From positions 2,609,001 to 2,673,000 of the forward strand of contig NZ_CP059297.1 of the NCBI RefSeq assembly GCF_017795885.1: a DNA stretch of 64,000 bases, written 5' to 3'. Every line of letters begins with the position of its first letter. The stretch's first letter is position 1. The stretch comes from Brevundimonas sp. AJA228-03 (GTDB lineage: Bacteria; Pseudomonadota; Alphaproteobacteria; Caulobacterales; Caulobacteraceae). The notes beneath the pieces are model-generated. The model did no database searches and was not told where the DNA came from. It was given only the letters and a program-made list of their open reading frames with translations. This document shows positions 1 through 64,000 of the stretch, one piece after another. The translations under genes and the position numbers were made by a program.

Positions 1-712
<712 letters not shown>

Positions 713-713
<1 letters not shown>

Positions 714-1036
714 TGGCAAACAGGGCGATCATGACCGCCCTGTTTGGCTTCTCGGCCATATTTGTCGGTGCGGCGTTTGCGTGGAGTTTGGTCGCTACGA
801 TTGCGACAGCGCTTGCAGCCATAACCGGCTCAATACCCGAGCGACAGTTTGCCCTTTCGGTAGTGCTCGCCGGCGGAGGTGCCATCGTCTTGGCAGTCTG
901 CATAGCCTGGCTTTTCGGCTTGTTTGTCTGGCTTCGCCGCCTGCCTTCTTTACGCGTGACTTCTGCAGCGTTGATCGCAGCGCCTTTCCTTCTCGGTGCC
1001 CTGCCTTTTGGGTGGGGTCTTTTGTCCTCAATGTGA
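713..1036 (+). CDS. Small membrane protein, hypothetical
   Basis: A 107-residue protein with three or four hydrophobic stretches (about residues 5-35, 45-70 and 83-105) and few charged residues, so an inner-membrane protein is likely. ATG at 713 uses the last base of the gap stop codon; a GTG at 710 is an alternative. Its end lies seven bases before pgk, so it sits inside the gap-pgk transcription unit. I recognise no family. Base composition is lower in GC than the flanking genes and the start region folds into the strong hairpin at 717-746, so expression is uncertain. Confidence 0.5.
717..746 (+). terminator. Strong hairpin directly after gap
   Basis: An 11-bp perfect stem (717-727 with 736-746) around an 8-nt loop begins four bases after the gap stop codon. 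It is terminator-like but followed only by a weak T-rich stretch (TTTGGCTTCTC). It lies inside the first codons of the next small ORF, so it could be an attenuator or mRNA-stability element for gap rather than a full terminator. Confidence 0.45.
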
Positions 1037-1043
1037 GACCGAT

Positions 1044-2240
1044 ATGGCCTTCCGCACCCTCGACGACGCCAGTTCCCTGGTCGGCAAGACTGCCCTCGTC
1101 CGCGTGGATTTCAATGTCCCGATGGAGGATGGCCGGATCACCGACGACACCCGACTGCGCGTCGCCATCCCCACCATCCAGAAGCTGCGCGACGCCGGGG
1201 CCAGGGTCGCCCTGCTGGCCCATTTCGACCGCCCCAAGGGCAAGGTCGTGCCGTCGATGAGCCTGCGCCCCGTCGTCAAACCCCTGTCCGACCTGCTGGG
1301 TGCCCCCGTCCGCTTCGCCGACGACTGCATCGGCCCGGATGCCGTGGCCGCCATCGCCGACCTCGACGCCGGCGGCGTCATCCTGCTGGAGAACGTCCGC
1401 TTCCATGCGGCCGAGGAGGCGAACGACCCCGCCTTCGCCCAGAAGCTGGCCGACCTCGGCGACCTCTATGTCAACGACGCCTTCTCCGCCGCCCACCGCG
1501 CCCATGCCTCGACCGAGGGCATCGCCCACCACCTGCCCGCCTATGCCGGCGAGTCGATGCGCCGCGAGCTCGACGCCCTCGACGCCGCCCTGGGTAACCC
1601 CAGGAAACCCGTCATCGGCATCGTCGGCGGGGCCAAGGTCTCGACCAAGCTCGACCTGCTCAGGAACCTCGTCGGCAAGCTGGACCGTCTGGCCATCGGC
1701 GGCGGCATGGCCAACACCTTCCTTTTCGCCCAAGGCATCGACATCGGCGGCTCGCTCGCCGAACGCGACATGGCCGAGACGGCGCTGGAGATCATAGCCG
1801 AAGCCGGATCGAAGGGCTGCGAACTGCTGCTGCCCGTCGATTTCGTCGTGGCCACCGAGGTCAAGCCCGGTGCCGCCAGCCGCATCGTCATGGCCGGAGA
1901 CACCCTGTCCGCCGCCGACAAGATCCTGGACGCCGGTCCCGCCACGGTCGCCCGTCTGGTCGAGGCCCTGACGGCGTCGAAGACCCTGATCTGGAACGGG
2001 CCGCTCGGTGTGTTCGAGGTCCCGCCCTTCGACACCGCCACCGTTGCCGTCGCCCATCACGCCGCGGCTCTGGCCAGGGCCGGGGTTCTGGTCGCGGTCG
2101 GCGGCGGTGGAGACACGGTCTCGGCCCTGAACCATGCGGGTGTGGTCGACGACATGACCTTCGTCTCCACAGCCGGCGGGGCCTTCCTGGAATGGATGGA
2201 GGGCAAGCCGTTGCCGGGGGTCGAGGCTCTTCGCGCCTGA
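1044..2240 (+). CDS. pgk: Phosphoglycerate kinase
   Basis: Transfers the acyl phosphate of 1,3-bisphosphoglycerate to ADP in lower glycolysis. The 398-residue length is normal for the family. Visible motifs are the substrate-binding RVDFNVP near residue 20, a HFDRPKGK version of the usual HLGRPKG loop, the hinge segment GGAKVSTK, and the C-terminal GGGDTVSAL phosphate-binding loop. I chose ATG 1044 (MAFRTLDD) because the longer upstream reading overlaps the preceding small ORF and lacks family similarity. It lies between gap and fba on the same strand. Confidence 0.97.
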
Positions 2241-2320
2241 AACGGCTGTAACACGGCGTGACTTGAGCGCGTCGGCCCGCTAAAGCGAGGGCAAAACAAA
2301 AGACCTCAGGAGCCTACCCC

Positions 2321-3406
2321 ATGGCGCGCATCACGCTGCGACAGCTTCTCGACCATGCGGCCGAGAACGACTACGGCCTGCCGGCCTACAACATCAACAA
2401 CATGGAACAGGGTCTGGCGATCATGGAGGCGGCCGAGGCCGTCAATGCGCCGGTCATCATTCAGGCCAGCCGCGGCGCCCGCTCCTATGCCAATGACATC
2501 GTTCTGGCCAAGCTGATCGATGCCCTGGCCGAGCTCTATCCGCACATCCCGGTCTGTATGCACCAGGATCACGGCAATGGTCCGGCCACCTGCGCCACCG
2601 CCATCCAGTACGGCTTCACCTCGGTGATGATGGACGGCAGCCTGAAGGAAGACGCCAGGACCCCCGCCGACTATGACTACAACGTCGATGTCACCCGCCG
2701 GGTGGTCGAGATGGCCCACGCCTGCGGCGTCTCGGTCGAGGGGGAGCTGGGCGTACTCGGGTCGCTTGAAACCGGCATGGGAGAGGCCGAGGACGGCCAC
2801 GGCTTCGAGGGTGTTCTGGACCACGCCGCCCTGCTGACCGACCCGGACCAGGCCGTCGATTTCGTCAGCCTCACCGGGGTCGATGCCCTCGCCATCGCCA
2901 TGGGCACCTCGCACGGGGCCTACAAGTTCAGCCGCAAGCCCGATGGGGAGGTCCTGGCCATGCACGTCATCGAGGAAATCCACCGTCGCCTGCCCGACAC
3001 CCATCTGGTCATGCACGGCAGCTCCTCGGTGCCGCAGGACCTGCAGGACATCATCAACCAGTACGGCGGCCAGATGCCCCAGACCTGGGGCGTGCCGGTG
3101 GAGGAGATCCAGCGCGGCATCAAGCATGGCGTGCGCAAGATCAACATCGACACCGACAACCGCATGGCCATGACCGGCGCGGTGCGAAAACTGCTGGCCG
3201 AAAAGCCGGGCGAGTTCGATCCGCGCGCCTGGCTGAAGCCCGCCAAGGAGGCGATGCGCAAGGTCTGCCAGCAGCGCTTCCAGGAGTTCGGCTGCGAAGG
3301 CATGGCGTCGAAGATCACGCCTGTCTCCACCGCCATCATGGCCAGGCGCTACGCTGCGGGCGAGTTGAACCCCCACTTCGGCAAGGCGTCCGCCAGGGCC
3401 GCCTGA
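2321..3406 (+). CDS. fba: Class II fructose-bisphosphate aldolase
   Basis: Zn-dependent aldolase joining or splitting fructose-1,6-bisphosphate and the triose phosphates. The 361 residues begin [19 protein letters not shown]; the metal-ligand motif CMHQDHG lies near residue 85, and the second half carries [10 protein letters not shown] and the phosphate-binding segment [10 protein letters not shown]. An AGGAG element sits about 9 bases before ATG 2321, separated by 80 bp from pgk, so it may have its own promoter or be co-transcribed. It completes a gap-pgk-fba block. The length and the [13 protein letters not shown] insertion fit the longer class IIB-type proteins found in alphaproteobacteria. 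Confidence 0.96.
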
Positions 3407-3423
3407 CGGCGGGTGTCCCGGGC

Positions 3424-5115
3424 TCAGCCCCGGACCAGATCCCCGATCACGCCGATCCCCTCGGCGCGCACGCTGTAGCTCGCCACGACCGTGGTCGAAT
3501 AGGGCTTGGCCGCGATGGTCGACACGCCGATCAGATCCGCCTTTGCCGTCTCGGGCGTGAGGGTCAGGGCGATGAAGCCGCGCGGACCGAAATCGACCAG
3601 CTCGACCTCGTCGTTCTGGGCCGCGATCAGCTGGCCCAGCTGCACCTCGGGCAGACCGAGATAGCCCGCCGGACTGGGGCTGGTGACACCCGTCGTACCG
3701 AATTCAACGCCGATCTTTTCACCGGTGGCTGTCTTCAGCTGATCGACCCAGAAGGTATGGCTGTCGCCTGCCAGGACGATCGGCCGGGCCTTTGCCGCCT
3801 TCAGTGCGGCATACAGCCGTTCGCGCTCGGCCGGATAACCGTCCCAGGCATCCAGGTTGAACGGTACGTTCTGTCCGAACAGGGCGATGATCTGGCGCAC
3901 CCGTCCCTGGATGGCCTCGGGCAGGCTGGCGACCATGGCGTCCAGGGTCTCTTTCGGGACCAGGGCACCGATGTCCGGACCCTTGACCCGTGCCATGACG
4001 ACCTGATTGCCGATGATCTGCCAGGCGCAACCGGCCTCGACGGCGGCCCTGGTATCCTGCGCGATCCACGCCAGCTGGGCATCGCCCAGCAGACGACGAT
4101 CGGGGTCGTTCAGCTTGGCAAGGAACCCGTCGCGATCCGGAACCGGCGTCCCGTTCGGCCCGGCGACATAGAAGTCCTCGGCATATTCCAGCTGTTTGGT
4201 GCGGGCCAGAAGCCGGGTCTCGACCATGTGCAGCGAAGCCGACCGGCCGAAGCGGAAACTGCGATGGGTCGCCGCTTCCAGACCGACGCCGGGGGCCGGA
4301 TCGCGGATCGGCATCCATTCGAAATAGGCCTTCAGGCCCGCCGCCTTGCGCGTCGCCCAGTCGGCCTCGCCGGCCTGATTGTTCTCGGCCCCGCCGTCAT
4401 AGGCATCGTTGGCGGTTTCGTGGTCGTCATAGACCACGATCCAGGGCGCCCGTGCGTGGGCGGCCTGAAGGTCGGCATCCGACTTGTACTGGGCGTGACG
4501 CAACCGATAGTCCGCCAACGTCAGGATCTCGTGCGCCGGCTCGGGGATGCGGTTCAGGATCCGCCCATTGGCCATGCCGTAATCGTTCTGGCCCGCACCA
4601 TATTCGTAGATGTAGTCCCCCAGGTGCAGGACCGCGTCCAGACGCTCCAGCCTGGCGATGGCGTCATAGACGTTGAACAGGCCGTTGGGGTGCAGCGAAC
4701 ACGACGCCACCGCCAGAACGACCGCATCGATCGAAGACGCCTCGGGCAGGGTCCGGGTGCGCCCGGTCGGCGACACCAGCTCACCGACAACGAACCGATA
4801 GACGTAATCCTGACCGGGCTTCAGCCCTTCGGCGACGACCTTGACCGTGTGATCGCGGCTGGCGTCGGTCGTCGCGCGGCCCTGGGACACGATGCGCTGG
4901 AACGCCTCATCCTCGGCGACCTCCCATCGCAGTTCGACGCTGTCAGTGGCCGTGACCCGCGTCCACAGCAGAACGGAGGCCTGATCCGGATCGCCCGACG
5001 CCACACCATGACGAAAGGCGACCTCACCCGCGACGGAAGCCGCTGCGACGGGGCCGGCGACGACGCCGGCTCCCGCCCCGATGAGACCCAGCAGACTGCG
5101 ACGGTCCAGAGTCAT
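3424..5115 (-). CDS. phoD: PhoD-like alkaline phosphatase/phosphodiesterase, Tat-exported
   Basis: Metallophosphoesterase of the PhoD family (563 residues), expected to release phosphate from esters in the periplasm or outside the cell. The N-terminus MTLDRRSLLGLIGAG is a twin-arginine signal with an AAAS cleavage region. A fibronectin-like PhoD N-terminal domain (about 30-125) precedes the metal site, seen as HLGDYIYEYG, VVYDDHETAND and, near the C-terminus, LAGDSHTFW. The start is one base downstream of the stop of the TonB-dependent receptor, so the two are co-translated. This pairing suggests uptake or processing of a phosphorylated substrate, an inference. Confidence 0.93.
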   Translation of the reverse strand: MTLDRRSLLGLIGAGAGVVAGPVAAASVAGEVAFRHGVASGDPDQASVLLWTRVTATDSVELRWEVAEDEAFQRIVSQGRATTDASRDHTVKVVAEGLKPGQDYVYRFVVGELVSPTGRTRTLPEASSIDAVVLAVASCSLHPNGLFNVYDAIARLERLDAVLHLGDYIYEYGAGQNDYGMANGRILNRIPEPAHEILTLADYRLRHAQYKSDADLQAAHARAPWIVVYDDHETANDAYDGGAENNQAGEADWATRKAAGLKAYFEWMPIRDPAPGVGLEAATHRSFRFGRSASLHMVETRLLARTKQLEYAEDFYVAGPNGTPVPDRDGFLAKLNDPDRRLLGDAQLAWIAQDTRAAVEAGCAWQIIGNQVVMARVKGPDIGALVPKETLDAMVASLPEAIQGRVRQIIALFGQNVPFNLDAWDGYPAERERLYAALKAAKARPIVLAGDSHTFWVDQLKTATGEKIGVEFGTTGVTSPSPAGYLGLPEVQLGQLIAAQNDEVELVDFGPRGFIALTLTPETAKADLIGVSTIAAKPYSTTVVASYSVRAEGIGVIGDLVRG

Positions 5116-5116
5116 C

Positions 5117-7444
5117 TCAGTAGCTCACAGAGAAGCCAATGCCATAGTAGCGTGGCTCTCCGGCGATGAAGGTGGCGATACCGAAGGCGTCGCCCGTATT
5201 CCCCGCGTCCTTGATGTATTCCTCGTCCAGCAGGTTGGAGCCGAAGGCCTCGACCTGCCAGTTGGCGTTTTCCGGCGCATAGGTGAGGCGCAGGTTCAGC
5301 AGGCCATAAGCCTCCTGGAACTCATCGACGATCCGATCGGCACCCTGAAGGTCCCTGCGGTCGTTGTTGTTGTCGAAGAAGACCTTGGACTGCCAAGTAT
5401 AGGTCGGCACGGCCGAGAACTCTCCGCCCAGGGCATGAATCGCCACCCGCGCGCCGACCGACCATGTGTGGTCCGGCGACAGGCGGAAGCGGTTGCCCTC
5501 GAACGCCCCGATGTCGAAGCGCGAATGGTTGTAAGCATAGGTGGCGAAGGCAGTGAACACGTCGTTCGGCCGCCAGGAACCCTGCCCTTCATAGCCATAG
5601 GACGAGGCTTCACCGGCATTGATGCTCACGAACTGACCGGCGGAGTTGCGGATCGTGGTCTGAAAATTCGAGTAACTGTAGTCGTAGATCGAGGATTCCA
5701 GCGTCAGGGTGCGGTCCAGGAACTCGCCCTTGGCGCCGATTTCGATGCTCTCAACCTCTTCCGAAGGCAGTTCAGTGAACCGGACATTGCCCTGCGGTGC
5801 CGTCGGGGCCGCGACCGCCAGCACGACCGGGCGACGGCCCGTGGCATAGGAGGCATACACGTTGAAATCGTTGCTCAGCTCGTAACGTGCCACCGCGCGA
5901 TAGGTGATGCCGTCGTCTTCGATTGACTGGTATTGCGGCTCACCGTTCAGGGTCGGCTGGATGATCAGGCCGCGCGCCACAGTCGGCGTACTGCCGCCGA
6001 CGATCGATCCACCGTTGTTCAGTTGCGCACCGTATCCCGACCTCTTGTCCTCGCTGGTGAACCGCACACCCGCCGTCAGTTCCAGACGATCGGTGACGGC
6101 CCAGCTCGCGTCGGCGAAGACGTCGATGGCTTTGGTTTCACCATAGTTGGTAAAGGTCTCGGTGTGATTGGCCTTGAGCGGGGCCAGGGTCGGGATAGAG
6201 TTGACGATTGCCATCGACAATCCGTTCGGACGCGGCAGCCCGCCAGTGTTCAGCAGGGCAAACAGCCGCTCGTTGGTCCGCAAGGGCACCCGCTGCGAAC
6301 CCTTCTCCCAGAAATAGCTGACACCGGCAAAGGCCGTGATCGCGCCGCCGGTATCATAGTTCAGGCGCAGCTCCTGGCTGGCCATATCGGCCTGGGCGTC
6401 TTCGGCGAACACGAACACAGGAAGCGAGAAGCCGTCGGGATCGAACACTTCGGTCCCGTCGAACTGGCGGAAGGCGGTGATCGACGACAGGCTGAAGGCG
6501 TCGTTGATCGTGTAGTCCAGCAGGGCGGTGACGCCATAGACTTCGCGATCCAGGCCCAGCGGCTGGTCACCTTCGAAGCCGGCTGCGGTGGTCAGCGCCG
6601 CGCCCGAGTTGCGCCCCAGGTCGCCGATGACCGCGCCCGTATCGGGATTGGTCGGTGCATAGGTCAGCGATTTGAACGACGTGCCGCTGGGATTGTCGAA
6701 CTGGACGTTGACGATGACGTCGGCACGAAGATTTTCGCCCAGCTGTCCACGCAAGGCTACGCGGTAGGCTTGCGTGTCCGTCGAGTTGAAGTCTTCGCCG
6801 CCCAGCAGATTTTCGACGAACCCGTCGCGCTGCTTGATCCGCCCCGACAGACGAACGGCCAGGCCCTCGCCGAGCGGCAGGTTCACCGCTCCACCCACCA
6901 TGTAGTAGCCGTAGTTGCCGACCTCGGTTTCAGCGTTCCCGCTGAAGTCATCGAGCTGTGCCTTGTTCTGAACGACGTTGACCGCGCCGATCAGAGCGCC
7001 GCGGCCGAACAGGGTCGACTGCGGTCCCTTGGCGATCTCGATCCGCTCATTGTCGAAAAGTTCGATGTAGGATCCACGCGACCGCGAGATCGACACACCG
7101 TCCTGGAACACCGACACGCGCGGCTCGGTCGTCGCCTCGCCCGAGTCCGACGTGATGCCGCGAATGACGAAGCCGGGGTTGTTCGGCGACTGGTTCTGCA
7201 CCTCGAAGCCGGGAACGAAGAGCGACAGTTCCTCGAACTCCTGCACCCCGATCTGGTCGAGGAATTCCCCCGAATAGGCCGTCAGGGCCAGCGGCACATC
7301 CGTCGAGGCCTGTTCCCGCTTCTGGGCCGTGACGATGATGTCCCCGAGGGTGGTCGCTTCTTGCGCCATCGCGGGCGCGGCAACCGACAGGACCAGCAGG
7401 CTGGCGGCGGCCATCAGACAAGGTTTCGAATTCGCAACGATCAT
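5117..7444 (-). CDS. TonB-dependent outer-membrane receptor
   Basis: A 775-residue receptor for active uptake across the outer membrane using TonB-ExbBD energy. A signal peptide ends near APAMAQ. The plug follows (IIVTAQKREQ, GFVIRGITSD, IEIAKGPQSTLFGRGALIGAVNV), then the beta-barrel, ending with the aromatic terminus YYGIGFSVSY needed for Bam insertion. The substrate is unknown; linkage to the PhoD-like enzyme one base downstream hints at an organophosphate-related ligand. The gene reads away from the RluA remnant across a short divergent spacer. Confidence 0.93.
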   Translation of the reverse strand: MIVANSKPCLMAAASLLVLSVAAPAMAQEATTLGDIIVTAQKREQASTDVPLALTAYSGEFLDQIGVQEFEELSLFVPGFEVQNQSPNNPGFVIRGITSDSGEATTEPRVSVFQDGVSISRSRGSYIELFDNERIEIAKGPQSTLFGRGALIGAVNVVQNKAQLDDFSGNAETEVGNYGYYMVGGAVNLPLGEGLAVRLSGRIKQRDGFVENLLGGEDFNSTDTQAYRVALRGQLGENLRADVIVNVQFDNPSGTSFKSLTYAPTNPDTGAVIGDLGRNSGAALTTAAGFEGDQPLGLDREVYGVTALLDYTINDAFSLSSITAFRQFDGTEVFDPDGFSLPVFVFAEDAQADMASQELRLNYDTGGAITAFAGVSYFWEKGSQRVPLRTNERLFALLNTGGLPRPNGLSMAIVNSIPTLAPLKANHTETFTNYGETKAIDVFADASWAVTDRLELTAGVRFTSEDKRSGYGAQLNNGGSIVGGSTPTVARGLIIQPTLNGEPQYQSIEDDGITYRAVARYELSNDFNVYASYATGRRPVVLAVAAPTAPQGNVRFTELPSEEVESIEIGAKGEFLDRTLTLESSIYDYSYSNFQTTIRNSAGQFVSINAGEASSYGYEGQGSWRPNDVFTAFATYAYNHSRFDIGAFEGNRFRLSPDHTWSVGARVAIHALGGEFSAVPTYTWQSKVFFDNNNDRRDLQGADRIVDEFQEAYGLLNLRLTYAPENANWQVEAFGSNLLDEEYIKDAGNTGDAFGIATFIAGEPRYYGIGFSVSY

Positions 7445-7540
7445 GGCCAGGGTCCCCCATGCCCCAAAACGGGCTTTGGTTGGCCGTTAAGGCCAATCCG
7501 TGTCGCCCCCGCGAAGTCCTGATGAAGCCAGGGCGAACGA

Positions 7541-7930
7541 TTGACGGCAGAATCCGTGACGATTGATCTTGAAGCGGACGATCAAGTTATCATTGTTCAC
7601 TTGACCGCAGCCGACGCCGGGGAACGGCTGGACAAGGCCCTGGCTCGCGGAACGCCCCTGGTCTCCCGCGCCCGCCTTCAAGTCCTGTTCGAGCAGGGAG
7701 CGGTCTCGCGTGCCGGGACCATAGTGACCGACGGATCATCAAAGGCTGTCAAGGGTGATGATCGGATCACACTCCCGCCTGTCCTGGCCGCAGAGCCCCT
7801 GGCTGAGGCGATCCCCCTGGCGGACTTGCATGAAGACGACGACCTGATCGTCATCGACAAGCCCGCCGGCATGGCCATGACCGGCACCAGGCCAGGGGCG
7901 ATCTTGACCCCGTCTACGGGCGCGCGCTGA
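7541..7930 (+). pseudogene. Truncated RluA-family pseudouridine synthase remnant
   Basis: 129 residues from a TTG start. Residues about 20-85 match an S4-like RNA-binding domain (GERLDKALARGTPLVSRARLQ) and 95-112 match the start of the RluA catalytic domain (DDDLIVIDKPAGMA), after which homology stops: the catalytic HRLDxxTSG segment and the remaining ~200 residues are missing. It is a clear paralogue of the intact gene at 8735-9742, sharing about 39 identical bases around 7836-7874. It should be inactive as a pseudouridine synthase; a free S4 RNA-binding function is possible but speculative. Confidence 0.8.
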
Positions 7931-7998
7931 AGGCGGCATCCTGACGCGCGCGGAGCGCCTCGATGAAACAGCCCGGCACCGACCGCCGGGCCCGTCGT

Positions 7999-8637
7999 CT
8001 ACCAGGTGCCGTAGATGTCCCGGAACCGCCATCGCACATCGCGAACGGCCGCCTCTGCGTCGTCCAGCTCGTCCTGGGCGCGGTACCAGTCGCGTTCGGT
8101 CGATTCGCGCTCCAGGCGGATTTCCCTGATGCGGTCTCGAATGGCATCGCGTTCGTCATCCGTGAGCTGAGGCTGACGCACTTCGTCCTGTTTGGCGGAA
8201 ATCTTGTCGTCCAGCTCGTTCAGACGAGACGCCAGCCCGTCGACATTGCTGCGCGCGGAATTGACCGCTGAGATCGCTGCGTGAACGATCTGCCCGTCGC
8301 GATAGGCTGGCAGGAACTGCGCCTCCTGTGACGGTGTGCAGACCCCGTTGTAGGCCTCTCCCTGGCGCCCGACCTGAAAGCCCCTGGCCTCGGTGCAGTA
8401 CTGCATCAGACCATCGGCACGCGCGGACTGATAGACGGACAGCTCAGGGACGACACCGTATTTGGCACAGGCCTCGGCGTGCGCGTCCAGACGGCTCATC
8501 GGGTAGCCAGCCTGGCCGTCGGCATAGCCGACCTCGCCCCAGGCCCCGGCGAGGCACTGATCTTCACTCATCGTCGCACAACTGCCGAGCAGCATGCCTG
8601 CGCCCACCACCCCGAGCGCGAGTGCCAGTCGTTTCAT
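7999..8637 (-). CDS. DUF2799 lipoprotein
   Basis: A 212-residue exported protein. MKRLALALG with the lipobox LLGSCATM indicates an outer-membrane or periplasmic lipoprotein. The central part (residues 25-130; DQCLAGAWGEVGYADGQAG, ACAKYGV, YCTEARGFQVGRQG, YRDGQ) matches the repetitive DUF2799 pattern; the C-terminal third is charged and coiled-coil-like with a heptad-rich stretch. ATG 8637 is chosen because GGAGGATAT precedes it; longer readings lose the signal peptide. It reads against the two flanking RluA genes, separating the intact copy from the truncated one. Function unknown. Confidence 0.85.
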   Translation of the reverse strand: MKRLALALGVVGAGMLLGSCATMSEDQCLAGAWGEVGYADGQAGYPMSRLDAHAEACAKYGVVPELSVYQSARADGLMQYCTEARGFQVGRQGEAYNGVCTPSQEAQFLPAYRDGQIVHAAISAVNSARSNVDGLASRLNELDDKISAKQDEVRQPQLTDDERDAIRDRIREIRLERESTERDWYRAQDELDDAEAAVRDVRWRFRDIYGTW

Positions 8638-8734
8638 CGATATCCTCCGGGCCCAACGCCAGGCTTGACCATGCCGCAATCGCCCGGGCGTGTCACGATG
8701 GGAGGGGGATGCTAGAGCCGGTGCAGGAGGCTGC

Positions 8735-9742
8735 TTGTCCGATCCAGACCTGAATTTCGACGACGACTGCGCAGTGACTGAGCCTTTGCGCATCCACGTC
8801 GGCGCGGCCGGGCCCAGGCTGGACAAAACTCTGGCCGACGCGTGTCCGACCTTGTCGCGCGCGCGGCTCCAGGCGCTGATCGCAGACGGCGCAGTCACGC
8901 TGAACGGCATCGTCCTGGCCAACGGATCGGCGAAAGCCGTGGCGGGGGACTACGAGATCGCCGTTCCGCCCATCGCCTCCGCAACGCCTGTGCCCCAGTC
9001 CATCCCGCTCGTCGTCCTCTACGAGGACGACGACCTGATCGTCATCGACAAGCCCGCCGGCATGGCCGCTCACCCCGCGCCCGGCACGCCCGACGGCACC
9101 CTGGTCAACGCCCTGCTCCACCACTGCGGCGCGTCCCTGTCCGGCATCGGCGGCGTGGCCCGCCCCGGCATCGTCCACCGCCTCGACAAGGACACCTCCG
9201 GCGTCATGGTCGCCGCCAAGTCCGACCGCGCCCATTCGGGTCTGTCCAGACTCTTCGCCGCCCATGACATCGAGCGCACCTACATCGCCCTGACGCGCGG
9301 CGCGCCCTCCCCTGCGCGGGGCCGGATCGAGACCCTGATCGGACGTTCAGCCTCGGATCGCAAGAAGATGGCCGTGCTGAAGTCCGGCGGACGAAACGCC
9401 ATCACCGACTACCTGGTCCAGGCCCGCTTTGCCGTGCCCGCGAAGGCCGGTGCCGCACCGCTCGCAGCCCGGGTCGCCTGTACCCTGCACACGGGTCGCA
9501 CCCACCAGATCCGGGTGCACCTTGCCTCAAAGGGCTCCCCCATCCTGGGAGATGCAACCTACGGCTCGGGCAGCCCGGCGGTCAGCGTCCGCGCCGCGAT
9601 CGCGCAGTCGGGCCTGACCCGGCAGGCGCTCCACGCTTCGGTGCTCGGGTTCGTCCATCCCGTGACCGGGGCACCGCTGCGCTTCGAAACGCCCCTGCCG
9701 GCCGACATGGCCTGCCTCGAATCGATTCTGGCCGCCCTTTGA
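8735..9742 (+). CDS. RluA-family rRNA pseudouridine synthase
   Basis: Converts uridine to pseudouridine in structured RNA, most likely 23S rRNA (RluC/RluD-like). Residues about 15-75 form an S4 domain (PRLDKTLADACPTLSRARLQ); the catalytic domain starts at DDDLIVIDKPAGMAAHP, with the catalytic Asp in VHRLDKDTSG and a C-terminal TGRTHQIRVH motif. I prefer TTG 8735 (335 residues) because GCAGGAGG lies four bases before it; GTG 8774 or GTG/ATG codons further upstream are alternatives. The truncated paralogue at 7541-7930 lies just upstream. Confidence 0.92.
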   Translation: MSDPDLNFDDDCAVTEPLRIHVGAAGPRLDKTLADACPTLSRARLQALIADGAVTLNGIVLANGSAKAVAGDYEIAVPPIASATPVPQSIPLVVLYEDDDLIVIDKPAGMAAHPAPGTPDGTLVNALLHHCGASLSGIGGVARPGIVHRLDKDTSGVMVAAKSDRAHSGLSRLFAAHDIERTYIALTRGAPSPARGRIETLIGRSASDRKKMAVLKSGGRNAITDYLVQARFAVPAKAGAAPLAARVACTLHTGRTHQIRVHLASKGSPILGDATYGSGSPAVSVRAAIAQSGLTRQALHASVLGFVHPVTGAPLRFETPLPADMACLESILAAL

Positions 9743-10034
9743 AAGGGACGCAGGCCGGGTAACGATCGGGGTGTCGCCAGCGAAACGGAGCATGACCCTG
9801 CCCGGAACAGGCGCGGCATCGAGTAAGTCTTGATTAAGGACGGACTTCTGTCTATAAAGGCTCCTGAACGGTGCAAGTGGCGCCAGGGTCACGGTCGCAG
9901 GTCTCTGTGACGATCCGCCTCTGACAAGGGCGGCAACCCATCGCTATGTGTCCGGTTGAGGGGTGAGGAGGCGGTGCACATCCGGTGGCCGCCTGCGTCG
10001 AGCCTGCTCGGATCTGGGTTCGGAGGGACCAAAC
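9743..10034 (+). promoter_or_regulatory. rpoH upstream region with sigma-70-like promoter
   Basis: A 292-bp spacer. TTGATT at 9830-9835 and TATAAA at 9853-9858 are separated by exactly 17 bp, a good vegetative promoter; the CTTGATT context is also compatible with sigma-32 recognition, and rpoH autoregulation is known in Caulobacter. The transcript would have a ~170-nt leader, long enough for RNA structure. A GGAGGG lies before ATG 10035. No other gene is visible here. Confidence 0.55.
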
Positions 10035-10922
10035 ATGGCTGCAATGAAATCACTCGCGGTGATGTCGCCTGAACAGGGGCTGTCGCGATATCTGACGGAA
10101 ATCCGCAAGTTTCCGATGTTGACCAAGGACGAGGAGTTCATGCTGGCGAAACGCTGGTCCGAACACCAGGATTCCGAAAGCGCCCACCGCCTGGTCACAT
10201 CCCACCTTCGCCTCGTGGCCAAGATCGCCATGGGTTATCGCGGCTACGGCCTGCCGATCGGCGAGGTGATCTCGGAAGGCAACGTCGGCCTGATGCAGGC
10301 CGTCAAGAAATTCGACCCGGACAAGGGCTTCCGCCTCGCGACCTACGCCATGTGGTGGATCCGCGCCTCGATCCAGGAATACATCCTCCGCAGCTGGTCG
10401 CTCGTGAAGATGGGCACCACGGCCGCGCAGAAGAAGCTGTTCTTCAACCTGCGCAAGGCCAAGAGCCAGATCTCGGCCTTCGAGGAAGGCGACCTGCGTC
10501 CCGAACATCTCGCCGCCATCGCCACCAAGCTGGGCGTGTCGGAAGAAGAGGTCACCAATATGAACCGCCGTCTCGGCGGCGATGCCTCGCTGAATGCTCC
10601 CCTGCGGGTCGACGGCGAAAGCGAGTGGCAGGACTGGCTGTCGGACGACAACGCCGTCTCTCAGGAGACGGCACTGGCCGACTCCGAGGAAAAATCGATC
10701 CGCATGAGCCTGCTGGAAGAGGCCATGGGCGAGCTGACCGAGCGCGAGAAGCATATCCTGACCGAACGTCGCCTGAAGGACGATCCGGTCACCCTGGAAG
10801 AACTCGCGGGCGAATACGGCGTCAGCCGCGAACGCGTCCGTCAGATCGAGGTTCGCGCGTTCGAGAAGCTGCAGAAGGCCATGCGCGCCGCCGCCGAGGA
10901 ACGGAACCTCATCGACGCCTGA
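10035..10922 (+). CDS. rpoH: RNA polymerase heat-shock sigma factor RpoH (sigma-32)
   Basis: Directs RNA polymerase to heat-shock promoters. 295 residues, the usual length. Region 2 is visible as GNVGLMQAVKKFDPDKGFRL and YAMWWIRASIQEYI, followed by the diagnostic RpoH box QKKLFFNLRKAK and region 4.2 with VSRERVRQIEVRAFEKL. ATG 10035 is preceded by GGAGGGACC; the longer upstream frame has no similarity. The gene converges with a receiver protein 12 bp downstream. The same window holds a DnaJ-type co-chaperone, whose full-length relatives control RpoH stability in other bacteria. Confidence 0.96.
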   Translation: MAAMKSLAVMSPEQGLSRYLTEIRKFPMLTKDEEFMLAKRWSEHQDSESAHRLVTSHLRLVAKIAMGYRGYGLPIGEVISEGNVGLMQAVKKFDPDKGFRLATYAMWWIRASIQEYILRSWSLVKMGTTAAQKKLFFNLRKAKSQISAFEEGDLRPEHLAAIATKLGVSEEEVTNMNRRLGGDASLNAPLRVDGESEWQDWLSDDNAVSQETALADSEEKSIRMSLLEEAMGELTEREKHILTERRLKDDPVTLEELAGEYGVSRERVRQIEVRAFEKLQKAMRAAAEERNLIDA

Positions 10923-10926
10923 GTGG

Positions 10927-10948
10927 ACGAGGCGTCAACCCGCCTCGG
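10927..10948. terminator. Possible bidirectional hairpin between convergent genes
   Basis: A 7-bp stem CGAGGCG/CGCCTCG (10928-10934 with 10941-10947, 6-nt loop) lies between the rpoH stop and the stop of the converging receiver gene. There is no T-tract, so it is a weak candidate. Confidence 0.3.
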
Positions 10949-11741
10949 ACAGTGTCTCGGGCGGGGCAAGCGCCAGGATGGCACCGATCGGCCCGGTCAG
11001 CCCTGCCCTGGTCGGCACGCCCTCCGCCAGATAACCCTCAAGTGCCGCAACGGCGATCGACAGGCGGACATCCGCGTTCTTTGTGGCCAGCGCCTTCAGC
11101 GTCTCGACCTGCTGCTTGGCGGCGCGCGTCGCCTGTATCGGATCGTTGTCGAACTTCGCCAGCGCCGCCGCCAGAATACGCAGCGCCTGATCCTTGACCT
11201 CCAGGGCCGCTTGCGCCGCCGTCGTCGGTTTGTCGCCCGTCCGCTTCTGCAGCCCTGGATATTCGCCCGAGTTGAACCGGCGCCGGTCTGGTCCGACGTA
11301 ACCGATCCCCTCGACCCAGTCGCGCGGCTTCAGGGCCACGTTCTCGATCCGCCTGAAAAGGTCGGCGCTGGCGAAGGGTTTCCTCAGAAATTCGTGGATG
11401 CCCGCATCCCGCGCGCCCCTGATGGACGTCGCCGTCGCATCGGCTGTAGCCATGATGATCGGGACCCGCCGACAGGGCAGGTGCGAGCGGCGAATGCGTC
11501 GGGCCAGCTGTTCTCCGTCCAGCTTGGGACCGCTGCGCTCCGTGAAGATCAGCCCCGGCTCCATCTCGCGCGCATGGTCCATGACCCGATGCTCATCGGA
11601 CTCGGTCACGACCTCGCGCGCGCCCATGCTCTTCATGATGTCCAGCAACAGTCGCGCGGACGCCAGGTTCGGATCGGCGATCAGCACGCGGCGCACCACG
11701 GGCTCGATCCGGTTCAGGGTCTTGGTATCGGCTGAGAACAA
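10935..11741 (-). CDS. Receiver-domain protein with Glu at the phospho-acceptor site
   Basis: 268 residues. Residues about 17-137 are a CheY-like receiver (VLIADPN, IIMATAD, EFLRKPFA with the conserved Lys). The position normally holding the phosphorylated Asp reads FTERSGPKLDG, a Glu, and the acidic pocket is reduced to one Asp, so normal phosphorylation looks impossible; a constitutive mimic is possible. The C-terminal part (140-268) is alanine-rich and helical with no recognised output domain. It converges with rpoH and is followed upstream by purA. Partner unknown. Confidence 0.8.
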   Translation of the reverse strand: MFSADTKTLNRIEPVVRRVLIADPNLASARLLLDIMKSMGAREVVTESDEHRVMDHAREMEPGLIFTERSGPKLDGEQLARRIRRSHLPCRRVPIIMATADATATSIRGARDAGIHEFLRKPFASADLFRRIENVALKPRDWVEGIGYVGPDRRRFNSGEYPGLQKRTGDKPTTAAQAALEVKDQALRILAAALAKFDNDPIQATRAAKQQVETLKALATKNADVRLSIAVAALEGYLAEGVPTRAGLTGPIGAILALAPPETLSEAG

Positions 11742-11814
11742 GCGTGGCCCTCCTGGCTGAGGGAAATACCTAGCGCTGCGGCGGTTAAGGCCACGTTGAA
11801 CCGAAACGGCTTTT

Positions 11815-13110
11815 TCAGCCGTGGAAGGGATCCCGGATCAGTATGGTGTCATCCCGCTCGGGACTGGTCGACAGCAACGCCACCGGGGCCCCGATCAACT
11901 CCTCGATCCGCCGGACGTACTTGATCGCATGGGCGTTCAGATCCTTGAAGCTGCGAGCCCCGGCCGTCGTCTCGCTCCAGCCTTCCAGTTCCTCGAATAC
12001 GGGCTCGGCCGCCGCCTGGGCGTGCAGGCTGCTCGGCAGATAATCCAGCACCTCATCACCGACCCGGTAGCCGACGCAGATCTTCAGCCTCTTCAACCCG
12101 TCCAGCACGTCCAGCTTGGTCAGTGCGATCCCGTCGATACCGTTGATCGCCACCGACTGGCGCACCAGGACCGCGTCGAACCAGCCGCAACGCCGCGCCC
12201 GTCCGGTATTGACCCCCACTTCGCGCCCCACGGTCGCCAGATGCTGCCCGATCTCGTCCTTCAGCTCGCAGGCGAACGGACCCTCGCCGACCCGGGTGGT
12301 ATAGGCCTTCACGATGCCCAGCACATAGCCGACCCCGCGCGGCCCGATCCCGGACCCGGCCGCCGCCTGCCCCGCCACGGTGTTCGACGACGTCACATAG
12401 GGATAGGTCCCGTGATCGACATCCAGGAAAGCGCCCTGCGCCCCCTCGAACAGCACCCGCTTGCCCGACTTCTGCGCCTGGTCCAGCACCCGCCAGGCCG
12501 GCTTCACATAGGGCAGGATCTTCGGCGCGATCTCCAGCAGCTGGGCCAGAAGCGCCTCGGGATCGATCGGGTCCAGCCCCAGACCCGCCCGCAACGGATC
12601 ATGGTGCGACCGCAACCGGTCGATCTTGACCTTCAAGTCGTCGGCATTGGCCAGGTCGCAGACCCGGATCGCACGGCGGCCCACCTTGTCCTCATAGGCC
12701 GGGCCGATGCCCCGCCCCGTCGTGCCGATCCGCGCGCCGACCGCATTCGCCGCCGCCTCGCGCGCGACGTCCAGCGCCGGGTGGATCGGCAGGATCAGAC
12801 ACGCATTGTCCGCAATGGTCAGGATGTCCGGATTGATCGATACGCCCTGGGCCTCGATCTTCCCGATCTCGCCGACCAGATGCCAGGGATCGACCACGAC
12901 GCCGTTACCGATGATCGAGGGCTTGCCCTGCACCACGCCCGAGGGCAGCAGGGCCAGCTTGTAGACCTTGCCGTCCACCACCAGCGTATGGCCCGCATTG
13001 TGCCCGCCCTGGAACCGCACGACCATGTCGGCGCGGTTCGACAGCCAGTCGACGATCTTGCCCTTGCCCTCATCGCCCCACTGGGCCCCGACCACCGCCA
13101 CGTTCGCCAA
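11815..13110 (-). CDS. purA: Adenylosuccinate synthetase
   Basis: GTP-dependent ligation of aspartate to IMP, first committed step of AMP synthesis. The 431-residue length is standard. The N-terminus [18 protein letters not shown] carries the GDEGKGK phosphate loop, followed by [22 protein letters not shown], the IMP-binding [20 protein letters not shown] region (positions ~230-250) and [10 protein letters not shown]. It lies downstream of serC on the same strand with an 80-bp gap, so the two may share a transcript. Confidence 0.97.
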
Positions 13111-13190
13111 AGGATTCGTCTCCGCTGAATGCGGGGAGGGCTATAGCGGCGGAATGGGCGAATGTCGTCCCGACCGGGACGATTAAACCG

Positions 13191-14345
13191 TCACAGCTCC
13201 GCGACCGCCACCCCGAACGCCCAATCCAGCCAGGGCGTCACCGCCACCACGTCCTCCGTCTCGACCGTGCAGCCGCACCACAGCCGCAGGCCCGCGGGCG
13301 CGTTCCGGTGGCTCTCCACGTCGAACGCCGCGCCCTCGGCCTCCAGCAGGCCCTTCATCCGCTTGACGAAGGCCTGCCGCCCCGCCTCGTCCAGGGCCGT
13401 CACGCGCGGATCGACGATCTTCAGACAGACCGAGGTCGTCGACCGCGTCGCCGGATCGACGGCCAGGCTTTCGATCCAGTCCGTTCGCCCGACCCAGGCC
13501 TGCAGCGCGCCCGCGTTCGCATCGGTGCGGCGGATCAGCTCGCTCAACCCCCCGACGCCTTGCGCCCACTCCAGCGCATCGATCCAGTCTTCCAGCGTCC
13601 ACAGGCTGAAGGTGTTGATCATCGACCCCGTGGCCAGCGCCCGGTCGAACCCCCTGGCGTCTCTGAGCCGCAGAACCTTGGGCACCGGCCGGGGCGGCGC
13701 ATAGGTGTCCAGCCGCTCGACCGCGCGCGGCGACAGGGCCGCCACCCCGATCCCGGCCTCTCCGCCCAGCGCCTTCTGGAAACTGAACGTCACCACATCC
13801 AGACGCGAATAGTCGATGGCCATGGCGAAGGCCGCCGACGTCGCGTCGCAGATCGCCAGCCCCGTCCGGTCCTTCGAGATAAAGTCCGCGCTCGGCACCC
13901 GCACCCCTGAGGTCGTGCCGTTCCACGGAAACACCAGGTCCTTGTCGGGGTCCACGCGCGAAAGGTCCGGCAGCTCACCCCAGGGCGCTTCCAGCAGTTC
14001 CAGGTCGTCCAGCTTCAGGTGATCCTTAGCATCGACCGCCCACTGCTTGCCGAAATTCTCGAACGCCATGACCTGCACCGGCCGCTGGCCCAGCATCGAC
14101 CACATCGCCGCCTCGACCGCGCCCGTGTCGGACCCCGGCAGATAGGCCAGTACCCAGTCCTCGGGCACCTCCAGCACCGCCTTGGTCAACCGGATGCCAT
14201 GCGCGAACCGCTCCACCACCTCCGGTGCGCGGATCCCCCGTCCCAGCAGGGTCTGCGGCAGCCCTTCCGACGACCAGCCCGGCCGCTTGGCCGTCGGCCC
14301 GGCCGAGAACCACGGCCGCTTCGGCTTTACACTCGGCTTGTCCAC
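13191..14345 (-). CDS. serC: Phosphoserine aminotransferase
   Basis: PLP enzyme of serine biosynthesis, exchanging 3-phosphohydroxypyruvate and glutamate for phosphoserine and 2-oxoglutarate. 384 residues, with the N-terminal FSAGPTAKRPGW, a central VFPWNGTTSGVRVP and the lysine region DVVTFSFQKALGGEAG that holds the PLP Schiff-base Lys. It belongs to the longer alphaproteobacterial SerC subgroup. GTG 14345 is chosen because it follows the dnaJ-like stop by two bases with GGAAAGAG in front; the open frame continues upstream into dnaJ without similarity. No serA is visible beside it. Confidence 0.93.
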   Translation of the reverse strand: MDKPSVKPKRPWFSAGPTAKRPGWSSEGLPQTLLGRGIRAPEVVERFAHGIRLTKAVLEVPEDWVLAYLPGSDTGAVEAAMWSMLGQRPVQVMAFENFGKQWAVDAKDHLKLDDLELLEAPWGELPDLSRVDPDKDLVFPWNGTTSGVRVPSADFISKDRTGLAICDATSAAFAMAIDYSRLDVVTFSFQKALGGEAGIGVAALSPRAVERLDTYAPPRPVPKVLRLRDARGFDRALATGSMINTFSLWTLEDWIDALEWAQGVGGLSELIRRTDANAGALQAWVGRTDWIESLAVDPATRSTTSVCLKIVDPRVTALDEAGRQAFVKRMKGLLEAEGAAFDVESHRNAPAGLRLWCGCTVETEDVVAVTPWLDWAFGVAVAEL

Positions 14346-14347
14346 GT

Positions 14348-15262
14348 TCAGCTCTTTCCGGGCCTGTAGGGACGGCTTTTGCGCCAGTCCTCCGCGATCC
14401 GTTGCAATATCGGATCGACGGTCTCGGGCAAGGTCACGATCAGTCGCGCCTTCAGGTCGCCGCGCGATCCACCCGCATAGGCCCCCTTGCCCTTCAGCCG
14501 CAGCGTCTGGCCCGAGTTCGCCCCCTTCGGCACCGTCACCGAGACCGGCCCGTCCGGGGTCGGGCATTCCACCTTGCCCCCCAGAACCGCATCCGGCACC
14601 GAGATCGGCAGATCCATGATCAGATCCGTCCCGTCCACCTTGAACACCGGATGGACCGCAATTCGCAGCTCGATGAGCGCATCGCCCGCCTCGGTTCGCC
14701 CCGGCGCGCCCTGTCCGCGCAGCCGGATCGTCTGCCCGCTGGCCGCGCCCCTGGGAATGGTGACGTCCAGCGTGCGCCCGTCCGAGAACTGGATCCGCCG
14801 CGTCGCCCCGACGATGGAGTCCTCCAGACTGATCTCCAGCGTGGCGCGCACGTCCTGCCCGCGTCCCATGCCGCGACCCGGCCCCCGCGCGGCCCCGCCG
14901 CCGAACCGCCCGAAAAGCTCCTCCAGATCCAGGTCCTCGAACGCCGCCCGTCCGCCGGGGCCGCCCGCGCCGAAGCCACCGAACCCGCCGGTCGTTCCGC
15001 CCGACGAACCCCCGCCATAGCCGCCGCCATATTTCTGCTGGCCGTCGGCATCGATCCGTCCGGCGTCGAACTGCGCCTTCTTCTCGGGGTCGCTCAGGAT
15101 GTCGAAGGCCGCAGAGGCACGCTTGAACCGTTCCTCGGCCCTGGCGTCGCCGGGGTTCTTGTCGGGGTGCAGTTCCTTGGCCAGCTTGCGGAACGCGGCC
15201 TTGATCTCGGCGGCGCTCGCCCCCCTGGCTACGCCCAGTTCCTTATAGGGATCGCCCGCCAC
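14348..15262 (-). CDS. DnaJ-type co-chaperone without zinc finger (CbpA-like)
   Basis: Stimulates the ATPase of DnaK-type Hsp70. 304 residues: J domain at 5-70 with the essential HPD in ELHPDKNPG, a Gly/Phe-rich linker (75-135), then the two-layer substrate-binding C-terminal domains (IPRGAASGQTIRLRGQG and VPKGANSGQTLRLKGKG). The CxxCxGxG zinc module of full DnaJ is absent, making this a CbpA/DjlA-like class II protein. Its stop lies two bases before the serC start, so the two are translationally coupled, an odd functional pair. Confidence 0.92.
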   Translation of the reverse strand: MAGDPYKELGVARGASAAEIKAAFRKLAKELHPDKNPGDARAEERFKRASAAFDILSDPEKKAQFDAGRIDADGQQKYGGGYGGGSSGGTTGGFGGFGAGGPGGRAAFEDLDLEELFGRFGGGAARGPGRGMGRGQDVRATLEISLEDSIVGATRRIQFSDGRTLDVTIPRGAASGQTIRLRGQGAPGRTEAGDALIELRIAVHPVFKVDGTDLIMDLPISVPDAVLGGKVECPTPDGPVSVTVPKGANSGQTLRLKGKGAYAGGSRGDLKARLIVTLPETVDPILQRIAEDWRKSRPYRPGKS

Positions 15263-15362
15263 GCCGTTCGCCGCTCCGTCAGAGAATCAGGGCCGCCCCT
15301 GCATCACATGCCGGAACGCTTCCCTGTCAGTTAGGGCATGGACCGCGCCGCGCAATCGTTTT

Positions 15363-18300
15363 TCAGGCCGCCAGCCTGCAAACCGCCTCCCGGCCCCAGC
15401 CCCAGTCGACCCCATATTGCGCCACGGCGACCCTCGCGCCCTCCCCCGGCCCTCCCGGAAAGTCCGCGGCCAGGTCCGCCCCGGCATAGACCGCCGACAG
15501 CCCCTCGACCTCGAACACCCGCCGCTCGACGTCGCCGTCCAGCACACGCAGCCGGAACCGCCGGACGTCCACCTCCGCCGCTTCGATGTCCCACCGATCG
15601 CCCCCGACCCGCACGCGCGGCAGCCAGCTGACGCCCAGCCCGCCTGCCTCCGGAACGACCCGCAGGGCCGCCGGTCTCCATGGCCGATCGACCACGCCCT
15701 CGAACCGGAACGGCACTTCGGCGAACCCCGCGCCGCCCGGTGCCGAACCAATCGGCCCGATCCGCGCCCGCCGGTCCAGCCGCCGCTCGGCGGGGTCCAG
15801 TTCCAGCCGACCCGCACGCCCGTCCAGCACGACCACCGTCGCCCCGACCGCCGCGCCTTGTTCAGCCTCCACCTCCGTGCCCTGCCGCCCGCGCAAAAGC
15901 CCCGACAACCGCCAGACGCCGGTGGAAACCAGGGTCGCCTCCCGGAACGACAGAATCTCCCATCCCGTCACGCTCTCGACCGCCAGCAGATTGGCCTGGC
16001 CCAGCGCGGCTCCGTCGCTCGCCGACGTCGGCGCGGTTCCCTCCAGCGCGACGACGAGCGTATTCACCTCGTCCCATCGATCGACCGGCCCGGCCCTCAA
16101 GTCGCCCACCAGCCGCCCCACGGTCGCGGGCATGTCGACCGTGCCGCGCTGCATCAGCCCCTCGGACGTCTCCCCGACATGGACCGCCATCGGACGCCAG
16201 GGATCGCCCGCCGCGATCACGACCGGCCGACCATCGGTCTCCGCCCCCGGCAGCCCGGGCAGATCCAGGATTCGCGCAAACGGCACCCCCGGCGGCTCGG
16301 CACCCTCCGACAGCTGCGTCGGCGCATTGTCGGGTCCGACGACGCCGACCGACCGTCGCGCCAGCCGCGCCGATGGCGTCTCATCCAGCGTCACACACTC
16401 GACCCGCCACGCCCCGGTCTCGCCCTCGACCGCCACCGTATCACCGGGCTCAAGCCGCAACGCTTCCAGCGGCCCAAGGGCCAGCGTCACCCGATCCGCC
16501 CCATGCGCCGCCAGCATCCGCCGCGCCATGGCCGCGCCGAGCGCCGTGCCGCATACGATCGGCAGGTCCACATCGACCCCGCCGCCACCCGTTGCCGTCT
16601 CGGCCCGGGCCACGACCGCGCCGGTCTGATAGTCCGCCCCGTCGTCGATGAACCGCACCCGCGCAGTCTCGGGCCGCGCCTCCAGCACCCGTTCGCGCAC
16701 CGGCCCCGACGTCTCCTCGCGGAGCGCCATTGCCTCAAGCGCAACCGTCGCGCCCGCCGCCTCGACCCCGACCAGCGCCACCCGTCCGTCCCGCTCGGCC
16801 CCGACCATGTCGAAGGCCCCCAGCAAGGGTTCCAGCGCATCACGCGTCCGCATCGGTCGATCGATCACATAGCCCGAAACCTTCCCGACCGGCTCCCCGA
16901 CCTCGAACCCGTCGGCCTCCAGACCGCCCCGCCGAAGGATCGCCGCCAGCAGCGCCCGCCCCTCTCCGCCCACCCGGCCGTTCAGCCAGTGCCCGGCCCG
17001 CCAAGCGCTCGCATCGGCCCAGACGTCGCCCAGCGCCGGAAACGCCGGATAGGGCCGCGCGTCCCAGCACCAGGCATCCGCCCCCGCCAGCATGGGCCCG
17101 CCATAGACCGACGACAGCGGATTGTTCGGACCCGTTGCGAAATGCTTCAGCACCGCCTCCAGCGCCCGCCGCTGCATCCCGTCGTCCCGCGCGCCCGTCG
17201 AGAACGGTGGCAGCGAACTCTCGGCGGACTTCGGGTCCTGGAACAGGTTCGGCGCATTGCCGCCCCGGTCCACCGCCCCACAGCCGAACTCCGTCAGCCG
17301 GATCGGCTTCATCCCCGGAACCCAGGCCGTCGGCACCGCGGCCCGCACCCCGCCCGGCCGGTCATGGTGGACGTTGCCCCACCACCCCTTCAGGGCCTTG
17401 GGCCGAAACACCCAGTCCTCGCCATGCGCCGTATCGACGATGGCAGTGCGCACCTGGGCCGCGCGATCCGCCTCGTCGGCATAGAACCAGTCGAACCCCT
17501 CGCCGCCCGCGACCTGGGTGGCCAGATAGAGGGGATCATCCGGCCCCGCGAACGCCTCCGCATCCCGCCCGCCGTCGCCGCCCCGCCAGTCGCCCAGCGG
17601 CGGATACCAGTCGATGCCGACGTAATCGATCGCCTCGTCCGCCCACAGCGGATCCAGGTGAAATACCACATCCCCCGACCCGTCATCCGGTCGATGCCCC
17701 GAATACTCAGACCAGTCCGCGGCATAGGACAGGGCCACCTCCGGCCCCACCACCGCCCGGCATTCCGCCGCCAGCGCCCGGTATTGCTGAACCGCCGGAT
17801 ATCCACCCGCCGCGTCCCGCGTCCCGGTCAGGCCCCGCATCTCCGACCCGATCAGCAGCCCGTCACATCCCGTCTCGGCCGCCAGCCCGGCATAATGAAG
17901 CGCCAGTCTCCGCAGGCCCCACCCGTCCGCCGTCCCGAACACCGCCGCGACCTCGGCCGCCGCCCCCGGCCCGTCCGCGCCCTTCACTCGCCCGCGCCAC
18001 GGATAGCCCTCGCAGTCCATGAAGACGAAGGGATACAAGGTCACCGCCCATCCCCGCGCCTTCAGAGCCGCCACCGCCTGGCGCACACTCTCGTCCGACG
18101 GCGTCCCGCCATAGCTGGGCCGGCCATCCGCCTCCGAAATCAGATGCGCGTCTTCACGCCCCAGCCCCGCCACCGACCAGGTCAGGGGCTCGGTCGGCTT
18201 GTTCCGCCGCTCCACCCCCGGCCTTACGACACAGTGCCCGGCCCTCAGGTCGGTCCCGAACCAGCCGATCACCAGACTGACCCGTTTGAGGTTCGGCAGC

Positions 18301-19052
18301 TGCGCCGCCAGCTGATCCAGCGACGCGATCACGTCCGTCCGTCCGTCGCCCAGGTGAATGTTCTCGGACCGCGTCCGCGTCAGCCCCTCGCGCCGCATCA
18401 CGGCCTGCGTCGCCAGCACGAACTCCCCCGCCCCGGGGATCAGGCAGATCCCCTCCAGCATCGTCTCCAGCCCGTCGGCTTCCGGCCTGCGAAACACCTC
18501 GAAGCTCAGCTGCGGCATCCGATCGCCATACGGCCCCAGCGGCAGATCCTCGAACACCACATAGGCGGTCCCGCGATAGGCGGGTGCAGCCCCCTCCACC
18601 GCCTCGATCAGCGGATCGGGCGTCTGGTCCTCGCTCCCGCGATAGACCCGCATCGCCACGCCCGTCTGGTCCATCGGCTTGCCGTCGGCCCAGACCCGCC
18701 CGATCCCGTCGATCGGCCCCTCGCATAGCGCGACCGCGAAGCTCAGCGAATAGCCATAGTCGACGGTCCTTGGCCCACCCTTGCCGCCCCCGCTCCGGTT
18801 CCTCTGCTCCAGGAAACGTGCCGCCCAGATCACCTGACCCGTCACCCGCGCCCGCCCGAACACACAGGCCATCGGCGCGCCTTCCGCCGTCGACTGGATC
18901 TTCAGCGTCTCCAGCCTCGGCCCGACCTGGCGCGCCGGCGACAGCGCCCCGATCAGCGACCGGTCCGCCACACCCCCCAGGGCCGCGCCAAGACTGCGCC
19001 CGATGCCGCCGCCGATCGCCTGTCCGACACCGCCCAGGATCACCTGCGCCAT
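15363..19052 (-). CDS. GTA baseplate megatron protein (RcGTA g15-like)
   Basis: A 1229-residue tail-tip protein thought to form the host-recognition baseplate of gene transfer agent particles. It starts with a glycine-rich hydrophobic segment (MAQVILGGVGQAIGGGIGRS), as in phage tail fibre/tip proteins. The middle (about 230-560) matches the GTA TIM-barrel domain (VSLVIGWFGTDL, CDGLLIGSEMRGLTG, YVGIDWYPPLGDWR, RLTEFGCGAVD), followed by the conserved tail-protein domain. The start codon shares one base with the g14 stop. It is the last gene of the cluster. Confidence 0.92.
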   Translation of the reverse strand: MAQVILGGVGQAIGGGIGRSLGAALGGVADRSLIGALSPARQVGPRLETLKIQSTAEGAPMACVFGRARVTGQVIWAARFLEQRNRSGGGKGGPRTVDYGYSLSFAVALCEGPIDGIGRVWADGKPMDQTGVAMRVYRGSEDQTPDPLIEAVEGAAPAYRGTAYVVFEDLPLGPYGDRMPQLSFEVFRRPEADGLETMLEGICLIPGAGEFVLATQAVMRREGLTRTRSENIHLGDGRTDVIASLDQLAAQLPNLKRVSLVIGWFGTDLRAGHCVVRPGVERRNKPTEPLTWSVAGLGREDAHLISEADGRPSYGGTPSDESVRQAVAALKARGWAVTLYPFVFMDCEGYPWRGRVKGADGPGAAAEVAAVFGTADGWGLRRLALHYAGLAAETGCDGLLIGSEMRGLTGTRDAAGGYPAVQQYRALAAECRAVVGPEVALSYAADWSEYSGHRPDDGSGDVVFHLDPLWADEAIDYVGIDWYPPLGDWRGGDGGRDAEAFAGPDDPLYLATQVAGGEGFDWFYADEADRAAQVRTAIVDTAHGEDWVFRPKALKGWWGNVHHDRPGGVRAAVPTAWVPGMKPIRLTEFGCGAVDRGGNAPNLFQDPKSAESSLPPFSTGARDDGMQRRALEAVLKHFATGPNNPLSSVYGGPMLAGADAWCWDARPYPAFPALGDVWADASAWRAGHWLNGRVGGEGRALLAAILRRGGLEADGFEVGEPVGKVSGYVIDRPMRTRDALEPLLGAFDMVGAERDGRVALVGVEAAGATVALEAMALREETSGPVRERVLEARPETARVRFIDDGADYQTGAVVARAETATGGGGVDVDLPIVCGTALGAAMARRMLAAHGADRVTLALGPLEALRLEPGDTVAVEGETGAWRVECVTLDETPSARLARRSVGVVGPDNAPTQLSEGAEPPGVPFARILDLPGLPGAETDGRPVVIAAGDPWRPMAVHVGETSEGLMQRGTVDMPATVGRLVGDLRAGPVDRWDEVNTLVVALEGTAPTSASDGAALGQANLLAVESVTGWEILSFREATLVSTGVWRLSGLLRGRQGTEVEAEQGAAVGATVVVLDGRAGRLELDPAERRLDRRARIGPIGSAPGGAGFAEVPFRFEGVVDRPWRPAALRVVPEAGGLGVSWLPRVRVGGDRWDIEAAEVDVRRFRLRVLDGDVERRVFEVEGLSAVYAGADLAADFPGGPGEGARVAVAQYGVDWGWGREAVCRLAA

Positions 19053-19678
19053 CAGGAACCTCTCTTGTCATCCCGGCCTTGCGCCTGAACGGGCCAGGCA
19101 AAGGCCGCCACCAGCCGCCTCTGCCACCACGGCCCCATCCAGCTCTCGACCACCGCCCGCCCCCAGTAGGCATGGATGATCCGGGGTTCCGGTCCCTCGA
19201 TGGACGACACGATCCCGCAGTGCTTGACCATCGCCCCCTCCGCCATCCGGAACAGCAACACATCGCCCGGCCGCATCGCGTTCACCGGCTTCTCGACCAG
19301 CCACCGCCCCGCCGCCTCCAGCAGCGTCTCGACACCACCGACCTCGGCCCAGTCCGGTGCATAGGCGGGCAGGGCCTCCGGCTCCTTGCCGATAACCTCG
19401 CGCCACACCCCGCGCACCAGTCCCAGACAGTCCGCGCCTGCGCCCTTCGTGCTCGCCTGATGCCGATACGGCGTCCCCAGCCACCCGCGCGCGGCCATCA
19501 CCACAGCCTCTCCCTCCCCCTCGGGGGAGGGTGGCCGAGCCGAAGGCGAAGCCGGGTGGGGCGAACAAGGCGATCCGGACTCAACTCTGCGCGACCTCGC
19601 ATCGCCGCCCTCACCCGGTCGCGTCGCGACCGGCCCTCCCCCGCGGGGGAGGGAAACAGCAGAATTCAACCCTCTCAC
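19052..19678 (-). CDS. GTA NlpC/P60 cell-wall peptidase with repeat-encoded N-terminus
   Basis: NlpC/P60 peptidase of RcGTA g14 type, expected to cut peptidoglycan during particle entry. The catalytic Cys lies in STKGAGADCLGLVRGVW and the His in AMVKHCGIVSS. The conserved domain begins at about residue 57 (EAVVMAARGWLGTPYRHQAS). The GTG start at 19678 overlaps the g13 stop (GTGA), but residues about 4-56 are encoded by a palindromic repeat element (19510-19653) and resemble nothing in the family. An internal ATG at 19498, preceded by a GGGAGGGAG from the element, could instead give a near-normal protein. Confidence 0.88.
   Translation of the reverse strand: MRGLNSAVSLPRGGGPVATRPGEGGDARSRRVESGSPCSPHPASPSARPPSPEGEGEAVVMAARGWLGTPYRHQASTKGAGADCLGLVRGVWREVIGKEPEALPAYAPDWAEVGGVETLLEAAGRWLVEKPVNAMRPGDVLLFRMAEGAMVKHCGIVSSIEGPEPRIIHAYWGRAVVESWMGPWWQRRLVAAFAWPVQAQGRDDKRGS
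19510..19653. repeat. Palindromic element, family A, copy 1 (inside g14)
   Basis: About 144 bp with inverted ends built on CTCCCTCCCCCTCGGGGGAG and its complement, and inner arms containing AGCCGGGTGGGG and CCCTCACCCGGTCGCG. It lies entirely within the g14 reading frame and has no stop in that frame. Similar copies occur at 20319, 23004, 26656 and 27204. Confidence 0.75.
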
Positions 19679-20316
19679 CGTTTCCCCCCGTCATTCCGCC
19701 CGCCCGTCGCCGGACAGGCCGTCAGGAAGTCGTCGCCCGGAATCCCCGGAAAGCCCTGGAAGTTGATCCCGTTGCCGAACACCCCGACGCAGGTCTCCCA
19801 GCGCTTGTCACAGACCCGCCCCGCCGGATCGGCCCGGCACCGCCCGTCCCCCAGCAGGGCGTCGCAGGCCCGCCCGTAGGTCCGCCCCACCACCCTCTCC
19901 AGCGCCGCCAGCGGTCCTTCGACCTCGGCCGTGAACCCCGCCCCCTCGCGTCGGATCCGGCTGAATGTCCCGACCCCCAGCCGCACCTTCAGGTCCGGTC
20001 GCCTCCAGTCCACACGCCACACCTCGACCCGTGCGCGGTCCCACAGTCCGGCCGCGACCTCCGCCGCTGTGATCCGGTCATCATCGAGCACGCCCGCGAC
20101 CGCCAGAGACCCGGCGCCCAGCCCGGCCGAGGCGTCCATCGCCCCTTGGGTCCATCCGCTGCCCGCCGAGCAGACGACGCCATCCACCTCCAGGTCGCGG
20201 TCGTGGTCCGTAAAGCCCATCCGCGCCCCATCCGTTCGCGTCACGATCCAGACATGGCAAAGCGTCGCCGCCCCGCTCTCGATGCGGGCGGCCAGTTCAG
20301 TCGGTATGTCCCTCAT
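19675..20316 (-). CDS. GTA hub/tail protein (DUF2163, RcGTA g13-like)
   Basis: A 213-residue baseplate hub component. The N-terminal half fits DUF2163 (CHVWIVTRTDGARMGFTDHDRDL) and the C-terminal half the phage BR0599 family, with a run of cysteines (YGRACDALLGDGRC, CDKRWETC, FLTACPATGG) that coordinates an iron-sulfur cluster in homologues. ATG 20316 is preceded by GGGGGAGGATC, which is the end of repeat element A copy 2, so the ribosome-binding site comes from the repeat. The end overlaps g14 by four bases. Confidence 0.9.
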   Translation of the reverse strand: MRDIPTELAARIESGAATLCHVWIVTRTDGARMGFTDHDRDLEVDGVVCSAGSGWTQGAMDASAGLGAGSLAVAGVLDDDRITAAEVAAGLWDRARVEVWRVDWRRPDLKVRLGVGTFSRIRREGAGFTAEVEGPLAALERVVGRTYGRACDALLGDGRCRADPAGRVCDKRWETCVGVFGNGINFQGFPGIPGDDFLTACPATGGRNDGGKR

Positions 20317-20318
20317 GA

Positions 20319-20447
20319 TCCTCCCCCACTGGGGGAGGGGGACCGCGAAGCGGTGGAGGGGGCCGGCCCCGGACACCCTGCTCGCCGCGAGCCCCCTCCG
20401 TCACGGCGCAAAGGCGCGCCGCGCCACCTCCCCCGGAAGGGGAGGAT
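20319..20447. repeat. Palindromic element, family A, copy 2 (g12-g13 spacer)
   Basis: About 129 bp; ends ATCCTCCCCC... and ...GGGGAGGAT, inner palindromes ACCGCGAAGCGGT and GGCGCAAAGGCGCGCC. It is nearly identical over long stretches to copy 3 at 23004-23131. It fills the whole gap between the g12 stop and the g13 start and supplies the g13 Shine-Dalgarno. Confidence 0.8.
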
Positions 20448-20453
20448 TTCATC

Positions 20454-21095
20454 TCAGACCCTGACCTCGATCAGCGGCACCGCCGCCATCCGCCCGGCGT
20501 CGAAGCTCTCGAGCGTCATCTCCAGCCGGTCCGCGTCGAACCGCACCGGCGTGTCGAACAGGAAACCCGCCGACACCACCGTGCCCTTGCTCGGTGCCCT
20601 GGCCAGCGTGACCACGCCCGTCGTCGCGTCGACGGAAAAGCCCGCGTCCGACACCGCGATCCCGTTCACGGCAAGGCGCACCGATCCCTCGACCGGCTTG
20701 GTGATCGGCCGCTGCAGGCCCTGACCCGGACCCGATCCGGGGTCGCCATAGGCCTTCACCAGCGGAAACACCGCCCTCGCCCCGTCCCCCGTTCCCAGCA
20801 CCTGGTCCCCGGCCCCCGGCGTCCCGCCCGGCGCGCACGAGGCGAAGTCCGCGAAGTCCCGAAACCGGAACCCGAACAGCCTGCCCCGCCGCGCCTCGAA
20901 AAAGGCCGTCAGCGCCGCCATGTCCGCCAGCGACCTCAGGTTCGCCCCGATCAGATACCGCCTGCGTCCCATCGCCCAGGGACTGTTCCGCCGCTCGAAC
21001 CCGGAGGCCAGGGTGACGATCTCGGTCCGCCGCTCCACCCCGCCCGTCGATCCGAACGCCAACCGGGCGGGCAGCCTCACCTCATGAAAACTCAT
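20454..21095 (-). CDS. GTA distal tail protein (DUF2460, RcGTA g12-like)
   Basis: A 213-residue distal-tail component. The conserved DUF2460 pattern is visible: FHEVRLPARLAFGSTGG, RRTEIVTLASGFERRNSPW, GRRRYLIG, FFEARRGRLFGFRFRDFADF and GVVTLARAP. ATG 21095 overlaps the stop of a 26-codon vestige that repeats its own first codons (21092-21172). A 1.4 kb non-GTA segment separates it from g11, where GTA clusters usually have the genes adjacent. Confidence 0.91.
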   Translation of the reverse strand: MSFHEVRLPARLAFGSTGGVERRTEIVTLASGFERRNSPWAMGRRRYLIGANLRSLADMAALTAFFEARRGRLFGFRFRDFADFASCAPGGTPGAGDQVLGTGDGARAVFPLVKAYGDPGSGPGQGLQRPITKPVEGSVRLAVNGIAVSDAGFSVDATTGVVTLARAPSKGTVVSAGFLFDTPVRFDADRLEMTLESFDAGRMAAVPLIEVRV

Positions 21096-21172
21096 CGCCA
21101 CCCCCGACACGCGGTCTTGTCATCCCCGCGAAAGCGGGGACGGGCCGGCAGCCTCACCTCATGAAAACCCAT
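21092..21172 (-). pseudogene. Duplicated 5' end of the g12 tail gene
   Basis: A 26-codon ORF begins MGFHEVRLPAR, almost identical to the g12 start MSFHEVRLPAR, then runs into a GTCATCCCCGCGAAAGCGGG palindrome and stops with a TGA overlapping the g12 ATG. The shared DNA is 21071-21091 and 21148-21168, an exact 21-bp direct repeat. It looks like a target duplication or slippage scar from insertion of the palindrome, and could still couple translation to g12. Confidence 0.6.
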
Positions 21173-21225
21173 CGGATCATCGCTCCTCTTTGGTCATCCC
21201 CGCGAACGCGGGGATTGTCGCGGCC
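21117..21225. repeat. Two GTCATCCCCGCG-type palindromes
   Basis: Two short hairpins of the GTCATCCCCGCGAAAGCGGG type at about 21119-21140 and 21193-21215 flank the duplicated g12 start, on the g12 side of the inserted plus-strand gene. These are REP-like sequences; their relatives form the 36-bp tandem array at 22003-22286. Confidence 0.65.
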
Positions 21226-21284
21226 CGGTGCCTCGTCCAGTCTGGGGGCGGGCCAGCCTCGGCCCCCGGCAAGGGAGCCATCGG

Positions 21285-21971
21285 ATGCGCGGCCAGATTC
21301 TCGATTTCGATCCGACGGCGGGTTCGGGCCTGATCAGCGGCGACGACGGAATCCGCTACGCCTTCAATGCCGACCAGGTGACGCCCCCGGCCAGCATCAC
21401 CCCCGGCCTGCGCGTCGACTTCGTGCCCGTGGCCGGTCAGGCCACCAGCATCATGCTGCTGGCCGCCGCCGTGCCGTCATCCGGCCCGTCGGCAACCCCC
21501 GGCGTGCCCGTCGATACCTTCGACTTTGCGAAGGTCCTGTTCGCGTTCGAGGGTCGCATTCGTCGCCAGCATTTCTGGCTCGGCTGGCTGATCTGCCTTG
21601 GTATCGGAATCGTGCTGGGGTGGATCCCTGTCATTGGCGCGCTGATCTCGATCGCCCTGATCTGGCCGAACGTCGCCATCACGGTGAAGCGCCTGCACGA
21701 CATGGGTCACAGCGGCTGGCTCGCCATCATCCCCTGGATCGGGGGCATGGTCGCCATCGGCGGTATCATCGCCACCATCGGCGTGAGCGCCATTGCCCAT
21801 GGCGGAAACTGGGAATCGGACGACCCCGCCGTGGTCTGGCCTCTGGTGGCCCCCGCCCTCGGCATCTTCGCGATCGCCTCCGTGGTCCAGTTCGGCTTCC
21901 TGCTCTGGATCGGTCTCACCGAAGGCCAGCCCGGCGACAATCGCTTCGGTCCCAACCCGAAGACCCGATAG
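21285..21971 (+). CDS. Cold-shock-like/DUF805 membrane protein inserted in the GTA cluster
   Basis: 228 residues. The first ~60 resemble a compact cold-shock (OB) fold (MRGQILDFDPTAGSGLISGD...YAFNADQV), followed by a DUF805 membrane domain (about 80-225: FEGRIRRQHFWLGW, ITVKRLHDMGHSGW, GQPGDNRFGPNP) with three or four hydrophobic helices. AAGGGAGCC precedes ATG 21285. It is on the strand opposite to every GTA gene and lies between g11 and g12, with repeats on both sides, so it is an insertion rather than a GTA component. Function unknown. Confidence 0.85.
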   Translation: MRGQILDFDPTAGSGLISGDDGIRYAFNADQVTPPASITPGLRVDFVPVAGQATSIMLLAAAVPSSGPSATPGVPVDTFDFAKVLFAFEGRIRRQHFWLGWLICLGIGIVLGWIPVIGALISIALIWPNVAITVKRLHDMGHSGWLAIIPWIGGMVAIGGIIATIGVSAIAHGGNWESDDPAVVWPLVAPALGIFAIASVVQFGFLLWIGLTEGQPGDNRFGPNPKTR

Positions 21972-22002
21972 GACCAATCCATCTTCGGCTTTTTCAGGGA
22001 CC

Positions 22003-22286
22003 TGTCATCCGGCCGGAGCGAAGCGAAGAGCCCCAGTTGTCATCCCGGCCGGAGCGAAGCGAAGAGCCGCCCTTGTCATCCCGGCCGGAGCGGAGCGAAG
22101 AGCCTCCCTTGTCATCCCGGCCGGAGCGGAGCGAAGAGCCGCCCTTGTCATCCCGGCCGGAGCGAAGCGAAGAGCCTCCCTTGTCATCCCGGCCGGAGCG
22201 GAGCGAAGAGCCTCCCTTGTCATCCCGGCCGGAGCGGAGCGAAGAGCCGCCCTTGTCATCCCGGCCGGAGCGAAGCGAAGAGCCGG
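22003..22286. repeat. Tandem array of eight 36-bp repeats
   Basis: Eight head-to-tail units of about 36 bp (first unit 35 bp) starting at 22003, 22038, 22074, 22110, 22146, 22182, 22218 and 22254. Each contains TGTCATCCCGGCCGGAGCG followed by AAGCGAAGAGCC or GAGCGAAGAGCC; variation is limited to a few positions. There are no spacers. The 36-bp period keeps several frames open on both strands, producing repetitive ORFs that I consider artefacts. This is a locally expanded REP-like motif. Confidence 0.92.
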
Positions 22287-22299
22287 GACGCTGGACCGC

Positions 22300-22460
22300 G
22301 CCACCATACCTCCCGGAAATCGCGCCAGCGATTGTCCGGGAGCCAGTTTGACCGCCCTCGATCGTCTCCCGGACAGCCGCTTCGCGTCTTCCGGGAGGTC
22401 AATGACTGGCGTTTCCGGTCCCGGATAATCGCTGCCGCGATTTCCGGGATGACAAGACCG
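22300..22460. repeat. Imperfect palindromes downstream of the tandem array
   Basis: Two or three inverted repeats built on CTCCCGGAAATCGC...GATTGTCCGGGAG and CCCGGATAATCGCTGCCGCG...TTTCCGGGATGAC fill the gap between the array and the g11 stop. With the array they make 21972-22478 a 507-bp stretch that holds only repeats and no credible gene. Confidence 0.6.
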
Positions 22461-22478
22461 GGTGTCGAACCTGCCAAA

Positions 22479-23000
22479 CTACAGCCGCCGCACTCCCAGT
22501 GCGGCGGCTCGGGCCAGCATCTGGGCGATCTGCGCCTCGGACCTCAAAAGGGCTGGTGCGCCGCCGTCGACGCTGACGTTCACCGTCACGCCACCACCGC
22601 CGCCTCTGTTCTCGATCACACCCGATCCCGACGGCCGGAACACCTCCGGCCCCCGCTCCCCGACCAGATAGGCCCTGCCGCCCGTCACCGCGCCGCCATC
22701 GGCCCGCGCACCGCCGAAGCCGGCCGCGCCCGCGACCGCCCGGGCGATCGCCTCGCCCAGCCCGCCCGGCCCGCCGACCCCGGCCCCGAGCGCGCCCAGC
22801 ACGGCGCGCGCCAGGTCGCCCAGCGTCACCTCGCCATCCGCCGCCGCCCGCGCCAGCGACCGGGTCAGACTGGCCCCCGCCCGCCCGAACGCCGCCTCGA
22901 TGCTCGACGCCGCCCGCTCCGCCGGCTCCCGCAAGGCCTCCAGCGCCGCCGCCGCCTCCGCCGCCCTGGCCGGGATCGTGTCCAGTGTCTGGTCCGTCAT
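22479..23000 (-). CDS. GTA tail tape-measure protein (RcGTA g11-like)
   Basis: 173 residues; sets tail length and sits in the tail lumen. Alanine-rich amphipathic helices (residues 5-75) are followed by a hydrophobic glycine-rich stretch (GALGAGVGGPGGLGEAIARA) and the conserved tape-measure end (GGRAYLVGERGPEVFRPSGSG, GGGVTVNVSVDGG). It is short, as expected for the stubby GTA tail. The Shine-Dalgarno GGGGGAGGAT before ATG 23000 belongs to repeat element A copy 3. Confidence 0.88.
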   Translation of the reverse strand: MTDQTLDTIPARAAEAAAALEALREPAERAASSIEAAFGRAGASLTRSLARAAADGEVTLGDLARAVLGALGAGVGGPGGLGEAIARAVAGAAGFGGARADGGAVTGGRAYLVGERGPEVFRPSGSGVIENRGGGGGVTVNVSVDGGAPALLRSEAQIAQMLARAAALGVRRL

Positions 23001-23003
23001 AAA

Positions 23004-23131
23004 TCCTCCCCCATCGGGGGAGGGGGACCGCGAAGCGGTGGAGGGGGCCAGCCCCGGACACCCTGCTCGCGGCGAACCCCCTCCGTCACGACGCGAAGTT
23101 GCGTCGCGCCACCTCCCCCTCGGGGGAGGGA
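23004..23131. repeat. Palindromic element, family A, copy 3 (g10.1-g11 spacer)
   Basis: About 128 bp, very similar to copy 2, with inverted ends CCTCCCCCATCGGGGGAGGG and CTCCCCCTCGGGGGAGGGAG and the inner ACCGCGAAGCGGT palindrome. It fills the spacer between the tail-chaperone gene and g11 and supplies the g11 ribosome-binding site. Confidence 0.8.
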
Positions 23132-23138
23132 GAAAGCC

Positions 23139-23315
23139 TCAATCCGGCCACGCCTGCATCAGCGCCTCGACCTCGGCGCGTCCCATCGGCACCGCCTTCC
23201 CGGCGACCGCCGTCAGCATCCGCCATTCCTTCAGCGACAGCCGCCAGAAGGCTTCCGGAGACACGCCCAGCGCCACCGCCGTCCGCAGCATCGCGCCCCA
23301 GCCCGTCTCAGCCAT
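23139..23315 (-). CDS. GTA tail assembly chaperone (g10.1-like)
   Basis: 58 residues, MAETGWGAMLRTAVALGVSP then EAFWRLSLKEWRML, the pattern of the small phage tail assembly chaperone conserved between g10 and g11 in GTA clusters. It starts at ATG 23315, overlapping the end of g10 by eight bases, so it depends on translation of g10. Longer upstream readings are within g10 in another frame. Confidence 0.85.
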   Translation of the reverse strand: MAETGWGAMLRTAVALGVSPEAFWRLSLKEWRMLTAVAGKAVPMGRAEVEALMQAWPD

Positions 23316-23664
23316 CGGCCGAGGCCACGAATGCCGCCGCCACGGCCTCGGCCGCCTCGACCGGCGACACCGCCACCCGCTCCAGCTCGCCCGCAAACGC
23401 GCTCTCGCCGCCGCCGCGCAACAGCGCCGCCAGCACCGCCATCAGGTCTCCGGCCGACAGCGCCCGCATCCGCGCACCCAGCGCCTCGACACCCGCGACC
23501 CCCAGCGCCGTCTCGATCTCCGCCAGGGCCCCCAGCGTCAGGCACAGCCGCCGCGGCTGGCCCGCCAGCACCACCACCGCCTCGCCCCGGACCCCATTCT
23601 CCCCCCGCCGGGGGGAGGGGGCCGCCAGGCCCGAGGGGGGGCCGTCCGTCCCGACCCCGCTCAA
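23308..23664 (-). CDS. GTA gp10 family protein with repeat-encoded N-terminus
   Basis: GTA-specific tail protein. The conserved part starts at about residue 27 (GEAVVVLAGQPRRLCLTLGALAEIETALG) and ends AEAVAAAFVASADG. The best coupled start is a TTG at 23664 that overlaps the g9 stop (TTGA); the first ~25 codons are then translated from a half copy of the family A repeat (23596-23641). GTG codons at the start of the conserved region are alternatives. 118 residues with the TTG start. Confidence 0.78.
   Translation of the reverse strand: MSGVGTDGPPSGLAAPSPRRGENGVRGEAVVVLAGQPRRLCLTLGALAEIETALGVAGVEALGARMRALSAGDLMAVLAALLRGGGESAFAGELERVAVSPVEAAEAVAAAFVASADG
23596..23641. repeat. Half-copy of family A palindrome inside g10
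   Basis: CTCCCCCCGCCGGGGGGAGG hairpin plus a CCGCCAGGCCCGAGGGGGGG arm, matching one end of the family A elements; it lies wholly within the g10 frame just after the coupled start. Confidence 0.6.
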
Positions 23665-24071
23665 AGCGCGCTGAACCCGACCGCCCCGGCGCTGGCCAGG
23701 CTGATGGCGAACGTCGCCTCGCCCTCGTGGTCGCCGGCATACTCCAGCGCCGAGACCAGGAACGGCCCCTCCAGCACGCCGAAGTCGGGCACGATCAGCC
23801 GCCAGGTCTTCAGCCCCTGATCGAAGAAGGCCTCGCGGATCGCGGCGTCCGACGCAGCATCGCGAAAGATGCCCTGCCCCGACACCGCCGCCGACTTCAC
23901 CCCCGCCCCGCCCAGCAGCTCGCGCCACCGCCCGGCGCTGTCGGCATCCGTCGCATCGACCGTCCGGGCGTTCAGCGAAATCGTCCGCGCCCTCAGCCCC
24001 GCGACCGTCGTGAACACGCCCGGCGCGCCCTCGATCTTCAGCAGTATGTCCTTGCCCCGTTGAGCGGCCAT
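23661..24071 (-). CDS. GTA major tail protein (RcGTA g9-like, TP901-1 family)
   Basis: 136 residues forming the tail tube. The TP901-1 major tail pattern is clear: MAAQRGKDILLKIEGAPGVF, TISLNARTVDATDADSAGRW, VSGQGIFRDAASDAAIREAF, LEGPFLVSALEYAGDHEGEA. AAAGGA precedes ATG 24071. The 5' spacer to g8 is filled by palindrome family B copy 1; the stop overlaps the TTG of g10. Confidence 0.92.
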   Translation of the reverse strand: MAAQRGKDILLKIEGAPGVFTTVAGLRARTISLNARTVDATDADSAGRWRELLGGAGVKSAAVSGQGIFRDAASDAAIREAFFDQGLKTWRLIVPDFGVLEGPFLVSALEYAGDHEGEATFAISLASAGAVGFSAL

Positions 24072-24091
24072 GTCTCAATCCTTTCTGCGAT

Positions 24092-24256
24092 CCCTCTCCC
24101 AGAGGGAGAGGGCTTGAGCGTCCAAGAGCGCAGCGATTGGAAACGCGAAAGGGTGAGGGGTTTCCCTCTCACCGGCTCCCACCTAACCCCTCACCCTTTC
24201 GGCTTGCGGATCGCGTTGCTCTCCGAGCCTCAAGCCCTCTCCCTCTGGGAGAGGGG
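24092..24256. repeat. Palindromic element, family B, copy 1 (g8-g9 spacer)
   Basis: 165 bp with perfect 27-bp terminal inverted repeats (24092-24118 and 24229-24255; core CTCTCCCAGAGGGAGAGGGC) and inner arms GAAAGGGTGAGGGGT / ACCCCTCACCCTTTC. The ends are themselves palindromic, so either end can fold alone. It starts three bases after the g8 stop. A second copy is at 27636-27802. Confidence 0.88.
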
Positions 24257-24259
24257 TCG

Positions 24260-24667
24260 CTAAGTCTCTTCCGTCACCGCGCGCACCCGCACGACGCCCC
24301 AGACCCGCTTCTGGTCGAGCGACCGGAACACGTCGGCATAGGTCGCGCGGATCGACACGGTGCGGACCCCGTCCGCCTCCAGCGTCACGTCGTGCAGCGC
24401 CGCCCGTACGGCCGCCAGCACGGCCTTGGCCTCTTCCGTCCCTGCAAACCGCGAGGCACAGCGCAGGCTCAGCGTATGCTCCACCCCGCACCCGTCCGCC
24501 GCCACCGGCCGGCTTTCGGACCGCCCGATCGCCAGCCAGGGCCAGACCGCATCTCCCGGTGCCGCGTCCCAGACCCTGGCCGGATCTCCCAGCAAGGCCC
24601 GAACCGCGGTGTCCGCCCGCAGGTGCCCGATCAGCGCCTTCTGCAGCGCGCCCTCATGATCCCTCAT
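24260..24667 (-). CDS. GTA tail terminator (DUF3168, RcGTA g8-like)
   Basis: 135 residues of the DUF3168 family that caps the tail tube at the head-tail joint. MRDHEGALQKALIGHLRADT, then VWPWLAIGRSESRPVAADG, EHTLSLRC and VLAAVRAALHD are the family's landmarks. ATG 24667 overlaps the g7 stop (ATGA), indicating coupled translation. Confidence 0.9.
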   Translation of the reverse strand: MRDHEGALQKALIGHLRADTAVRALLGDPARVWDAAPGDAVWPWLAIGRSESRPVAADGCGVEHTLSLRCASRFAGTEEAKAVLAAVRAALHDVTLEADGVRTVSIRATYADVFRSLDQKRVWGVVRVRAVTEET

Positions 24668-24975
24668 CGGCTGCGCTCCAGGCCCAGGCGCATCCGCCCC
24701 GGCCGGTCCGGGTCCGCATCGACCGCCGCGATCGTCCAGTCCGCCCCGCCGAACCGGATGACCCGCCCCTCGGCCAGCCTCGGATCGGCCCGTGTCTCGC
24801 CCGTCGCCACCTCGATGGCCGAGGTCCCACCGGCCTCGGTCGCCTGCCGCCGCCGTCGCCCCTCCAGCCTCAGCCAGATCGATCCCAGAGGCTGATAAGA
24901 AATCGCCCGCCCGCCATAGGGCGTCTCCGCCTCCACCCGCTCCAGCAGGCTGGCCAGGACCCTGAAGCCGCTCAC
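24664..24975 (-). CDS. GTA head-tail adaptor/closure protein (RcGTA g7-like)
   Basis: 103 residues of the phage head-tail joining family. MSGFRVLASLLERVEAETPY, GSIWLRLEGRRRRQ and VIRFGGADWTIAAVDADP fit the gp16/HK97 closure fold. The start is GTG 24975, overlapping the g6 stop (GTGA), and the stop overlaps g8 (ATGA): tight coupling on both sides, with no repeat element here. Confidence 0.87.
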   Translation of the reverse strand: MSGFRVLASLLERVEAETPYGGRAISYQPLGSIWLRLEGRRRRQATEAGGTSAIEVATGETRADPRLAEGRVIRFGGADWTIAAVDADPDRPGRMRLGLERSR

Positions 24976-25238
24976 AGCCGCACCACGCGATAAGGCGCGA
25001 TCCAGGCCTCCACCGGGCGGATCGACATCTCCTGTTCCCCCCGCTCATAGGCGCGCAGGGCCAGCATCAGGATCGCCAGCCTCAGCGGCGCCGCCGAGGT
25101 CGAGGTCAGGCCCAGGCCCACCTCCCCCTCGACCCTGGCCGTGGCCGCATCGATCAGCGTCTGGATCAGACTGTCCTCCGCCGCGTGCTCCACGCGCAGG
25201 AACAGCTTCGCCTCCGTGAGGGTCACGGGTGCGGTCAT
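24972..25238 (-). CDS. GTA head-tail connector (gp6-like, RcGTA g6)
   Basis: 88 residues, helical, of the HK97 gp6-like adaptor family: TLTEAKLFLRVEHAAEDSLI, ATARVEGEVG and LRLAILMLALRAYE. It forms the ring below the portal. The 5' spacer to the capsid gene carries a separate inverted repeat (25262-25362). Confidence 0.87.
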   Translation of the reverse strand: MTAPVTLTEAKLFLRVEHAAEDSLIQTLIDAATARVEGEVGLGLTSTSAAPLRLAILMLALRAYERGEQEMSIRPVEAWIAPYRVVRL

Positions 25239-25261
25239 GGGAAATCTCCGATGTCAGAAAA

Positions 25262-25362
25262 GGGAGGCAGTAGGGCTTGGGCAGTAGGCAGTAGACCCCG
25301 CAGTCACGGCCTCCCTGTCGTCGCCCAAATCCTGCTGCCTACTGCCTACTGCCTACTGCCTC
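25262..25362. repeat. Palindromic element, family C (capsid-g6 spacer)
   Basis: About 100 bp. The left arm has GGCAGTAGGG...GCAGTAGGCAGTAG and the right arm CTGCCTACTGCC repeated, so a 7-bp CAGTAGG/CCTACTG motif is tandemly repeated in opposite orientation around a CGTCGCCC-containing centre. It is different in sequence but similar in design to families A and B, and also sits in a GTA gene junction. Confidence 0.7.
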
Positions 25363-25367
25363 GACGA

Positions 25368-26627
25368 CTACGTCGCGCTGAACTTCATCACCTTGATCGC
25401 ATCGAAGTTCTGCACCCCGCCCCCGACCCGCTTGGTCGTGTAGAACAGCACATAGGGCTTGGCCGAATAGGGGTCCCTCAGCACCCGCACCCCGGCCCGA
25501 TCGACGATCAGATACCCCCGCTGGAAGTCCCCGAACGCGATGGCGAAGCTGTTCGCCGCGATGTCCGGCATCGTCTCGATCTCGGTCACCGGATAGCCCA
25601 GCAGGCTGGCCGTCTCGCCCGGCCGCGTCGCCGGGGACCAGATGTAGTTGCCGTCGGCGTCCTTGAACTTGCGCACGGTCGAGACCGTCTTGCGGTTCAT
25701 CACGAACCGCCCGTTCGGCCGGTACCGGGCCTTGGGCGCATAGATCAGGTCGATCAGCCTGTCGGCCGGGTTGGACGGCACAAACGCCCCGGCCGCCCCC
25801 GACGCCACATGGCCGATACTGCCCCAGGTCTGGCTCGCATCCACCACGATCGGATAGCCCAGGAAGCCCTTGGGCTTGTTCGTCCCGTCGCCGCTGACGA
25901 AGGCCTGGGTCTCCTGGGCGGCAAAGGCGTCCTCCACCTCGGCCGCCAGCCATTCGTCCAGATCGACCAGGGCGTCGTCCAGCAGGGCCTGGGTCGCCGC
26001 CGGATTGGCGTAAAGGTCAGCCGAGGGGAATTCGAGCAGCGCCAGCGTCGCCGGATCTGTCTCCGGCCGCGCCGCCGTCTCGGCCACCCAGCCACTGGCG
26101 ATCCCCGCCGTCGATACCGGCTTTCGGAACACGCCCGAGGCCACCGTCCGCACGGTGGCGATCTCGCGCATCGGACTGGTCGCCATCAGCCGCCGCTCGA
26201 TCGCCCGCTCCGTCTCGGCCGGCACGATGTAGCCGCCCGAGGTCGGTGCCGAGCTCAGCCCCGCCTTCACCTCCAGCCCCAGCTCCCGCCCTGTCCGCAC
26301 ATAGCCGTCGAACGCGGCCTTGGCTTCCAATCCTGCCCCGTCGGGCGAGGTGGCTCGACCGAAGGGAGAGACGGAGGGGACAAGTCCATCCCCCACCGCC
26401 GGCCGCCTGGCCTCCGACAGCGCCCGGTCCAGCCGCGCCTGCGCCTGCCCCACCGCCTGGTCGATCCGCGCCACCTTCTCTTCCAGCAGCGTATCGGCCG
26501 ACGCCTTCCTCTCGATCTCGTCCAGCCGGGCATCGTTCGCCCCTTTGAACGCCTCGAACGCGGCCATCATCTCGTGCATGGCGCTGCGCGCCTCCGGCGA
26601 GCCGGAGGCGGTCTTGGTCTCTTTCAT
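25368..26627 (-). CDS. GTA major capsid protein (HK97 family, RcGTA g5-like)
   Basis: 419 residues forming the GTA head. The N-terminal delta domain (about 1-85) is coiled-coil (RLDEIERKASADTLLEEKVA) and is expected to be cut off by the neighbouring protease. The HK97 fold follows (GGYIVPAETERAIERRL, GYVRTGRELG, SPMREIATVRTV, FVSGDGTNKPKGFL, GFGDFQRGYLIVD-like region). AAGGAGACACC precedes ATG 26627. Between delta and mature domains, about residues 78-97 (VPSVSPFGRATSPDGAG) derive from a half family A repeat. Confidence 0.94.
   Translation of the reverse strand: MKETKTASGSPEARSAMHEMMAAFEAFKGANDARLDEIERKASADTLLEEKVARIDQAVGQAQARLDRALSEARRPAVGDGLVPSVSPFGRATSPDGAGLEAKAAFDGYVRTGRELGLEVKAGLSSAPTSGGYIVPAETERAIERRLMATSPMREIATVRTVASGVFRKPVSTAGIASGWVAETAARPETDPATLALLEFPSADLYANPAATQALLDDALVDLDEWLAAEVEDAFAAQETQAFVSGDGTNKPKGFLGYPIVVDASQTWGSIGHVASGAAGAFVPSNPADRLIDLIYAPKARYRPNGRFVMNRKTVSTVRKFKDADGNYIWSPATRPGETASLLGYPVTEIETMPDIAANSFAIAFGDFQRGYLIVDRAGVRVLRDPYSAKPYVLFYTTKRVGGGVQNFDAIKVMKFSAT
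26336..26393. repeat. Half-copy of family A palindrome inside the capsid gene
   Basis: The sequence GGGCGAGGTGGCTCGACCGA and the following AAGGGAGAGACGGAGGGG match one arm of the family A elements (compare GAGGGTGGCCGAGCCGAAGG in copy 1). It is in frame in the capsid gene at the delta-domain/mature-domain boundary, the region the prohead protease should cut. Confidence 0.55.
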
Positions 26628-26655
26628 GGTGTCTCCTTGGTTGAGTGACATCTTT

Positions 26656-26785
26656 TCCCTCCCCCTCGGGGGAGGGTGGTCGAAGCGAAGCGGAGACCGG
26701 GTGGGAACGGCCGGCACCCCATCGTGCGGCCTTGCCGCCCCCACCCGCTCGCTTCGCGCGCTGTGCGCCCCCTCGGGGGAGGGAG
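26656..26785. repeat. Palindromic element, family A, copy 4 (protease-capsid spacer)
   Basis: 130 bp between the protease stop (26795) and the capsid Shine-Dalgarno, with ends CCCTCCCCCTCGGGGGAGGG and CCCCCTCGGGGGAGGGAG and inner arms AGCGAAGCGGAGACCGGGTG / CACCCGCTCGCTTCGCG. Unlike copies 2 and 3, the downstream gene keeps its own ribosome-binding site. Confidence 0.78.
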
Positions 26786-26794
26786 AATTTATGA

Positions 26795-27400
26795 TCACAC
26801 CGTCCTGAACCGCGCCCCCGGCAGCATCGGGAACGTCACCAGCGACACCTCCCACAGCTCCACGCCCGAGAGCACCCGCAACCGCCCGTCCCGCCGCGCC
26901 CTCGCCGCCCGGAACCCGATCGACAGTCCGTCCAGCGCCCCCGCCCGGCTCAAGGCCTGGGCATAGCGCGCCTCCGCCGACCAGTCGGCGATCCGTCCCC
27001 GGACGAACAGCCCGCGCTCGTCCTCGACCATCTCGTCCCAGACGCCGACGACCGCCCGGCTCTCGTGCTGATGCAGCATCCGCACCCGCTGCGCACCCGT
27101 CCGCCTCAGGCTGTCGACGAACGCGCCCCGCGCCACCACATCCCCGTTCAGGTCCGCCACGCCCCACAGGGAGGCGTAGCCGTGGATGAGCAAGGCACCA
27201 TCGCTCTCCCTCCCCCTCGGGGGCGCGGGCCGATCGTATACGATCGGCTCCGCACAGGTCGCGTAGCGACCGGGTGGGGGCGGCAAGGCAAGGCCACACA
27301 GGTCCAGATCAGGATGACCCTGCCCTCCCCACCCGGTCTTCGCTTCGCTCCGACCACCCTCCCCCGAGGGGGAGGGAGAAGCCTTCGCCCCACCCCTCAC
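26795..27400 (-). CDS. GTA HK97-type prohead protease with repeat-encoded N-terminus
   Basis: Serine protease (RcGTA g4-like) that matures the capsid. The conserved domain begins at about residue 68 (DGALLIHGYASLWGVADLNG), with the catalytic His in RVRMLHQHE and Ser in ALDGLSIGF, ending LVTFPMLPGARF. The coupled GTG start at 27400 overlaps the upstream stop (GTGA), but residues about 6-66 are translated from palindrome A copy 5 and resemble no protease. Total 201 residues. An internal start near the domain cannot be excluded. Confidence 0.88.
   Translation of the reverse strand: MRGGAKASPSPSGEGGRSEAKTGWGGQGHPDLDLCGLALPPPPGRYATCAEPIVYDRPAPPRGRESDGALLIHGYASLWGVADLNGDVVARGAFVDSLRRTGAQRVRMLHQHESRAVVGVWDEMVEDERGLFVRGRIADWSAEARYAQALSRAGALDGLSIGFRAARARRDGRLRVLSGVELWEVSLVTFPMLPGARFRTV
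27204..27380. repeat. Palindromic element, family A, copy 5 (inside the protease gene)
   Basis: 177 bp with ends CTCTCCCTCCCCCTCGGGGG and CCCCCGAGGGGGAGGGAG. It also contains a nested CGATCGTATACGATCG palindrome (27230-27247) and a CGCGTAGCG stem, making it longer than the other copies. It has no stop codon in the protease frame. Confidence 0.78.
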
Positions 27401-27624
27401 TCCCCGTCCTCCAGCCGCGTCTCGATCCGCATCAACGCCGCCCGCGTGGCGATCCCCTGCTCCTCCAGCCGCGCCAGCCGTTCGGCGACCAGCCTCTGCT
27501 CGTCCACCCGGTCCTCCAGCGTCGCGATCCGCGTCGCCGCACTCCCGGCCCAGACCAGCCCGCCGATCGTCTGCACCACCAGCGCTACCGCCAGCCCGGT
27601 CGCCAGTTTTCGAATGTCGTCCAT
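27397..27624 (-). CDS. Small membrane protein of the GTA cluster (g3.5-like)
   Basis: 75 residues: one transmembrane helix (TGLAVALVVQTIGGLVWAG) followed by a coiled coil (RIATLEDRVDEQRLVAERLARLEEQ). GAGAAG precedes ATG 27624. It lies between portal and protease, where GTA clusters carry a small gene (g3.5) of unclear role. The upstream extension of the frame is repeat sequence and is not included. Its stop overlaps the protease GTG. Confidence 0.78.
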   Translation of the reverse strand: MDDIRKLATGLAVALVVQTIGGLVWAGSAATRIATLEDRVDEQRLVAERLARLEEQGIATRAALMRIETRLEDGE

Positions 27625-27635
27625 GGTCTTCTCCC

Positions 27636-27802
27636 CCCTCTCCCGGAGGGAGAGGGCTTGAGGCCCGCAGAGCGGAGCGATGCGTCCTGGCCGAAAGGGT
27701 GAGGGGTCAGGGTGCGAGCCGGTAAGAGTAGATCCCCTCACCCTTTCGCGTCTCCAATCGCTGCGCTCCTGGACGCTCAAGCCCTCTCCCTCCGGGAGAG
27801 GG
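27636..27802. repeat. Palindromic element, family B, copy 2 (portal-g3.5 spacer)
   Basis: 167 bp with 27-bp inverted ends (27636-27662 and 27776-27802; core CTCTCCCGGAGGGAGAGGGC) and the same inner GAAAGGGTGAGGGGT arms as copy 1 at 24092. It begins three bases after the portal stop, the same distance as copy 1 from the g8 stop. Confidence 0.88.
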
Positions 27803-27804
27803 AC

Positions 27805-28974
27805 TCAGTGGCCGACGCCCGCCATCCGTCGACGCTCCTCGTCCGTCAGGAAACCCGCCCCCGACAGCCGCGCCCACAGGGCGTCGCGCTCGGGCTGCAG
27901 GGCTGGCACCGCGTCCAGGTCCGGCTCGATCCGCACGCCATCAAAGCGCCCGCCCAGCCAACCGCCCAGCGCCCCGGCCGTCTTCCTCGCCAGCGGCACC
28001 ACCGTGCCCCGCCAGAAGGCCGCATTGGCCTCGCGGTAGTTCGCATAGGTCGCATCGCCCGGGATCCCCAGCAGCTGGGGCGGCACGCCGAAGGCCAGGG
28101 CGATCTCACGCGCCGCCGCATGCTTGCCGGCGATGAAGTCCATGTCCGACGGGCTCATCGACATCGGCTTCCAGTCCAGCCCGCCCTCCAGCACCATCGG
28201 CCGACCGGCATTCCCCGCCCCCGCATGCGCCTCGCCCAGTTCGGCCTTCAGCAGTGTGAACTGCGCCTCGGTCAGCCGCTCCCCGTCCGCCCCCTTGAAC
28301 ACCAGCGCGCCGCTCGGCCGCGCCGCATTGTCCAGCAGAGCCTTGTTCCAGGCCCCCGAGGCATTGTGCACATCGATCGCAGCGGCCGCCGCCTCCAGCG
28401 GCGAAAATCCATAGTGGTCGTCGGTCGGGTTCCACAGCTTCAGCTGCATCACCGGCATCCAGCCATCGGTCTCGCGCCCGATCCGGACCGAGCGTCCGCC
28501 GACGGAATACTCATAGGCGTCGGGCCACCCCGCCCGCCCCGGCACCACCTGCACCCGGTCCGGCCTCAGCGACCACAGCTCAGCGGGCTGCCCGTCCCCG
28601 ACCGCCTCGACATAGGCATTCCCCGCCGTCTGCAGCGCGCCATACAACCCCTCCAGCCATTCGGCCCCCGACTGCTCGGGATTGGGCTGTCGCAGCAGGG
28701 CCGCCACCGGATGGTCGTCGTCGCGCGCGCCGCCCGCGAACACCACCAGAGGCGTCGCCGCACAGGCCTCGGCGATCATCCGCACGCAGCGATAGGCCAC
28801 CGCATTGCGCGCAAATCCCTCGCGCGCCAGATTGCCATAGTCGCGGGGAGTCCATCGTGGCCGACCCGCGCCGGTCACCGCGATCAGCGGTCCGGCCCGA
28901 CTGGCCTTGGTTTCCTCCGGCGCGCCCGGCGCAGCCTTCCGCGCCCGACGCGACGGCCAGTTCAGGATCGCCAT
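27805..28974 (-). CDS. GTA portal protein (HK97 family, RcGTA g3-like)
   Basis: 389 residues forming the DNA gate of the GTA head. HK97 portal landmarks: YGNLAREGFARNAVAYRCVRM near 45, LLRQPNPEQSG, GNAYVEAV, LRPDRVQVVPG, HYGFSPLEAAAAAIDVHN, then VPPQLLGIPGDATYANYREA. GAGGAAAACAT precedes ATG 28974. About 196 bp lie between it and the terminase gene; I see no gene in that spacer. Confidence 0.93.
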   Translation of the reverse strand: MAILNWPSRRARKAAPGAPEETKASRAGPLIAVTGAGRPRWTPRDYGNLAREGFARNAVAYRCVRMIAEACAATPLVVFAGGARDDDHPVAALLRQPNPEQSGAEWLEGLYGALQTAGNAYVEAVGDGQPAELWSLRPDRVQVVPGRAGWPDAYEYSVGGRSVRIGRETDGWMPVMQLKLWNPTDDHYGFSPLEAAAAAIDVHNASGAWNKALLDNAARPSGALVFKGADGERLTEAQFTLLKAELGEAHAGAGNAGRPMVLEGGLDWKPMSMSPSDMDFIAGKHAAAREIALAFGVPPQLLGIPGDATYANYREANAAFWRGTVVPLARKTAGALGGWLGGRFDGVRIEPDLDAVPALQPERDALWARLSGAGFLTDEERRRMAGVGH

Positions 28975-29170
28975 ATGTTTTCCTCAGACAGGGTTCAGGC
29001 CGTGCCACCGGCCAGGATGGGTGCAGCGCCGCGTCCCGGCACTCACCCGGGTGATCGGACAGACCTGGTCGTGGCGGCGCGAGACCCGCGACCGTCCGAA
29101 CACGGCCGAGGGATCGCGTGACGCAGGGACGTCGATCGGGACGGGCGTCGAAAGCCGGCTTGTGGCCAGA

Positions 29171-30412
29171 TCAGATCAGGCGGATGCGCGGGCCTGCGGG
29201 CCGGTCCAGCATCAGCTGCGAGATCGCCCAGACCAGGGCGTCGGCCCGGTCCGGACTGTGTCCGGGCGCTTCGCTGCCCAGACCCATCAGTTCTTCTTCC
29301 AGGGCATTGAAGCGGCCGCAATGGACCACCCTGCCCTGCTCGTACAACGCCGCCACCGGCTCCGCCCGCGCCCGTTTTCCGCGCGAGGCATGCACCAGCC
29401 TGACCCGGGTCCGGCACCCCGCCTGTTCCAGAACGGTGCGCACCATGTCTCCGCCCTGGTTGGCCTCGGCCACGATCTGGTCGGCCCCCACCATCTCGGC
29501 CGTCTCCACCACGCGCCGGGCCCAGCCAAGGGGTGTCAGGCCCCGCACCGACCGGTCGGCCAGGACATAGGCGATCGCGCCATCGTCATTCCCGCGAGGG
29601 CAGGCACGACCGGCCGCCACGATCCCGCAGGCGTCGCCCGTGGTCGTGATCGGTGGATCGACCGCCACGATGATCTTCTCCAGCCGCTCCGGCCGCTCGC
29701 CTCGCGCCGCCGCGATATCCTCGGCCCTGAACAGCGCCCCTTCGCTCTCGACGACCAGCCCCTCCATCTCCTGGGCCTCCAGTCGTGTCCCGGCATACAG
29801 GTCGCGCAGATGCGCCAGATAGACGGGCGGCAGGTTCGCCGCGTTCGCATGTGTCGCGCCCCGCGTCGTCCGCGTGCCCGGCTCGGACAAAAGCCTCTTC
29901 AGCGCCGCGATCGGCCGGGGCGTCGTCGTCACCACCAGCTGCGGGGCCTCCCCCCGGCGCAGGCCAAATCGCAGGTTCGACAGCACCCGCTCCGGCTCTC
30001 GCCAGGCACAGAATTCGTCGGCCCATGCCCCGTGAAACTGCGGCCCTCTCAGGCTGTCGGGATCCTCGGCCGAGAACGCATAGGCCACCGCACCGCTGCG
30101 CGGCCACACCAGCCGCTTGCGGCCCGCCTCCCAGCGCGGCCGGTCCTCGCCCTCGCCCAGAGCCTTCAGCCCTGACGGTCCCTCGACCATCACCTCGCGC
30201 ACATCGTGCAGCGCCGGCCCGACCAGGGCGAAGGTGAAGTCGGAGGTCTTCGCCTTTTCATGCAGCCAGTGGGCGCCGGCGAAGGTCTTTCCCGATCCCC
30301 GTCCCCCCAGCATGACCCAGGTTCGCCATCGCACGCCCGGAGCGATCTGATGGTCGACAAGGTCGGGATTATCCTTGAAGAGCCGCCTCCATTCCGCCTC
30401 GGTCTCGGGCAT
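29171..30412 (-). CDS. GTA terminase large subunit (RcGTA g2-like)
   Basis: ATP-driven packaging motor and nuclease that headful-packages host DNA into GTA particles. Walker A is GGRGSGKTFAG near residue 35, Walker B is HGAWADEFCAW, and the RNase H-like nuclease has IVAVDPP, IVAEANQGGDMV and a C-terminal HSPDRADALVWA. ATG 30412 (413 residues) overlaps g1 by 44 bases; GTG 30514 would add 34 residues and overlap more. Neither start has an ideal ribosome-binding site, so the start is uncertain. Confidence 0.92.
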   Translation of the reverse strand: MPETEAEWRRLFKDNPDLVDHQIAPGVRWRTWVMLGGRGSGKTFAGAHWLHEKAKTSDFTFALVGPALHDVREVMVEGPSGLKALGEGEDRPRWEAGRKRLVWPRSGAVAYAFSAEDPDSLRGPQFHGAWADEFCAWREPERVLSNLRFGLRRGEAPQLVVTTTPRPIAALKRLLSEPGTRTTRGATHANAANLPPVYLAHLRDLYAGTRLEAQEMEGLVVESEGALFRAEDIAAARGERPERLEKIIVAVDPPITTTGDACGIVAAGRACPRGNDDGAIAYVLADRSVRGLTPLGWARRVVETAEMVGADQIVAEANQGGDMVRTVLEQAGCRTRVRLVHASRGKRARAEPVAALYEQGRVVHCGRFNALEEELMGLGSEAPGHSPDRADALVWAISQLMLDRPAGPRIRLI

Positions 30413-30785
30413 CCTCTGCGACGCGCTTGGCTTCAACAATCGCGCGATGTCGCTCCAGTCGGTCGAGCAGCTCGGCCTTGTAGCGTTCGACCGTTTCGGG
30501 ATCGGGTCTGTCACCGTCGTTCATCTCATCCTCTGGACTTTCGGGCGCGCGGGCGGCGGCGGTCATGATCCGCCGGGCCGCCGCCTCGACGGCCGCCACC
30601 GCGCGGGCCAGGTTGATGAGGGCGCGGATCTTCCGGTTGATGGCGGCCGGATCGCCCCGGGGCGTCTCCAGCGCCTCGACCACCGTGAAGGCCCCGTCGA
30701 TCATGTCGCGCAGGCCCTGCAGCCTGCCCTCGAGCCAGACGGCCTGAACCGCCGCCCTGCCCCTCGCATCGCCATTTCCCGCCAT
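30369..30785 (-). CDS. Probable GTA small terminase (g1-like)
   Basis: 138 residues, helical and charged. Two alpha-rich parts (residues 15-75 and 98-130, DPETVERYKAELLDRLERH) would suit a multimeric small terminase, and its place directly before the large terminase matches RcGTA g1, which acts as TerS. I do not see a family motif that proves it. ATG 30785 lies six bases after a TATAGT box, so the transcript may be leaderless. It is the first gene of the cluster. Confidence 0.6.
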   Translation of the reverse strand: MAGNGDARGRAAVQAVWLEGRLQGLRDMIDGAFTVVEALETPRGDPAAINRKIRALINLARAVAAVEAAARRIMTAAARAPESPEDEMNDGDRPDPETVERYKAELLDRLERHRAIVEAKRVAEDARDRGGMEAALQG

Positions 30786-30909
30786 GCCCAAACTATAGCG
30801 GACCAGCGTCACAAGGCGGGTTGGACGGCCCGTTAAATCGATCGCTCTCTGATCGCAAACAGCTTTTCGGCGCTTTCGCGGACAACTTGAGGGCTGTCCA
30901 CGGACACCA
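30786..30909 (-). promoter_or_regulatory. Putative GTA operon promoter
   Basis: The 124-bp spacer between the response-regulator stop and g1. On the minus strand a TATAGT (30792-30797) lies six bases before the g1 ATG, which would start transcription at or next to the start codon. I find no good -35 at 17 bp, which fits activator-dependent control; in Caulobacter the GTA promoter is driven by GafY/GafZ. No activator gene is seen in the window. Confidence 0.4.
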
Positions 30910-31293
30910 TCAGACCAGGCGGGTGTTTTCCGGCTGGGGCAGGACCCGCCGCACCCGCTCGACAAGCGTGGCCGGCGTGAAGGGTTTGGCGATATAGCCG
31001 GAGCATCCCAGCGACAGGGCCTCGCGAACCGTTGCGGTCTGGCTGTCGGCCGTGACCATCAGGACGGGCGTCGCATCTGCGATCTTCTTCATGGCGGCCA
31101 GCACCTCCAGCCCGCTCATCTTCGGCATGTGGACGTCCAGCAGCACCAGCTCAAAGCGCGACCGCTTCAACAAGGCCAGGGCCGCCTCGCCGCTCGCCGC
31201 CACCAGGACCTGGAAACCCGCCTGGGTCAGGACCGCATGAATGACCTCGCGGATGTTGTCGTCGTCGTCGACGACCAGGATCGAGGGCTTCAT
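30910..31293 (-). CDS. Single-domain response regulator
   Basis: 127 residues, a receiver domain only. ILVVDDDDNIREV gives the acidic pocket, LVLLDVHMPKMSG the phospho-acceptor Asp near 52, LMVTADS the Thr and YIAKPFTP the Lys. ATG 31293 overlaps the stop of the hybrid kinase by four bases (ATGA), so it is its natural phosphorelay partner or competitor. The output is unknown. It lies just upstream of the GTA cluster, on the same strand. Confidence 0.92.
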   Translation of the reverse strand: MKPSILVVDDDDNIREVIHAVLTQAGFQVLVAASGEAALALLKRSRFELVLLDVHMPKMSGLEVLAAMKKIADATPVLMVTADSQTATVREALSLGCSGYIAKPFTPATLVERVRRVLPQPENTRLV

Positions 31294-33659
31294 GCTGCGG
31301 CCTCATAGGCGAAGGATTTGCGAACATCGAGGGCCTTCACCATGGCCTCGATCAGGGCCACGACCTCGATCGGCTTGCCGACGTGGCCGTCCATGCCGGC
31401 AGCATGGCACGCCTCGACCTGCTCGGGCAGGACGGCGGCGGTCAGCGCCAGGATCGGCGTCGCCGCCGCCTCGCTGCCCAGGGCACGAATCGTTCGACAC
31501 GCATCCATTCCATCCATCACCGGCATATGCACATCCATCAGTATCAGATCGTAACCGCCCGTCGCGGCCGCCTGCACCGCCTCGGCCCCGTCACAGACCG
31601 TCGTCAGATTGATGCCCCAGGCGTCCATCAGAACACGGACCTGTTCCCGGTACGCCGGCGCATCGTCGGCCAACAGAACCCTCAAGCCATTCGGCAGGCC
31701 CTCCAGGACCTCGTCCGACATGGCATTCAGGGGTTCGACCGCGATCAGCGGCACCTCGAACCAGAAGGTCGATCCATGCCCCGGACGGCTCGTCGCCCCG
31801 ATCTCGCCGCCCATCATGTCGACCAGCCGGCGGCAGATCGCCAGCCCCAGACCCGTCCCGCCATAGACCCGCCGCGTCGAGGCGTCGGCCTGGGTGAACC
31901 GTTCAAACAGGGCGTCGATCCTGTCGGGCGCGATGCCGATCCCGCTGTCGGTGACCGTCACCCGCAGCCGCTCGCCGACGATGCCGACATCCAGGCCGAT
32001 CAGGCCCGAAGCCGTGAATTTCATCGCGTTCGACAGGAAGTTCAGCGTCACCTGACGCACCCGCCCTTCATCGCCGATGATTGCTTCGGGCAGGTCCCCC
32101 GACGTCGTGACCGCCAGCGTCAGTCCCTTGTCCTGGCACTGGGTCTCGACGATCGATGCCGCCGACCGCGCCATCGCCGCCGGATCGAAGGCCACGGGAT
32201 CCAGCCCCACCGCGTCGGCCTCCAGCTTGGAATAGTCCAGAACGTCGTTGATGACGCCCAGCAGGGCCTCGCTGGTCGCGGCGATCCGGTCGGCATAGCG
32301 CCGCTCCGCCTCAGGCAGGGCCTCGCTGGCCTGAAGCAGGCCCGAGAATCCGATGACGCTGGTCAGGGGCGTCCGTAGTTCGTGGGACATATTGGCCAGG
32401 AATTCGGACTTGGACCTTGCCGCCGCCTCGGCCACGTCGCGGGCTGCCACCAGTTCGTCCTCCAGACGCTTGGTGGCCGTGATATCGCGCACCACGTCCT
32501 GGTACTCCACCGCCCTGCCCTGTGCGTCGCGGATCACCTTGGGATGCGCCTCCAGCCAGATCTCCGTTCCATCCTTGCGGATCGCGCGATACGGAATGCG
32601 CGGCGGCACGGCCTCCGGTCCCGAGCGGGCATAGTCCGCAAACGCCTTGCGGACCCGCCGCGCATCCGCCGGATGTATGAAATCCCAGGACGCCCGACCG
32701 ACCAGGTCCTCGGCCCGATAGCCCATGATGCCCTCGACCGAAGGCGACAGGTAGCGGAACCGGCCGTCCATGCCATAGGTCCCGATCACATCGGTCGAAT
32801 TGGCGGCAAGCAGGCGATAGAGCGCCTCGCTGGCCTCGACCTTCTGCTGGCTGCGGGCCAGGTCGGTAACGTCCTGGAACACACCGAACAAGGCCGTGAC
32901 CGGCCCGTCTCCGTCGCGCTCGGGCCGACACGCGGCCTTCACGATCCGCTCCTCGCCGTCCTCCCGGATCAGTCGCACCTGGATCCCGCCGCCCTCGCCG
33001 GTCCGGATGGCCCGCGCGCAACAGTCTCTCACCAGGAGGCGATCATCGGGATGGTAGCATCCGACCGCATCGTCGAAGCTGGGATCGAATGTCGCCCGGG
33101 ATTTGCCGTGAATCCGGTAGACCTGATCGGACCAGTCCACCTTGCCGGACGCGATGTCGTAGCGCCAACGCCCCAGGCCGGCCAGTTCCTCCGCCATTTC
33201 CATCATGGTCGTATGTTTGGCCTGGGCCCTCAGCAGGCGCACGTGATCGATCTCCTGGCCCGCCAGCCGCGCCAGCAACTTCAGGCTCTCCATCTGGCCC
33301 TCGGTCGGCGCGCTGCGCGGCAGGGTGTCCAGCACGCAGACGGCCCCGTCCTGTTTGCCATCCGCCGTCGTGATCACAGCGCCGGCATAGAACCGCACAC
33401 CCTCTTCGGTGACCAGGCGATTGTCGACGAAGCGGCCGTCCAGGGTGGCGTCCTGGACCACCAGGGTCGTCCCGGCCTCCGAACCGATCATGTGCCGGCA
33501 AAAGGATTCTTCTGCCGTCGTCTCATCGGCCCGGTAACCCCGGTTGGATCGAAACCACTGGCGATCCTCGTCCAGCGCGGTGATCAGGGCGATCGGCGCG
33601 TCGAACATGGCCGCCGCCAGTTCGGTCAAACGGTCGAAAGCTGTACTGTTGGGCAACAC
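31290..33659 (-). CDS. Hybrid sensor histidine kinase (GAF-PAS-PAS-HisKA-HATPase-REC)
   Basis: 789 residues without transmembrane helices, so a cytoplasmic sensor. Order: GAF domain (about 5-145), two PAS domains (about 155-275 and 285-400, the second with GIMGYRAEDLVG), HisKA with FLANMSHELRTPLTSVIGF, HATPase (NFLSNAMKFT, DSGIGIAPD, GGTGLGLAICRRLVD) and a C-terminal receiver with LILMDVHMPVMDGM. The start is GTG 33659 with GGAGACC four bases away. Signal unknown; the GAF/PAS tandem suggests redox, light or small-ligand sensing. Confidence 0.93.
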   Translation of the reverse strand: MLPNSTAFDRLTELAAAMFDAPIALITALDEDRQWFRSNRGYRADETTAEESFCRHMIGSEAGTTLVVQDATLDGRFVDNRLVTEEGVRFYAGAVITTADGKQDGAVCVLDTLPRSAPTEGQMESLKLLARLAGQEIDHVRLLRAQAKHTTMMEMAEELAGLGRWRYDIASGKVDWSDQVYRIHGKSRATFDPSFDDAVGCYHPDDRLLVRDCCARAIRTGEGGGIQVRLIREDGEERIVKAACRPERDGDGPVTALFGVFQDVTDLARSQQKVEASEALYRLLAANSTDVIGTYGMDGRFRYLSPSVEGIMGYRAEDLVGRASWDFIHPADARRVRKAFADYARSGPEAVPPRIPYRAIRKDGTEIWLEAHPKVIRDAQGRAVEYQDVVRDITATKRLEDELVAARDVAEAAARSKSEFLANMSHELRTPLTSVIGFSGLLQASEALPEAERRYADRIAATSEALLGVINDVLDYSKLEADAVGLDPVAFDPAAMARSAASIVETQCQDKGLTLAVTTSGDLPEAIIGDEGRVRQVTLNFLSNAMKFTASGLIGLDVGIVGERLRVTVTDSGIGIAPDRIDALFERFTQADASTRRVYGGTGLGLAICRRLVDMMGGEIGATSRPGHGSTFWFEVPLIAVEPLNAMSDEVLEGLPNGLRVLLADDAPAYREQVRVLMDAWGINLTTVCDGAEAVQAAATGGYDLILMDVHMPVMDGMDACRTIRALGSEAAATPILALTAAVLPEQVEACHAAGMDGHVGKPIEVVALIEAMVKALDVRKSFAYEAAA

Positions 33660-33725
33660 CGGTCTCCACTTCGAGAAACAGGGTTAACCGGCGACACCAA
33701 ACAAACGGTTACCGGGCAGCCCGTT

Positions 33726-34142
33726 TCACCCCCGCTCTTCCAGCCATTCAGCCGCTTCATACTCGACCGCGTCCTCCGGCCTGTTCAGCTCAAGCTCGCT
33801 GATCGTCTGTCCCCGGATCGACACGCCCGCCGTGTGCACGGTCTCGGGATCGCCGGAAATCAGGGGGTGCCAGTTCGCCAGCCCCCGCCCCTCATGCAAC
33901 CTGCGATAGGCGCACGACAGCGGCATCCAGCCCAGGGCCTCGATGTTCCATGGCGTCAGCTTGATGCAGTCCGGCACATGGTCCTTGCGGTTCGCATAGT
34001 CGGTGCAGGCGCACAGCTGTCCATCGAACAGCTTGCAGTGCACCCGGGTCGGAAAGACCTCACCGGTATCCTCGTCCTCGAACCGGATCAGACAGCACAG
34101 CCCGCACCCGTCGCACAGGCTCTCCCACTCCGCAGCGGTCAT
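33726..34142 (-). CDS. UPF0260/YcgN-family cysteine-cluster protein
   Basis: At least 138 residues of the YcgN/YkgJ cysteine-cluster family, probably metal-binding: CDGCGLCC near residue 10, HCKLFDGQLCACTDY and PDCIKL. The usual N-terminus of the family continues upstream: codons 34143-34175 encode PFWQTKRLEQ, in frame, but no ATG, GTG or TTG exists before hicB. A CTG at 34202 would overlap the hicB stop (CTGA) and give 158 residues. I list the ATG at 34142 but suspect a longer protein. Confidence 0.87.
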   Translation of the reverse strand: MTAAEWESLCDGCGLCCLIRFEDEDTGEVFPTRVHCKLFDGQLCACTDYANRKDHVPDCIKLTPWNIEALGWMPLSCAYRRLHEGRGLANWHPLISGDPETVHTAGVSIRGQTISELELNRPEDAVEYEAAEWLEERG

Positions 34143-34198
34143 CTGTTCCAGACGCTTGGTCTGCCAGAAGGGTCTGTCGGCCGGGACCGGCGGGGCGG

Positions 34199-34555
34199 TC
34201 AGACCGCCACCGCCTTGGCCATGTCCGCATCCGCCGCCCGCCTCAGCGCGTCCTCGGCCCAGGCGTTCAGACTCCGCCCCGACAGCTCTGCCGCCTTTGT
34301 GACGCGCGCATGAACTTCGGGATCGACCCGAAACATCACCTTGCCAGAGTAAGGTTTGTCCGGCGACTTCCCGATCCTGGCGCAGGTCTCGATGTAGTCA
34401 TCGACCGCCTCCCGGAAGGCCGCCTTCAACTCGCGCGCCGTATCCGCATGAAAGCCGACGCCGTCCCGAATTCCGGCCAGTTTGCCGAAGAAAATCTCGT
34501 CGTCGGCATCGAATTCGACCGCCGCCGAATACCCTTTGTATGTCATGATGCTCAT
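34199..34555 (-). CDS. hicB: HicB-family antitoxin
   Basis: 118 residues. The N-terminal half is the HicB partial RNase H fold (YKGYSAAVEFDADDEIFFGK, GFHADTARELKAAFREAV), and the C-terminal half a ribbon-helix-helix-like segment (VMFRVDPEVHARVTKAAELS, LNAWAEDALRR). ATG 34555 overlaps the hicA stop (ATGA). Neutralises the HicA mRNA nuclease and represses its own promoter in known systems. Confidence 0.9.
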   Translation of the reverse strand: MSIMTYKGYSAAVEFDADDEIFFGKLAGIRDGVGFHADTARELKAAFREAVDDYIETCARIGKSPDKPYSGKVMFRVDPEVHARVTKAAELSGRSLNAWAEDALRRAADADMAKAVAV

Positions 34556-34806
34556 GGCTCTACTCCCAGCCTGATCAGAAAGGCCCGCGCCGCCCTGACC
34601 TGATACCGCTTGGCCTCCCTGGCGGGATGAGGCCTGTGAAAGAACTCGGCTTCGACACCACGCACAAACCGGACCCTTGAGCCCGCCCCCTCGACGATGT
34701 GGCACCCAACCGCGACCAGCAGATTTTCGATCGCAGCCCATTCGATCGTTCCGGACACCGGATCGGCGAATACCGCCGACAGCGTCTTCGTATGCTTGCT
34801 GTTCAT
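34552..34806 (-). CDS. hicA: HicA-family mRNA interferase toxin
   Basis: 84 residues with the HicA double-stranded-RNA-binding-like pattern: HIVEGAGSRVRFVRG, FHRPHPAREAKRYQVR and RAFLIRLGV. It is of the GSRVRF/FHRPHP subgroup and is unlike the shorter hicA at 37492. It is the first gene of the pair and starts at ATG 34806, next to a direct-repeat operator candidate. Confidence 0.88.
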   Translation of the reverse strand: MNSKHTKTLSAVFADPVSGTIEWAAIENLLVAVGCHIVEGAGSRVRFVRGVEAEFFHRPHPAREAKRYQVRAARAFLIRLGVEP

Positions 34807-34865
34807 GCAAGCAGAAATCTAGTTGCAAGCGGCGTGATTTGCAAGCGCAATCTGATATCGCGGCC
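34805..34865 (-). promoter_or_regulatory. hicAB promoter with three TTGCAAGC-type repeats
   Basis: On the minus strand TTGCAA and TAGATT are spaced 17 bp apart. Three direct repeats of GCTTGCAA/GCTTGCAT (34839-34846, 34823-34830, 34805-34812) overlap the -35, the spacer and the start codon at 16- and 18-bp steps, a plausible HicB operator. Confidence 0.5.
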
Positions 34866-34972
34866 AAGGTCTATGGCGCATTGGGCGGCGATCGCCTAGA
34901 TGAACGCCGCTCCTTCCCAGGCTCCATTCCCGTCCCCCTCCCCCGCCACGCGGTGGAGGATGAAAGACACCC

Positions 34973-36823
34973 ATGGCTCCCCGCTCCTCCCCCCGTCCGC
35001 CGCTCGTCGCCCTGAAGGATGTCCGTCTGCAGGACGGCACCCGTCCCCTGTTCGAGGGCGTCGATCTGGCCATCGAGCCGCGCACCCGGTCCTGTCTCGT
35101 GGGTCGCAACGGGGCCGGCAAGTCGACCCTGATGAAGATGGTCATGGGCCTGATCGAGCCCGACTCGGGCGACCGTTCGGTCCAGTCCGGCATCCGCTTC
35201 GCCTATGTCCCCCAGGAACCCGTCATCGCCGGCGACACCCTGCTGGATTACGCCACCTCCGGCGACGCCGAGCCCTGGATGGCCGCAAGCTGGCTCGAGA
35301 CCTTCGGCATGAATCCGGAAAAGCCCGCCCGCGGCCTGTCCGGCGGCGAGATCCGCCGCGCGGCCCTGGCCAAGGCCTTCGCCGAGGCGCCCGACCTGCT
35401 GCTGCTCGACGAGCCGACCAACCACATGGACATCCTGGCCATCGAGCTGCTGGAAAACGAGATCATCCAGGCCAAATGCGCCGCCCTGATCGTCTCCCAC
35501 GACCGGGCCTTCCTGAATCGCGTCACCCAGTCCTGCCACTGGCTGGAGCATCGCCGCGTCCGCACCCTGAACAAGGGCTTCAACGATTTCGACGAATGGG
35601 CCGCCAAGGTGCAGGAGGAGGAGGCCGAAAGCCTGCGCCGCCTCAACAAGCGCATCGAGGCCGAGACCTACACCTTCTACCGCTCCATCACCGCCCAGCG
35701 GACCCGCAACGAGGGCCGTGCCCGCGCGCTCGAGGCCATGCGCCAGGATCGCGCCCTCCGGGTGAAAGACATTCCGCGCGAGCTCCAGCTGGGCGTCGAT
35801 TCCGGCGTCTCCTCCGGCAAGCTCGTCGCCGACCTGAAGGGGGTGTCCAAGGCCTTTGGCGACCGGACCGTCATCAAGCCTTTCACCACCCGGGTCATCC
35901 GGGGCGACCGGCTGGCCATCGTAGGACCCAACGGCGCGGGCAAGACCACCCTGGTCAAGATTCTGCTGGGCGACCTCGCGCCCGACACCGGCACGGTCAA
36001 GCTGGGGGCCAATCTGGAGCCGGTCTATCTCGACCAGTCGCGCGAGGGCCTGAAGTCCGACATGACCCTGTGGGACGCCCTGACCCCCGGCGGCGGCGAC
36101 TCCATCCTGGTGCGCGGCGTCTCGAAACACGTCGCCGCCTACGCCAAGGACTTCCTGTTCCAGGAGGGTCAGCTGCGCCAGCCCATCTCCACCCTGTCGG
36201 GCGGCGAGCGCAACCGCCTCCTGCTGGCCCGCGCCCTGGCCAGACCCGCGAACATGCTGGTCCTCGACGAACCGACCAACGACCTCGACATGGACACGCT
36301 CGACAAGCTCGAGGAGCTGCTGGAGCAGTACGACGGCACCTTGATCCTGGTCAGCCACGACCGCGATTTCGTCGACCGTCTGGCGACCTCGACCATCGGC
36401 ATGAACGGCCGCGGCGACATCGTCGAGACCCCCGGCGGCTGGACCGACTTCATCCGCCAGAACCCGGGGTTCCTGAAGAGTGGCGAGGGACGTGTGACGA
36501 GTGGCGAGAAAAGCGCCCACAGCCCGACACCACCTCCGGAGCCCGCCCCTTCACTCGCTACGCGTCACTCGCCACTCGCCACTTCCAGAAAACTCTCCTT
36601 CAAGGACCAGCACCGGCTGAAGGAGCTGGACGCTCTGATCCACACCCTGCCCGCCGACATCGCGGCCCACGAGGCGACCCTCGCCGACGTCAACTTCTAC
36701 GCCCGCGATCCCTCCGGCTTCGCCAGCACCATGAAGGCCTTGGATGGTGCACGGGCGAAACTGGAAGCGGCCGAGGAAGAATGGCTGGAGCTGGAAGCGA
36801 AACGCGAGGCGATGGCCGGCTGA
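34973..36823 (+). CDS. ABC-F family ATPase (Uup-like) with a repeat-encoded linker insert
   Basis: 616 residues, soluble, with two ABC domains: Walker A GRNGAGKST and GPNGAGKTT, signatures LSGGEIRR and LSGGERNR, Walker B LLLLDEPTNHMD and MLVLDEPTNDLD, plus the DEPTN linker region of ribosome-acting ABC-F proteins. The C-terminal coiled coil (SFKDQHRLKELDAL onward) is Uup-like. Residues about 502-537 are translated from a palindromic element (36478-36584) inserted between the second ATPase domain and the coiled coil. GGTGGAGGA precedes ATG 34973. Confidence 0.93.
   Translation: MAPRSSPRPPLVALKDVRLQDGTRPLFEGVDLAIEPRTRSCLVGRNGAGKSTLMKMVMGLIEPDSGDRSVQSGIRFAYVPQEPVIAGDTLLDYATSGDAEPWMAASWLETFGMNPEKPARGLSGGEIRRAALAKAFAEAPDLLLLDEPTNHMDILAIELLENEIIQAKCAALIVSHDRAFLNRVTQSCHWLEHRRVRTLNKGFNDFDEWAAKVQEEEAESLRRLNKRIEAETYTFYRSITAQRTRNEGRARALEAMRQDRALRVKDIPRELQLGVDSGVSSGKLVADLKGVSKAFGDRTVIKPFTTRVIRGDRLAIVGPNGAGKTTLVKILLGDLAPDTGTVKLGANLEPVYLDQSREGLKSDMTLWDALTPGGGDSILVRGVSKHVAAYAKDFLFQEGQLRQPISTLSGGERNRLLLARALARPANMLVLDEPTNDLDMDTLDKLEELLEQYDGTLILVSHDRDFVDRLATSTIGMNGRGDIVETPGGWTDFIRQNPGFLKSGEGRVTSGEKSAHSPTPPPEPAPSLATRHSPLATSRKLSFKDQHRLKELDALIHTLPADIAAHEATLADVNFYARDPSGFASTMKALDGARAKLEAAEEEWLELEAKREAMAG
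36478..36584. repeat. Palindromic element, family D, inside the ABC-F gene
   Basis: 107 bp: left arm GAGTGGCGAGGGACGTGTGA with a second GAGTGGCGAG, right arm CTCGCTACGCGTCACTCGCC followed by ACTCGCCACTT. The 9-bp AGTGGCGAG motif is repeated in opposite orientations, the same design as family C. It is open in the ABC-F frame. Confidence 0.75.
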
Positions 36824-37473
36824 CGGGATTCTGTGGATATCCCAGATCACTGATCCCAGAGCCGGAATCTTATCCGTCCACAGAGGTAAACAACCTTGTC
36901 CACCGGCCACCGACCCATGTTGCACAGCGGTAACGAAACGGCCGCTTGCCGGATCCCGGGATCGGCGCGAACCTGATTTTGCCGAGGGACACGGCGGCGC
37001 GGAAACCCGGGGAGACCGGGGTTTCAAGCGGGTCGGTCCGGCTCTCTGACCAAGGGTTCCAAGGCCACTTCGGTGGACGCGGAAAACCCGGGCAGGGTCC
37101 AGGCTCCCAGCCTTTGGCGCTTCGGTGCAGGGGGACGGAGAACCGGATCGGGATCGATGGACGGCGCGAGGGTCAAAAGCCCGGACGGAACGCCAGAGAC
37201 CAGGGGCCGCCAGGATACAGCCGACCGTCGCCGGGTTCGCCCGCCGGCGCTGACGCCAGGGTCCGAAAACCTCAATGGCCAAGTCCCAACCCGGACTTGG
37301 TGGGGGGACGTGAATACCGGCTCGACCGGGTTCACGTCCCCTCGCTCAATTCCGGCACCGGCCTGCCGCTGCCTTCCCCCGGCCTCGCGGCTTGAGGCCG
37401 GCCATCCCGCCACACATCCAGGCCCATCGTCGCGGTCTGCGCTTCAGGCCGAATCTTGCGCCCGCCCCGCTTC
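36824..37473. other. Structured intergenic region, no gene recognised
   Basis: 650 bp between the ABC-F gene and hicA. The left part has a CTGTGGATATCC and a TTATCCGTCCACAG, both close to DnaA-box sequences but too few for an origin. The rest is rich in hairpins: AAACCCGG/CCGGGGTTT (37003-37026 region), AAGTCCCAACCCGGACTTGG, and an 11-bp stem GGGGACGTGAA/TTCACGTCCCC (about 37303-37350). I checked for RNase P RNA, tmRNA, SRP RNA and tRNA signatures and saw none. An unlisted structured RNA or a decayed region is possible. Confidence 0.4.
37303..37350 (+). terminator. Strong 11-bp hairpin upstream of hicA
   Basis: GGGGACGTGAA and TTCACGTCCCC pair around a loop containing ACCGGCTCGACCGG, which folds again. 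There is no clear T-tract, so it may be a structured RNA element rather than a terminator. Confidence 0.35.
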
Positions 37474-37491
37474 GTGTGTATAAGTACGCAC
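37474..37491 (+). promoter_or_regulatory. Operator/-10 candidate abutting hicA
   Basis: GTGTGTA-TAAG-TACGCAC is a 7-bp inverted repeat (one mismatch) with a 4-bp centre; it overlaps a TATAAG -10 candidate (37479-37484) and ends at the base before the hicA ATG. Transcription would then start at or just beyond the start codon, giving a leaderless mRNA repressed by HicB. Confidence 0.45.
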
Positions 37492-37680
37492 ATGAACAGC
37501 CGCGATGTCATCAAGGCCTTGCACGCCGATGGATGGATCGAGGTTGCGCATAAGGGATCGCACAAGCAGTTCCGCCACCCGATCAAGCCCGGTCGCGTGA
37601 CGGTGCCGCATCCCAAACGCGACTTTCCGATCGCCACCCTGCGCTCGATCGAGCGTCAGGCACAGATCGTCCTGAGGTAA
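37492..37680 (+). CDS. hicA: HicA-family mRNA interferase toxin (second module)
   Basis: 62 residues: MNSRDVIKALHADGWIEVAH, the catalytic-His motif KGSHKQFRHP and VTVPHPKRDFP, all textbook HicA. ATG 37492 abuts the inverted-repeat operator. hicB follows after four bases. Its sequence and size differ from the hicA at 34552, so the two modules are not a recent duplication. Confidence 0.92.
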   Translation: MNSRDVIKALHADGWIEVAHKGSHKQFRHPIKPGRVTVPHPKRDFPIATLRSIERQAQIVLR

Positions 37681-37684
37681 AGCC

Positions 37685-38077
37685 ATGGCCCAGTTCATCG
37701 CCCTGATCCACAAGGATGCCGACAGCGACTACGGCGTCCACTTCCCCGATCTGCCGGGCCTGGCCACCGCCGGGACGACGCTGGACGAGGCGCGCGCCTT
37801 TGCCGAAGAGGCTCTGGTCCTGCATCTCGAAGGTCTGGCCGAGGATGGCGAACCCATTCCCGAAGCCAGCAGCCTTGAGACCATCATGAATGATCCCGGG
37901 AACCGGGACGGGGTGGCCATCCTCGTTCGGGCCGAGACGCGGTCGCGCGCTGTCCGGGTCAACATCACACTGCCGGAAGATGCCCTTCGCGACATCGACA
38001 CCTATGCCGAGGCCCATGGGTTCACCCGCTCGGGCTTTCTGGCCCAGGCGGCCAGAAAGCTGATGCAGTCGGCCTGA
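37685..38077 (+). CDS. hicB: HicB-family antitoxin (second module)
   Basis: 130 residues: HicB fold (ALIHKDADSDYGVHFPDLPG, DEARAFAEEALVLHLEGLAE) and a C-terminal ribbon-helix-helix DNA-binding part (VRVNITLPEDALRDIDTYA, FTRSGFLAQAARKLM). It completes the second hicAB pair, which reads in the opposite direction to the first with the ABC-F gene between them. Confidence 0.92.
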   Translation: MAQFIALIHKDADSDYGVHFPDLPGLATAGTTLDEARAFAEEALVLHLEGLAEDGEPIPEASSLETIMNDPGNRDGVAILVRAETRSRAVRVNITLPEDALRDIDTYAEAHGFTRSGFLAQAARKLMQSA

Positions 38078-38133
38078 CCCCCGCGACGACGCTCCGCTTC
38101 CCATCCTTCCGTCATCGCCCTAGTTTGCCCGGC

Positions 38134-39168
38134 ATGAAGCCTCGCACGACTCAGTCCGTCGTCAGCCGCCGTCTCGTCCTGGCGGGAGGCGTCGCCGTCA
38201 CCGCCATGGGGCTGGCCGCCTGCGGCAGTTCCGAGGCCCCGGTCGACGAACAGGGCCGCGTCCGCATCCGTTTCGCCACCGACTGGCGCGCCCAGGCCGA
38301 GCACGGCGGCTTCTATCAGGCCCTGGCGTCCGGGGCCTATGCGCGGCGCAACCTGAACGTCGAGATCATCCAGGGCGGACCCGGCGTGAACGTGCCCCAG
38401 TTGCTGGCCGCCGGCGCAGTCGAACTGGGCATGGGCTCCAACAGCTTCATCCCCCTGAACCTGGTCGCCGAGGGGGCCCCGGTGAAGGCCGTCGCCGCCT
38501 TCTTCCAGAAGGACCCCCAGGTCCTGATCGCCCACCCCGACCCGGACCTGACGGGCATCGCCGACCTGACCGGCCGGCCGTTCCTGCTGGCCGACGCCTC
38601 GATCACCGCCTTCTGGGTCTGGCTGAAGGCGAAATACGGCTTCACCGACGATCAGGTCCGCAAATACAACTTCAACCCTGCCCCCTTCATCGCCGACGAC
38701 CGGGCGGTCCAGCAGGGCTATCTGACCTCCGAACCCTATACGATCGAGAAACAGGCCGGGTTCGAGCCCCGCGTCTTCCTGCTGGCCGACGAGGGCTACC
38801 CTTCCTACGCCACCATGGTCCTGTCGCCGGACGGGTTCGCCCGCGACAATGCGGAGGCGCTGCGCAGCTTCATCGCCGCCTCGGCCGAGGGCTGGCGCGA
38901 CTATATGCGGGGCGATCCCAAACCGGCCGACACCCTGATCCGCAAGGCCAACCCCGACATGACCCAGGACATCCTGGACCAGGCCCGCGCCAAGCTCAGC
39001 GAATACGGTATTGTCGATGCGGGCGACGCCGCCCTGTATGGCCTCGGGGCCATGACCGAAGCGCGCTGGAAGGCCTTCTTCGACGTCACCAGCCAGGCGG
39101 GCGTCTATCCCCCGAACCTGAACTGGCGCAACGCCTTCACCGACAACTTCCTGCCCGGCCGTGGCTAG
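38134..39168 (+). CDS. ABC transporter substrate-binding lipoprotein (NMT1/THI5 type)
   Basis: 344 residues. The N-terminus has a twin-Arg (SRRLVLAGG) and a lipobox LAACGSS, so a Tat-exported lipoprotein is likely. The domain begins IRFATDWRAQAEHGGFYQAL, close to the thiamine-precursor (ThiY) and nitrate/sulfonate-binding family. ATG 38134 is preferred to the TTG at 38125. The following ATPase and permease complete the importer. A pyrimidine-type thiamine precursor is my best guess for the ligand; no TPP riboswitch is visible in the 56-bp leader. Confidence 0.88.
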   Translation: MKPRTTQSVVSRRLVLAGGVAVTAMGLAACGSSEAPVDEQGRVRIRFATDWRAQAEHGGFYQALASGAYARRNLNVEIIQGGPGVNVPQLLAAGAVELGMGSNSFIPLNLVAEGAPVKAVAAFFQKDPQVLIAHPDPDLTGIADLTGRPFLLADASITAFWVWLKAKYGFTDDQVRKYNFNPAPFIADDRAVQQGYLTSEPYTIEKQAGFEPRVFLLADEGYPSYATMVLSPDGFARDNAEALRSFIAASAEGWRDYMRGDPKPADTLIRKANPDMTQDILDQARAKLSEYGIVDAGDAALYGLGAMTEARWKAFFDVTSQAGVYPPNLNWRNAFTDNFLPGRG

Positions 39169-39215
39169 CTCTCCGCCCCCCGGGCGGAGAGGGGCCGCGT
39201 AGCGGCCGGAGGCGC
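39169..39215. repeat. Half-palindrome of family A type before the ATPase gene
   Basis: CTCTCCGCCCCCCGGGCGGA GAG hairpin followed by GGCCGCGTAGCGGCC and GGAGGCGCGCCCGG. It directly follows the binding-protein stop, and its end supplies the GGAGG in front of the ATPase ATG at 39222. Confidence 0.6.
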
Positions 39216-39221
39216 GCCCGG

Positions 39222-39980
39222 ATGGACGCCCCCGAACCGAGCGTGATCGCGCGACTGAGTCAGGCTGTCGTCCAGTATTCCGGCCGCCCCGCTCTCGGCC
39301 CCATCGACCTGACCGTCGCGTCGGGCGAGATCCTGGCCCTGGTCGGAGCTTCCGGCGCGGGCAAGTCAACGGCGCTCCGCCTTCTGGCCGGACTGGAACG
39401 TCCCGCTTCCGGCCATGTCGAGAAGCCTGCCGACACCCGCACCGCCTTCGTCTTCCAGAGCCCGACCCTGATGCCCTGGGCCGATGCCCGCACCAATGTC
39501 GCCCTGCCGCTGGAACTGTCCGGCGTCCCGGCCAGGGAAGCCCGCCGTCGCGCCGACGTCGCCCTCGTCGCCGTCGGTCTGGGCGACCGCACCACCGCCC
39601 GCCCGCGCCAGCTGTCCGGCGGCATGGCCATGCGCGTCTCCCTGGCCCGCGCCCTGGTCGTCGAGCCCGACCTGCTGCTGCTGGACGAGCCCTTCGCGGC
39701 GCTGGATTCCATCACCCGCCGGGGCCTGATCGAGGATCTGCACCGCATCGCCGCCACACGCCCGATCGCCATGGTCTTCGTCACCCATGACGTGGAGGAG
39801 GCCGCCTATCTGGCCCGCCGCGTCGTCGTCCTGTCCGCGACCGACGGCCGCGCCATGAGGGATGTCGGAATGCCCGGCCCCCTGCCCCGCCCCGAGGGCT
39901 GGCGCGCCGATCCCGCGTATCGCGCGGCGGTCGAGATCGTCGCCGACGCCCTGGCCGCCTCCATGCGGGTCGCGGCATGA
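39222..39980 (+). CDS. ABC transporter ATPase, nitrate/taurine/thiamine-precursor type
   Basis: 252 residues. Walker A GASGAGKSTALR, Q-loop region VFQSPTLMPWADA, signature LSGGMAMRVSLARAL and Walker B LLLLDEPFAALD with VTHDVEEAAYLA. It energises import by the neighbouring permease. The stop overlaps the permease start (ATGA). Confidence 0.92.
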   Translation: MDAPEPSVIARLSQAVVQYSGRPALGPIDLTVASGEILALVGASGAGKSTALRLLAGLERPASGHVEKPADTRTAFVFQSPTLMPWADARTNVALPLELSGVPAREARRRADVALVAVGLGDRTTARPRQLSGGMAMRVSLARALVVEPDLLLLDEPFAALDSITRRGLIEDLHRIAATRPIAMVFVTHDVEEAAYLARRVVVLSATDGRAMRDVGMPGPLPRPEGWRADPAYRAAVEIVADALAASMRVAA

Positions 39981-40738
39981 AGCGCCTGACCGAGGCCCTG
40001 CCCGCCCTGCTCCTGACCGCCCTGCTTCTGGCCGGCTGGGAGGCCGCCTGCCGCCTGCTGGATGTGCCCGTCTATTTCCTGCCGCCGCCCGGCGCGGTCG
40101 CCCTTGCCCTGATGCACAACGCCCCGATCCTCGCCGGATCGGCGGCCCAGACCTTCTGGATGGCGTTCAAGGCCCTGGTCGTCGCCGTGGCCCTCGGCGG
40201 TGGCCTGGCCATCCTCGTGTCCTTGAGCGCCACCGCCGAACGCGCGGTGGCCCCCCTGGCCGTCACGCTTCAGGTCACCCCCGTGGTCGCCATCGCCCCC
40301 CTGGTCCTGATCTGGGCCGGTCTCGACCACGCCGACCGGGCTGTGACCGCGCTCGCCGCCGCCGTCGCCTTCTTCCCGGTCTTCTCCGGGGTACTGACAG
40401 GCCTGAAATCCGCCGATCCGGACCTTGAGCGCCTGTTCGATCTGCATGGAGCCTCGGCGCTGCAGCGGTTGTGGCGACTGCGCCTGCCCTCGGCCCTGCC
40501 CTTCGTGCTGGAAGGCATCCGCGTCGCGGCGGGCCTGTCGATCGTCGGGGCCGTGGTGGCCGAGTTCGTGTCCGGATCGGGCGCGACGCAAGGGCTCGCC
40601 TGGCGCCTGCTGGAGGCCGGCAACCGGTTGCGCACCCCCGACCTGCTGGCCGCCCTGTTGTGCCTGGCCGCCATGGGCCTGGCGCTGAACGCCGTCACCA
40701 CCGCGATCCAGCGGCGGGTGCTGAAGGTCCTGTCCTGA
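39977..40738 (+). CDS. ABC transporter permease, nitrate/taurine/thiamine-precursor type
   Basis: 253 residues with about six transmembrane helices. The EAA loop that contacts the ATPase is visible near residues 155-180 (FDLHGASALQRLWRLRLPSA LPF), followed by VAAGLSIVGAVVAEF. ATG 39977 overlaps the ATPase stop, so binding protein, ATPase and permease form one operon in that order. Confidence 0.92.
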   Translation: MKRLTEALPALLLTALLLAGWEAACRLLDVPVYFLPPPGAVALALMHNAPILAGSAAQTFWMAFKALVVAVALGGGLAILVSLSATAERAVAPLAVTLQVTPVVAIAPLVLIWAGLDHADRAVTALAAAVAFFPVFSGVLTGLKSADPDLERLFDLHGASALQRLWRLRLPSALPFVLEGIRVAAGLSIVGAVVAEFVSGSGATQGLAWRLLEAGNRLRTPDLLAALLCLAAMGLALNAVTTAIQRRVLKVLS

Positions 40739-40792
40739 TCGTTGCGCCCCGTTAGCGCGGAGTTAAGCCGCTTTCCGCTAGGCTTGGCGGCA

Positions 40793-41653
40793 ATGATCCA
40801 CCGGAGCCACGCATTGTCGACCCGCGCCCTCAGACCCGCGATCCTGCTGGCGACCGCCGCCCTGGTCTGCGGGATCTCAGGCATGGCCCAGGCCCAGGCG
40901 GCCCCCGGCCCCCGTTACGTGTCCTGGGCCGGTCGCCCGGCCAACACCACGCCCGCCAGTGTCTCTGCGGCCCCGGCCCACAGCGGCATGATCCCGCGCC
41001 GGATGGCCCCCGGCCAGACCGTCTCGCGTCCGATGATGCAGCCGGCCCCGGTGCCCCGTCCGGTCTCCAACAGCCTGACCCCCGCCAGCGCCTGGCTGGG
41101 TCCGCAGCCGGTTTCGTCCTTCGCGCCCGGCTCGCCCGATCCGCTGGCCTATACCCGCGAGATGGCCGCCCCCGTCCCCGCACCGGCTCCGGTCATGGCG
41201 ACCCGGCCGACCGTGCAACCCGCGCCGCGCCAGCCCGGGCCCGACTTCCTGCCAGACCAGGGCGCGCCGACCACGACCGTGGCCGAGGGGCCTCTGCCCA
41301 CCCCGGGTGCCGCCGCCGACCCCATGGCTCCGCGCGCCGATGCGCCGATCTTCCGCCTGCGCCCGCAAGCCGCTCCGCAGCAACAGGGCGCCGGGGCCGA
41401 CCAGCCCGCGCCCCGGGTCTATGCCGAGGCGACGCCCCCCGTGGCCGCCCAGCCCGGGCAGCAGGGCAGCCGCTATTACTCCGTCCACCGCGAAGCAGGT
41501 CACACGCCGGACCGGACCGCCCTGCCCGAGGCCGTCTTCTATGACAGCGTGGCACTGGACCTGGCCCAGCCGCCCGAAACCCAGGTGCCCCGGCGCGACG
41601 CCCAGGGCCGCCTTCTCGCCCCCTCCCGCAGCGACGATCCAGAACGCCCATGA
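40793..41653 (+). CDS. Pro/Ala-rich exported protein, unknown
   Basis: 286 residues from ATG 40793, with a signal peptide (LRPAILLATAALVCGISG then AQAQAA). The mature part is low-complexity, rich in Pro, Ala and Gln, with no recognised domain; the C-terminus has a conserved-looking SRYYSVHREAGHTPD segment. It is coupled to the DUF2336 gene (ATGA overlap). It may span or decorate the periplasm; function unknown. Confidence 0.72.
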   Translation: MIHRSHALSTRALRPAILLATAALVCGISGMAQAQAAPGPRYVSWAGRPANTTPASVSAAPAHSGMIPRRMAPGQTVSRPMMQPAPVPRPVSNSLTPASAWLGPQPVSSFAPGSPDPLAYTREMAAPVPAPAPVMATRPTVQPAPRQPGPDFLPDQGAPTTTVAEGPLPTPGAAADPMAPRADAPIFRLRPQAAPQQQGAGADQPAPRVYAEATPPVAAQPGQQGSRYYSVHREAGHTPDRTALPEAVFYDSVALDLAQPPETQVPRRDAQGRLLAPSRSDDPERP

Positions 41654-42780
41654 GCGAGACCCTGACCTCCAGCGCCCCTGAGTCCTCGGCCCCGGCCGAC
41701 ATCGGCTCGCGTCTGCCCGACCTGATCGCCCTGGCGCAGGAGCCGTCCAGCGAGAAGCGCCGCACCCTGCTGCGCGAGCTGACCGGCCACTTCTTCGGCG
41801 GGGCCCCGCGCACGGCGACCGAGGACTCCCTCTACGACTCCGTCCTGACCGACCTGACGGCCGAGATGGAGACCGCCGTCCGCGCCGAGCTGTCGGCCCG
41901 GTTCGCCCTGGCCCCCGATGCGCCGCGCGGCCTGATCCGGCGCCTGGCCAATGACGAAGTCGAGGTGGCCGAGGCGGTCCTGCGCGTCTCCACCGTCCTG
42001 ACGGACGAGGATCTGCTGGGCGTCGTCCGCTCCAAAGGCCAGGGGCATCTCCGCGCCGTGTCCGAACGCGCCAGCGTGCCCGAAGCCGTATCCGACGTCA
42101 TCGTCGAACGCGGCGACGACGAGACCCTGGGCACCCTGTTGCGGAACGACGGGGCCATCCTGTCGCGTGCCGCATCCGAGACGGCGGTTGAACGGGCCAA
42201 GGCGAACCCGGCCCTTCATGCCGCCACGGTCGAGCGTCAGGCCCTGCCTCCCGACCTGCTGAACGAGATGTATTTCGTGGTCGAGGCGCGTCTGCGCCAG
42301 CGGATTCTCGAACAGAACGCAGCGATGGATCCGATCCTGCTGGAAAGCGCTCTCGCCGCCGGCCGCGCCCGCGTGGCCTCGGACGACGGGGCCCTGCCCG
42401 CCGACTATGCGGACTGTCTGTCCCAGGTCGAGGCGCTGAAGGCCGCCAACCAGCTGACGCCGACGGTGCTGGCGCGCTTCCTCCGCTCGGGATCCAGGAC
42501 CTCGTTCCTGATCGCCCTGGCCCAGCTGGCCGACGTGGATTTCCATACCGCCCGCCAGATCGTGGACCGCCGCGAGCTGGACGCCCTGTCGGTCATCTGC
42601 AAGGCCGCCGACCTTGACCGCGCCCTGTTCCTGACCTTCGCTGTGGTCATCCTGGGCACGGAGGAAAGCGCCATGGGCAAGGCCCAGGGCTACGCCAAAC
42701 TCTATGCCGAACTGACGAAGGAAGCCGCCGGCCGGACCCTGCGGTTCTGGCGCATGCGACGGGTCTCGGCCGCGGCCTGA
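41650..42780 (+). CDS. DUF2336 domain protein
   Basis: 376 residues, all helical, with repeat-like segments (LIRRLANDEVEVAEAVLRVS, RAVSERASVPEAVSDVIVER) that match DUF2336, an alpha-helical repeat fold of unknown function common in alphaproteobacteria. The C-terminus (FLTFAVVILGTEESAMGKAQ) is the most conserved-looking block. Coupled to the upstream exported protein. Confidence 0.85.
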   Translation: MSETLTSSAPESSAPADIGSRLPDLIALAQEPSSEKRRTLLRELTGHFFGGAPRTATEDSLYDSVLTDLTAEMETAVRAELSARFALAPDAPRGLIRRLANDEVEVAEAVLRVSTVLTDEDLLGVVRSKGQGHLRAVSERASVPEAVSDVIVERGDDETLGTLLRNDGAILSRAASETAVERAKANPALHAATVERQALPPDLLNEMYFVVEARLRQRILEQNAAMDPILLESALAAGRARVASDDGALPADYADCLSQVEALKAANQLTPTVLARFLRSGSRTSFLIALAQLADVDFHTARQIVDRRELDALSVICKAADLDRALFLTFAVVILGTEESAMGKAQGYAKLYAELTKEAAGRTLRFWRMRRVSAAA

Positions 42781-43123
42781 TCCGCATCACCCATCCCGCC
42801 GCCCGGGCCCGGCACCGCCGGAACGCGGACCTTCCGGACGGCGGTTGTGGGTGGGGAGGGGACATTCCCGCCCTGCCCGCCTTGTACCCGGGCGGCATTT
42901 CGTGAAACGACCCGTCGCGATCCAATGTGTAGCCGTCCGATCTCCTGGCGTTTTACCCGACGGCAGCCGATGGACTTCGCGAGGCAGGCGGATTTAGCTG
43001 GCATCGCCGTCTGATTCACCGGGGGCCGGGCCGGGGCGAGCCAGCTTTCGTCGCTTGCTCATGGCCCGCCGCGACCGGCAAGGCCAATGTCCCCCCGTAC
43101 CCGACGCACAGAAAGGCGCAGGC
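42781..43123. other. Intergenic region, no gene recognised
   Basis: 343 bp. It contains GC-rich inverted sequences (for example CCGCCGGAACGCGG and GCCGCCCGGGCCCGGC) just after the DUF2336 stop that may end transcription. ORFs on either strand lack recognisable similarity and ribosome-binding sites. AGAAAGGCGCAGGC precedes the AraC-type gene. Confidence 0.4.
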
Positions 43124-44194
43124 ATGACATCGACCCTGACCGCAGGGCTTTCCGGCGGGTTCATCGCGCTTGCGACGCTGCTTGGCCTGCTGGCCTGGCG
43201 CGATGTGCGCAAGGATCTGGCCGGACGCCTGATGGCGGGGCTCTGTCTTTCGCTGGCTGCCCTGGAGCTGACAACAGGCCCTGTGGGCGATGCCTTGCCG
43301 TCCTGGCTCTGGACGCCGTTGCGCCTGACTGGCGGCTTCAATGTCGCGCTGCTGTGGCTGTTCTTTCTGGCGGTTCTGCGCGACGGCTTCAGGATTCGCC
43401 GCCTCGAGCAGGTCGGTTTCGTTCTCTTCAGCATTGGCCCCCTGGCCAGGACCTTCGACTGGGACCGAGCGGGGGGTGCTGACATCCTGGAGACCCTGAT
43501 CAGCGTCGCTCCCTTCCTCGCGATCGCCCATGTCATGTGGGTGGCCGCGTCCGAACGAGGGGGCGACCTCGTGCAAGGGCGCCAGTCGGCGCGCATCTGG
43601 GTGGTGGTCATTCTGTCGGCCGCCGCCCTGGCTTCAGTGGCGTCTGAAAGCCTTGCCGATCCCGATGCTGCGGCCTTGGTACGGCTGGCCCTGTCCAGCC
43701 TGCCGGGCCTGGCCGTCGTCAGCGTCTGGTTGACGGCCATCGAACCGGGACGGCTGCGCTTCGATCCGGCGACCGCAGCGGATCACCCCGCGACCCCATC
43801 CGGCGTCGATCCACGCGATCAGGCGCTGCTGGCCGGCTTGGTCAGCGCGATGGATGCAGGCCTCTATCGAGAGCCGGGATTGACGCTGGAGCGCGTCGCG
43901 AAGGTGCTCAGGACACCAACGCACCGCTTGCGGGCTGTCATCAACCAGGGCCTGGGACACCGCAACTTTGCGGCCTTTCTGAACGGCTACCGCCTGGCTC
44001 ACGCCAAAGCCGCACTCGCAGACCCGAAGCGCGGGCGCGAGACGGTCCTGGCCATCGCCTATGAATCCGGCTTTGCCGCACTCCAGACCTTCAACCGGGT
44101 CTTCAAGGAGGTCGAGGGCGACACGCCGACCGGCTACCGCGAAAAGCGTCTGCGCGAGTCTGCTCAGAACCCGATATCCCTGCCCAATTCATGA
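43124..44194 (+). CDS. Membrane-anchored AraC-family transcription regulator
   Basis: 356 residues: six or seven hydrophobic helices (about residues 5-215) and a C-terminal AraC DNA-binding domain (LTLERVAKVLRTPTHRLRAV, FAAFLNGYRLAHAKAALADP, VLAIAYESGFAALQTFNRVF). The membrane part is likely a signal-sensing domain. ATG 43124 is chosen over an upstream TTG-type extension. It lies upstream of a secreted hydrolase on the same strand, a probable target. Confidence 0.9.
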   Translation: MTSTLTAGLSGGFIALATLLGLLAWRDVRKDLAGRLMAGLCLSLAALELTTGPVGDALPSWLWTPLRLTGGFNVALLWLFFLAVLRDGFRIRRLEQVGFVLFSIGPLARTFDWDRAGGADILETLISVAPFLAIAHVMWVAASERGGDLVQGRQSARIWVVVILSAAALASVASESLADPDAAALVRLALSSLPGLAVVSVWLTAIEPGRLRFDPATAADHPATPSGVDPRDQALLAGLVSAMDAGLYREPGLTLERVAKVLRTPTHRLRAVINQGLGHRNFAAFLNGYRLAHAKAALADPKRGRETVLAIAYESGFAALQTFNRVFKEVEGDTPTGYREKRLRESAQNPISLPNS

Positions 44195-44277
44195 AGTGAG
44201 AGGGAGTTTTTGCCTCTGAGGAGACGGTGACCTCCGTCCCGACGCATCCATCCGGCTATCCACAACAGGAGGCCACC

Positions 44278-45492
44278 ATGCGTTTTCAAGTTCTTTCCAT
44301 CGCCGTCGTCGCTGCCGGTCTGATGACCGCCTGCGTATCGTCCGCGCCGACTTCGGCACCCGAAACCCGGATCACCGCGCCTGCAAGCCAGTCCGGCCAG
44401 CTGGTCCGCTTCGAGCCGATCGATCATCTGGAACGGGCGTCCCTGCAACAGACGGCGTCCGGACTCCCGGGCGCGATCGCGGTCAACAACGGCGTGCGGC
44501 TCTATCGCTTGATCTATCGCTCATCCGTCCGCGGGCAGGCCATCGACGCCTCGGCGCTGGTGGCCGTTCCTGACACGCAAGGCCCGCCGCGTGGCGCGGT
44601 CCTTTATCTGCGCGGCTCCGACATCCCTCGGAGCGCCGCGCCGACCACACCCAATGCGATCTGGACCAGTGAGGCGGCTGTCTTTGGCGGCAATGGCTTC
44701 GTGACCATCGTACCGGACTATATCGGCTTTGGGGCCTCACCCTCTCCGCAAGCGTTTCTGCTGACCGATGAGAATGTCGCCGATTTCCGCGCCGCCCTGA
44801 CGGCCGCGCAATCGGCGCTGGCGCTGGGCAGGCACACCCCCCTGTTCGTCACGGGCTTCTCCCAGGGCGGCCAGCTCAGCGCAGCGCTCCATCGCGACCT
44901 CGACGCGAGGCCGCTGCGCGGATACGACCTGCGCGAGACGGTGGCGGTCGCTGGCCCGCACGAACTGGTTGGGTCTTTCGCGGCACGGATCGAAGAGCCG
45001 CTGGCGAGCAACCCCATAGCCATGGGCTATGTCGCCTGGGCCGCGTACACCTTCGCCTGGCGTGAAGGCCGCCCGCTGGAAGAGGTCTTTGCACCGGCCT
45101 ATGTGGCGCAGGCGCCGCGCTGGTTCGGCGGCTCCATGTCGATGCAGGAGCTCCTGGGGCAGGCCCCGGGCAGCATCACAGAGATCCTGCGCCCCGAGTT
45201 CCTGGCCTCGATTCGGACGGACAGGGATTTCTGGTTCAACCGGATGGTTCGCGAGAACGAAACCTATGAATGGACCCCACGGGCACCGTTTCACATCATC
45301 CTCGGGACGGCCGACGACCACGTCGACCCCGCGGCAACGCGCATTCTCTATGAGCGGGCCAGGGCGCGCGGCGGGAATGTATCGATCCAGGAGTTTCCCG
45401 GTTTCAACCACCTGCAGACCGGTGGAGCTGCCTATGCACCCACACTCGCCCGGTTTGAGGCTCTGGCTGAGGCCAGTTCGGCACAGCGCTGA
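44278..45492 (+). CDS. Lipoprotein alpha/beta hydrolase (secretory-lipase-like)
   Basis: 404 residues. MRFQVLSIAVVAAGLMTACV has a lipobox, so it is a lipoprotein. The nucleophile elbow is FVTGFSQGGQL; Asp is in ILGTADDHVDP and the His in FPGFNHLQTGG, an intact Ser-Asp-His triad. VYLRGSDIPRSAAP and FVTIVPDYIGFGAS resemble the fungal-type secretory lipase/prolyl-aminopeptidase-like fold. ACAGGAGGCCACC precedes ATG 44278. Confidence 0.88.
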   Translation: MRFQVLSIAVVAAGLMTACVSSAPTSAPETRITAPASQSGQLVRFEPIDHLERASLQQTASGLPGAIAVNNGVRLYRLIYRSSVRGQAIDASALVAVPDTQGPPRGAVLYLRGSDIPRSAAPTTPNAIWTSEAAVFGGNGFVTIVPDYIGFGASPSPQAFLLTDENVADFRAALTAAQSALALGRHTPLFVTGFSQGGQLSAALHRDLDARPLRGYDLRETVAVAGPHELVGSFAARIEEPLASNPIAMGYVAWAAYTFAWREGRPLEEVFAPAYVAQAPRWFGGSMSMQELLGQAPGSITEILRPEFLASIRTDRDFWFNRMVRENETYEWTPRAPFHIILGTADDHVDPAATRILYERARARGGNVSIQEFPGFNHLQTGGAAYAPTLARFEALAEASSAQR

Positions 45493-45617
45493 AGCCCTGT
45501 CGCAGAAAGGCGCAATCGGATCTTGAGCCTGGCGTCGTCGAGCGCGGTCGACGGCGTCAGGCTAGCCTCCATAGCGAACCCCCCGCCCCCGGGTCGCAAG
45601 AGCGTCGAACCGCGTCG

Positions 45618-46364
45618 TCATCCGATCCCGTAATGCCGCGCCAGCGCCTCCAGCCCCGCCTTCAGCAACCGCTTCCCCGCCCGTCGTGGCAGGCCCAGGG
45701 CCCGCTCGGCGGCCTGGATCGCCGTGTCGTGGATGCAGGCCTGTTCGACGAAGCCGCGGCAGCGGGGGCCACAGGCCTCCAGCGCCCGCGCCACGCGCCG
45801 GCCGGCTGCCAGGGACCGGTCGCCCGGCTCCATCCGCGCGGCCGAGCCGCCACCCGACCTGGGCAGGGCGTCCCACCGCAGGGTCAGCGATGGCCCCGAC
45901 AGGGCCAGCTCCGCATCCCGCCTCAGCCGCATCGCCGCCGCCACCTCCGCCGGGCCCAGCCAGGGACGGCCGTCCGCGTCCCTGCGACGGGCCAGCCAGG
46001 CGATCGGGCTTTCGCCCAGATTGGCCGTGCGGCGGATCAGGCGGCCGTCGCCCGCCATCACGCATCGTTCGCCCTCGATCCGGCCGGGCGCGCCCGCGGG
46101 CGAGACGCGGTGCGGCGGGTCCGGCACGCGCGCGACCCAGCCGCCGCTCGGCCGCGCCTTCAGACCCGGTGCCGCGACCAGGGCCCGGAAGACGGCCTCG
46201 TCCAGGACCATATGCGGCCGGGTCCTGCGGTCGGCGGTCAGACGCAGGCCATAACCGCCGCAGGGCTGCTCGCAGATCCAGGCACCGGACCGTCCCAGCA
46301 TGCGCCGGGCGCGCCCCGCCAGGGGCGGATCAGCCGCGGTCGTCTCCACCCTGCCCGCGCTCAT
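45618..46364 (-). CDS. DUF6456-type protein with C-terminal helix-turn-helix
   Basis: 248 residues, Arg-rich. The C-terminal half (GPSLTLRWDALPRSGGGSA, CRGFVEQACIHDTAIQAAER, LPRRAGKRLLKAGLEALARH) fits DUF6456, an alphaproteobacterial DNA-binding-like domain; the N-terminal half may bind DNA as well. It overlaps the DnaA-domain-like gene (ATGA), so the two are coupled. Function unknown. Confidence 0.75.
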   Translation of the reverse strand: MSAGRVETTAADPPLAGRARRMLGRSGAWICEQPCGGYGLRLTADRRTRPHMVLDEAVFRALVAAPGLKARPSGGWVARVPDPPHRVSPAGAPGRIEGERCVMAGDGRLIRRTANLGESPIAWLARRRDADGRPWLGPAEVAAAMRLRRDAELALSGPSLTLRWDALPRSGGGSAARMEPGDRSLAAGRRVARALEACGPRCRGFVEQACIHDTAIQAAERALGLPRRAGKRLLKAGLEALARHYGIG

Positions 46365-46732
46365 GCCGCCTCCGGCACGTCCGGCGTCGCGTCCACCGGT
46401 GCGCCGACGATCGCATGGATGGCCCCCTCCAACTCCTCCAACAGGTCGTTCAGCTCGCGGTTCTCGCGCGCGTCCTCGATCTTGCGACAGGCCGTCGAGG
46501 TGGTCTGGCGGTTGACGCCGAAGGCGTGGCCGACGCGTTCCTGCGGCCAGTCGAACGAGACATAGGCCAGATACATGGCCACCCGGCGGGCCCGCAGCGC
46601 ATCGGCCGACAGCCGGCAGTCCCGATTGATCGCGGCGACGGACACCCCGAACCGCAGGGCCACGATCTGGATCACCAGATCCGCCTTCTTGCGGTCCTCC
46701 TCCGACACCGCGACGCGGTATGGACTCCTCAT
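46361..46732 (-). CDS. DnaA domain IV-like helix-turn-helix protein
   Basis: 123 residues. The central part (ADLVIQIVALRFGVSVAAIN, RRVAMYLAYVSFDWPQERVG, FGVNRQTTSTACRKIEDARE) resembles the DNA-binding C-terminal domain of DnaA without its ATPase, a stand-alone HTH regulator. GGGAGG precedes ATG 46732. An IS1595-type element sits 54 bp upstream, between this gene and ctrA. Confidence 0.78.
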   Translation of the reverse strand: MRSPYRVAVSEEDRKKADLVIQIVALRFGVSVAAINRDCRLSADALRARRVAMYLAYVSFDWPQERVGHAFGVNRQTTSTACRKIEDARENRELNDLLEELEGAIHAIVGAPVDATPDVPEAA

Positions 46733-46786
46733 CGTGCCGACCTCCCTGACGTCCCGGGGCTGCGACCCGCCCCGACCAGACACAGG

Positions 46787-46794
46787 AATATAAT
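46787..46794. repeat. IS1595 target-site duplication, left copy
   Basis: AATATAAT, matching 49177-49184 exactly. The uninterrupted target would read ACAGGAATATAATCCTGT, an inverted repeat (ACAGGA / TCCTGT). Confidence 0.9.
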
Positions 46795-46832
46795 CCTAAC
46801 TATGCACTTTGCATACCGGAAGAATTTCCCAT

Positions 46833-47048
46833 ATGACCTACGATGACAGGCCGGTGCTGACTGAGATTGAGATTACGGAGGCGATGATCGCGGCGGGCGC
46901 GGCTGCCCTTTTTCATGGGCGCGGTGCGGCGTCGGAAGAGGAGCTTGTTGCATTGGTTTATGCAGCCATGCGTCGCCAAGCGTCGGAAGGACGAGTTCGA
47001 GAAGAGTTGAGTGCGGGACGTGCGGAGAGGTTTGCGACTCAATCGTGA
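46833..47048 (+). CDS. Small cargo protein of the IS1595 element
   Basis: 71 residues, MTYDDRPVLTEIEITEAMIAA..., with a helical middle (SEEELVALVYAAMRRQA). It resembles small acidic proteins of phages and mobile elements but no function is known to me. It overlaps the C-terminal part of the minus-strand ORF 46873-47505; I think this one is the genuine reading of the overlap. Confidence 0.5.
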   Translation: MTYDDRPVLTEIEITEAMIAAGAAALFHGRGAASEEELVALVYAAMRRQASEGRVREELSAGRAERFATQS

Positions 47049-47505
47049 ACATGACCGTGATCCGGAACAGGTCCATGGTCATGTTTTTTAGGTCATCAAC
47101 GGACGCTCGATATTCCTTCTCTCGGCCTGGGCCGGGCTTGAGGTGCGCGTTTGAAATCAAGAAGTCCGGAACGCCTTGAGTGTGGCTGGTTCCCCAATGC
47201 ACAAGGTGATTCCGGACACCGGCAATAAGAGTTAGTTGCGCAAACGGATCTGAGAGACGCGCTTTCGTTTCCTTGTTTCCGGTTCCGTCGAGGATACGAT
47301 TGATGAAGTCTTTCGCCGTATCGACGCGCGCGCCGGTAAAGATCGCGCCTGCAACCTCGTCTGTCACGCCAGCGTGAAAGATCAAAAGCTGATGCAAAGC
47401 CCTTTCGCAGCGGGCGAACTCGTGGATGAACAAGCCGAGATGGGTCAGGTAGGCGTCCATCTCCGGAAAAGGATTGTCGGTCATGCCTGAGAAATCTGAT
47501 CCCAC
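46873..47505 (-). CDS. HEPN-like cargo protein of the IS1595 element
   Basis: Up to 210 residues. The middle (FIHEFARCERALHQLLIFHA ... AQLTLIAGVRNHLVHWG) is helical and has an R-x4-H motif (RNHLVH), the signature of HEPN RNases often found in toxin-antitoxin and defence systems. The start may be ATG 47484 (203 residues), whose codon overlaps the start of the divergent ORF at 47483, or ATG 47505. The last ~55 residues overlap ORF 46833-47048 and look like run-on sequence. HEPN assignment is by motif only. Confidence 0.6.
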   Translation of the reverse strand: MGSDFSGMTDNPFPEMDAYLTHLGLFIHEFARCERALHQLLIFHAGVTDEVAGAIFTGARVDTAKDFINRILDGTGNKETKARLSDPFAQLTLIAGVRNHLVHWGTSHTQGVPDFLISNAHLKPGPGREKEYRASVDDLKNMTMDLFRITVMFTIESQTSPHVPHSTLLELVLPTLGDAWLHKPMQQAPLPTPHRAHEKGQPRPPRSSPP

Positions 47506-47617
47506 GGCTGAGCGCCGCGATGAAGTTGTGAAGCGGATGCTGGCGACACCGCCCGCACCGCGAAAGCCGAAGAAAGAGGGGCGCGAGCCGAAGCTCGCGC
47601 CGAAGGTGAAGGAATGA
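47483..47617 (+). CDS. Very small basic cargo protein of the IS1595 element
   Basis: 44 residues, MPEKSDPTAERRDEVVKRML..., ending in a lysine-rich, proline-rich tail (PPAPRKPKKEGREPKLAPKV). GGAAAAGGA precedes ATG 47483, a good ribosome-binding site. The next small gene overlaps its stop (ATGA). Similar short Lys/Pro-rich proteins are common in alphaproteobacterial mobile DNA. Confidence 0.6.
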   Translation: MPEKSDPTAERRDEVVKRMLATPPAPRKPKKEGREPKLAPKVKE

Positions 47618-47820
47618 CCCCTGCTATTGAGGCCTTAGACGCGTTGGGGTTGGCGCTCGCCAACCACGACCACTCATGGACGGATCGGGAGCGCCAGCTT
47701 TATGAGGTCGCTACTTCTGAGTCCCGTATGGACTCTGGTTGGCCGGCTTCAGCGAGATGTCCTCAGCTGAGGCCTTCGACTGAATCGCCGCTGGCGTCCG
47801 GTCCATTTTTAGAGCGATAA
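47614..47820 (+). CDS. Small cargo protein of the IS1595 element, probably truncated
   Basis: 68 residues. The first ~35 (MTPAIEALDALGLALANHDH, WTDRERQLYEVATS) look like a genuine phage-type protein; the rest overlaps the oppositely oriented ORF 47711-47914 and appears out of family, so the original 3' end was probably lost at a junction. Coupled to the upstream ORF by ATGA. Confidence 0.45.
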   Translation: MTPAIEALDALGLALANHDHSWTDRERQLYEVATSESRMDSGWPASARCPQLRPSTESPLASGPFLER

Positions 47821-47914
47821 TGCGGGTAGGTGTGTTGCCGTTGGCCAGCTTCTGAAGCTGCTTCACTTCGGCAGCGGTCCACTGCTTGTTATGGTTTGGG
47901 GGAGGTTTTGCCAT
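47711..47914 (-). CDS. Small HTH-like cargo protein of the IS1595 element
   Basis: 67 residues, MAKPPPNHNKQWTAAEVKQL, with a Myb/SANT-like helix pattern (LQKLANGNTPTRIIALKMDR TPAAIQSKA) and a conserved-looking tail SLKPANQSPYGTQK. AAGGAAAT precedes ATG 47914. I recognise the type from proteobacterial mobile DNA; a DNA-binding role is inferred. Confidence 0.65.
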   Translation of the reverse strand: MAKPPPNHNKQWTAAEVKQLQKLANGNTPTRIIALKMDRTPAAIQSKASAEDISLKPANQSPYGTQK

Positions 47915-48021
47915 ATAACGATTTCCTTATGGGAAATGGCAGTAAGGCATTGACCGACTCTGGCGGCTCCACTTAATCGGAGATCTCAAGGTCATTTCAG
48001 TCGCTGCCCTACAGCGGTTGA

Positions 48022-48057
48022 GAAAAAGCCCGGTCCGTGTTGGCGCACGGCCGGGCT
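48022..48057 (-). terminator. Rho-independent terminator of the IS1595 transposase
   Basis: On the minus strand AGCCCGGCCGTG pairs with CACGGACCGGGCT (12-13 bp, one bulge) around a 6-nt loop and is followed by TTTTTCT. It lies about 110 bp downstream of the transposase stop. Confidence 0.8.
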
Positions 48058-48168
48058 CTACCTTTCTGGCGTGATTCGTCATCCGCTCAACGCACGCTAG
48101 CATCGGCATCAACAGGTGTGGCGAGCAGCCCCTTCCTGCGGAGCCTCGCCAGCCTCGCGGCCTGAAAC

Positions 48169-49128
48169 TTAAACGTAGGCTTCGTCAGTCCGCCGATAGG
48201 TCAGGCGCTTGCCAACCGTGCCCTTAAGGGCTTCGTCGGTGCGCATGGCGTCGTTAAAGCCCAGCAGGGCGCGGGTGTTATGGCGAAAGCCGAACTCGGT
48301 GACGTAGCGGTTCAGGTGCTTCTCGGAGCAGTGCTGATAGACGCCTTTCATGCCCTTCTTGAAGACGCCGAAGAAGCCTTCTGCCGAGTTCGTATTCACG
48401 TCACCACGGGCGTATTCGCCAGCCGAGTGCTTCACCGTTTCATGCGAGGCGAACACGTCAGCAGCGCCCTTGTAGAGGCTGCTTTCGTCGGTATGCAGAC
48501 GGGTCGCCGGATCAACGTTGGCCATGACGATAGCGGACACCGTGGCCTTGTCGGCAACGGCAACGTGAAAGACTTTGGCCTTCCCGCCGCGCTCGACCAG
48601 AGCGACCACGGGGCGGCTGTTGCGCTTCTTCGGATACTTGAAGTCGCCCCCACGGGTGCGCTTTGTCGGGGAGACGGCGGGCTTGCCGTAATAGGTTTCG
48701 TCGGCTTCCACGACCTTGCCTTCGCCACCTAGCAGGGTGTCGTCGGTGTCGATCATCGCTTCACGGATGCGGTGCGCCATGAACCACGCCGTGCGGTAGG
48801 AACCGAGGGCGAGTTCGCGTTGAAGCTGGAGGGCGCTGATCCCCTTCTTGTTGGCGCACATAAGGTGCGTCGCCAGAAGCCACTTGTTCAGAGGAACCTT
48901 GGAGTCCTCATAGACCGTGCCGATGGTGGCCGTGAACGGCTCTGAACAGGCCTTGCACTTGTAGAGGCCTGGGCGAGTGCTCTTGCCCTTGAGGAGCGTC
49001 GATTGATCGTCACCGATCACACCGCAATGCGGGCACGTCCGACCGTTCGGCCAGCGCAGCTTTTCAAAGTGTGCGCGGGCCTTGTCGGCGTCGTGGAAGA
49101 TCGGGTCAGAGAGCGTTGCGGCGGTCAT
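48169..49128 (-). CDS. IS1595-family transposase
   Basis: 319 residues. An N-terminal zinc ribbon (CPHCGVIGD ... YKCKACSEPF) is followed by the DDE-like ISXO2 domain: the first Asp in KVVEADETYYGKP, the second in LHTDESSLYKGA, and the catalytic third motif in RGDVNTNSAEGFFGVFKKG (an Asn/Glu region as in IS1595). It looks intact. GTGCAT-containing terminal repeats flank the element and it ends with a good terminator. Confidence 0.94.
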   Translation of the reverse strand: MTAATLSDPIFHDADKARAHFEKLRWPNGRTCPHCGVIGDDQSTLLKGKSTRPGLYKCKACSEPFTATIGTVYEDSKVPLNKWLLATHLMCANKKGISALQLQRELALGSYRTAWFMAHRIREAMIDTDDTLLGGEGKVVEADETYYGKPAVSPTKRTRGGDFKYPKKRNSRPVVALVERGGKAKVFHVAVADKATVSAIVMANVDPATRLHTDESSLYKGAADVFASHETVKHSAGEYARGDVNTNSAEGFFGVFKKGMKGVYQHCSEKHLNRYVTEFGFRHNTRALLGFNDAMRTDEALKGTVGKRLTYRRTDEAYV

Positions 49129-49176
49129 GCACCTCTTATGCTGAAATCAGCCGGGTATGTAAAGTGCATAGTTAGG

Positions 49177-49184
49177 AATATAAT
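49177..49184. repeat. IS1595 target-site duplication, right copy
   Basis: AATATAAT, identical to 46787-46794; see the left copy. Confidence 0.9.
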
Positions 49185-49245
49185 CCTGTCATGCGTCAGA
49201 AACGGTCGCAGGAGGCCGACGGCGTCGAGGTATTGAAAATAAATT

Positions 49246-49297
49246 GAATCCGGGACTCGCGGACTCTCGACGCCGATTCGCAAATCAGCCTAGATTC
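49246..49297 (+). promoter_or_regulatory. Cluster of five GANTC sites upstream of ctrA
   Basis: GAATC at 49246, GACTC at 49254 and 49262, GATTC at 49275 and 49293: five CcrM methylation sites in 52 bp. In Caulobacter a GANTC in the ctrA P1 promoter couples transcription to replication through its methylation state. Here the cluster lies 120-170 bp before the ctrA ATG. Confidence 0.7.
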
Positions 49298-49314
49298 GCG
49301 TTCATGGGGTGCTG

Positions 49315-49344
49315 TTAACCGTTCTTAAGGTTTTAACGGGTTAA
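49315..49344 (+). promoter_or_regulatory. TTAA half-site cluster upstream of ctrA
   Basis: Four TTAA motifs start at 49315, 49325, 49333 and 49341. CtrA binds TTAA-N7-TTAA; the closest pair here has N6. The position, 70-100 bp before the start, fits the autoregulated P2 promoter known in Caulobacter. Inferred, not shown. Confidence 0.5.
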
Positions 49345-49413
49345 CTCGCGAACAAGGTTACCCGGAACTGATAGACCGGGCTTATTTGTCAAGATTTGCC
49401 TGGAGGGGCTCGA

Positions 49414-50127
<714 letters not shown>

Positions 50128-50153
50128 AAGGCCGCGGACGACTAGACCTTCAG

Positions 50154-50188
50154 ACGCCCGCCGGAGCGATCCGGCGGGCGTTCTGCTG
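50154..50188 (+). terminator. ctrA terminator
   Basis: A perfect 12-bp stem ACGCCCGCCGGA/TCCGGCGGGCGT (50154-50165 with 50170-50181) with a GCGA loop, followed by TCTGCTGTCC. It lies 26 bp after the ctrA stop. Confidence 0.78.
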
Positions 50189-50382
50189 TCCTTACGTCGA
50201 AACCGCCCCGGGGCCGCGCCTGCGGCCTGCGCCACCTGTCGGCAAGCACCAGCACGGCCCCGGTCCGCGTCGCCGCCTCGAGGGGTGACCGACGGCTTCT
50301 TAAGGCGTCTTTAGAATACCCCCCACCCCGCAGATCACCTGTGGTTGCGATCAATCCTGGTCATGGCAGCGCCTCATGGTTG

Positions 50383-50544
50383 CAACCACAACCCATGGAG
50401 GCTTAAATGCGAAGCCTGACCCTTGACGAATGTGGCATCGTCACCGGTGGGGCGATTGGGGATCCTATGTATTCGATTTACCTTGGTGACTCTGATCAGC
50501 AAGGCTCTCAAACGGGTGGCCAACAAGACAAGACGACGCAAGGT
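50383..50544 (+). repeat. Duplicated leader/peptide block, copy 1
   Basis: 162 bp nearly identical to 53136-53297: it covers the AACCACAACCCATGGAGGC leader with its Shine-Dalgarno, the GG-leader, and the segment through DQQGSQTGGQQDKTTQG. The last 40 bases are identical in the two copies. Beyond this the two peptide genes diverge. Confidence 0.85.
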
Positions 50545-50793
50545 GTGGGGAATAACGGCGGGCGATCACCCAGTGAGACAGCTCGCGCTCCGGAGGTGAG
50601 ATGGGGTGACATCCCGATCAGCCGTCCGGCTGGGCCCTTTGAGTCAGGTCCTGGCGGAAACGAAGGCGGCCCGGACGACTACCCTCCGATCACAGGGACT
50701 GGGGTGATCGTCGATACGGGTAACGGGTCCGTCGGTGTCGGCGTGACCGAGGACGGCAACGGCGGCGGGATTCGCATTACCCGGCGCTTCTGA
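50407..50793 (+). CDS. Double-glycine-leader peptide, paralogue 1
   Basis: 128 residues. MRSLTLDECGIVTGG looks like a bacteriocin-type double-glycine leader (compare MRELTxxEhxxVSGG), with cleavage expected after GG at residue 15. The mature part is hydrophilic: AIGDPMYSIYLGDSDQQG..., then a Gly/Pro-rich tail, without Cys. TGGAGGC precedes the ATG. The S9-type hydrolase starts five bases after its stop, so they are co-translated. A peptide signal, bacteriocin or surface peptide is possible; the exporter remnant at 54238 supports a C39-processed peptide. Confidence 0.7.
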   Translation: MRSLTLDECGIVTGGAIGDPMYSIYLGDSDQQGSQTGGQQDKTTQGVGNNGGRSPSETARAPEVRWGDIPISRPAGPFESGPGGNEGGPDDYPPITGTGVIVDTGNGSVGVGVTEDGNGGGIRITRRF

Positions 50794-50798
50794 AATCA

Positions 50799-52772
50799 AT
50801 GATCGCGACGAGTTTTCGAATGCGTCTCAAGACCTGGCCTGGACCCGGCGTGATCTGGGTGGCGGCGGCGTTTCAGGCCAGTTCAGCCTGGAGCGCCGCC
50901 CTGCCTCTGGAGAGCCCGGACGAGCCGATCCGGTCGGTCGAATACTCTGTCAGCGGACCCGCCGTGGTCCGGCTGACCAACGGCGACACGGTCTCGGTTG
51001 GCGTTCCCGGAACGGACTCGACCCCGTCCGTCAGTCTGGAATGGGAAACGCGATACACGCTCGGTTCCGAAGTTCGCCAGGAGGGTTGGCGGATCCGTCA
51101 GGTGCTGTGCGACACCCAGGTGACGAACGCCTGCATCATCCGGCGGCGCCGGGGCGTTGTGGAACAGTGGACGACGCTTGACCTGTCGTCGGGTCAGTCC
51201 GGCCCGGATTGGCGCGAGCTTGGTGACGGCACCGTGCTGGACTACGATGCCCGCTCTTCGAGTGTGCTGCGTTCGTCGGTCTCCGAGGCGACCGTGACCG
51301 GACTGGTCGTCCAGTCCCTGAGCGATCCGGGCAGCGCGCGCGAGCTTTGGCGCGCCGAGCCCGCGAACAGCGTGGCCGATGCCCGCTATCTTCCCACGCA
51401 AACGTCGGTTCGGCCGATCCTTTTGATGACGGGCGGTGTTCCAGCGCACTGGACGGTGATCGACGGCGACAGGCAATCTCCGGTTCGACCGTCTCCCGGG
51501 GTGCTGATCGCCAGTTTCGAAAGCACCCTGTACATTGCCGCTGCCTCTCCGGACGGCCGGGAGAGCTGGCAGGGCTTCACCGAAACACCCCGCGCCGGGG
51601 CCGAATGGACGCCTGATCGGCTCCTGTATCACGGTGACGGCTTGACCTCGCCCACGGTGACCGTTCCCACCGATCCTGGTCGGCTGGTATCGCCGGAGAA
51701 GGGTGCCGCCTTCCTGCCGAACGGAGCCATGATCGCCGTCACGCGAACGGACGGGGTTTTCGCCCTGTCGGAGATATGCCGCCCTTCGCCGGACGCGGCG
51801 CCGCGCGCCGAACCCCTGACCCAGTTCATCGACTGGAGCGCGGAGGCGGCCAGCCTGACGATCCACGGCGGGGCGCCGGCGGCGGGCACGCTGTTGGTCG
51901 CGCGGTCCGACGTGGCCGGTAATCTGTCGATCAAGGCTTTGACGATCGCGTCGTCGCCGGGTCCGGCGCGCGCGATCGGTCTATGCGGCCAGACACGCGT
52001 GCTGTCCGCCGATCTCGATCTTCCCGCGCCTGCTCAGCCGCTTTCGGACGTCGTGCGGCTTGGCCATTCCACGGTCGCGTCCGACGGAGTCGTGCTGACC
52101 TACGACGTGATCGCCCGTGCTGGCCAGGTCGGGCGCATTCTGATCCGGCCTTACGGTGCCTTTGGATTGGAACCTCAACGGTTCATCGCGCGACCGCTTG
52201 AACGACAGTGGGTGGCGCAAGGCAACACGCTGATCGTTCCCAGACTTCGGGGCGACGCAGGCACCCGGGAGTGGGTGGAGGCCGGGCGCGGGAACCACAA
52301 GCGCCGCGTGACCGAGGATCTGATCGCGGTGTCCGAGGATGTTCTGCGGCGCCATCCCGGCATTCTCCGCCTCGACCTGGTGGGAATCAGCGCCGGTGCT
52401 TTCACATCGGCGAGAGCGGCGTTCGCACGGCCGGACCTGTTCGATCGGGTCGTTCTGATCTCTGGCCTGCTGGACCTGTCCCTGTCCGAAGCGGCGATCG
52501 AGGGCAGTTTCGCCCTCGACGAGTACGGATCCGTTCAGGGCGGCTTTCCCGAATGGCTGGGCGGAACCCAGGCTCCCGCCGGGGTGGCACCCCGATTCAT
52601 CGTCCTGCACGGAATGGCGGACGAAATCGTGCCGGTCGAGGGTTCGGCCAATTTCGTCGCCTATGCGAGAAGCCTTGGATCCGACGTGGAGGGCCAGTCC
52701 TATGAAGGGATCGGTCATGACCTGGCCGGCGATTCCCAAATCCTGAGCGACATAGAGGGACTTGAGCCATGA
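50799..52772 (+). CDS. S9-type alpha/beta hydrolase, exported
   Basis: 657 residues with a signal peptide (about 1-32; VIWVAAAFQASSAWSAA). A poorly conserved N-terminal region (40-420) may be a degenerate beta-propeller. The C-terminal hydrolase has the nucleophile in DLVGISAGAFTS, Asp in LHGMADEIVPVEGS and His in YEGIGHDLAG, an intact prolyl-oligopeptidase-like triad. It is coupled to the GG-leader peptide upstream and overlaps the lipoprotein downstream (ATGA). Likely acts outside the cytoplasm, possibly on the peptide; substrate unknown. Confidence 0.8.
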   Translation: MIATSFRMRLKTWPGPGVIWVAAAFQASSAWSAALPLESPDEPIRSVEYSVSGPAVVRLTNGDTVSVGVPGTDSTPSVSLEWETRYTLGSEVRQEGWRIRQVLCDTQVTNACIIRRRRGVVEQWTTLDLSSGQSGPDWRELGDGTVLDYDARSSSVLRSSVSEATVTGLVVQSLSDPGSARELWRAEPANSVADARYLPTQTSVRPILLMTGGVPAHWTVIDGDRQSPVRPSPGVLIASFESTLYIAAASPDGRESWQGFTETPRAGAEWTPDRLLYHGDGLTSPTVTVPTDPGRLVSPEKGAAFLPNGAMIAVTRTDGVFALSEICRPSPDAAPRAEPLTQFIDWSAEAASLTIHGGAPAAGTLLVARSDVAGNLSIKALTIASSPGPARAIGLCGQTRVLSADLDLPAPAQPLSDVVRLGHSTVASDGVVLTYDVIARAGQVGRILIRPYGAFGLEPQRFIARPLERQWVAQGNTLIVPRLRGDAGTREWVEAGRGNHKRRVTEDLIAVSEDVLRRHPGILRLDLVGISAGAFTSARAAFARPDLFDRVVLISGLLDLSLSEAAIEGSFALDEYGSVQGGFPEWLGGTQAPAGVAPRFIVLHGMADEIVPVEGSANFVAYARSLGSDVEGQSYEGIGHDLAGDSQILSDIEGLEP

Positions 52773-52984
52773 GCCCGGCGGAACCAATGCGACGCGCTGC
52801 CAGGCTGGCGATCGGTCTCGGACTCACGGCGACCCTGGCGGGATGCGCCGGCGTCAGGGTGGACTGGGCCAGTTTCGGTGCCGGGGCGCTGGACGCCGCG
52901 TGCCGGAAGTCCCCCCATTGTGACCTGCCTTGCTCGCGTGATGAAGGACGGCAGGACTGCAAGAGCAATCGGCGCACTGATTGA
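52769..52984 (+). CDS. Small lipoprotein of the GG-peptide operon
   Basis: 71 residues; signal peptide LAIGLGLTATLAGCAGVRV with lipobox LAGC. The mature part has six further Cys/His-type residues (AACRKSPHCDLPCSRDEGRQ DC), perhaps disulfide-bonded. ATG 52769 overlaps the hydrolase stop; an internal ATG at 52787 is an alternative. No known family. Confidence 0.65.
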   Translation: MSPAEPMRRAARLAIGLGLTATLAGCAGVRVDWASFGAGALDAACRKSPHCDLPCSRDEGRQDCKSNRRTD

Positions 52985-53135
52985 CCCCTCGGACAGCACC
53001 AGGACCGCACCCTTGAGCGCTGGCACCAGAAAGGGCGACCGACGGCCCGGGCGACCGTTGCCACAAGTTTTTCGTGTCCCTCTATACAAGTTTAGGTGGC
53101 TGCCAAACCTGGTTTCTGTTAACCATCATAAAGGT

Positions 53136-53297
53136 CAACCACAACCCATGGAGGCGTAAATGCGAAGCCTGACCTTTGAAGACTGTGGTATGGTCGCCGG
53201 TGGGGCGATTGGGGATCCTATGTATTCGATTCAACCTGGTGACGCTGATCAGCAAGGCTCTCAAACGGGTGGCCAACAAGACAAGACGACGCAAGGT
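53136..53297 (+). repeat. Duplicated leader/peptide block, copy 2
   Basis: See 50383-50544. The shared DNA starts inside the 5' leader and ends 138 bp into the coding sequence. It indicates a segmental duplication followed by divergence or replacement of the 3' part. Confidence 0.85.
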
Positions 53298-53363
53298 TCG
53301 GGGTCTGGCGGCAGGAGAGCGCCTGTTCAGTCGCAACAACAGAGTAGAGAAAAGTTCTTCTAG
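53160..53363 (+). CDS. Double-glycine-leader peptide, paralogue 2
   Basis: 67 residues, MRSLTFEDCGMVAGG leader followed by AIGDPMYSIQPGDADQQGSQ TGGQQDKTTQG and a different, short tail ending SREKFF. It is a shorter paralogue of 50407-50793. Its end falls at a sharp drop in GC content, so the original 3' end may have been cut off by the AT-rich insertion. TGGAGGC precedes the ATG. Same type of leader and same cleavage site expected. Confidence 0.65.
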   Translation: MRSLTFEDCGMVAGGAIGDPMYSIQPGDADQQGSQTGGQQDKTTQGSGSGGRRAPVQSQQQSREKFF

Positions 53364-53364
53364 A

Positions 53365-54132
53365 TCATGGAGATATGTAGTTTCTTTGAAACTGTGCGCG
53401 TGCAAGAGGAACAATTTTGTTGTCTACAGACATAAGAAAGATATCATCGCCGACCATAAATCCACTCCCTGGCGAAATTACGGAACTCATTCGGGAGCGC
53501 CAGCAGTTCTCGTCATCTGCACAAATTGATGCCCTTGGAGAAAAATTCAGATACAGTTGAAGTTGATCTGAGGTCGGAAACCACATGGCTATGTCATAGG
53601 ATACAACGACGGACGTACAGTTATACTCACCACTGTCTCGGGCTGAAATTATAAGAAGACGTCTTGCAACGTCTTTCCAGAAATCCACATTCCATCCTAA
53701 CTCCTCGAAACGTGTTCTCTGAGACTGGGCGCGTTCGCTTCCACAGACGGGGGTGTGCCATTGGTAGTATTCAGCAAGCCAAACGGCGATCTGGTCGTTG
53801 CCATGAAATCCAATGAGTGGTCTACCGACGAAATTCAATTGAGCCTTCGTGGGCAAAATAAACTCTGCACATGACGACAGACAAAGTTCCCCAATAGAGA
53901 CTTTTGCAGGATAACTACCAACTAATAATGCAGCTTCTTGGCCTATAGCAGGGTCACCTCCGTAAGAAGAAATCACAATATCATTACCAGCGTTGGCATT
54001 TCGTCTAATTGCGTCCACAAAAGTCGAGTCAAGTTCGCCCGTTATTGTTTTAACTTGATCTGGCTGTTGAACGCAGGCCGGCGTATAAATAATCGCCAAG
54101 CAAGCGAAAATAAAAAATAATGTTTGTCGCAT
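53365..54132 (-). CDS. ClpP-fold-like (COG3904-type) lipoprotein, AT-rich
   Basis: 255 residues. A signal peptide (LFFIFACLAIIYTPAC) with lipobox. The middle resembles periplasmic ClpP/crotonase-fold proteins: IVISSYGGDPAIGQEAALLV, then IGELCLSSCAEFILPTKA with a likely Ser (SSCAE), and GRPLIGFHGND with a His. The GC content (about 45%) is far below the flanking genes, and its codon usage differs, so it was probably acquired. It is convergent with the second GG-peptide. Confidence 0.72.
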   Translation of the reverse strand: MRQTLFFIFACLAIIYTPACVQQPDQVKTITGELDSTFVDAIRRNANAGNDIVISSYGGDPAIGQEAALLVGSYPAKVSIGELCLSSCAEFILPTKAQLNFVGRPLIGFHGNDQIAVWLAEYYQWHTPVCGSERAQSQRTRFEELGWNVDFWKDVARRLLIISARDSGEYNCTSVVVSYDIAMWFPTSDQLQLYLNFSPRASICADDENCWRSRMSSVISPGSGFMVGDDIFLMSVDNKIVPLARAQFQRNYISP

Positions 54133-54237
54133 CAACCTGTCTCCGAAAGGCATTTCCGAAAACACATTACCTAATTGATACAATGCTGACGTGGGTAAAT
54201 TTGTGTGTCAAGCTGCAGCATGTACTAGAAGGCAAGG

Positions 54238-54507
54238 ATGCACAGCAGACTAATCCTCCAGTCCGAATGCGGCCTCGCCTGGATCGCCGATCCGGCGCGG
54301 GGCGAGCGCAAGCTGACGCTGGGGGAGGTGTCGCGCCACTTCACCGGCGTCGCGCTGGAACTGACGCCTGCGCCTCATTTCGAGAAGAAGACGGCTTCGG
54401 AACGGGTGCGGCTGGGCGATCTTTGGAGCCGGCTGTCGGGGCTGAAGCGGTTCCTGATCCAGATGTTCCTTTTGACTCTGCTGATGCAGGGGATCGGATT
54501 GATCCCC
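54238..54507 (+). pseudogene. Remnant of a peptidase-C39 bacteriocin ABC exporter
   Basis: About 90 codons. LILQSECGLAW resembles the catalytic-Cys motif of C39 peptidases (QxEAAECGLAC), but then jumps directly to ADPARGERKLTLGEVSRHFT GVALELTPAP, the end of the C39 domain, and to LSGLKRFLIQMFLLTLLMQ, the first transmembrane helix. The middle of the peptidase, the rest of the membrane domain and the ATPase are missing. The open frame continues to 54813 through unrelated DNA (the SOUL gene in reverse). In an intact locus it would process and export GG-leader peptides. Confidence 0.75.
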
Positions 54508-55152
54508 CTACTCCCGCTCGACCCTTACCGCGACCTCGTTGCGGCGCATCGGCGGCAGGGTCCAGGGTGGGTCGTAGAACCAGACCACCGGCTCGTCGCG
54601 CGCGACCCAGCCGCTGCCGCTCAGCCCGGCCATCAGCCCGGCCTTGTGCGTCTCCACGGCCCGTACCGAGCCGACGCCGCTGAACCGCACCACCGCATAG
54701 GTTTCGGCCGGAACGACGACCAGTTCGACCGTCGGATCGTCCGGCACGGGCAGCTGGTCCATCGTATAGGCGGCCGGCATGAAGAACTGGACCGTCCAGC
54801 GGTCCGGGCCTGACGGGGTCTGGGCCACCGGCGCGGTCATGGCGATCGTCTGCGACCCCGCGGATCGCCCGCCGGACTGCGCGACCGGGGCCGTCATCGC
54901 GATGGAGGCGCGCCGGGCGTTGCCGCCGAAGATATAGCCCGCCAGGCGTCGAAAGCCCTGGTTGCGGGCTGCGTCGCTGGTGCCCGTCACGACGGTCTGC
55001 GCGGCGATCCGCTCGCCATAAAGGCGGATCTCCAGATCCCCTGCCGGCGCCAGGGTCTGATAGGCAGGCTCCTCGGTGCCGGAGCGAACCCCGACCGTGG
55101 AACAGGCGGTGGTCACCAGGGCTGCGCCGATCGCCATCAGGGTCTTCCTCAT
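54508..55152 (-). CDS. SOUL/heme-binding family lipoprotein
   Basis: 214 residues. MRKTLMAIGAALVTTACS is a lipoprotein signal. The SOUL domain follows: YGERIAAQTVVTGT, AFRRLAGYIFGGN-like RRLAGYIFGGNARRASIAMT APVAQ, WTVQFFMPAAYTMDQLPVP. Members bind heme or are associated with light and stress responses. ATG 55152 is chosen for the signal peptide; longer readings lose it. The repeated MTAPVAQ motif appears twice. Confidence 0.9.
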   Translation of the reverse strand: MRKTLMAIGAALVTTACSTVGVRSGTEEPAYQTLAPAGDLEIRLYGERIAAQTVVTGTSDAARNQGFRRLAGYIFGGNARRASIAMTAPVAQSGGRSAGSQTIAMTAPVAQTPSGPDRWTVQFFMPAAYTMDQLPVPDDPTVELVVVPAETYAVVRFSGVGSVRAVETHKAGLMAGLSGSGWVARDEPVVWFYDPPWTLPPMRRNEVAVRVERE

Positions 55153-55239
55153 GATCGTCCTTTTCTCGGCCATCCCGGATGACGCCACTATCGGGAACAA
55201 CGCGCAAACAGTCACCCGGGGTGCAGGGCGCGAATTGCC

Positions 55240-56157
55240 TCAGGGCCCGACGATGATCCCGGACGATGCGAGCTTCCATATGAACTGCCGCGTACTCGCA
55301 TAGGACCGGGCCTGAAAGGCCGACCACCGGGCGACGAAGATCGGGTTGTCGGGATTGAAGTCATAGCCATCCCCGATCCGGACGAGGTAGCCCTGATCCA
55401 CGAGCTTTCGAATGTGCCGTCTGACGGTTTCCGCCGGCAGGTCTGTAAAGCGCGCGACCGCGCCACCGCTCACGGGCGATGCGCCGGGACGGAGGACAGA
55501 CAGCGGACTGGACGCACGGATGCTCTCCGGCAACAGACGCAGGTCCGCGCCGACCAGATGGCACGTCGCCGCGAGCACATATTTGGTCATGAACGGAAGG
55601 TCGGGCGCGATGGCCTGTACGGCGTTTATCGTCCGCAGAACGTGCGATGATCCCAGACGCAGCAGGGCACCGCCGATGGACCAGAGGGGCTGGACCAGCG
55701 TCCTGTCCGGTCCCAGATCATAGGCGTTGACCACGCCGAGACCCTTCACGAAGTCATCGAGTGACGCCAGATAGGCCGGAAAGATCGATGACAGGGGGCC
55801 CATGACGATGCTGTCCCGGGCCAGGACAAAGCCGTCCTCCTGCTCGGACAGAAACCCCCTGCCCGCAAGCATCCGGATCTTTGTTCGCGCCGTTTCGCGC
55901 GGCACGCCCACCGAGATGGCGACGCTCGTGACATTGGCGGGCTGGCGCATCTCGTCCGGCACGCTTCCCGGCAGAAGATACATCCGGGTGCCTTCGGGTC
56001 GCCGGTCTATGTGTTCGATGTTGCCGGTGAAGACGCCCGCCACGATCAGGCTGGCGATGATGTCGTCAGACAGCCACCCCCGGCTCGCCTTCACGAAGGC
56101 GAGGCTCATTCTGAGATTGAGCCAGGACACCTCGGCGGCCGGCGTGTGCGTCTTCAT
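55240..56157 (-). CDS. Protein with two winged-helix-type DNA-binding domains
   Basis: 305 residues. Two HTH segments are visible: TSVAISVGVPRETARTKIRM LAGRG near 75-100, and FTDLPAETVRRHIRKLVDQG near 240-262, both resembling MarR/IclR-type winged helices. No sensory domain is recognised between them. Tandem HTH proteins of this kind can be regulators; targets unknown. It lies alone between the SOUL gene and small ORFs. Confidence 0.7.
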   Translation of the reverse strand: MKTHTPAAEVSWLNLRMSLAFVKASRGWLSDDIIASLIVAGVFTGNIEHIDRRPEGTRMYLLPGSVPDEMRQPANVTSVAISVGVPRETARTKIRMLAGRGFLSEQEDGFVLARDSIVMGPLSSIFPAYLASLDDFVKGLGVVNAYDLGPDRTLVQPLWSIGGALLRLGSSHVLRTINAVQAIAPDLPFMTKYVLAATCHLVGADLRLLPESIRASSPLSVLRPGASPVSGGAVARFTDLPAETVRRHIRKLVDQGYLVRIGDGYDFNPDNPIFVARWSAFQARSYASTRQFIWKLASSGIIVGP

Positions 56158-56268
56158 CAGATACGACCGGCAGAATTCTGTGCATGCGGCACGCCGATAA
56201 GCGCACCATGTTCAGGGTGATGTGCGGATTCCGGTTCGCCGCAACGCGTCCACGATGTCCTTGCCAAC

Positions 56269-56379
56269 CTACAATTGTCCGATCAGTCCAGCGGTCAGGG
56301 CACCGGCCAGGGCCGTCATCGCCCAGGCCGCCAGCGCGCGCCTGTGCCTGTGGGCAAAGTCCATTCCATATCCAATCAT
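56269..56379 (-). CDS. Possible small membrane peptide
   Basis: 36 residues, MIGYGMDFAHRHRRALAAWAM TALAGALTAGLIGQL, a single hydrophobic helix after a basic N-terminus. The ribosome-binding site is weak (GAGAGCC). Too short to be confident; it could be a small membrane protein like those found near regulators. Confidence 0.35.
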   Translation of the reverse strand: MIGYGMDFAHRHRRALAAWAMTALAGALTAGLIGQL

Positions 56380-56404
56380 GTCCGGCTCTCAATCATGCGC
56401 GCCG

Positions 56405-56590
56405 TCAAAGACGGAATCGGGTCTTCTGGAACCAGTCCATGAAGGCGCGAAACAACGGGCGGGCGGTGGATCGCCGACGTCCATCCGGCAGGACGACCTC
56501 GGAGACGATTCCCCGGGAGGCCCGCGCCCGCGACTGCGGGCTCAGCGGATGATCTTCGGGCTCCGTCCGGGTATAGGTTCGCCAGGCCAT
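56405..56590 (-). CDS. Small basic protein, hypothetical
   Basis: 61 residues, Arg-rich, ending LPDGRRRSTARPLFRAFMDW FQKTRFRL. The ATG at 56590 directly follows the stop of the upstream ORF (TGAATG), so it is probably co-translated with it. No family recognised. Confidence 0.5.
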   Translation of the reverse strand: MAWRTYTRTEPEDHPLSPQSRARASRGIVSEVVLPDGRRRSTARPLFRAFMDWFQKTRFRL

Positions 56591-56944
56591 TCAGCGGGCG
56601 CGCTTGATGGCGGGACCGGACCATCTTTTGTCGAACAGGTCGAGCGCCGCGCTGGTCAGGGCCCATCGGTAGCTGTCCGGGCCGAGCGGCTTGCAGAGAA
56701 GCGGCGGGGGGCGGCGTCGCCCGGCGACGTCCAGATAGGCCTCAAAGGCGGCATAGACCGCTTCCCGCTCGTCGGGGGTCGCCTTCAGCGGCTTGCCGGT
56801 TCTGCGCCCGACAATCCAGTTCGCGATATCCTGTCGGTGCGCGGAGCCGCTGTTGGCCCTGAGCGCATCGATGATGTCGGCGACCAGCGGGTCGATCGCA
56901 CCCTTGGCCGTCTTGTACGCGGAGTAGCTGATAACGTTGGTCAT
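56591..56944 (-). CDS. Hypothetical protein
   Basis: 117 residues from ATG 56944, preceded by GGGGGCGGACC. Helical with an alternating pattern (ISYSAYKTAKGAIDPLVADIIDALRANSGSAH) and a conserved-looking middle (RRTGKPLKATPDEREAVYAA). I recognise no domain. Coupled to the small basic ORF downstream. Confidence 0.55.
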   Translation of the reverse strand: MTNVISYSAYKTAKGAIDPLVADIIDALRANSGSAHRQDIANWIVGRRTGKPLKATPDEREAVYAAFEAYLDVAGRRRPPPLLCKPLGPDSYRWALTSAALDLFDKRWSGPAIKRAR

Positions 56945-57299
56945 GGTCCGCCCCCGGCGGAATAGTGAATAAATCCTTAAACTTGTGATATCGCAGACCA
57001 CCGGTGTCACAACGGCGTTGGTGCCGAAAATGGGGGCGCCCGTTCATCGGGGCCGGACTGTCAGGCCCGAACGGGGGCAGCCGTTCTCGCTGATGACACC
57101 GTCAACGGGCGCGACAGGTCCAGGTTTTCCGGGCGGCGCGCTGGCGATCCTTCCGATCAGCGCGCCCCCCGACCCTGCCAGAGCCCGGGTAGCGGGTCGA
57201 ACCTGCAGGCGGCCGGCATCGAGAGCTGGACCGTCGAACAGGCCACCGTCGTGTGGTTGCAACAAGGACGACGCCGGCGAACCGGCGGGCGTGGTCGCT
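56945..57299. other. Intergenic region, no gene recognised
   Basis: 355 bp. GC-rich, with inverted sequences GGGCGCCCGTTCATCGGGG and GCCGGCGAACCGGCG. A minus-strand ORF at 57044-57265 lacks a recognisable product. It could be the decayed end of a gene. The promoter for the gene at 56944 should lie in its left end (AATAAATCCTTAAACTTG). Confidence 0.4.
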
Positions 57300-58235
57300 C
57301 TAGCGATTCAGCGGCAGCGGCAGCGGCGGGATGTGGATCTGGACCACGGACCGTCCCTCGCGCGAAATGCCCCAGATCTCCCGGTCGGCCGTCCGGTCCC
57401 AGGCCCAGCCCTGGCCTTCGAACTCGACATTGACGGTGGCGACATGGCGCAGGACCGACCCGGCCTCGGGCAGGGCCAGGACATACAGCTCCTTCGCATC
57501 ATGGCCCGAGACATACAGCAGGCCGTCGTCACCCCAGCCGCCGCCCGAGCTGGAGGTCGGGGCGAACCGCTCCAGCACCGAGGGCGGAAAGACCCAGCTT
57601 TCCGTCCGCCGCCACTGGTCGTCGAACCGGACGAGGGTGGTGTAGGTGTGATCGCGTCCGGGCTGGCCGCCCCGCTCGTCATAGTTGGCGAACAGGGCCC
57701 ACCAGGCCCCGTCCTTCCAGTCGATCCAGGTCAGCGACCCGATCTGCTCGCCCAGACTGATGCTGTCGACATGGGCCAGTGTCAGGGGATCGAACACCTC
57801 GACCGAGGACACCATCGGCACATGCGGAAAGTTGGAATGGGCGCACATCAGCCGCGCCTCGTGCACCAGACAGGCGTTCAGATGGACGAACAGGGTCGGG
57901 TCGCCCGCCCATTCCGCCAGTTTGGTGCCATCCGCCTTGGCGTAACGGCCCAGCCGGGTGTTGACCACGGCGTAGAAGTCGTCGCCCGCCGCCGCCGCGC
58001 CCTGGCCGGCCTCGCGGATGTCCGGATAGCGCCGCAGTTCGACCGAGGCGAAGGTCGGCGGATAGGGCGGCTGGGACAGGGGCCGCTCCTGCTGGCGCGG
58101 ATAGCTGGCCAGGGGCGGGACCGGCCGTGGCTCGGCCGGCCGGGCGACCGCCGGGCGGTCCTGGCCGCGCGCGGCGGCGGCGCAGCCCAGGGCGAGGACG
58201 GCCAGGGCCGTGGCGGCGAGGATGGGTCTGAGCAT
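57300..58235 (-). CDS. Exported protein, beta-propeller-like, unknown
   Basis: 311 residues from ATG 58235 with a signal peptide (LAATALAVLALGCAAAARG). The mature part has repeated aromatic segments (LGEQIGSLTWIDWKDGAWWA, GGWGDDGLLYVSGHDAKELY, FEGQGWAWDRTADREIWGIS) that suggest a small propeller. No catalytic residues are recognised. GGAGACGCCG precedes the start. Function unknown. Confidence 0.65.
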   Translation of the reverse strand: MLRPILAATALAVLALGCAAAARGQDRPAVARPAEPRPVPPLASYPRQQERPLSQPPYPPTFASVELRRYPDIREAGQGAAAAGDDFYAVVNTRLGRYAKADGTKLAEWAGDPTLFVHLNACLVHEARLMCAHSNFPHVPMVSSVEVFDPLTLAHVDSISLGEQIGSLTWIDWKDGAWWALFANYDERGGQPGRDHTYTTLVRFDDQWRRTESWVFPPSVLERFAPTSSSGGGWGDDGLLYVSGHDAKELYVLALPEAGSVLRHVATVNVEFEGQGWAWDRTADREIWGISREGRSVVQIHIPPLPLPLNR

Positions 58236-58398
58236 CGGCGTCTCCAATCCGCCTCCTCGCCTAGGCCCCTGCCGTGACGCTGCCCCGGCAGACTCAATGC
58301 ATTTGTGAGACGGCCCTGCGAACAATTTGTGGGCGTCCGGCCGAGGGGGCGGGTTCAGACCCGTCCAGCCCGCGCTCGACCCGATCGGGGGGGCCGGT

Positions 58399-59328
58399 TC
58401 AGGGCCGGACCGCATCGGGGCGCGGACGGGCGCGGACGCCAAGATGATTGGCCGAGGGGCGTTCACGGCCGGGCACGGCGGTATGGATCGGACGGTTCAA
58501 CACCACAGGTCCGTTCGCCGACTCCACCACCATGGTCGTGGATCCGCCGCCGTCGAGATTGATGGCGTCGCTGGCCCCCAGCGCGACGAGAATGTCGGTC
58601 AATTCGTCGAGACTGGCACCCTCGCTGAAACCCGGCTGGCGTCCATCGACGGTCACGAGCCAGGCCAGTCGACGGCGGGCATCGAGACCGACGGCGGTGC
58701 GCGGGTGGCGGGCTGTGCCATAGGCGGCGTCGAAGGCTGCATATGACAGACGCTGGCCATCCTTGAGCAGGCGCGGACCGGCCGCCATGGCCTCACGCAC
58801 GCCCGGGCCGCAGTCCTGACCGTCGTTGATGACCACCCGGGCCTCCCGCCAGATGCAGAGGATGGCGTTGACCCGCCGGTCGAGGTCGGTTTCGACCGGG
58901 GAGACCACCCGCCCGTCGTGGATCGCGGCCCCTGAGACATCCGTCCCCTGACCGGGTTGGGGGATATAGTCATCGCCCCCGGGCGAACCGCCTGCGAATG
59001 GCAGGAAATAGCCTCCGTTGACCGCCGCCTGCCAGTCCTGGGCCTGGAGCGCCTCGGACGTTTTCAGGGCCCGGTATTCGTGGCCTTCGCTTGCATCTCC
59101 CGGCGTGACCCCCAGCGACACCCCCGGGACCGTCAGGTCGATCCGCAGCACCTGGATCGACATCGGAACCGGCCCCGACGCGGGCAGGGTCTGATGCGAC
59201 ACGCCGTCAAACAGGGGGACCCAAGGGGCCGGAACCGGACCGGACGTCGGGACAGTGCTGCAGGCCGCGACTGTGAAGGCTGCCGCCGCGAGGCATGTTC
59301 TCGCAAGAATGCCGGTTGTCCAGCTCAT
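58399..59328 (-). CDS. Phosphodiester glycosidase (NAGPA domain) lipoprotein
   Basis: 309 residues. Signal peptide with lipobox VAACSTV. The NAGPA (uncovering-enzyme-like) domain is clear: QAAVNGGYFLPFAGG, REAMAAGPRLLKDGQ, RHPRTAVGLDARRRLAWLVT, then the conserved ALGASDAINLDGGGSTTMVV with the GGGS motif. Cleaves phosphodiester-linked N-acetylglucosamine in known members; in bacteria a cell-wall or exopolysaccharide substrate is more likely. ATG 59328 chosen for the signal peptide. Divergent from the TonB-dependent receptor. Confidence 0.92.
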   Translation of the reverse strand: MSWTTGILARTCLAAAAFTVAACSTVPTSGPVPAPWVPLFDGVSHQTLPASGPVPMSIQVLRIDLTVPGVSLGVTPGDASEGHEYRALKTSEALQAQDWQAAVNGGYFLPFAGGSPGGDDYIPQPGQGTDVSGAAIHDGRVVSPVETDLDRRVNAILCIWREARVVINDGQDCGPGVREAMAAGPRLLKDGQRLSYAAFDAAYGTARHPRTAVGLDARRRLAWLVTVDGRQPGFSEGASLDELTDILVALGASDAINLDGGGSTTMVVESANGPVVLNRPIHTAVPGRERPSANHLGVRARPRPDAVRP

Positions 59329-59581
59329 GATAACCTCAGTATTCAGACGAAAATTCACAGATCGGCGGCATCGTCGGATACGGAATGCGCCACAGGTTGT
59401 ATGCCACACTGCCCCGCTCTGCTCAGTCGCGCAACGACTGTGCTCAGTCGCAAAAAATTCGCCGACTCCCGATCAAAAATTCTCGAAACGGATGCGTTGC
59501 CGTTGTCGGTCGCTGCGACGTCTCGTCTTGGACGCGGGTGTTTTCGCTGAGCAAGGCGAGCCTGCAAGGGGAATATTTGCC

Positions 59582-62134
59582 ATGACGTTTTCGCTGCGCA
59601 CCCTGCTCATGATGATGAGCAGCTCGATCGCCCTGTCGTCTCTTGCCGGACAGGCCTTCGCCCAGTCGGGTCCGGCCGATCAGGACGCCACACAGGTCGA
59701 GGAGATCGTCGTTCTCGGCTATCGCGCGCAAAACGAACAGGCCATCCAGGCGCGTCGCGCAGATGAGCGTATCGCGGACTATCTCGCGGCCGACGACATT
59801 GGCAGCCAGCCCGACTACAACATCTCTGACGCGATCCGGCGCCTGCCGGGCATTCAGACCGTGTTCGATGAGGACGAGGGCAAGTTCATCTCGATCCGCG
59901 GCCTGAACCCCAGCTACACCCTGGGGGCGTTCGACGGGGCGACGCTCGCGACCTCCGAGCGGTCCAACCGCCAGCTCAATATGGAGGCGATCCCCTCCGG
60001 CGCGATCCGCCAGGTCGTCGTCACCAAGTCGCGGACGCCCGACGTCGACGGCAATGCGATCGGCGGTACGCTGAACCTGATCACGCGCTCGCCGTTCGAT
60101 TCGTCCGGCTTCTATTTCGCCGGCACGGCCGAGGTCGGCACCTCCTCCGACACCGTCGTCCCGGGCAAGGGATTTGGCCGCTCCTATGACGATGCGCCGA
60201 ACTGGCGCTTCGACGCGACCATGTCGCAACGCTTCGGCAGCAGCGGTGAATTCGGCGTCCTGTTCGGCGTCAACTACCTCCAGCGCAACCGCGACCAGGA
60301 GAGGCTCCTGCCGCAGCAGGTCCAGCCCTCCATTTCCGCGACCCCGACGCCCGTGGGGGCCCCGGCGGCGGCCGGGTCCCAGACGGATCTGCTGTGGTCG
60401 ACCTATCCGAACACGATCGAACGGCTCGGCGGCATCCTGAAGCTGGAATGGGAGCCGATGACCGGCCTGCGGACGGGCGTGTCCTTCGTCCACTATGTCC
60501 AGAATGACAACGAGCTGCGCCATTCGCAGCGCCTGCGCAACGGGACCGGCGGCAACGCCAGCTTCATCCGGTTCAACGATTTTCCGCTCGAAAAGCCCAC
60601 CACTGTGGCGCAGTTCTTCGTCGACTGGGCCCTAGACGAGACCCAGACCCTGGCATTCCGGGCCTCCTACTCCGAGGCGCAGTTTCTGGAACCGTCCAAC
60701 CAGCTGCAGTTCAATCTGACGGGTCCGGCGGCGACGTTCGATGTGGCTCTTCAGGGCCGTGTGCCGGTGGCGACCAACCTGGATCCCCGGCTGTCGAACC
60801 CGGCCAGCTACACCCTGCTCAACAACAGCTTCACGCCCTATGAGGACGACAGCGACGAATATGTCCGCGAAGTCGCCTTCGACTATGGCCGCAATACCGA
60901 ACGCGGCGACCAGGGCCTGGGGTTCGGCCTCGGCGCCAAGGTGCGCGAGATCAAGCGCGACAATGACTCGACCACCTGGAACTGGGTCCTCACGGGCGCG
61001 CCCCTGTCGCTCAGCCAGTTTGCGATCCCGACCAGCTATCGCCCCCCGTACGGCAACCTCAACCAGATCTTCATCGACTTCGACGCCTTCAACGCCTTCT
61101 TCAAAGCCAATGCCGCGAGCTTCACCGGCGGTCGAAACGAGAACCGTCAGGCAGACTGGGTCTTTGACGAGGATGTCACCGCCCTCTATGGCCTCGTGCG
61201 CCACGCGGGTTCGCGTCACACCCTGATCCTCGGCGGTCGCTACGAGGACACGGCAACCTCGGTCGAGCGCAACCGCACTCAGGGCGCAGTCCAGTCGCGG
61301 GTGACCCGCGAGGGCCAGTACGACCACTTCCTGCCGTCGGTCACCTTCCTGTATGACGTCACCGACTCGCTGCGGCTTCGCGCGGGCGCGTCCAGAGCGG
61401 TGGGACGCCCCAACCCCAGCCAGCTCGCCTCGGGTGAAACCGTCAACCAGACCACCGGGGCCATCAATCGCGGCAACCCGGATCTGCTCGCCCGCGAAGG
61501 CGACAGCTATGAAGCCTCGCTGGAATACTACTTGCCCGGCAATACCGGCGTGGTCTCGATCGGCGTCTTCCGCAAGGAGATCAAGAACGAGATCGTCACC
61601 CGGCTGACCGTCGCCGGCGGCCCCAATGGCGAAGACGTGACCCAGCCGGTCAATGCCACCCGGGCAGAAGTCCAGGGCCTTGAGCTCAACGCCGTCATCA
61701 ACAACCTGCCCCTGCCGGGGTGGCTGTCGAACTTCGGCGTGTCCGCCAACGCCTCCTTCATCGACGGCAGTTTCGATACAGGCGGTCTGCGCGGCACGGT
61801 CGATGTGCTGCAAGGTCAGGCCGACACCCTCGGCAACGTCGCCGTCTTCTACGAGCAGGGTCGGTTCCGCGCCCGCGCCGCCTATGCCTATGTCGGCGAA
61901 GCCTTCACCAGTGTCAGCGCGACCGATCTGACCGGTGTGACGGATCGTTATGATGCGGCGCTGGGGACGTTCGATCTTCAGGCGCGTTATGCCATCAACG
62001 ATCGCTTCGAACTGATCGGTGAGGTCCGCAACGCGACCAACGAGGAGAAGATCAACTACACCGGAAACGACATCTATCGGGACGTGTCCTTCTACGGGCG
62101 CCAGGTCTGGGCGGGCACCACCTTCAGGTTCTAG
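59582..62134 (+). CDS. TonB-dependent outer-membrane receptor
   Basis: 850 residues, signal peptide ending GQAFAQ, TonB-box-like VEEIVVLGYR, then the plug (AISDAIRRLPGIQTVFDEDE-type segment, FISIRGLNPSYTLGAFDGAT) and the barrel, ending WAGTTFRF. It belongs to the subgroup that in Caulobacterales takes up sugars and other nutrients. AAGGGG precedes ATG 59582. A divergent promoter region (59329-59581) is shared with the phosphodiester glycosidase, which suggests joint control. Confidence 0.92.
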   Translation: MTFSLRTLLMMMSSSIALSSLAGQAFAQSGPADQDATQVEEIVVLGYRAQNEQAIQARRADERIADYLAADDIGSQPDYNISDAIRRLPGIQTVFDEDEGKFISIRGLNPSYTLGAFDGATLATSERSNRQLNMEAIPSGAIRQVVVTKSRTPDVDGNAIGGTLNLITRSPFDSSGFYFAGTAEVGTSSDTVVPGKGFGRSYDDAPNWRFDATMSQRFGSSGEFGVLFGVNYLQRNRDQERLLPQQVQPSISATPTPVGAPAAAGSQTDLLWSTYPNTIERLGGILKLEWEPMTGLRTGVSFVHYVQNDNELRHSQRLRNGTGGNASFIRFNDFPLEKPTTVAQFFVDWALDETQTLAFRASYSEAQFLEPSNQLQFNLTGPAATFDVALQGRVPVATNLDPRLSNPASYTLLNNSFTPYEDDSDEYVREVAFDYGRNTERGDQGLGFGLGAKVREIKRDNDSTTWNWVLTGAPLSLSQFAIPTSYRPPYGNLNQIFIDFDAFNAFFKANAASFTGGRNENRQADWVFDEDVTALYGLVRHAGSRHTLILGGRYEDTATSVERNRTQGAVQSRVTREGQYDHFLPSVTFLYDVTDSLRLRAGASRAVGRPNPSQLASGETVNQTTGAINRGNPDLLAREGDSYEASLEYYLPGNTGVVSIGVFRKEIKNEIVTRLTVAGGPNGEDVTQPVNATRAEVQGLELNAVINNLPLPGWLSNFGVSANASFIDGSFDTGGLRGTVDVLQGQADTLGNVAVFYEQGRFRARAAYAYVGEAFTSVSATDLTGVTDRYDAALGTFDLQARYAINDRFELIGEVRNATNEEKINYTGNDIYRDVSFYGRQVWAGTTFRF

Positions 62135-62279
62135 GGCCTGATCGGCAGAGGGGGGCCCACAACGTGGGTCCGCCGAAATCGTGCATCGCGCTCTCGCTCA
62201 GTCCTGGAGCCTCATTCACGGCTTCGGCGGAATCGCGAAGCAATGCCACCTCAACCGATGAGGCTCTGATTGTGCGACC

Positions 62280-62492
62280 TCAACAGGGTGTCCATCCGGT
62301 CCGGGCCGAGGGAACTGGAGTTGAAGCCTTCAGACCGGACCTCGGAGGAGGACCGAATGGTCGGGCATAAACATGTCGGCTGACAGCGCTTGGTCGAGCC
62401 GGGCTGGTGCGGCGGGTCAAGCTGCGCGTCTCCGCCACCCTCACGAAGGCGTGCAAAACGTCGATGTCCCGATCGAAGATGCGATCAGCCAT
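62280..62492 (-). pseudogene. LysR-type regulator N-terminal remnant
   Basis: From ATG 62492, MADRIFDRDIDVLHAFVRVA ETRSLTR matches the start of a LysR HTH, followed by a garbled recognition helix (TSPARPSAVSRHV) and then unrelated sequence. At least the second helix is partly missing and the whole ligand domain is absent. Together with the SbtA-type fragment on the other strand it looks like the scar of a lost divergent gene pair. Low confidence. Confidence 0.45.
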
Positions 62493-62586
62493 ACATAAGT
62501 ATTTGTTATGCGTTGTATCACACCAATAAACTGGAACGGCCTTGATCCCGGCGTTACAGGGGCCCCGCTCAAACGCGGATTGATCC

Positions 62587-62757
62587 ATGCCCGACCTCGC
62601 TGCCAGCCTTGAACGACTGACCTCTCCGGCGATCCTGTTCTTCTTCCCCGGCGCGGCGGCGGCTTTCGTGCGGTCAGACCTGGCCATCACCTTCCCCTTC
62701 AACCTGACCTTCGGCATCGCCCTCTACGCCGCTGCAGCCCATTGGCTGTGGTCGTGA
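62587..62757 (+). pseudogene. SbtA-like sodium-bicarbonate transporter remnant
   Basis: 56 residues, MPDLAASLERLTSPAILFFF PGAAAAFVRSDLAI, matching the start of the SBT (sodium-dependent bicarbonate transporter) family, then FPFNLTFGIALYAAAAHWLWS and a stop. Normal members exceed 300 residues, so only the N-terminal helix or two remain. No ribosome-binding site is obvious. Confidence 0.55.
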
Positions 62758-62789
62758 GTGGGCACCTTCTTCAACAACGGAGACCAACG

Positions 62790-63239
62790 ATGACGCTGTT
62801 TGCCCTCGCGACCCTGCTGCTGGCCGCGCCCGTCCAGGCGGCCTGTCCCGCCGTCACGACCGCCGGTGTCGAGGCCCAGTTCCAGCGGTTCAACGCCGCC
62901 TGGGCCACGCAAGACCCGGATACGGTGACCGCCCTGTTCACCGCAGAGCCGGTGTTGCTGCCGACGCTTTCGAACACGCCGCGCACGACGCCGGCGGCTG
63001 TCCGCGACTATTTCGTCGGCTTCCTGCGGAACCGCCCGGTCGGCCGGATCGACACCAGCACGGTTGAGATCGACTGCCAGACCGCATCACGCGTCGGCAC
63101 CTGGACAGTGACCCTGACCGATCCCGCCACGGGTGCCAGCCGCGACGTGCACGCCCGCTATTCCTTCATCTACCGGTTCGAGGACGGCGAGTGGAAGATC
63201 GACCATCTCCATTCATCGGTGATGCCCGAAGGGCATTGA
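62790..63239 (+). CDS. Exported DUF4440/SnoaL-like protein
   Basis: 149 residues: signal peptide (LFALATLLLAAPVQA) and an NTF2-like fold (VEAQFQRFNAAWATQDPDTV TALFTAEPVLLPT ... ARYSFIYRFEDGEWKIDHLH SSVMPEGH), typical of DUF4440/SgcJ-type proteins, which bind small ligands or act as enzymes. ACGGAGACCAACG precedes ATG 62790. Converges with the PLC-like gene two bases apart. Confidence 0.85.
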   Translation: MTLFALATLLLAAPVQAACPAVTTAGVEAQFQRFNAAWATQDPDTVTALFTAEPVLLPTLSNTPRTTPAAVRDYFVGFLRNRPVGRIDTSTVEIDCQTASRVGTWTVTLTDPATGASRDVHARYSFIYRFEDGEWKIDHLHSSVMPEGH

Positions 63240-63240
63240 T

Positions 63241-64000
63241 CTAGCGCGGTAGACGGATCGCCCCGGCCTCCGACGCACGCGGGTTCGGCTGGGAGAAGCC
63301 GTCGGCCAGCCGGACCACGAAGTTCAGGCCCAGCGGATCGGGCGCGCCCGGATAGTAGTCGGTGCTGATGATCTGGGCCCCGGCCTGGACGGCCGCGTCC
63401 AGTCGGCCGAGGTCGCCGATGCGCGCCTCGGCGGTGTTGGCGTCGGCCCGGCTGCGGACCAGAAACCCCTGGCCGACCAGACGCCGGATGGTTTCGCCCT
63501 CGACCACCGGGTCCTGAATGTTGAACACCGCCGCCTCGGCCGCATCCTCGGGATAGAAGCCGAACATCATCCGTCCGCGCAGGGCCGGATGGCCCTCGGC
63601 ATACAGGGCGTTCAGGCGCGGGCTGGTGTCGTGGACCAGCAGCACCTTGCCGCGCGAGGCCTCGACCGTCGGCCAATGCCGGGCCAGCGCCGCCTCGCGC
63701 AGGGTGGCGTGATCGCCCCGCACGCTGTCGGGCGTGATGACCCGGTCGCCGAAGACGGTGCGAATGGTAGCATCGATCGCGTCCAGACCTGCGACGTCAT
63801 AGGGTTCGGGTGCGTCGCGATTGTTGACCAGGATGACGATCAGCTCGTGGTCCGGATGGGCCGCGGACCAGTCGGCGACGATTGCCAGGCACAGCTCCAG
63901 CGTCAGGCAGTGGGTCTGATCGTCGAACGGCGGGATGTGCAGCACCTTGGCCCCCGGTGCGGACATGATGGCCAGGGCCCGCGGGTCGCCGGCATAGGGA
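63241..64000 (-). CDS. Phosphoinositide-specific phospholipase C-like protein, 5' end missing
   Basis: At least 253 codons, open to the window edge, so the start is outside. The sequence fits the Ca-dependent PI-PLC-like (PLCc) family: HIPPFDDQTHCLTLELCLAI VADW, LIVILVNNRDAPEP, VLLVHDTSPRLNALYAEGHP, and the C-terminal AQIISTDYYPGAPDPLGLNF. Expected to be exported and to act on phospholipids or related phosphodiesters. It converges with the DUF4440-like gene. Confidence 0.85.
   Translation of the reverse strand, partial: PYAGDPRALAIMSAPGAKVLHIPPFDDQTHCLTLELCLAIVADWSAAHPDHELIVILVNNRDAPEPYDVAGLDAIDATIRTVFGDRVITPDSVRGDHATLREAALARHWPTVEASRGKVLLVHDTSPRLNALYAEGHPALRGRMMFGFYPEDAAEAAVFNIQDPVVEGETIRRLVGQGFLVRSRADANTAEARIGDLGRLDAAVQAGAQIISTDYYPGAPDPLGLNFVVRLADGFSQPNPRASEAGAIRLPR

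Follow-up and report, generated by a model that had tools for sequence, protein, structure and literature searches.

The window, the 64,000-nucleotide stretch of DNA analyzed here, carries a gene for a peptide with a double-glycine (GG) leader, P1, directly followed by genes for an exported-looking serine hydrolase and a putative lipoprotein; a second leader peptide, P2, a ClpP-like gene on the opposite strand and an exporter remnant lie downstream (Table 1). All four open reading frames described by a first-pass annotation of this DNA (P1, the S9-type hydrolase, the putative lipoprotein and P2) are present with the boundaries listed in the table. P1 is separated from the hydrolase gene by 5 bp, and the hydrolase and lipoprotein genes overlap at ATGA, an operon-like packing of the three genes. 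The near-identical DNA block that the annotation had put at 162 bp is likewise present, and pairwise comparison of its two copies gives 155 identities across 168 bp.

Table 1. Features of the peptide-hydrolase locus and its flanks, in window coordinates
Feature	Position	Strand	Details
Presumed CtrA-type response regulator, left flank	49396..50127	+	Pfam Response_reg and Trans_reg_C
First copy of 168-bp block	50383..50550	+	24 bp 5' of P1 with GGAGG, leader, linker through codon 48
P1	50407..50793	+	128 aa; 15-residue double-glycine leader, constant linker to ~residue 55, own tail
S9-type serine hydrolase (predicted prolyl-oligopeptidase fold), exported-looking	50799..52772	+	657 aa; S531, D608, H640
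Putative Cys-rich lipoprotein	52769..52984	+	71 aa; start overlaps hydrolase stop
Second copy of 168-bp block	53136..53303	+	155/168 identical to 50383-50550
P2	53160..53363	+	67 aa; leader and linker as in P1; truncated
ClpP-like putative lipoprotein gene	53365..54183	-	AT-rich, GC 44-49%
CvaB-type C39 ABC exporter remnant	54238..54519	+	~82 peptidase-domain residues missing; ends in first membrane helix

Of 41 genomes searched, 40 have a match to the left-flank gene, which we take to be ctrA, and blastn against 30 loci of other genomes found neither a clean empty site nor a SOUL-type gene behind it. The putative lipoprotein possesses a lipobox-like LAGC and four further cysteines; it has no Pfam family over cut-off (LPAM_1 reaches just E 0.26), and tblastn against 94 loci found it in this genome alone. 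The ClpP-like protein also lacks a Pfam family. It is weakly similar (E 8e-6) to the ClpP-like partner in L069/L120, and the best Foldseek match of its low-confidence model (pLDDT 68.8) is ClpP (E 5.7e-4). This gene is perhaps an unrelated arrival; its nearest relatives, in L126-L128, adjoin no GG peptide.

Leader peptides and the exporter remnant

P1 and P2 both begin with a C39-type double-glycine leader. The leader pattern, which was written after the leaders had been seen, occurs at 3 of the 839 window ATG codons that are followed by at least 40 open codons (those of P1 and P2 and a third within an 825-aa open reading frame), whereas 20 triplet shuffles of the window gave no occurrence, which bears out the leaders proposed earlier. 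With P1 residues 1-52 as the query, the complete 3.04-Mb genome yielded these two copies only. A metagenomic relative of 149 residues, P0011, shares both the leader and the Gln/Gly-rich stretch and retains the GG site. It is the sole homologue with this cleavage site that was found, but with it the absence of such homologues, which the annotation had named as a refutation, did not come about.

Approximately 55 residues of leader and linker are common to P1, P2 and P0011. Beyond them P1 and P0011 diverge: the P1 tail is Gly-rich and hydrophilic and ends in RITRRF, and that of P0011 is a glycine zipper of the Cdz type. P2 is colinear with P0011 up to SQQQ, after which six residues and a stop codon follow and the DNA becomes AT-rich. 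This stop right past the constant region indicates that P2 is a truncated copy that has lost its tail, and the locus would therefore not hold the two working paralogues that had been envisaged. A constant N-terminal region joined to a differing C-terminal region is thus seen in P1 and P0011 only. The segment AIGDPMYSI, previously regarded as the mature active core, instead belongs to the constant region, P0011 ending in its glycine-zipper tail. The description of the mature peptides as unlike common bacteriocins applies to the tail of P1 and does not extend to the family.

All three lengths fall within the Cdz-like range of 60-151 residues. Cdz-like proteins also have a glycine-zipper motif that no Pro or charged residue interrupts; a strict 9-residue pattern occurs once in P1, once in P2 and five times in P0011. 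A homologue search with the P1 tail (residues 56-128) returned 6 candidates, none at E ≤10. With P1 as the query, 100 of 200 related genomes gave a match at E ≤1, the best outside its own genome at E 8.4e-4; the one match inspected, in L005 (E 1.2e-3), lies antisense to a longer open reading frame and was rejected. Over 46 codons, P1 and P2 differ by 1 silent change and 9 replacements, numbers too small to support an argument.

The exporter remnant begins 874 bp downstream of P2, is internally deleted, and shares 88% identity over 76 residues with a relative's CvaB-type exporter. Neither this remnant nor the truncation of P2 figured in the annotation. Intact exporters adjoin the related loci in other genomes, and the remnant indicates that a matching exporter once stood here. 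The annotation had suggested looking for an intact C39 exporter elsewhere, and the complete genome contains none over the PF03412 cut-off, only a single weak match besides the remnant near P2. In this strain the locus is therefore probably dead, and P1 would no longer be exported for lack of an intact C39 exporter.

The hydrolase and its counterparts in other genomes

The hydrolase matches PF00326 (Peptidase_S9) with E 1.2e-14 and 54.7 bits, over a Pfam cut-off of 22.6. Its Ser, Asp and His residues listed in Table 1 are invariant in 11 of 11 aligned hydrolases, and their positions point to a catalytic triad. The predicted model (pLDDT 83.6) resembles prolyl oligopeptidases along its length (Foldseek, VIA-align), consistent with a beta-propeller and alpha/beta-hydrolase fold of that type. 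Assignment as a lasso peptide isopeptidase was rejected, there being no NF033523 match at E ≤1, and the positive control L080 scored 607.7 bits against a cut-off of 400. Among the window proteins scanned against Pfam, none matched PF02517 (Abi/CPBP). Distant S9 matches occur in 36 of 200 related genomes, and among the matches listed none is closer than ~30% over the catalytic part; thus, the hydrolase does not belong to the conserved housekeeping set of the genus. Additionally, 26 pattern stretches in genome contigs included no relatives, and profile A3 retrieved only the window hydrolase from 385 class genomes at E ≤1e-45. Metagenomes supply homologues of it (P0002-P0009).

The order of peptide and hydrolase recurs in other genomes, which supports the earlier suggestion of a peptide-plus-peptidase system. 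The gene directly after a candidate GG-leader open reading frame beside exporters elsewhere encodes a hydrolase or membrane protease in 22 of 74 cases, a non-hydrolase gene following the remaining 52, and these partners comprise S9/alpha-beta, ClpP-like, aspartyl-PDZ, CPBP and rhomboid types, five unrelated folds with predicted hydrolytic activity as their common feature. An S9/alpha-beta hydrolase over the Pfam cut-off comes right after the GG peptide in the window, in G010 (where HlyD and exporter genes follow the hydrolase), twice in G134 and in L168, a Sphingomonas MAG, and one below the cut-off does so in G415. Also over Pfam cut-offs are a BAAT-type hydrolase (once), an aspartyl protease with PDZ (twice), CPBP/Rce1-like proteins (four times: L152, L161, L197 and L198) and a rhomboid (once); ClpP-like partners occur eight times, none over a Pfam cut-off. 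Since the HMM for ClpP-like proteins and the first of those for S9 were derived from the same loci, the independent matches are only L142, L254, L256 and L174 (ClpP) and L168 (S9). ClpP-like genes are not confined to such loci: a search of 200 order genomes gave 57 matches in 48 of them, and a GG-leader open reading frame lies within the ~1.5-kb flanks of 6 of 30 ClpP-like loci fetched. Exporter fragments lie between cassettes in G134 and G138.

Hydrolase-paired peptides show a glycine-zipper match no less often (3 of 17) than other GG open reading frames do (11 of 58). Mean hydropathy is below 0 in 15 of 16 hydrolase-paired tails, that of P1 among them. In groups set up post hoc, with L083 (aspartyl partner) left out, putative membrane partners called by a simple window criterion and 4 of these 14 later recognized as CPBP proteases, the 16 hydrolase-paired and 14 membrane-paired tails differ in mean hydropathy (Mann-Whitney, p 0.003), best 19-residue stretch (p 0.048) and length (p 0.002). 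Two S9-paired peptides end alike (…GGGIRITRRF and …GGGITFRF), a likeness too loose for a claim. No report of hydrolase partners of GG peptides appeared among the top-ranked matches of a literature search whose coverage mostly excludes subscription journals.

Possible functions of the hydrolase

We favor, at a probability of roughly 0.45, the reading that this is a decayed locus for a predicted secreted peptide, in which the hydrolase directly downstream of P1 likely would shield the producing cell through cleavage of the peptide in the periplasm. A C39 exporter would remove the leader at GG and secrete the peptide, whose tail would be the antibacterial part, and each tail would travel with its own neutralizing hydrolase, as toxins do with immunity genes. 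To judge from the sequence comparisons, the family is best read as bacteriocin-like peptides with swappable tails, each accompanied by a hydrolase that would destroy it and thereby provide immunity. Support comes from the zipper tail of P0011, the recurring order of GG peptide and hydrolase, the invariant triad residues, the predicted hydrolytic activity common to the partners, the report in PMC9298176 of CPBP (CAAX-type) proteases as a family with bacteriocin immunity besides other roles, and the gene order in L120, L121 and L122 given below.

The main rival, which we consider somewhat unlikely, is that the hydrolase is a maturation enzyme that trims or activates the peptide after leader removal and that a small third protein gives immunity. 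In L080 and L142 the gene after the ClpP-like one encodes a small membrane protein (106 and 95 aa, respectively); L142, an intact locus of the marine Hellea balneolensis DSM 19091, continues with HlyD and exporter genes. The putative lipoprotein comes after the window hydrolase, and PMC9298176 reports bacteriocin processing and signaling among the roles of CAAX-type (CPBP) proteases, alongside bacteriocin immunity. In L120, L121 and L122, however, the interval from the pair to the following exporter or HlyD gene holds no further open reading frame of at least 60 aa except one of 61 aa that overlaps the hydrolase end, and maturation would need the repeated recruitment of five partner folds for trimming. 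It is improbable that the S9-type gene stands after a relic leader peptide by chance: although S9 and alpha/beta hydrolases are common, as the distant matches in related genomes attest, and the window exporter is dead, the tight spacing and ATGA coupling, the same order in G010, G134 and L168, the intact catalytic residues and the lack of a closer S9 among the matches listed in the 200 relatives all argue against coincidence. Finally, the hydrophilic character of P1 and most hydrolase-paired tails would suit signals or surface-adhesion peptides that the hydrolases clear or tune, a very improbable reading, as both the zipper tail of P0011 and the presence of CPBP partners suggest bacteriocins.

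Several observations count against protection of the producer by peptide cleavage. The small membrane proteins of L080 and L142 could be immunity proteins, and the reported processing and signaling roles of CPBP proteases bear on the question likewise. The P1 tail is unlike known toxins and gave no homologue in our search, GG leaders precede non-hydrolase genes as well, zipper matches are no rarer in hydrolase-paired peptides, the common origin of the two HMMs leaves only the few independent matches given above, and the nearest relatives of the window's ClpP-like gene (L126-L128) adjoin no GG peptide.

More tentatively, and with the odds against it, Proteobacteria, above all Caulobacterales, may possess a polymorphic weapon made of secreted peptides. 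Every exchangeable tail would have a cognate hydrolase, exported or in the membrane, and these hydrolases would represent at least five unrelated folds (S9- and BAAT-type alpha/beta hydrolases, ClpP-like, retropepsin-PDZ, CPBP and rhomboid); immunity would arise via toxin destruction, with protease specificity serving as a self-recognition code. If true, this would mean that immunity by a soluble enzyme also exists for unmodified bacteriocins in Gram-negative bacteria, and it would offer natural peptide-hydrolase pairs for studying the recognition of one short substrate by unrelated protease folds; in this strain, the two orphan leader peptides would be the remains of an array whose exporter was lost.

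Relation to known systems

Abi/CPBP (CAAX-type) proteases, in work by Kjos in 2010 that PMC9298176 cites, are said to confer bacteriocin immunity. As in the window pair, the protease gene adjoins the bacteriocin gene, but Abi/CPBP proteins are intramembrane metalloproteases, unlike the soluble-looking S9-type serine hydrolase of the window. The window peptides resemble the Cdz contact-dependent killing system of Caulobacter crescentus, for which PMC5380434 describes small strain-variable proteins whose leaders end in G[GAS], their type I secretion by an ABC exporter with an HlyD-type partner, and glycine zippers like those in the tail of P0011. P1, in contrast, has no extended hydrophobic zipper, and CdzI is a small three-helix membrane protein whereas P1 is followed by a 657-aa hydrolase.

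Class II microcins, as presented in PMC9746304, share the double-glycine leader precursor, C39 exporter, membrane-fusion protein and gene in the immunity position. Their confirmed immunity proteins are 51-216 aa long and tend to the inner membrane; a small membrane immunity protein is absent next to P1, where the hydrolase is followed by the 71-aa putative lipoprotein. The microcin pipeline keeps immunity candidates of 30-250 aa, and this filter would drop most hydrolase partners found here (246-687 aa). Immunity by peptide destruction, if true, suggests why searches expecting small immunity proteins miss such loci. Polymorphic toxin systems (PMC3482391) likewise combine a constant N-terminal delivery region, an exchangeable C-terminal part and an adjoining cognate gene, but the proteins here are very small and have a C39 exporter and hydrolase partners.

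The lasso isopeptidase AtxE2 family (NF033523) also consists of exported S9-type enzymes dedicated to a bacterial peptide; the window enzyme, in contrast, does not match NF033523 and follows a GG-leader peptide. B. diminuta does have a true lasso isopeptidase (NF033523) close to its GG locus.

Leader peptides, the S9-type hydrolase and a truncated second peptide

P1, a peptide with a C39-type double-glycine (GG) leader, shows operon-like packing with the genes of an S9-type hydrolase and of a small putative lipoprotein (5-bp gap, ATGA overlap), and the regulator upstream is of the CtrA type. A second GG-leader peptide, P2, starts 175 bp beyond this set. The near-identical DNA block that a first-pass annotation had described in both peptides was confirmed, with 155 of 168 bp identical from 24 bp upstream of the start codon to codon 48. 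A C39-leader pattern, composed once the leaders were known, matched 3 of 839 ATG codons in the window (only those followed by at least 40 open codons being counted), namely those of P1 and P2 and one that falls within an 825-aa ORF, and had no match in 20 triplet shuffles. The first 52 residues of P1 do not occur in the complete genome beyond P1 and P2. An IS1595-family transposase (PF12762) separates a DnaA-like gene from ctrA; by blastn, none of the 29 other ctrA loci compared has a copy of it at the same place.

A protein search with P1 residues 1-60 returned one relative, the metagenomic protein P0011 (149 aa), which is 71% identical and keeps the GG; its tail is a Gly/Ala-rich zipper with 5 strict zipper matches. 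No homologue of the P1 tail was found by homologue search. Because P2 is colinear with P0011 up to SQQQ and stops after six more residues, where GC drops to 44-49% (the flanks are mostly above 60%), P2 is truncated, and leader plus linker form a constant module carrying tails that differ between P1 and P0011. Of the two paralogous peptides proposed in the first-pass annotation, the leaders and the block stand in both, and P2 is truncated relative to P0011.

Coordinates of the features in the window and at related loci
Feature	Sequence	Position	Strand
IS1595-family transposase	window	48169-49128	
P1 (128 aa)	window	50407-50793	
S9-type hydrolase	window	50799-52772	
Putative lipoprotein	window	52769-52984	
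P2 (67 aa)	window	53160-53363	
ClpP-like gene	window	53365-54183	-
Exporter remnant	window	54238-54519	
Apparent lasso-peptide cluster	L080	12558-17552	
Two GG peptides with ClpP-like ORFs	L119	10900-13506	
SSYAQ-repeat peptide and radical SAM-type gene	L078	5398-6975	
SSYAQ-repeat peptide and radical SAM-type gene	L081	5405-6978	
YLNR-ending GG peptide	L254	4043-4366; 9029-9361	
YLNR-ending GG peptide	L255	8891-9307	
Transposase-like ORFs and exporter fragment	L122	16939-18485	

The exporter remnant

The remnant is readable as the beginning of a CvaB-type C39 exporter. Over 76 residues it shares 88% identity with the exporter found in genome G100 and 80% with the G075 and G031 exporters. Compared by eye with locus L080, the remnant lacks about 82 residues that would link ECGLA to WIADPARG; the segment HWSLDHFVVL, which should carry the catalytic His, lies within the absent part. 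The frame stops within the first membrane helix and overlaps a neighbouring gene that we take to be of the SOUL type. The intact C39 exporter sought elsewhere in the genome was not found: PF03412, which matched in 8 of 14 controls, had no match over cut-off in the complete genome; its two matches below cut-off were the remnant (E 0.0012) and one other (E 0.13). Exporter profile A2, which matched 73 of 398 genomes of the order at E 1e-45 or better, had no such match in the window genome. Since the remnant carries an internal deletion and neither profile identified an exporter, it is unlikely that this strain exports P1 through a C39 exporter.

Peptide-hydrolase pairs at other exporters

Cdz-like systems (PMC5380434) and class II microcins (PMC9746304) have already been described. 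The Cdz study reports small membrane proteins near its systems at times, and CaaX proteases are among the genes it mentions for such islands (PMC5380434); the microcin study limits candidate immunity proteins to 30-250 aa (PMC9746304). Among the papers listed by a literature search covering few subscription journals, none deals with soluble, exported hydrolases that regularly partner the GG peptides of Proteobacteria.

We surveyed the neighbourhoods of C39 exporters in related genomes together with 80 named loci. A loose leader pattern, with some chance matches among its hits, picked out 74 GG ORFs around exporters; for 22 of these the next gene encodes either a hydrolase or a membrane protease, and five have no next gene under the rule used. 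The partners are S9/alpha-beta hydrolases (6: the window, G010, G134 twice, L168 from a Sphingomonas MAG, and G415, which is below the Pfam cut-off), a BAAT-type hydrolase (1), aspartyl proteases with PDZ (2: G271, G116), CPBP proteins (4), a rhomboid (1) and ClpP-like proteins (8, one taken from L119 since L080 stops there). A Pfam scan covered 47 partner genes, the last 20 of which brought only the rhomboid. None of the ClpP-like proteins is over a Pfam cut-off; they are so named for their similarity to one another, weak CLP_protease matches, a C-x-S-x-C motif and a model of low confidence. Six ClpP-like and four S9-type sequences from the same loci went into the profiles, so that the independent matches are L142, L254, L256 and L174 (ClpP-like) and L168 (S9). 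At L174 (Burkholderiales), outside the 22 of 74, a GG peptide recognized by eye precedes two ClpP-like genes. In L119 (B. diminuta) a ClpP-like ORF follows each of two GG peptides, which share the nine-residue end PAADLAGLY and differ in their middles.

The 609-aa hydrolase of G010 is followed by HlyD and the exporter. G134 and G138 show peptide-partner cassettes interleaved with exporters, some whole and some partial, and G271 has a row of five GG ORFs; the window looks like a decayed array of this kind. The ClpP-like gene beside P2 is not claimed as its partner, because it is encoded on the opposite strand and no GG peptide adjoins its nearest relatives (L126-L128). At the end of the G134 peptide-hydrolase array (L122), transposase-like ORFs, recognized by eye, adjoin a 71-aa exporter fragment.

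Immunity or maturation

The partners, of five interchanging folds, have little in common except predicted hydrolysis. In L125 the partner slot beside an exporter of the same subfamily holds a small membrane protein, as class II immunity proteins usually are (PMC9746304). CPBP proteases are a reported bacteriocin-immunity family, with processing and regulation roles reported as well (PMC9298176). From the pair to the next exporter or HlyD, L120, L121 and L122 have no other ORF of at least 60 aa except a 61-aa ORF overlapping the hydrolase end. On these comparisons we prefer immunity as the likeliest role of the hydrolase partners. Maturation of the peptide by its partner is still a fair rival, because in L080 and L142 the ClpP-like gene has a gene for a small membrane protein downstream. 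Zipper matches, found in 3 of 17 hydrolase-paired peptides and 11 of 58 other GG ORFs, are not rarer in the former, and these counts tell against the immunity reading. Compared with tails whose partners are putative membrane proteins, the tails of hydrolase-paired peptides have greater length and lower hydrophobicity (14 versus 16, in groups formed post hoc, with 'membrane' assigned by a simple window, CPBP proteins as 4 of the 14 partners and L083, with an aspartyl partner, omitted).

Other peptides and clusters were seen at these loci. In L254 and L255 the peptide-hydrolase pair comes after an initial GG peptide with the C-terminal sequence YLNR; found in two genomes and nearly duplicated in L254, this initial peptide is perhaps a companion peptide. 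In B. diminuta ATCC 11568 (L080, also L139) an apparent lasso-peptide cluster, with a true Atxe2-type isopeptidase (607.7 bits) and, by eye, FecR-like and PqqD-like neighbours, adjoins the GG-peptide/C39 exporter locus. In two genomes of the window's genus, Brevundimonas (G055 and G084; L078 and L081), 58-aa GG peptides with SSYAQ repeats, possibly a modified-peptide family, are encoded upstream of a radical SAM-type gene (PF04055 in L078) beside a C39 exporter.
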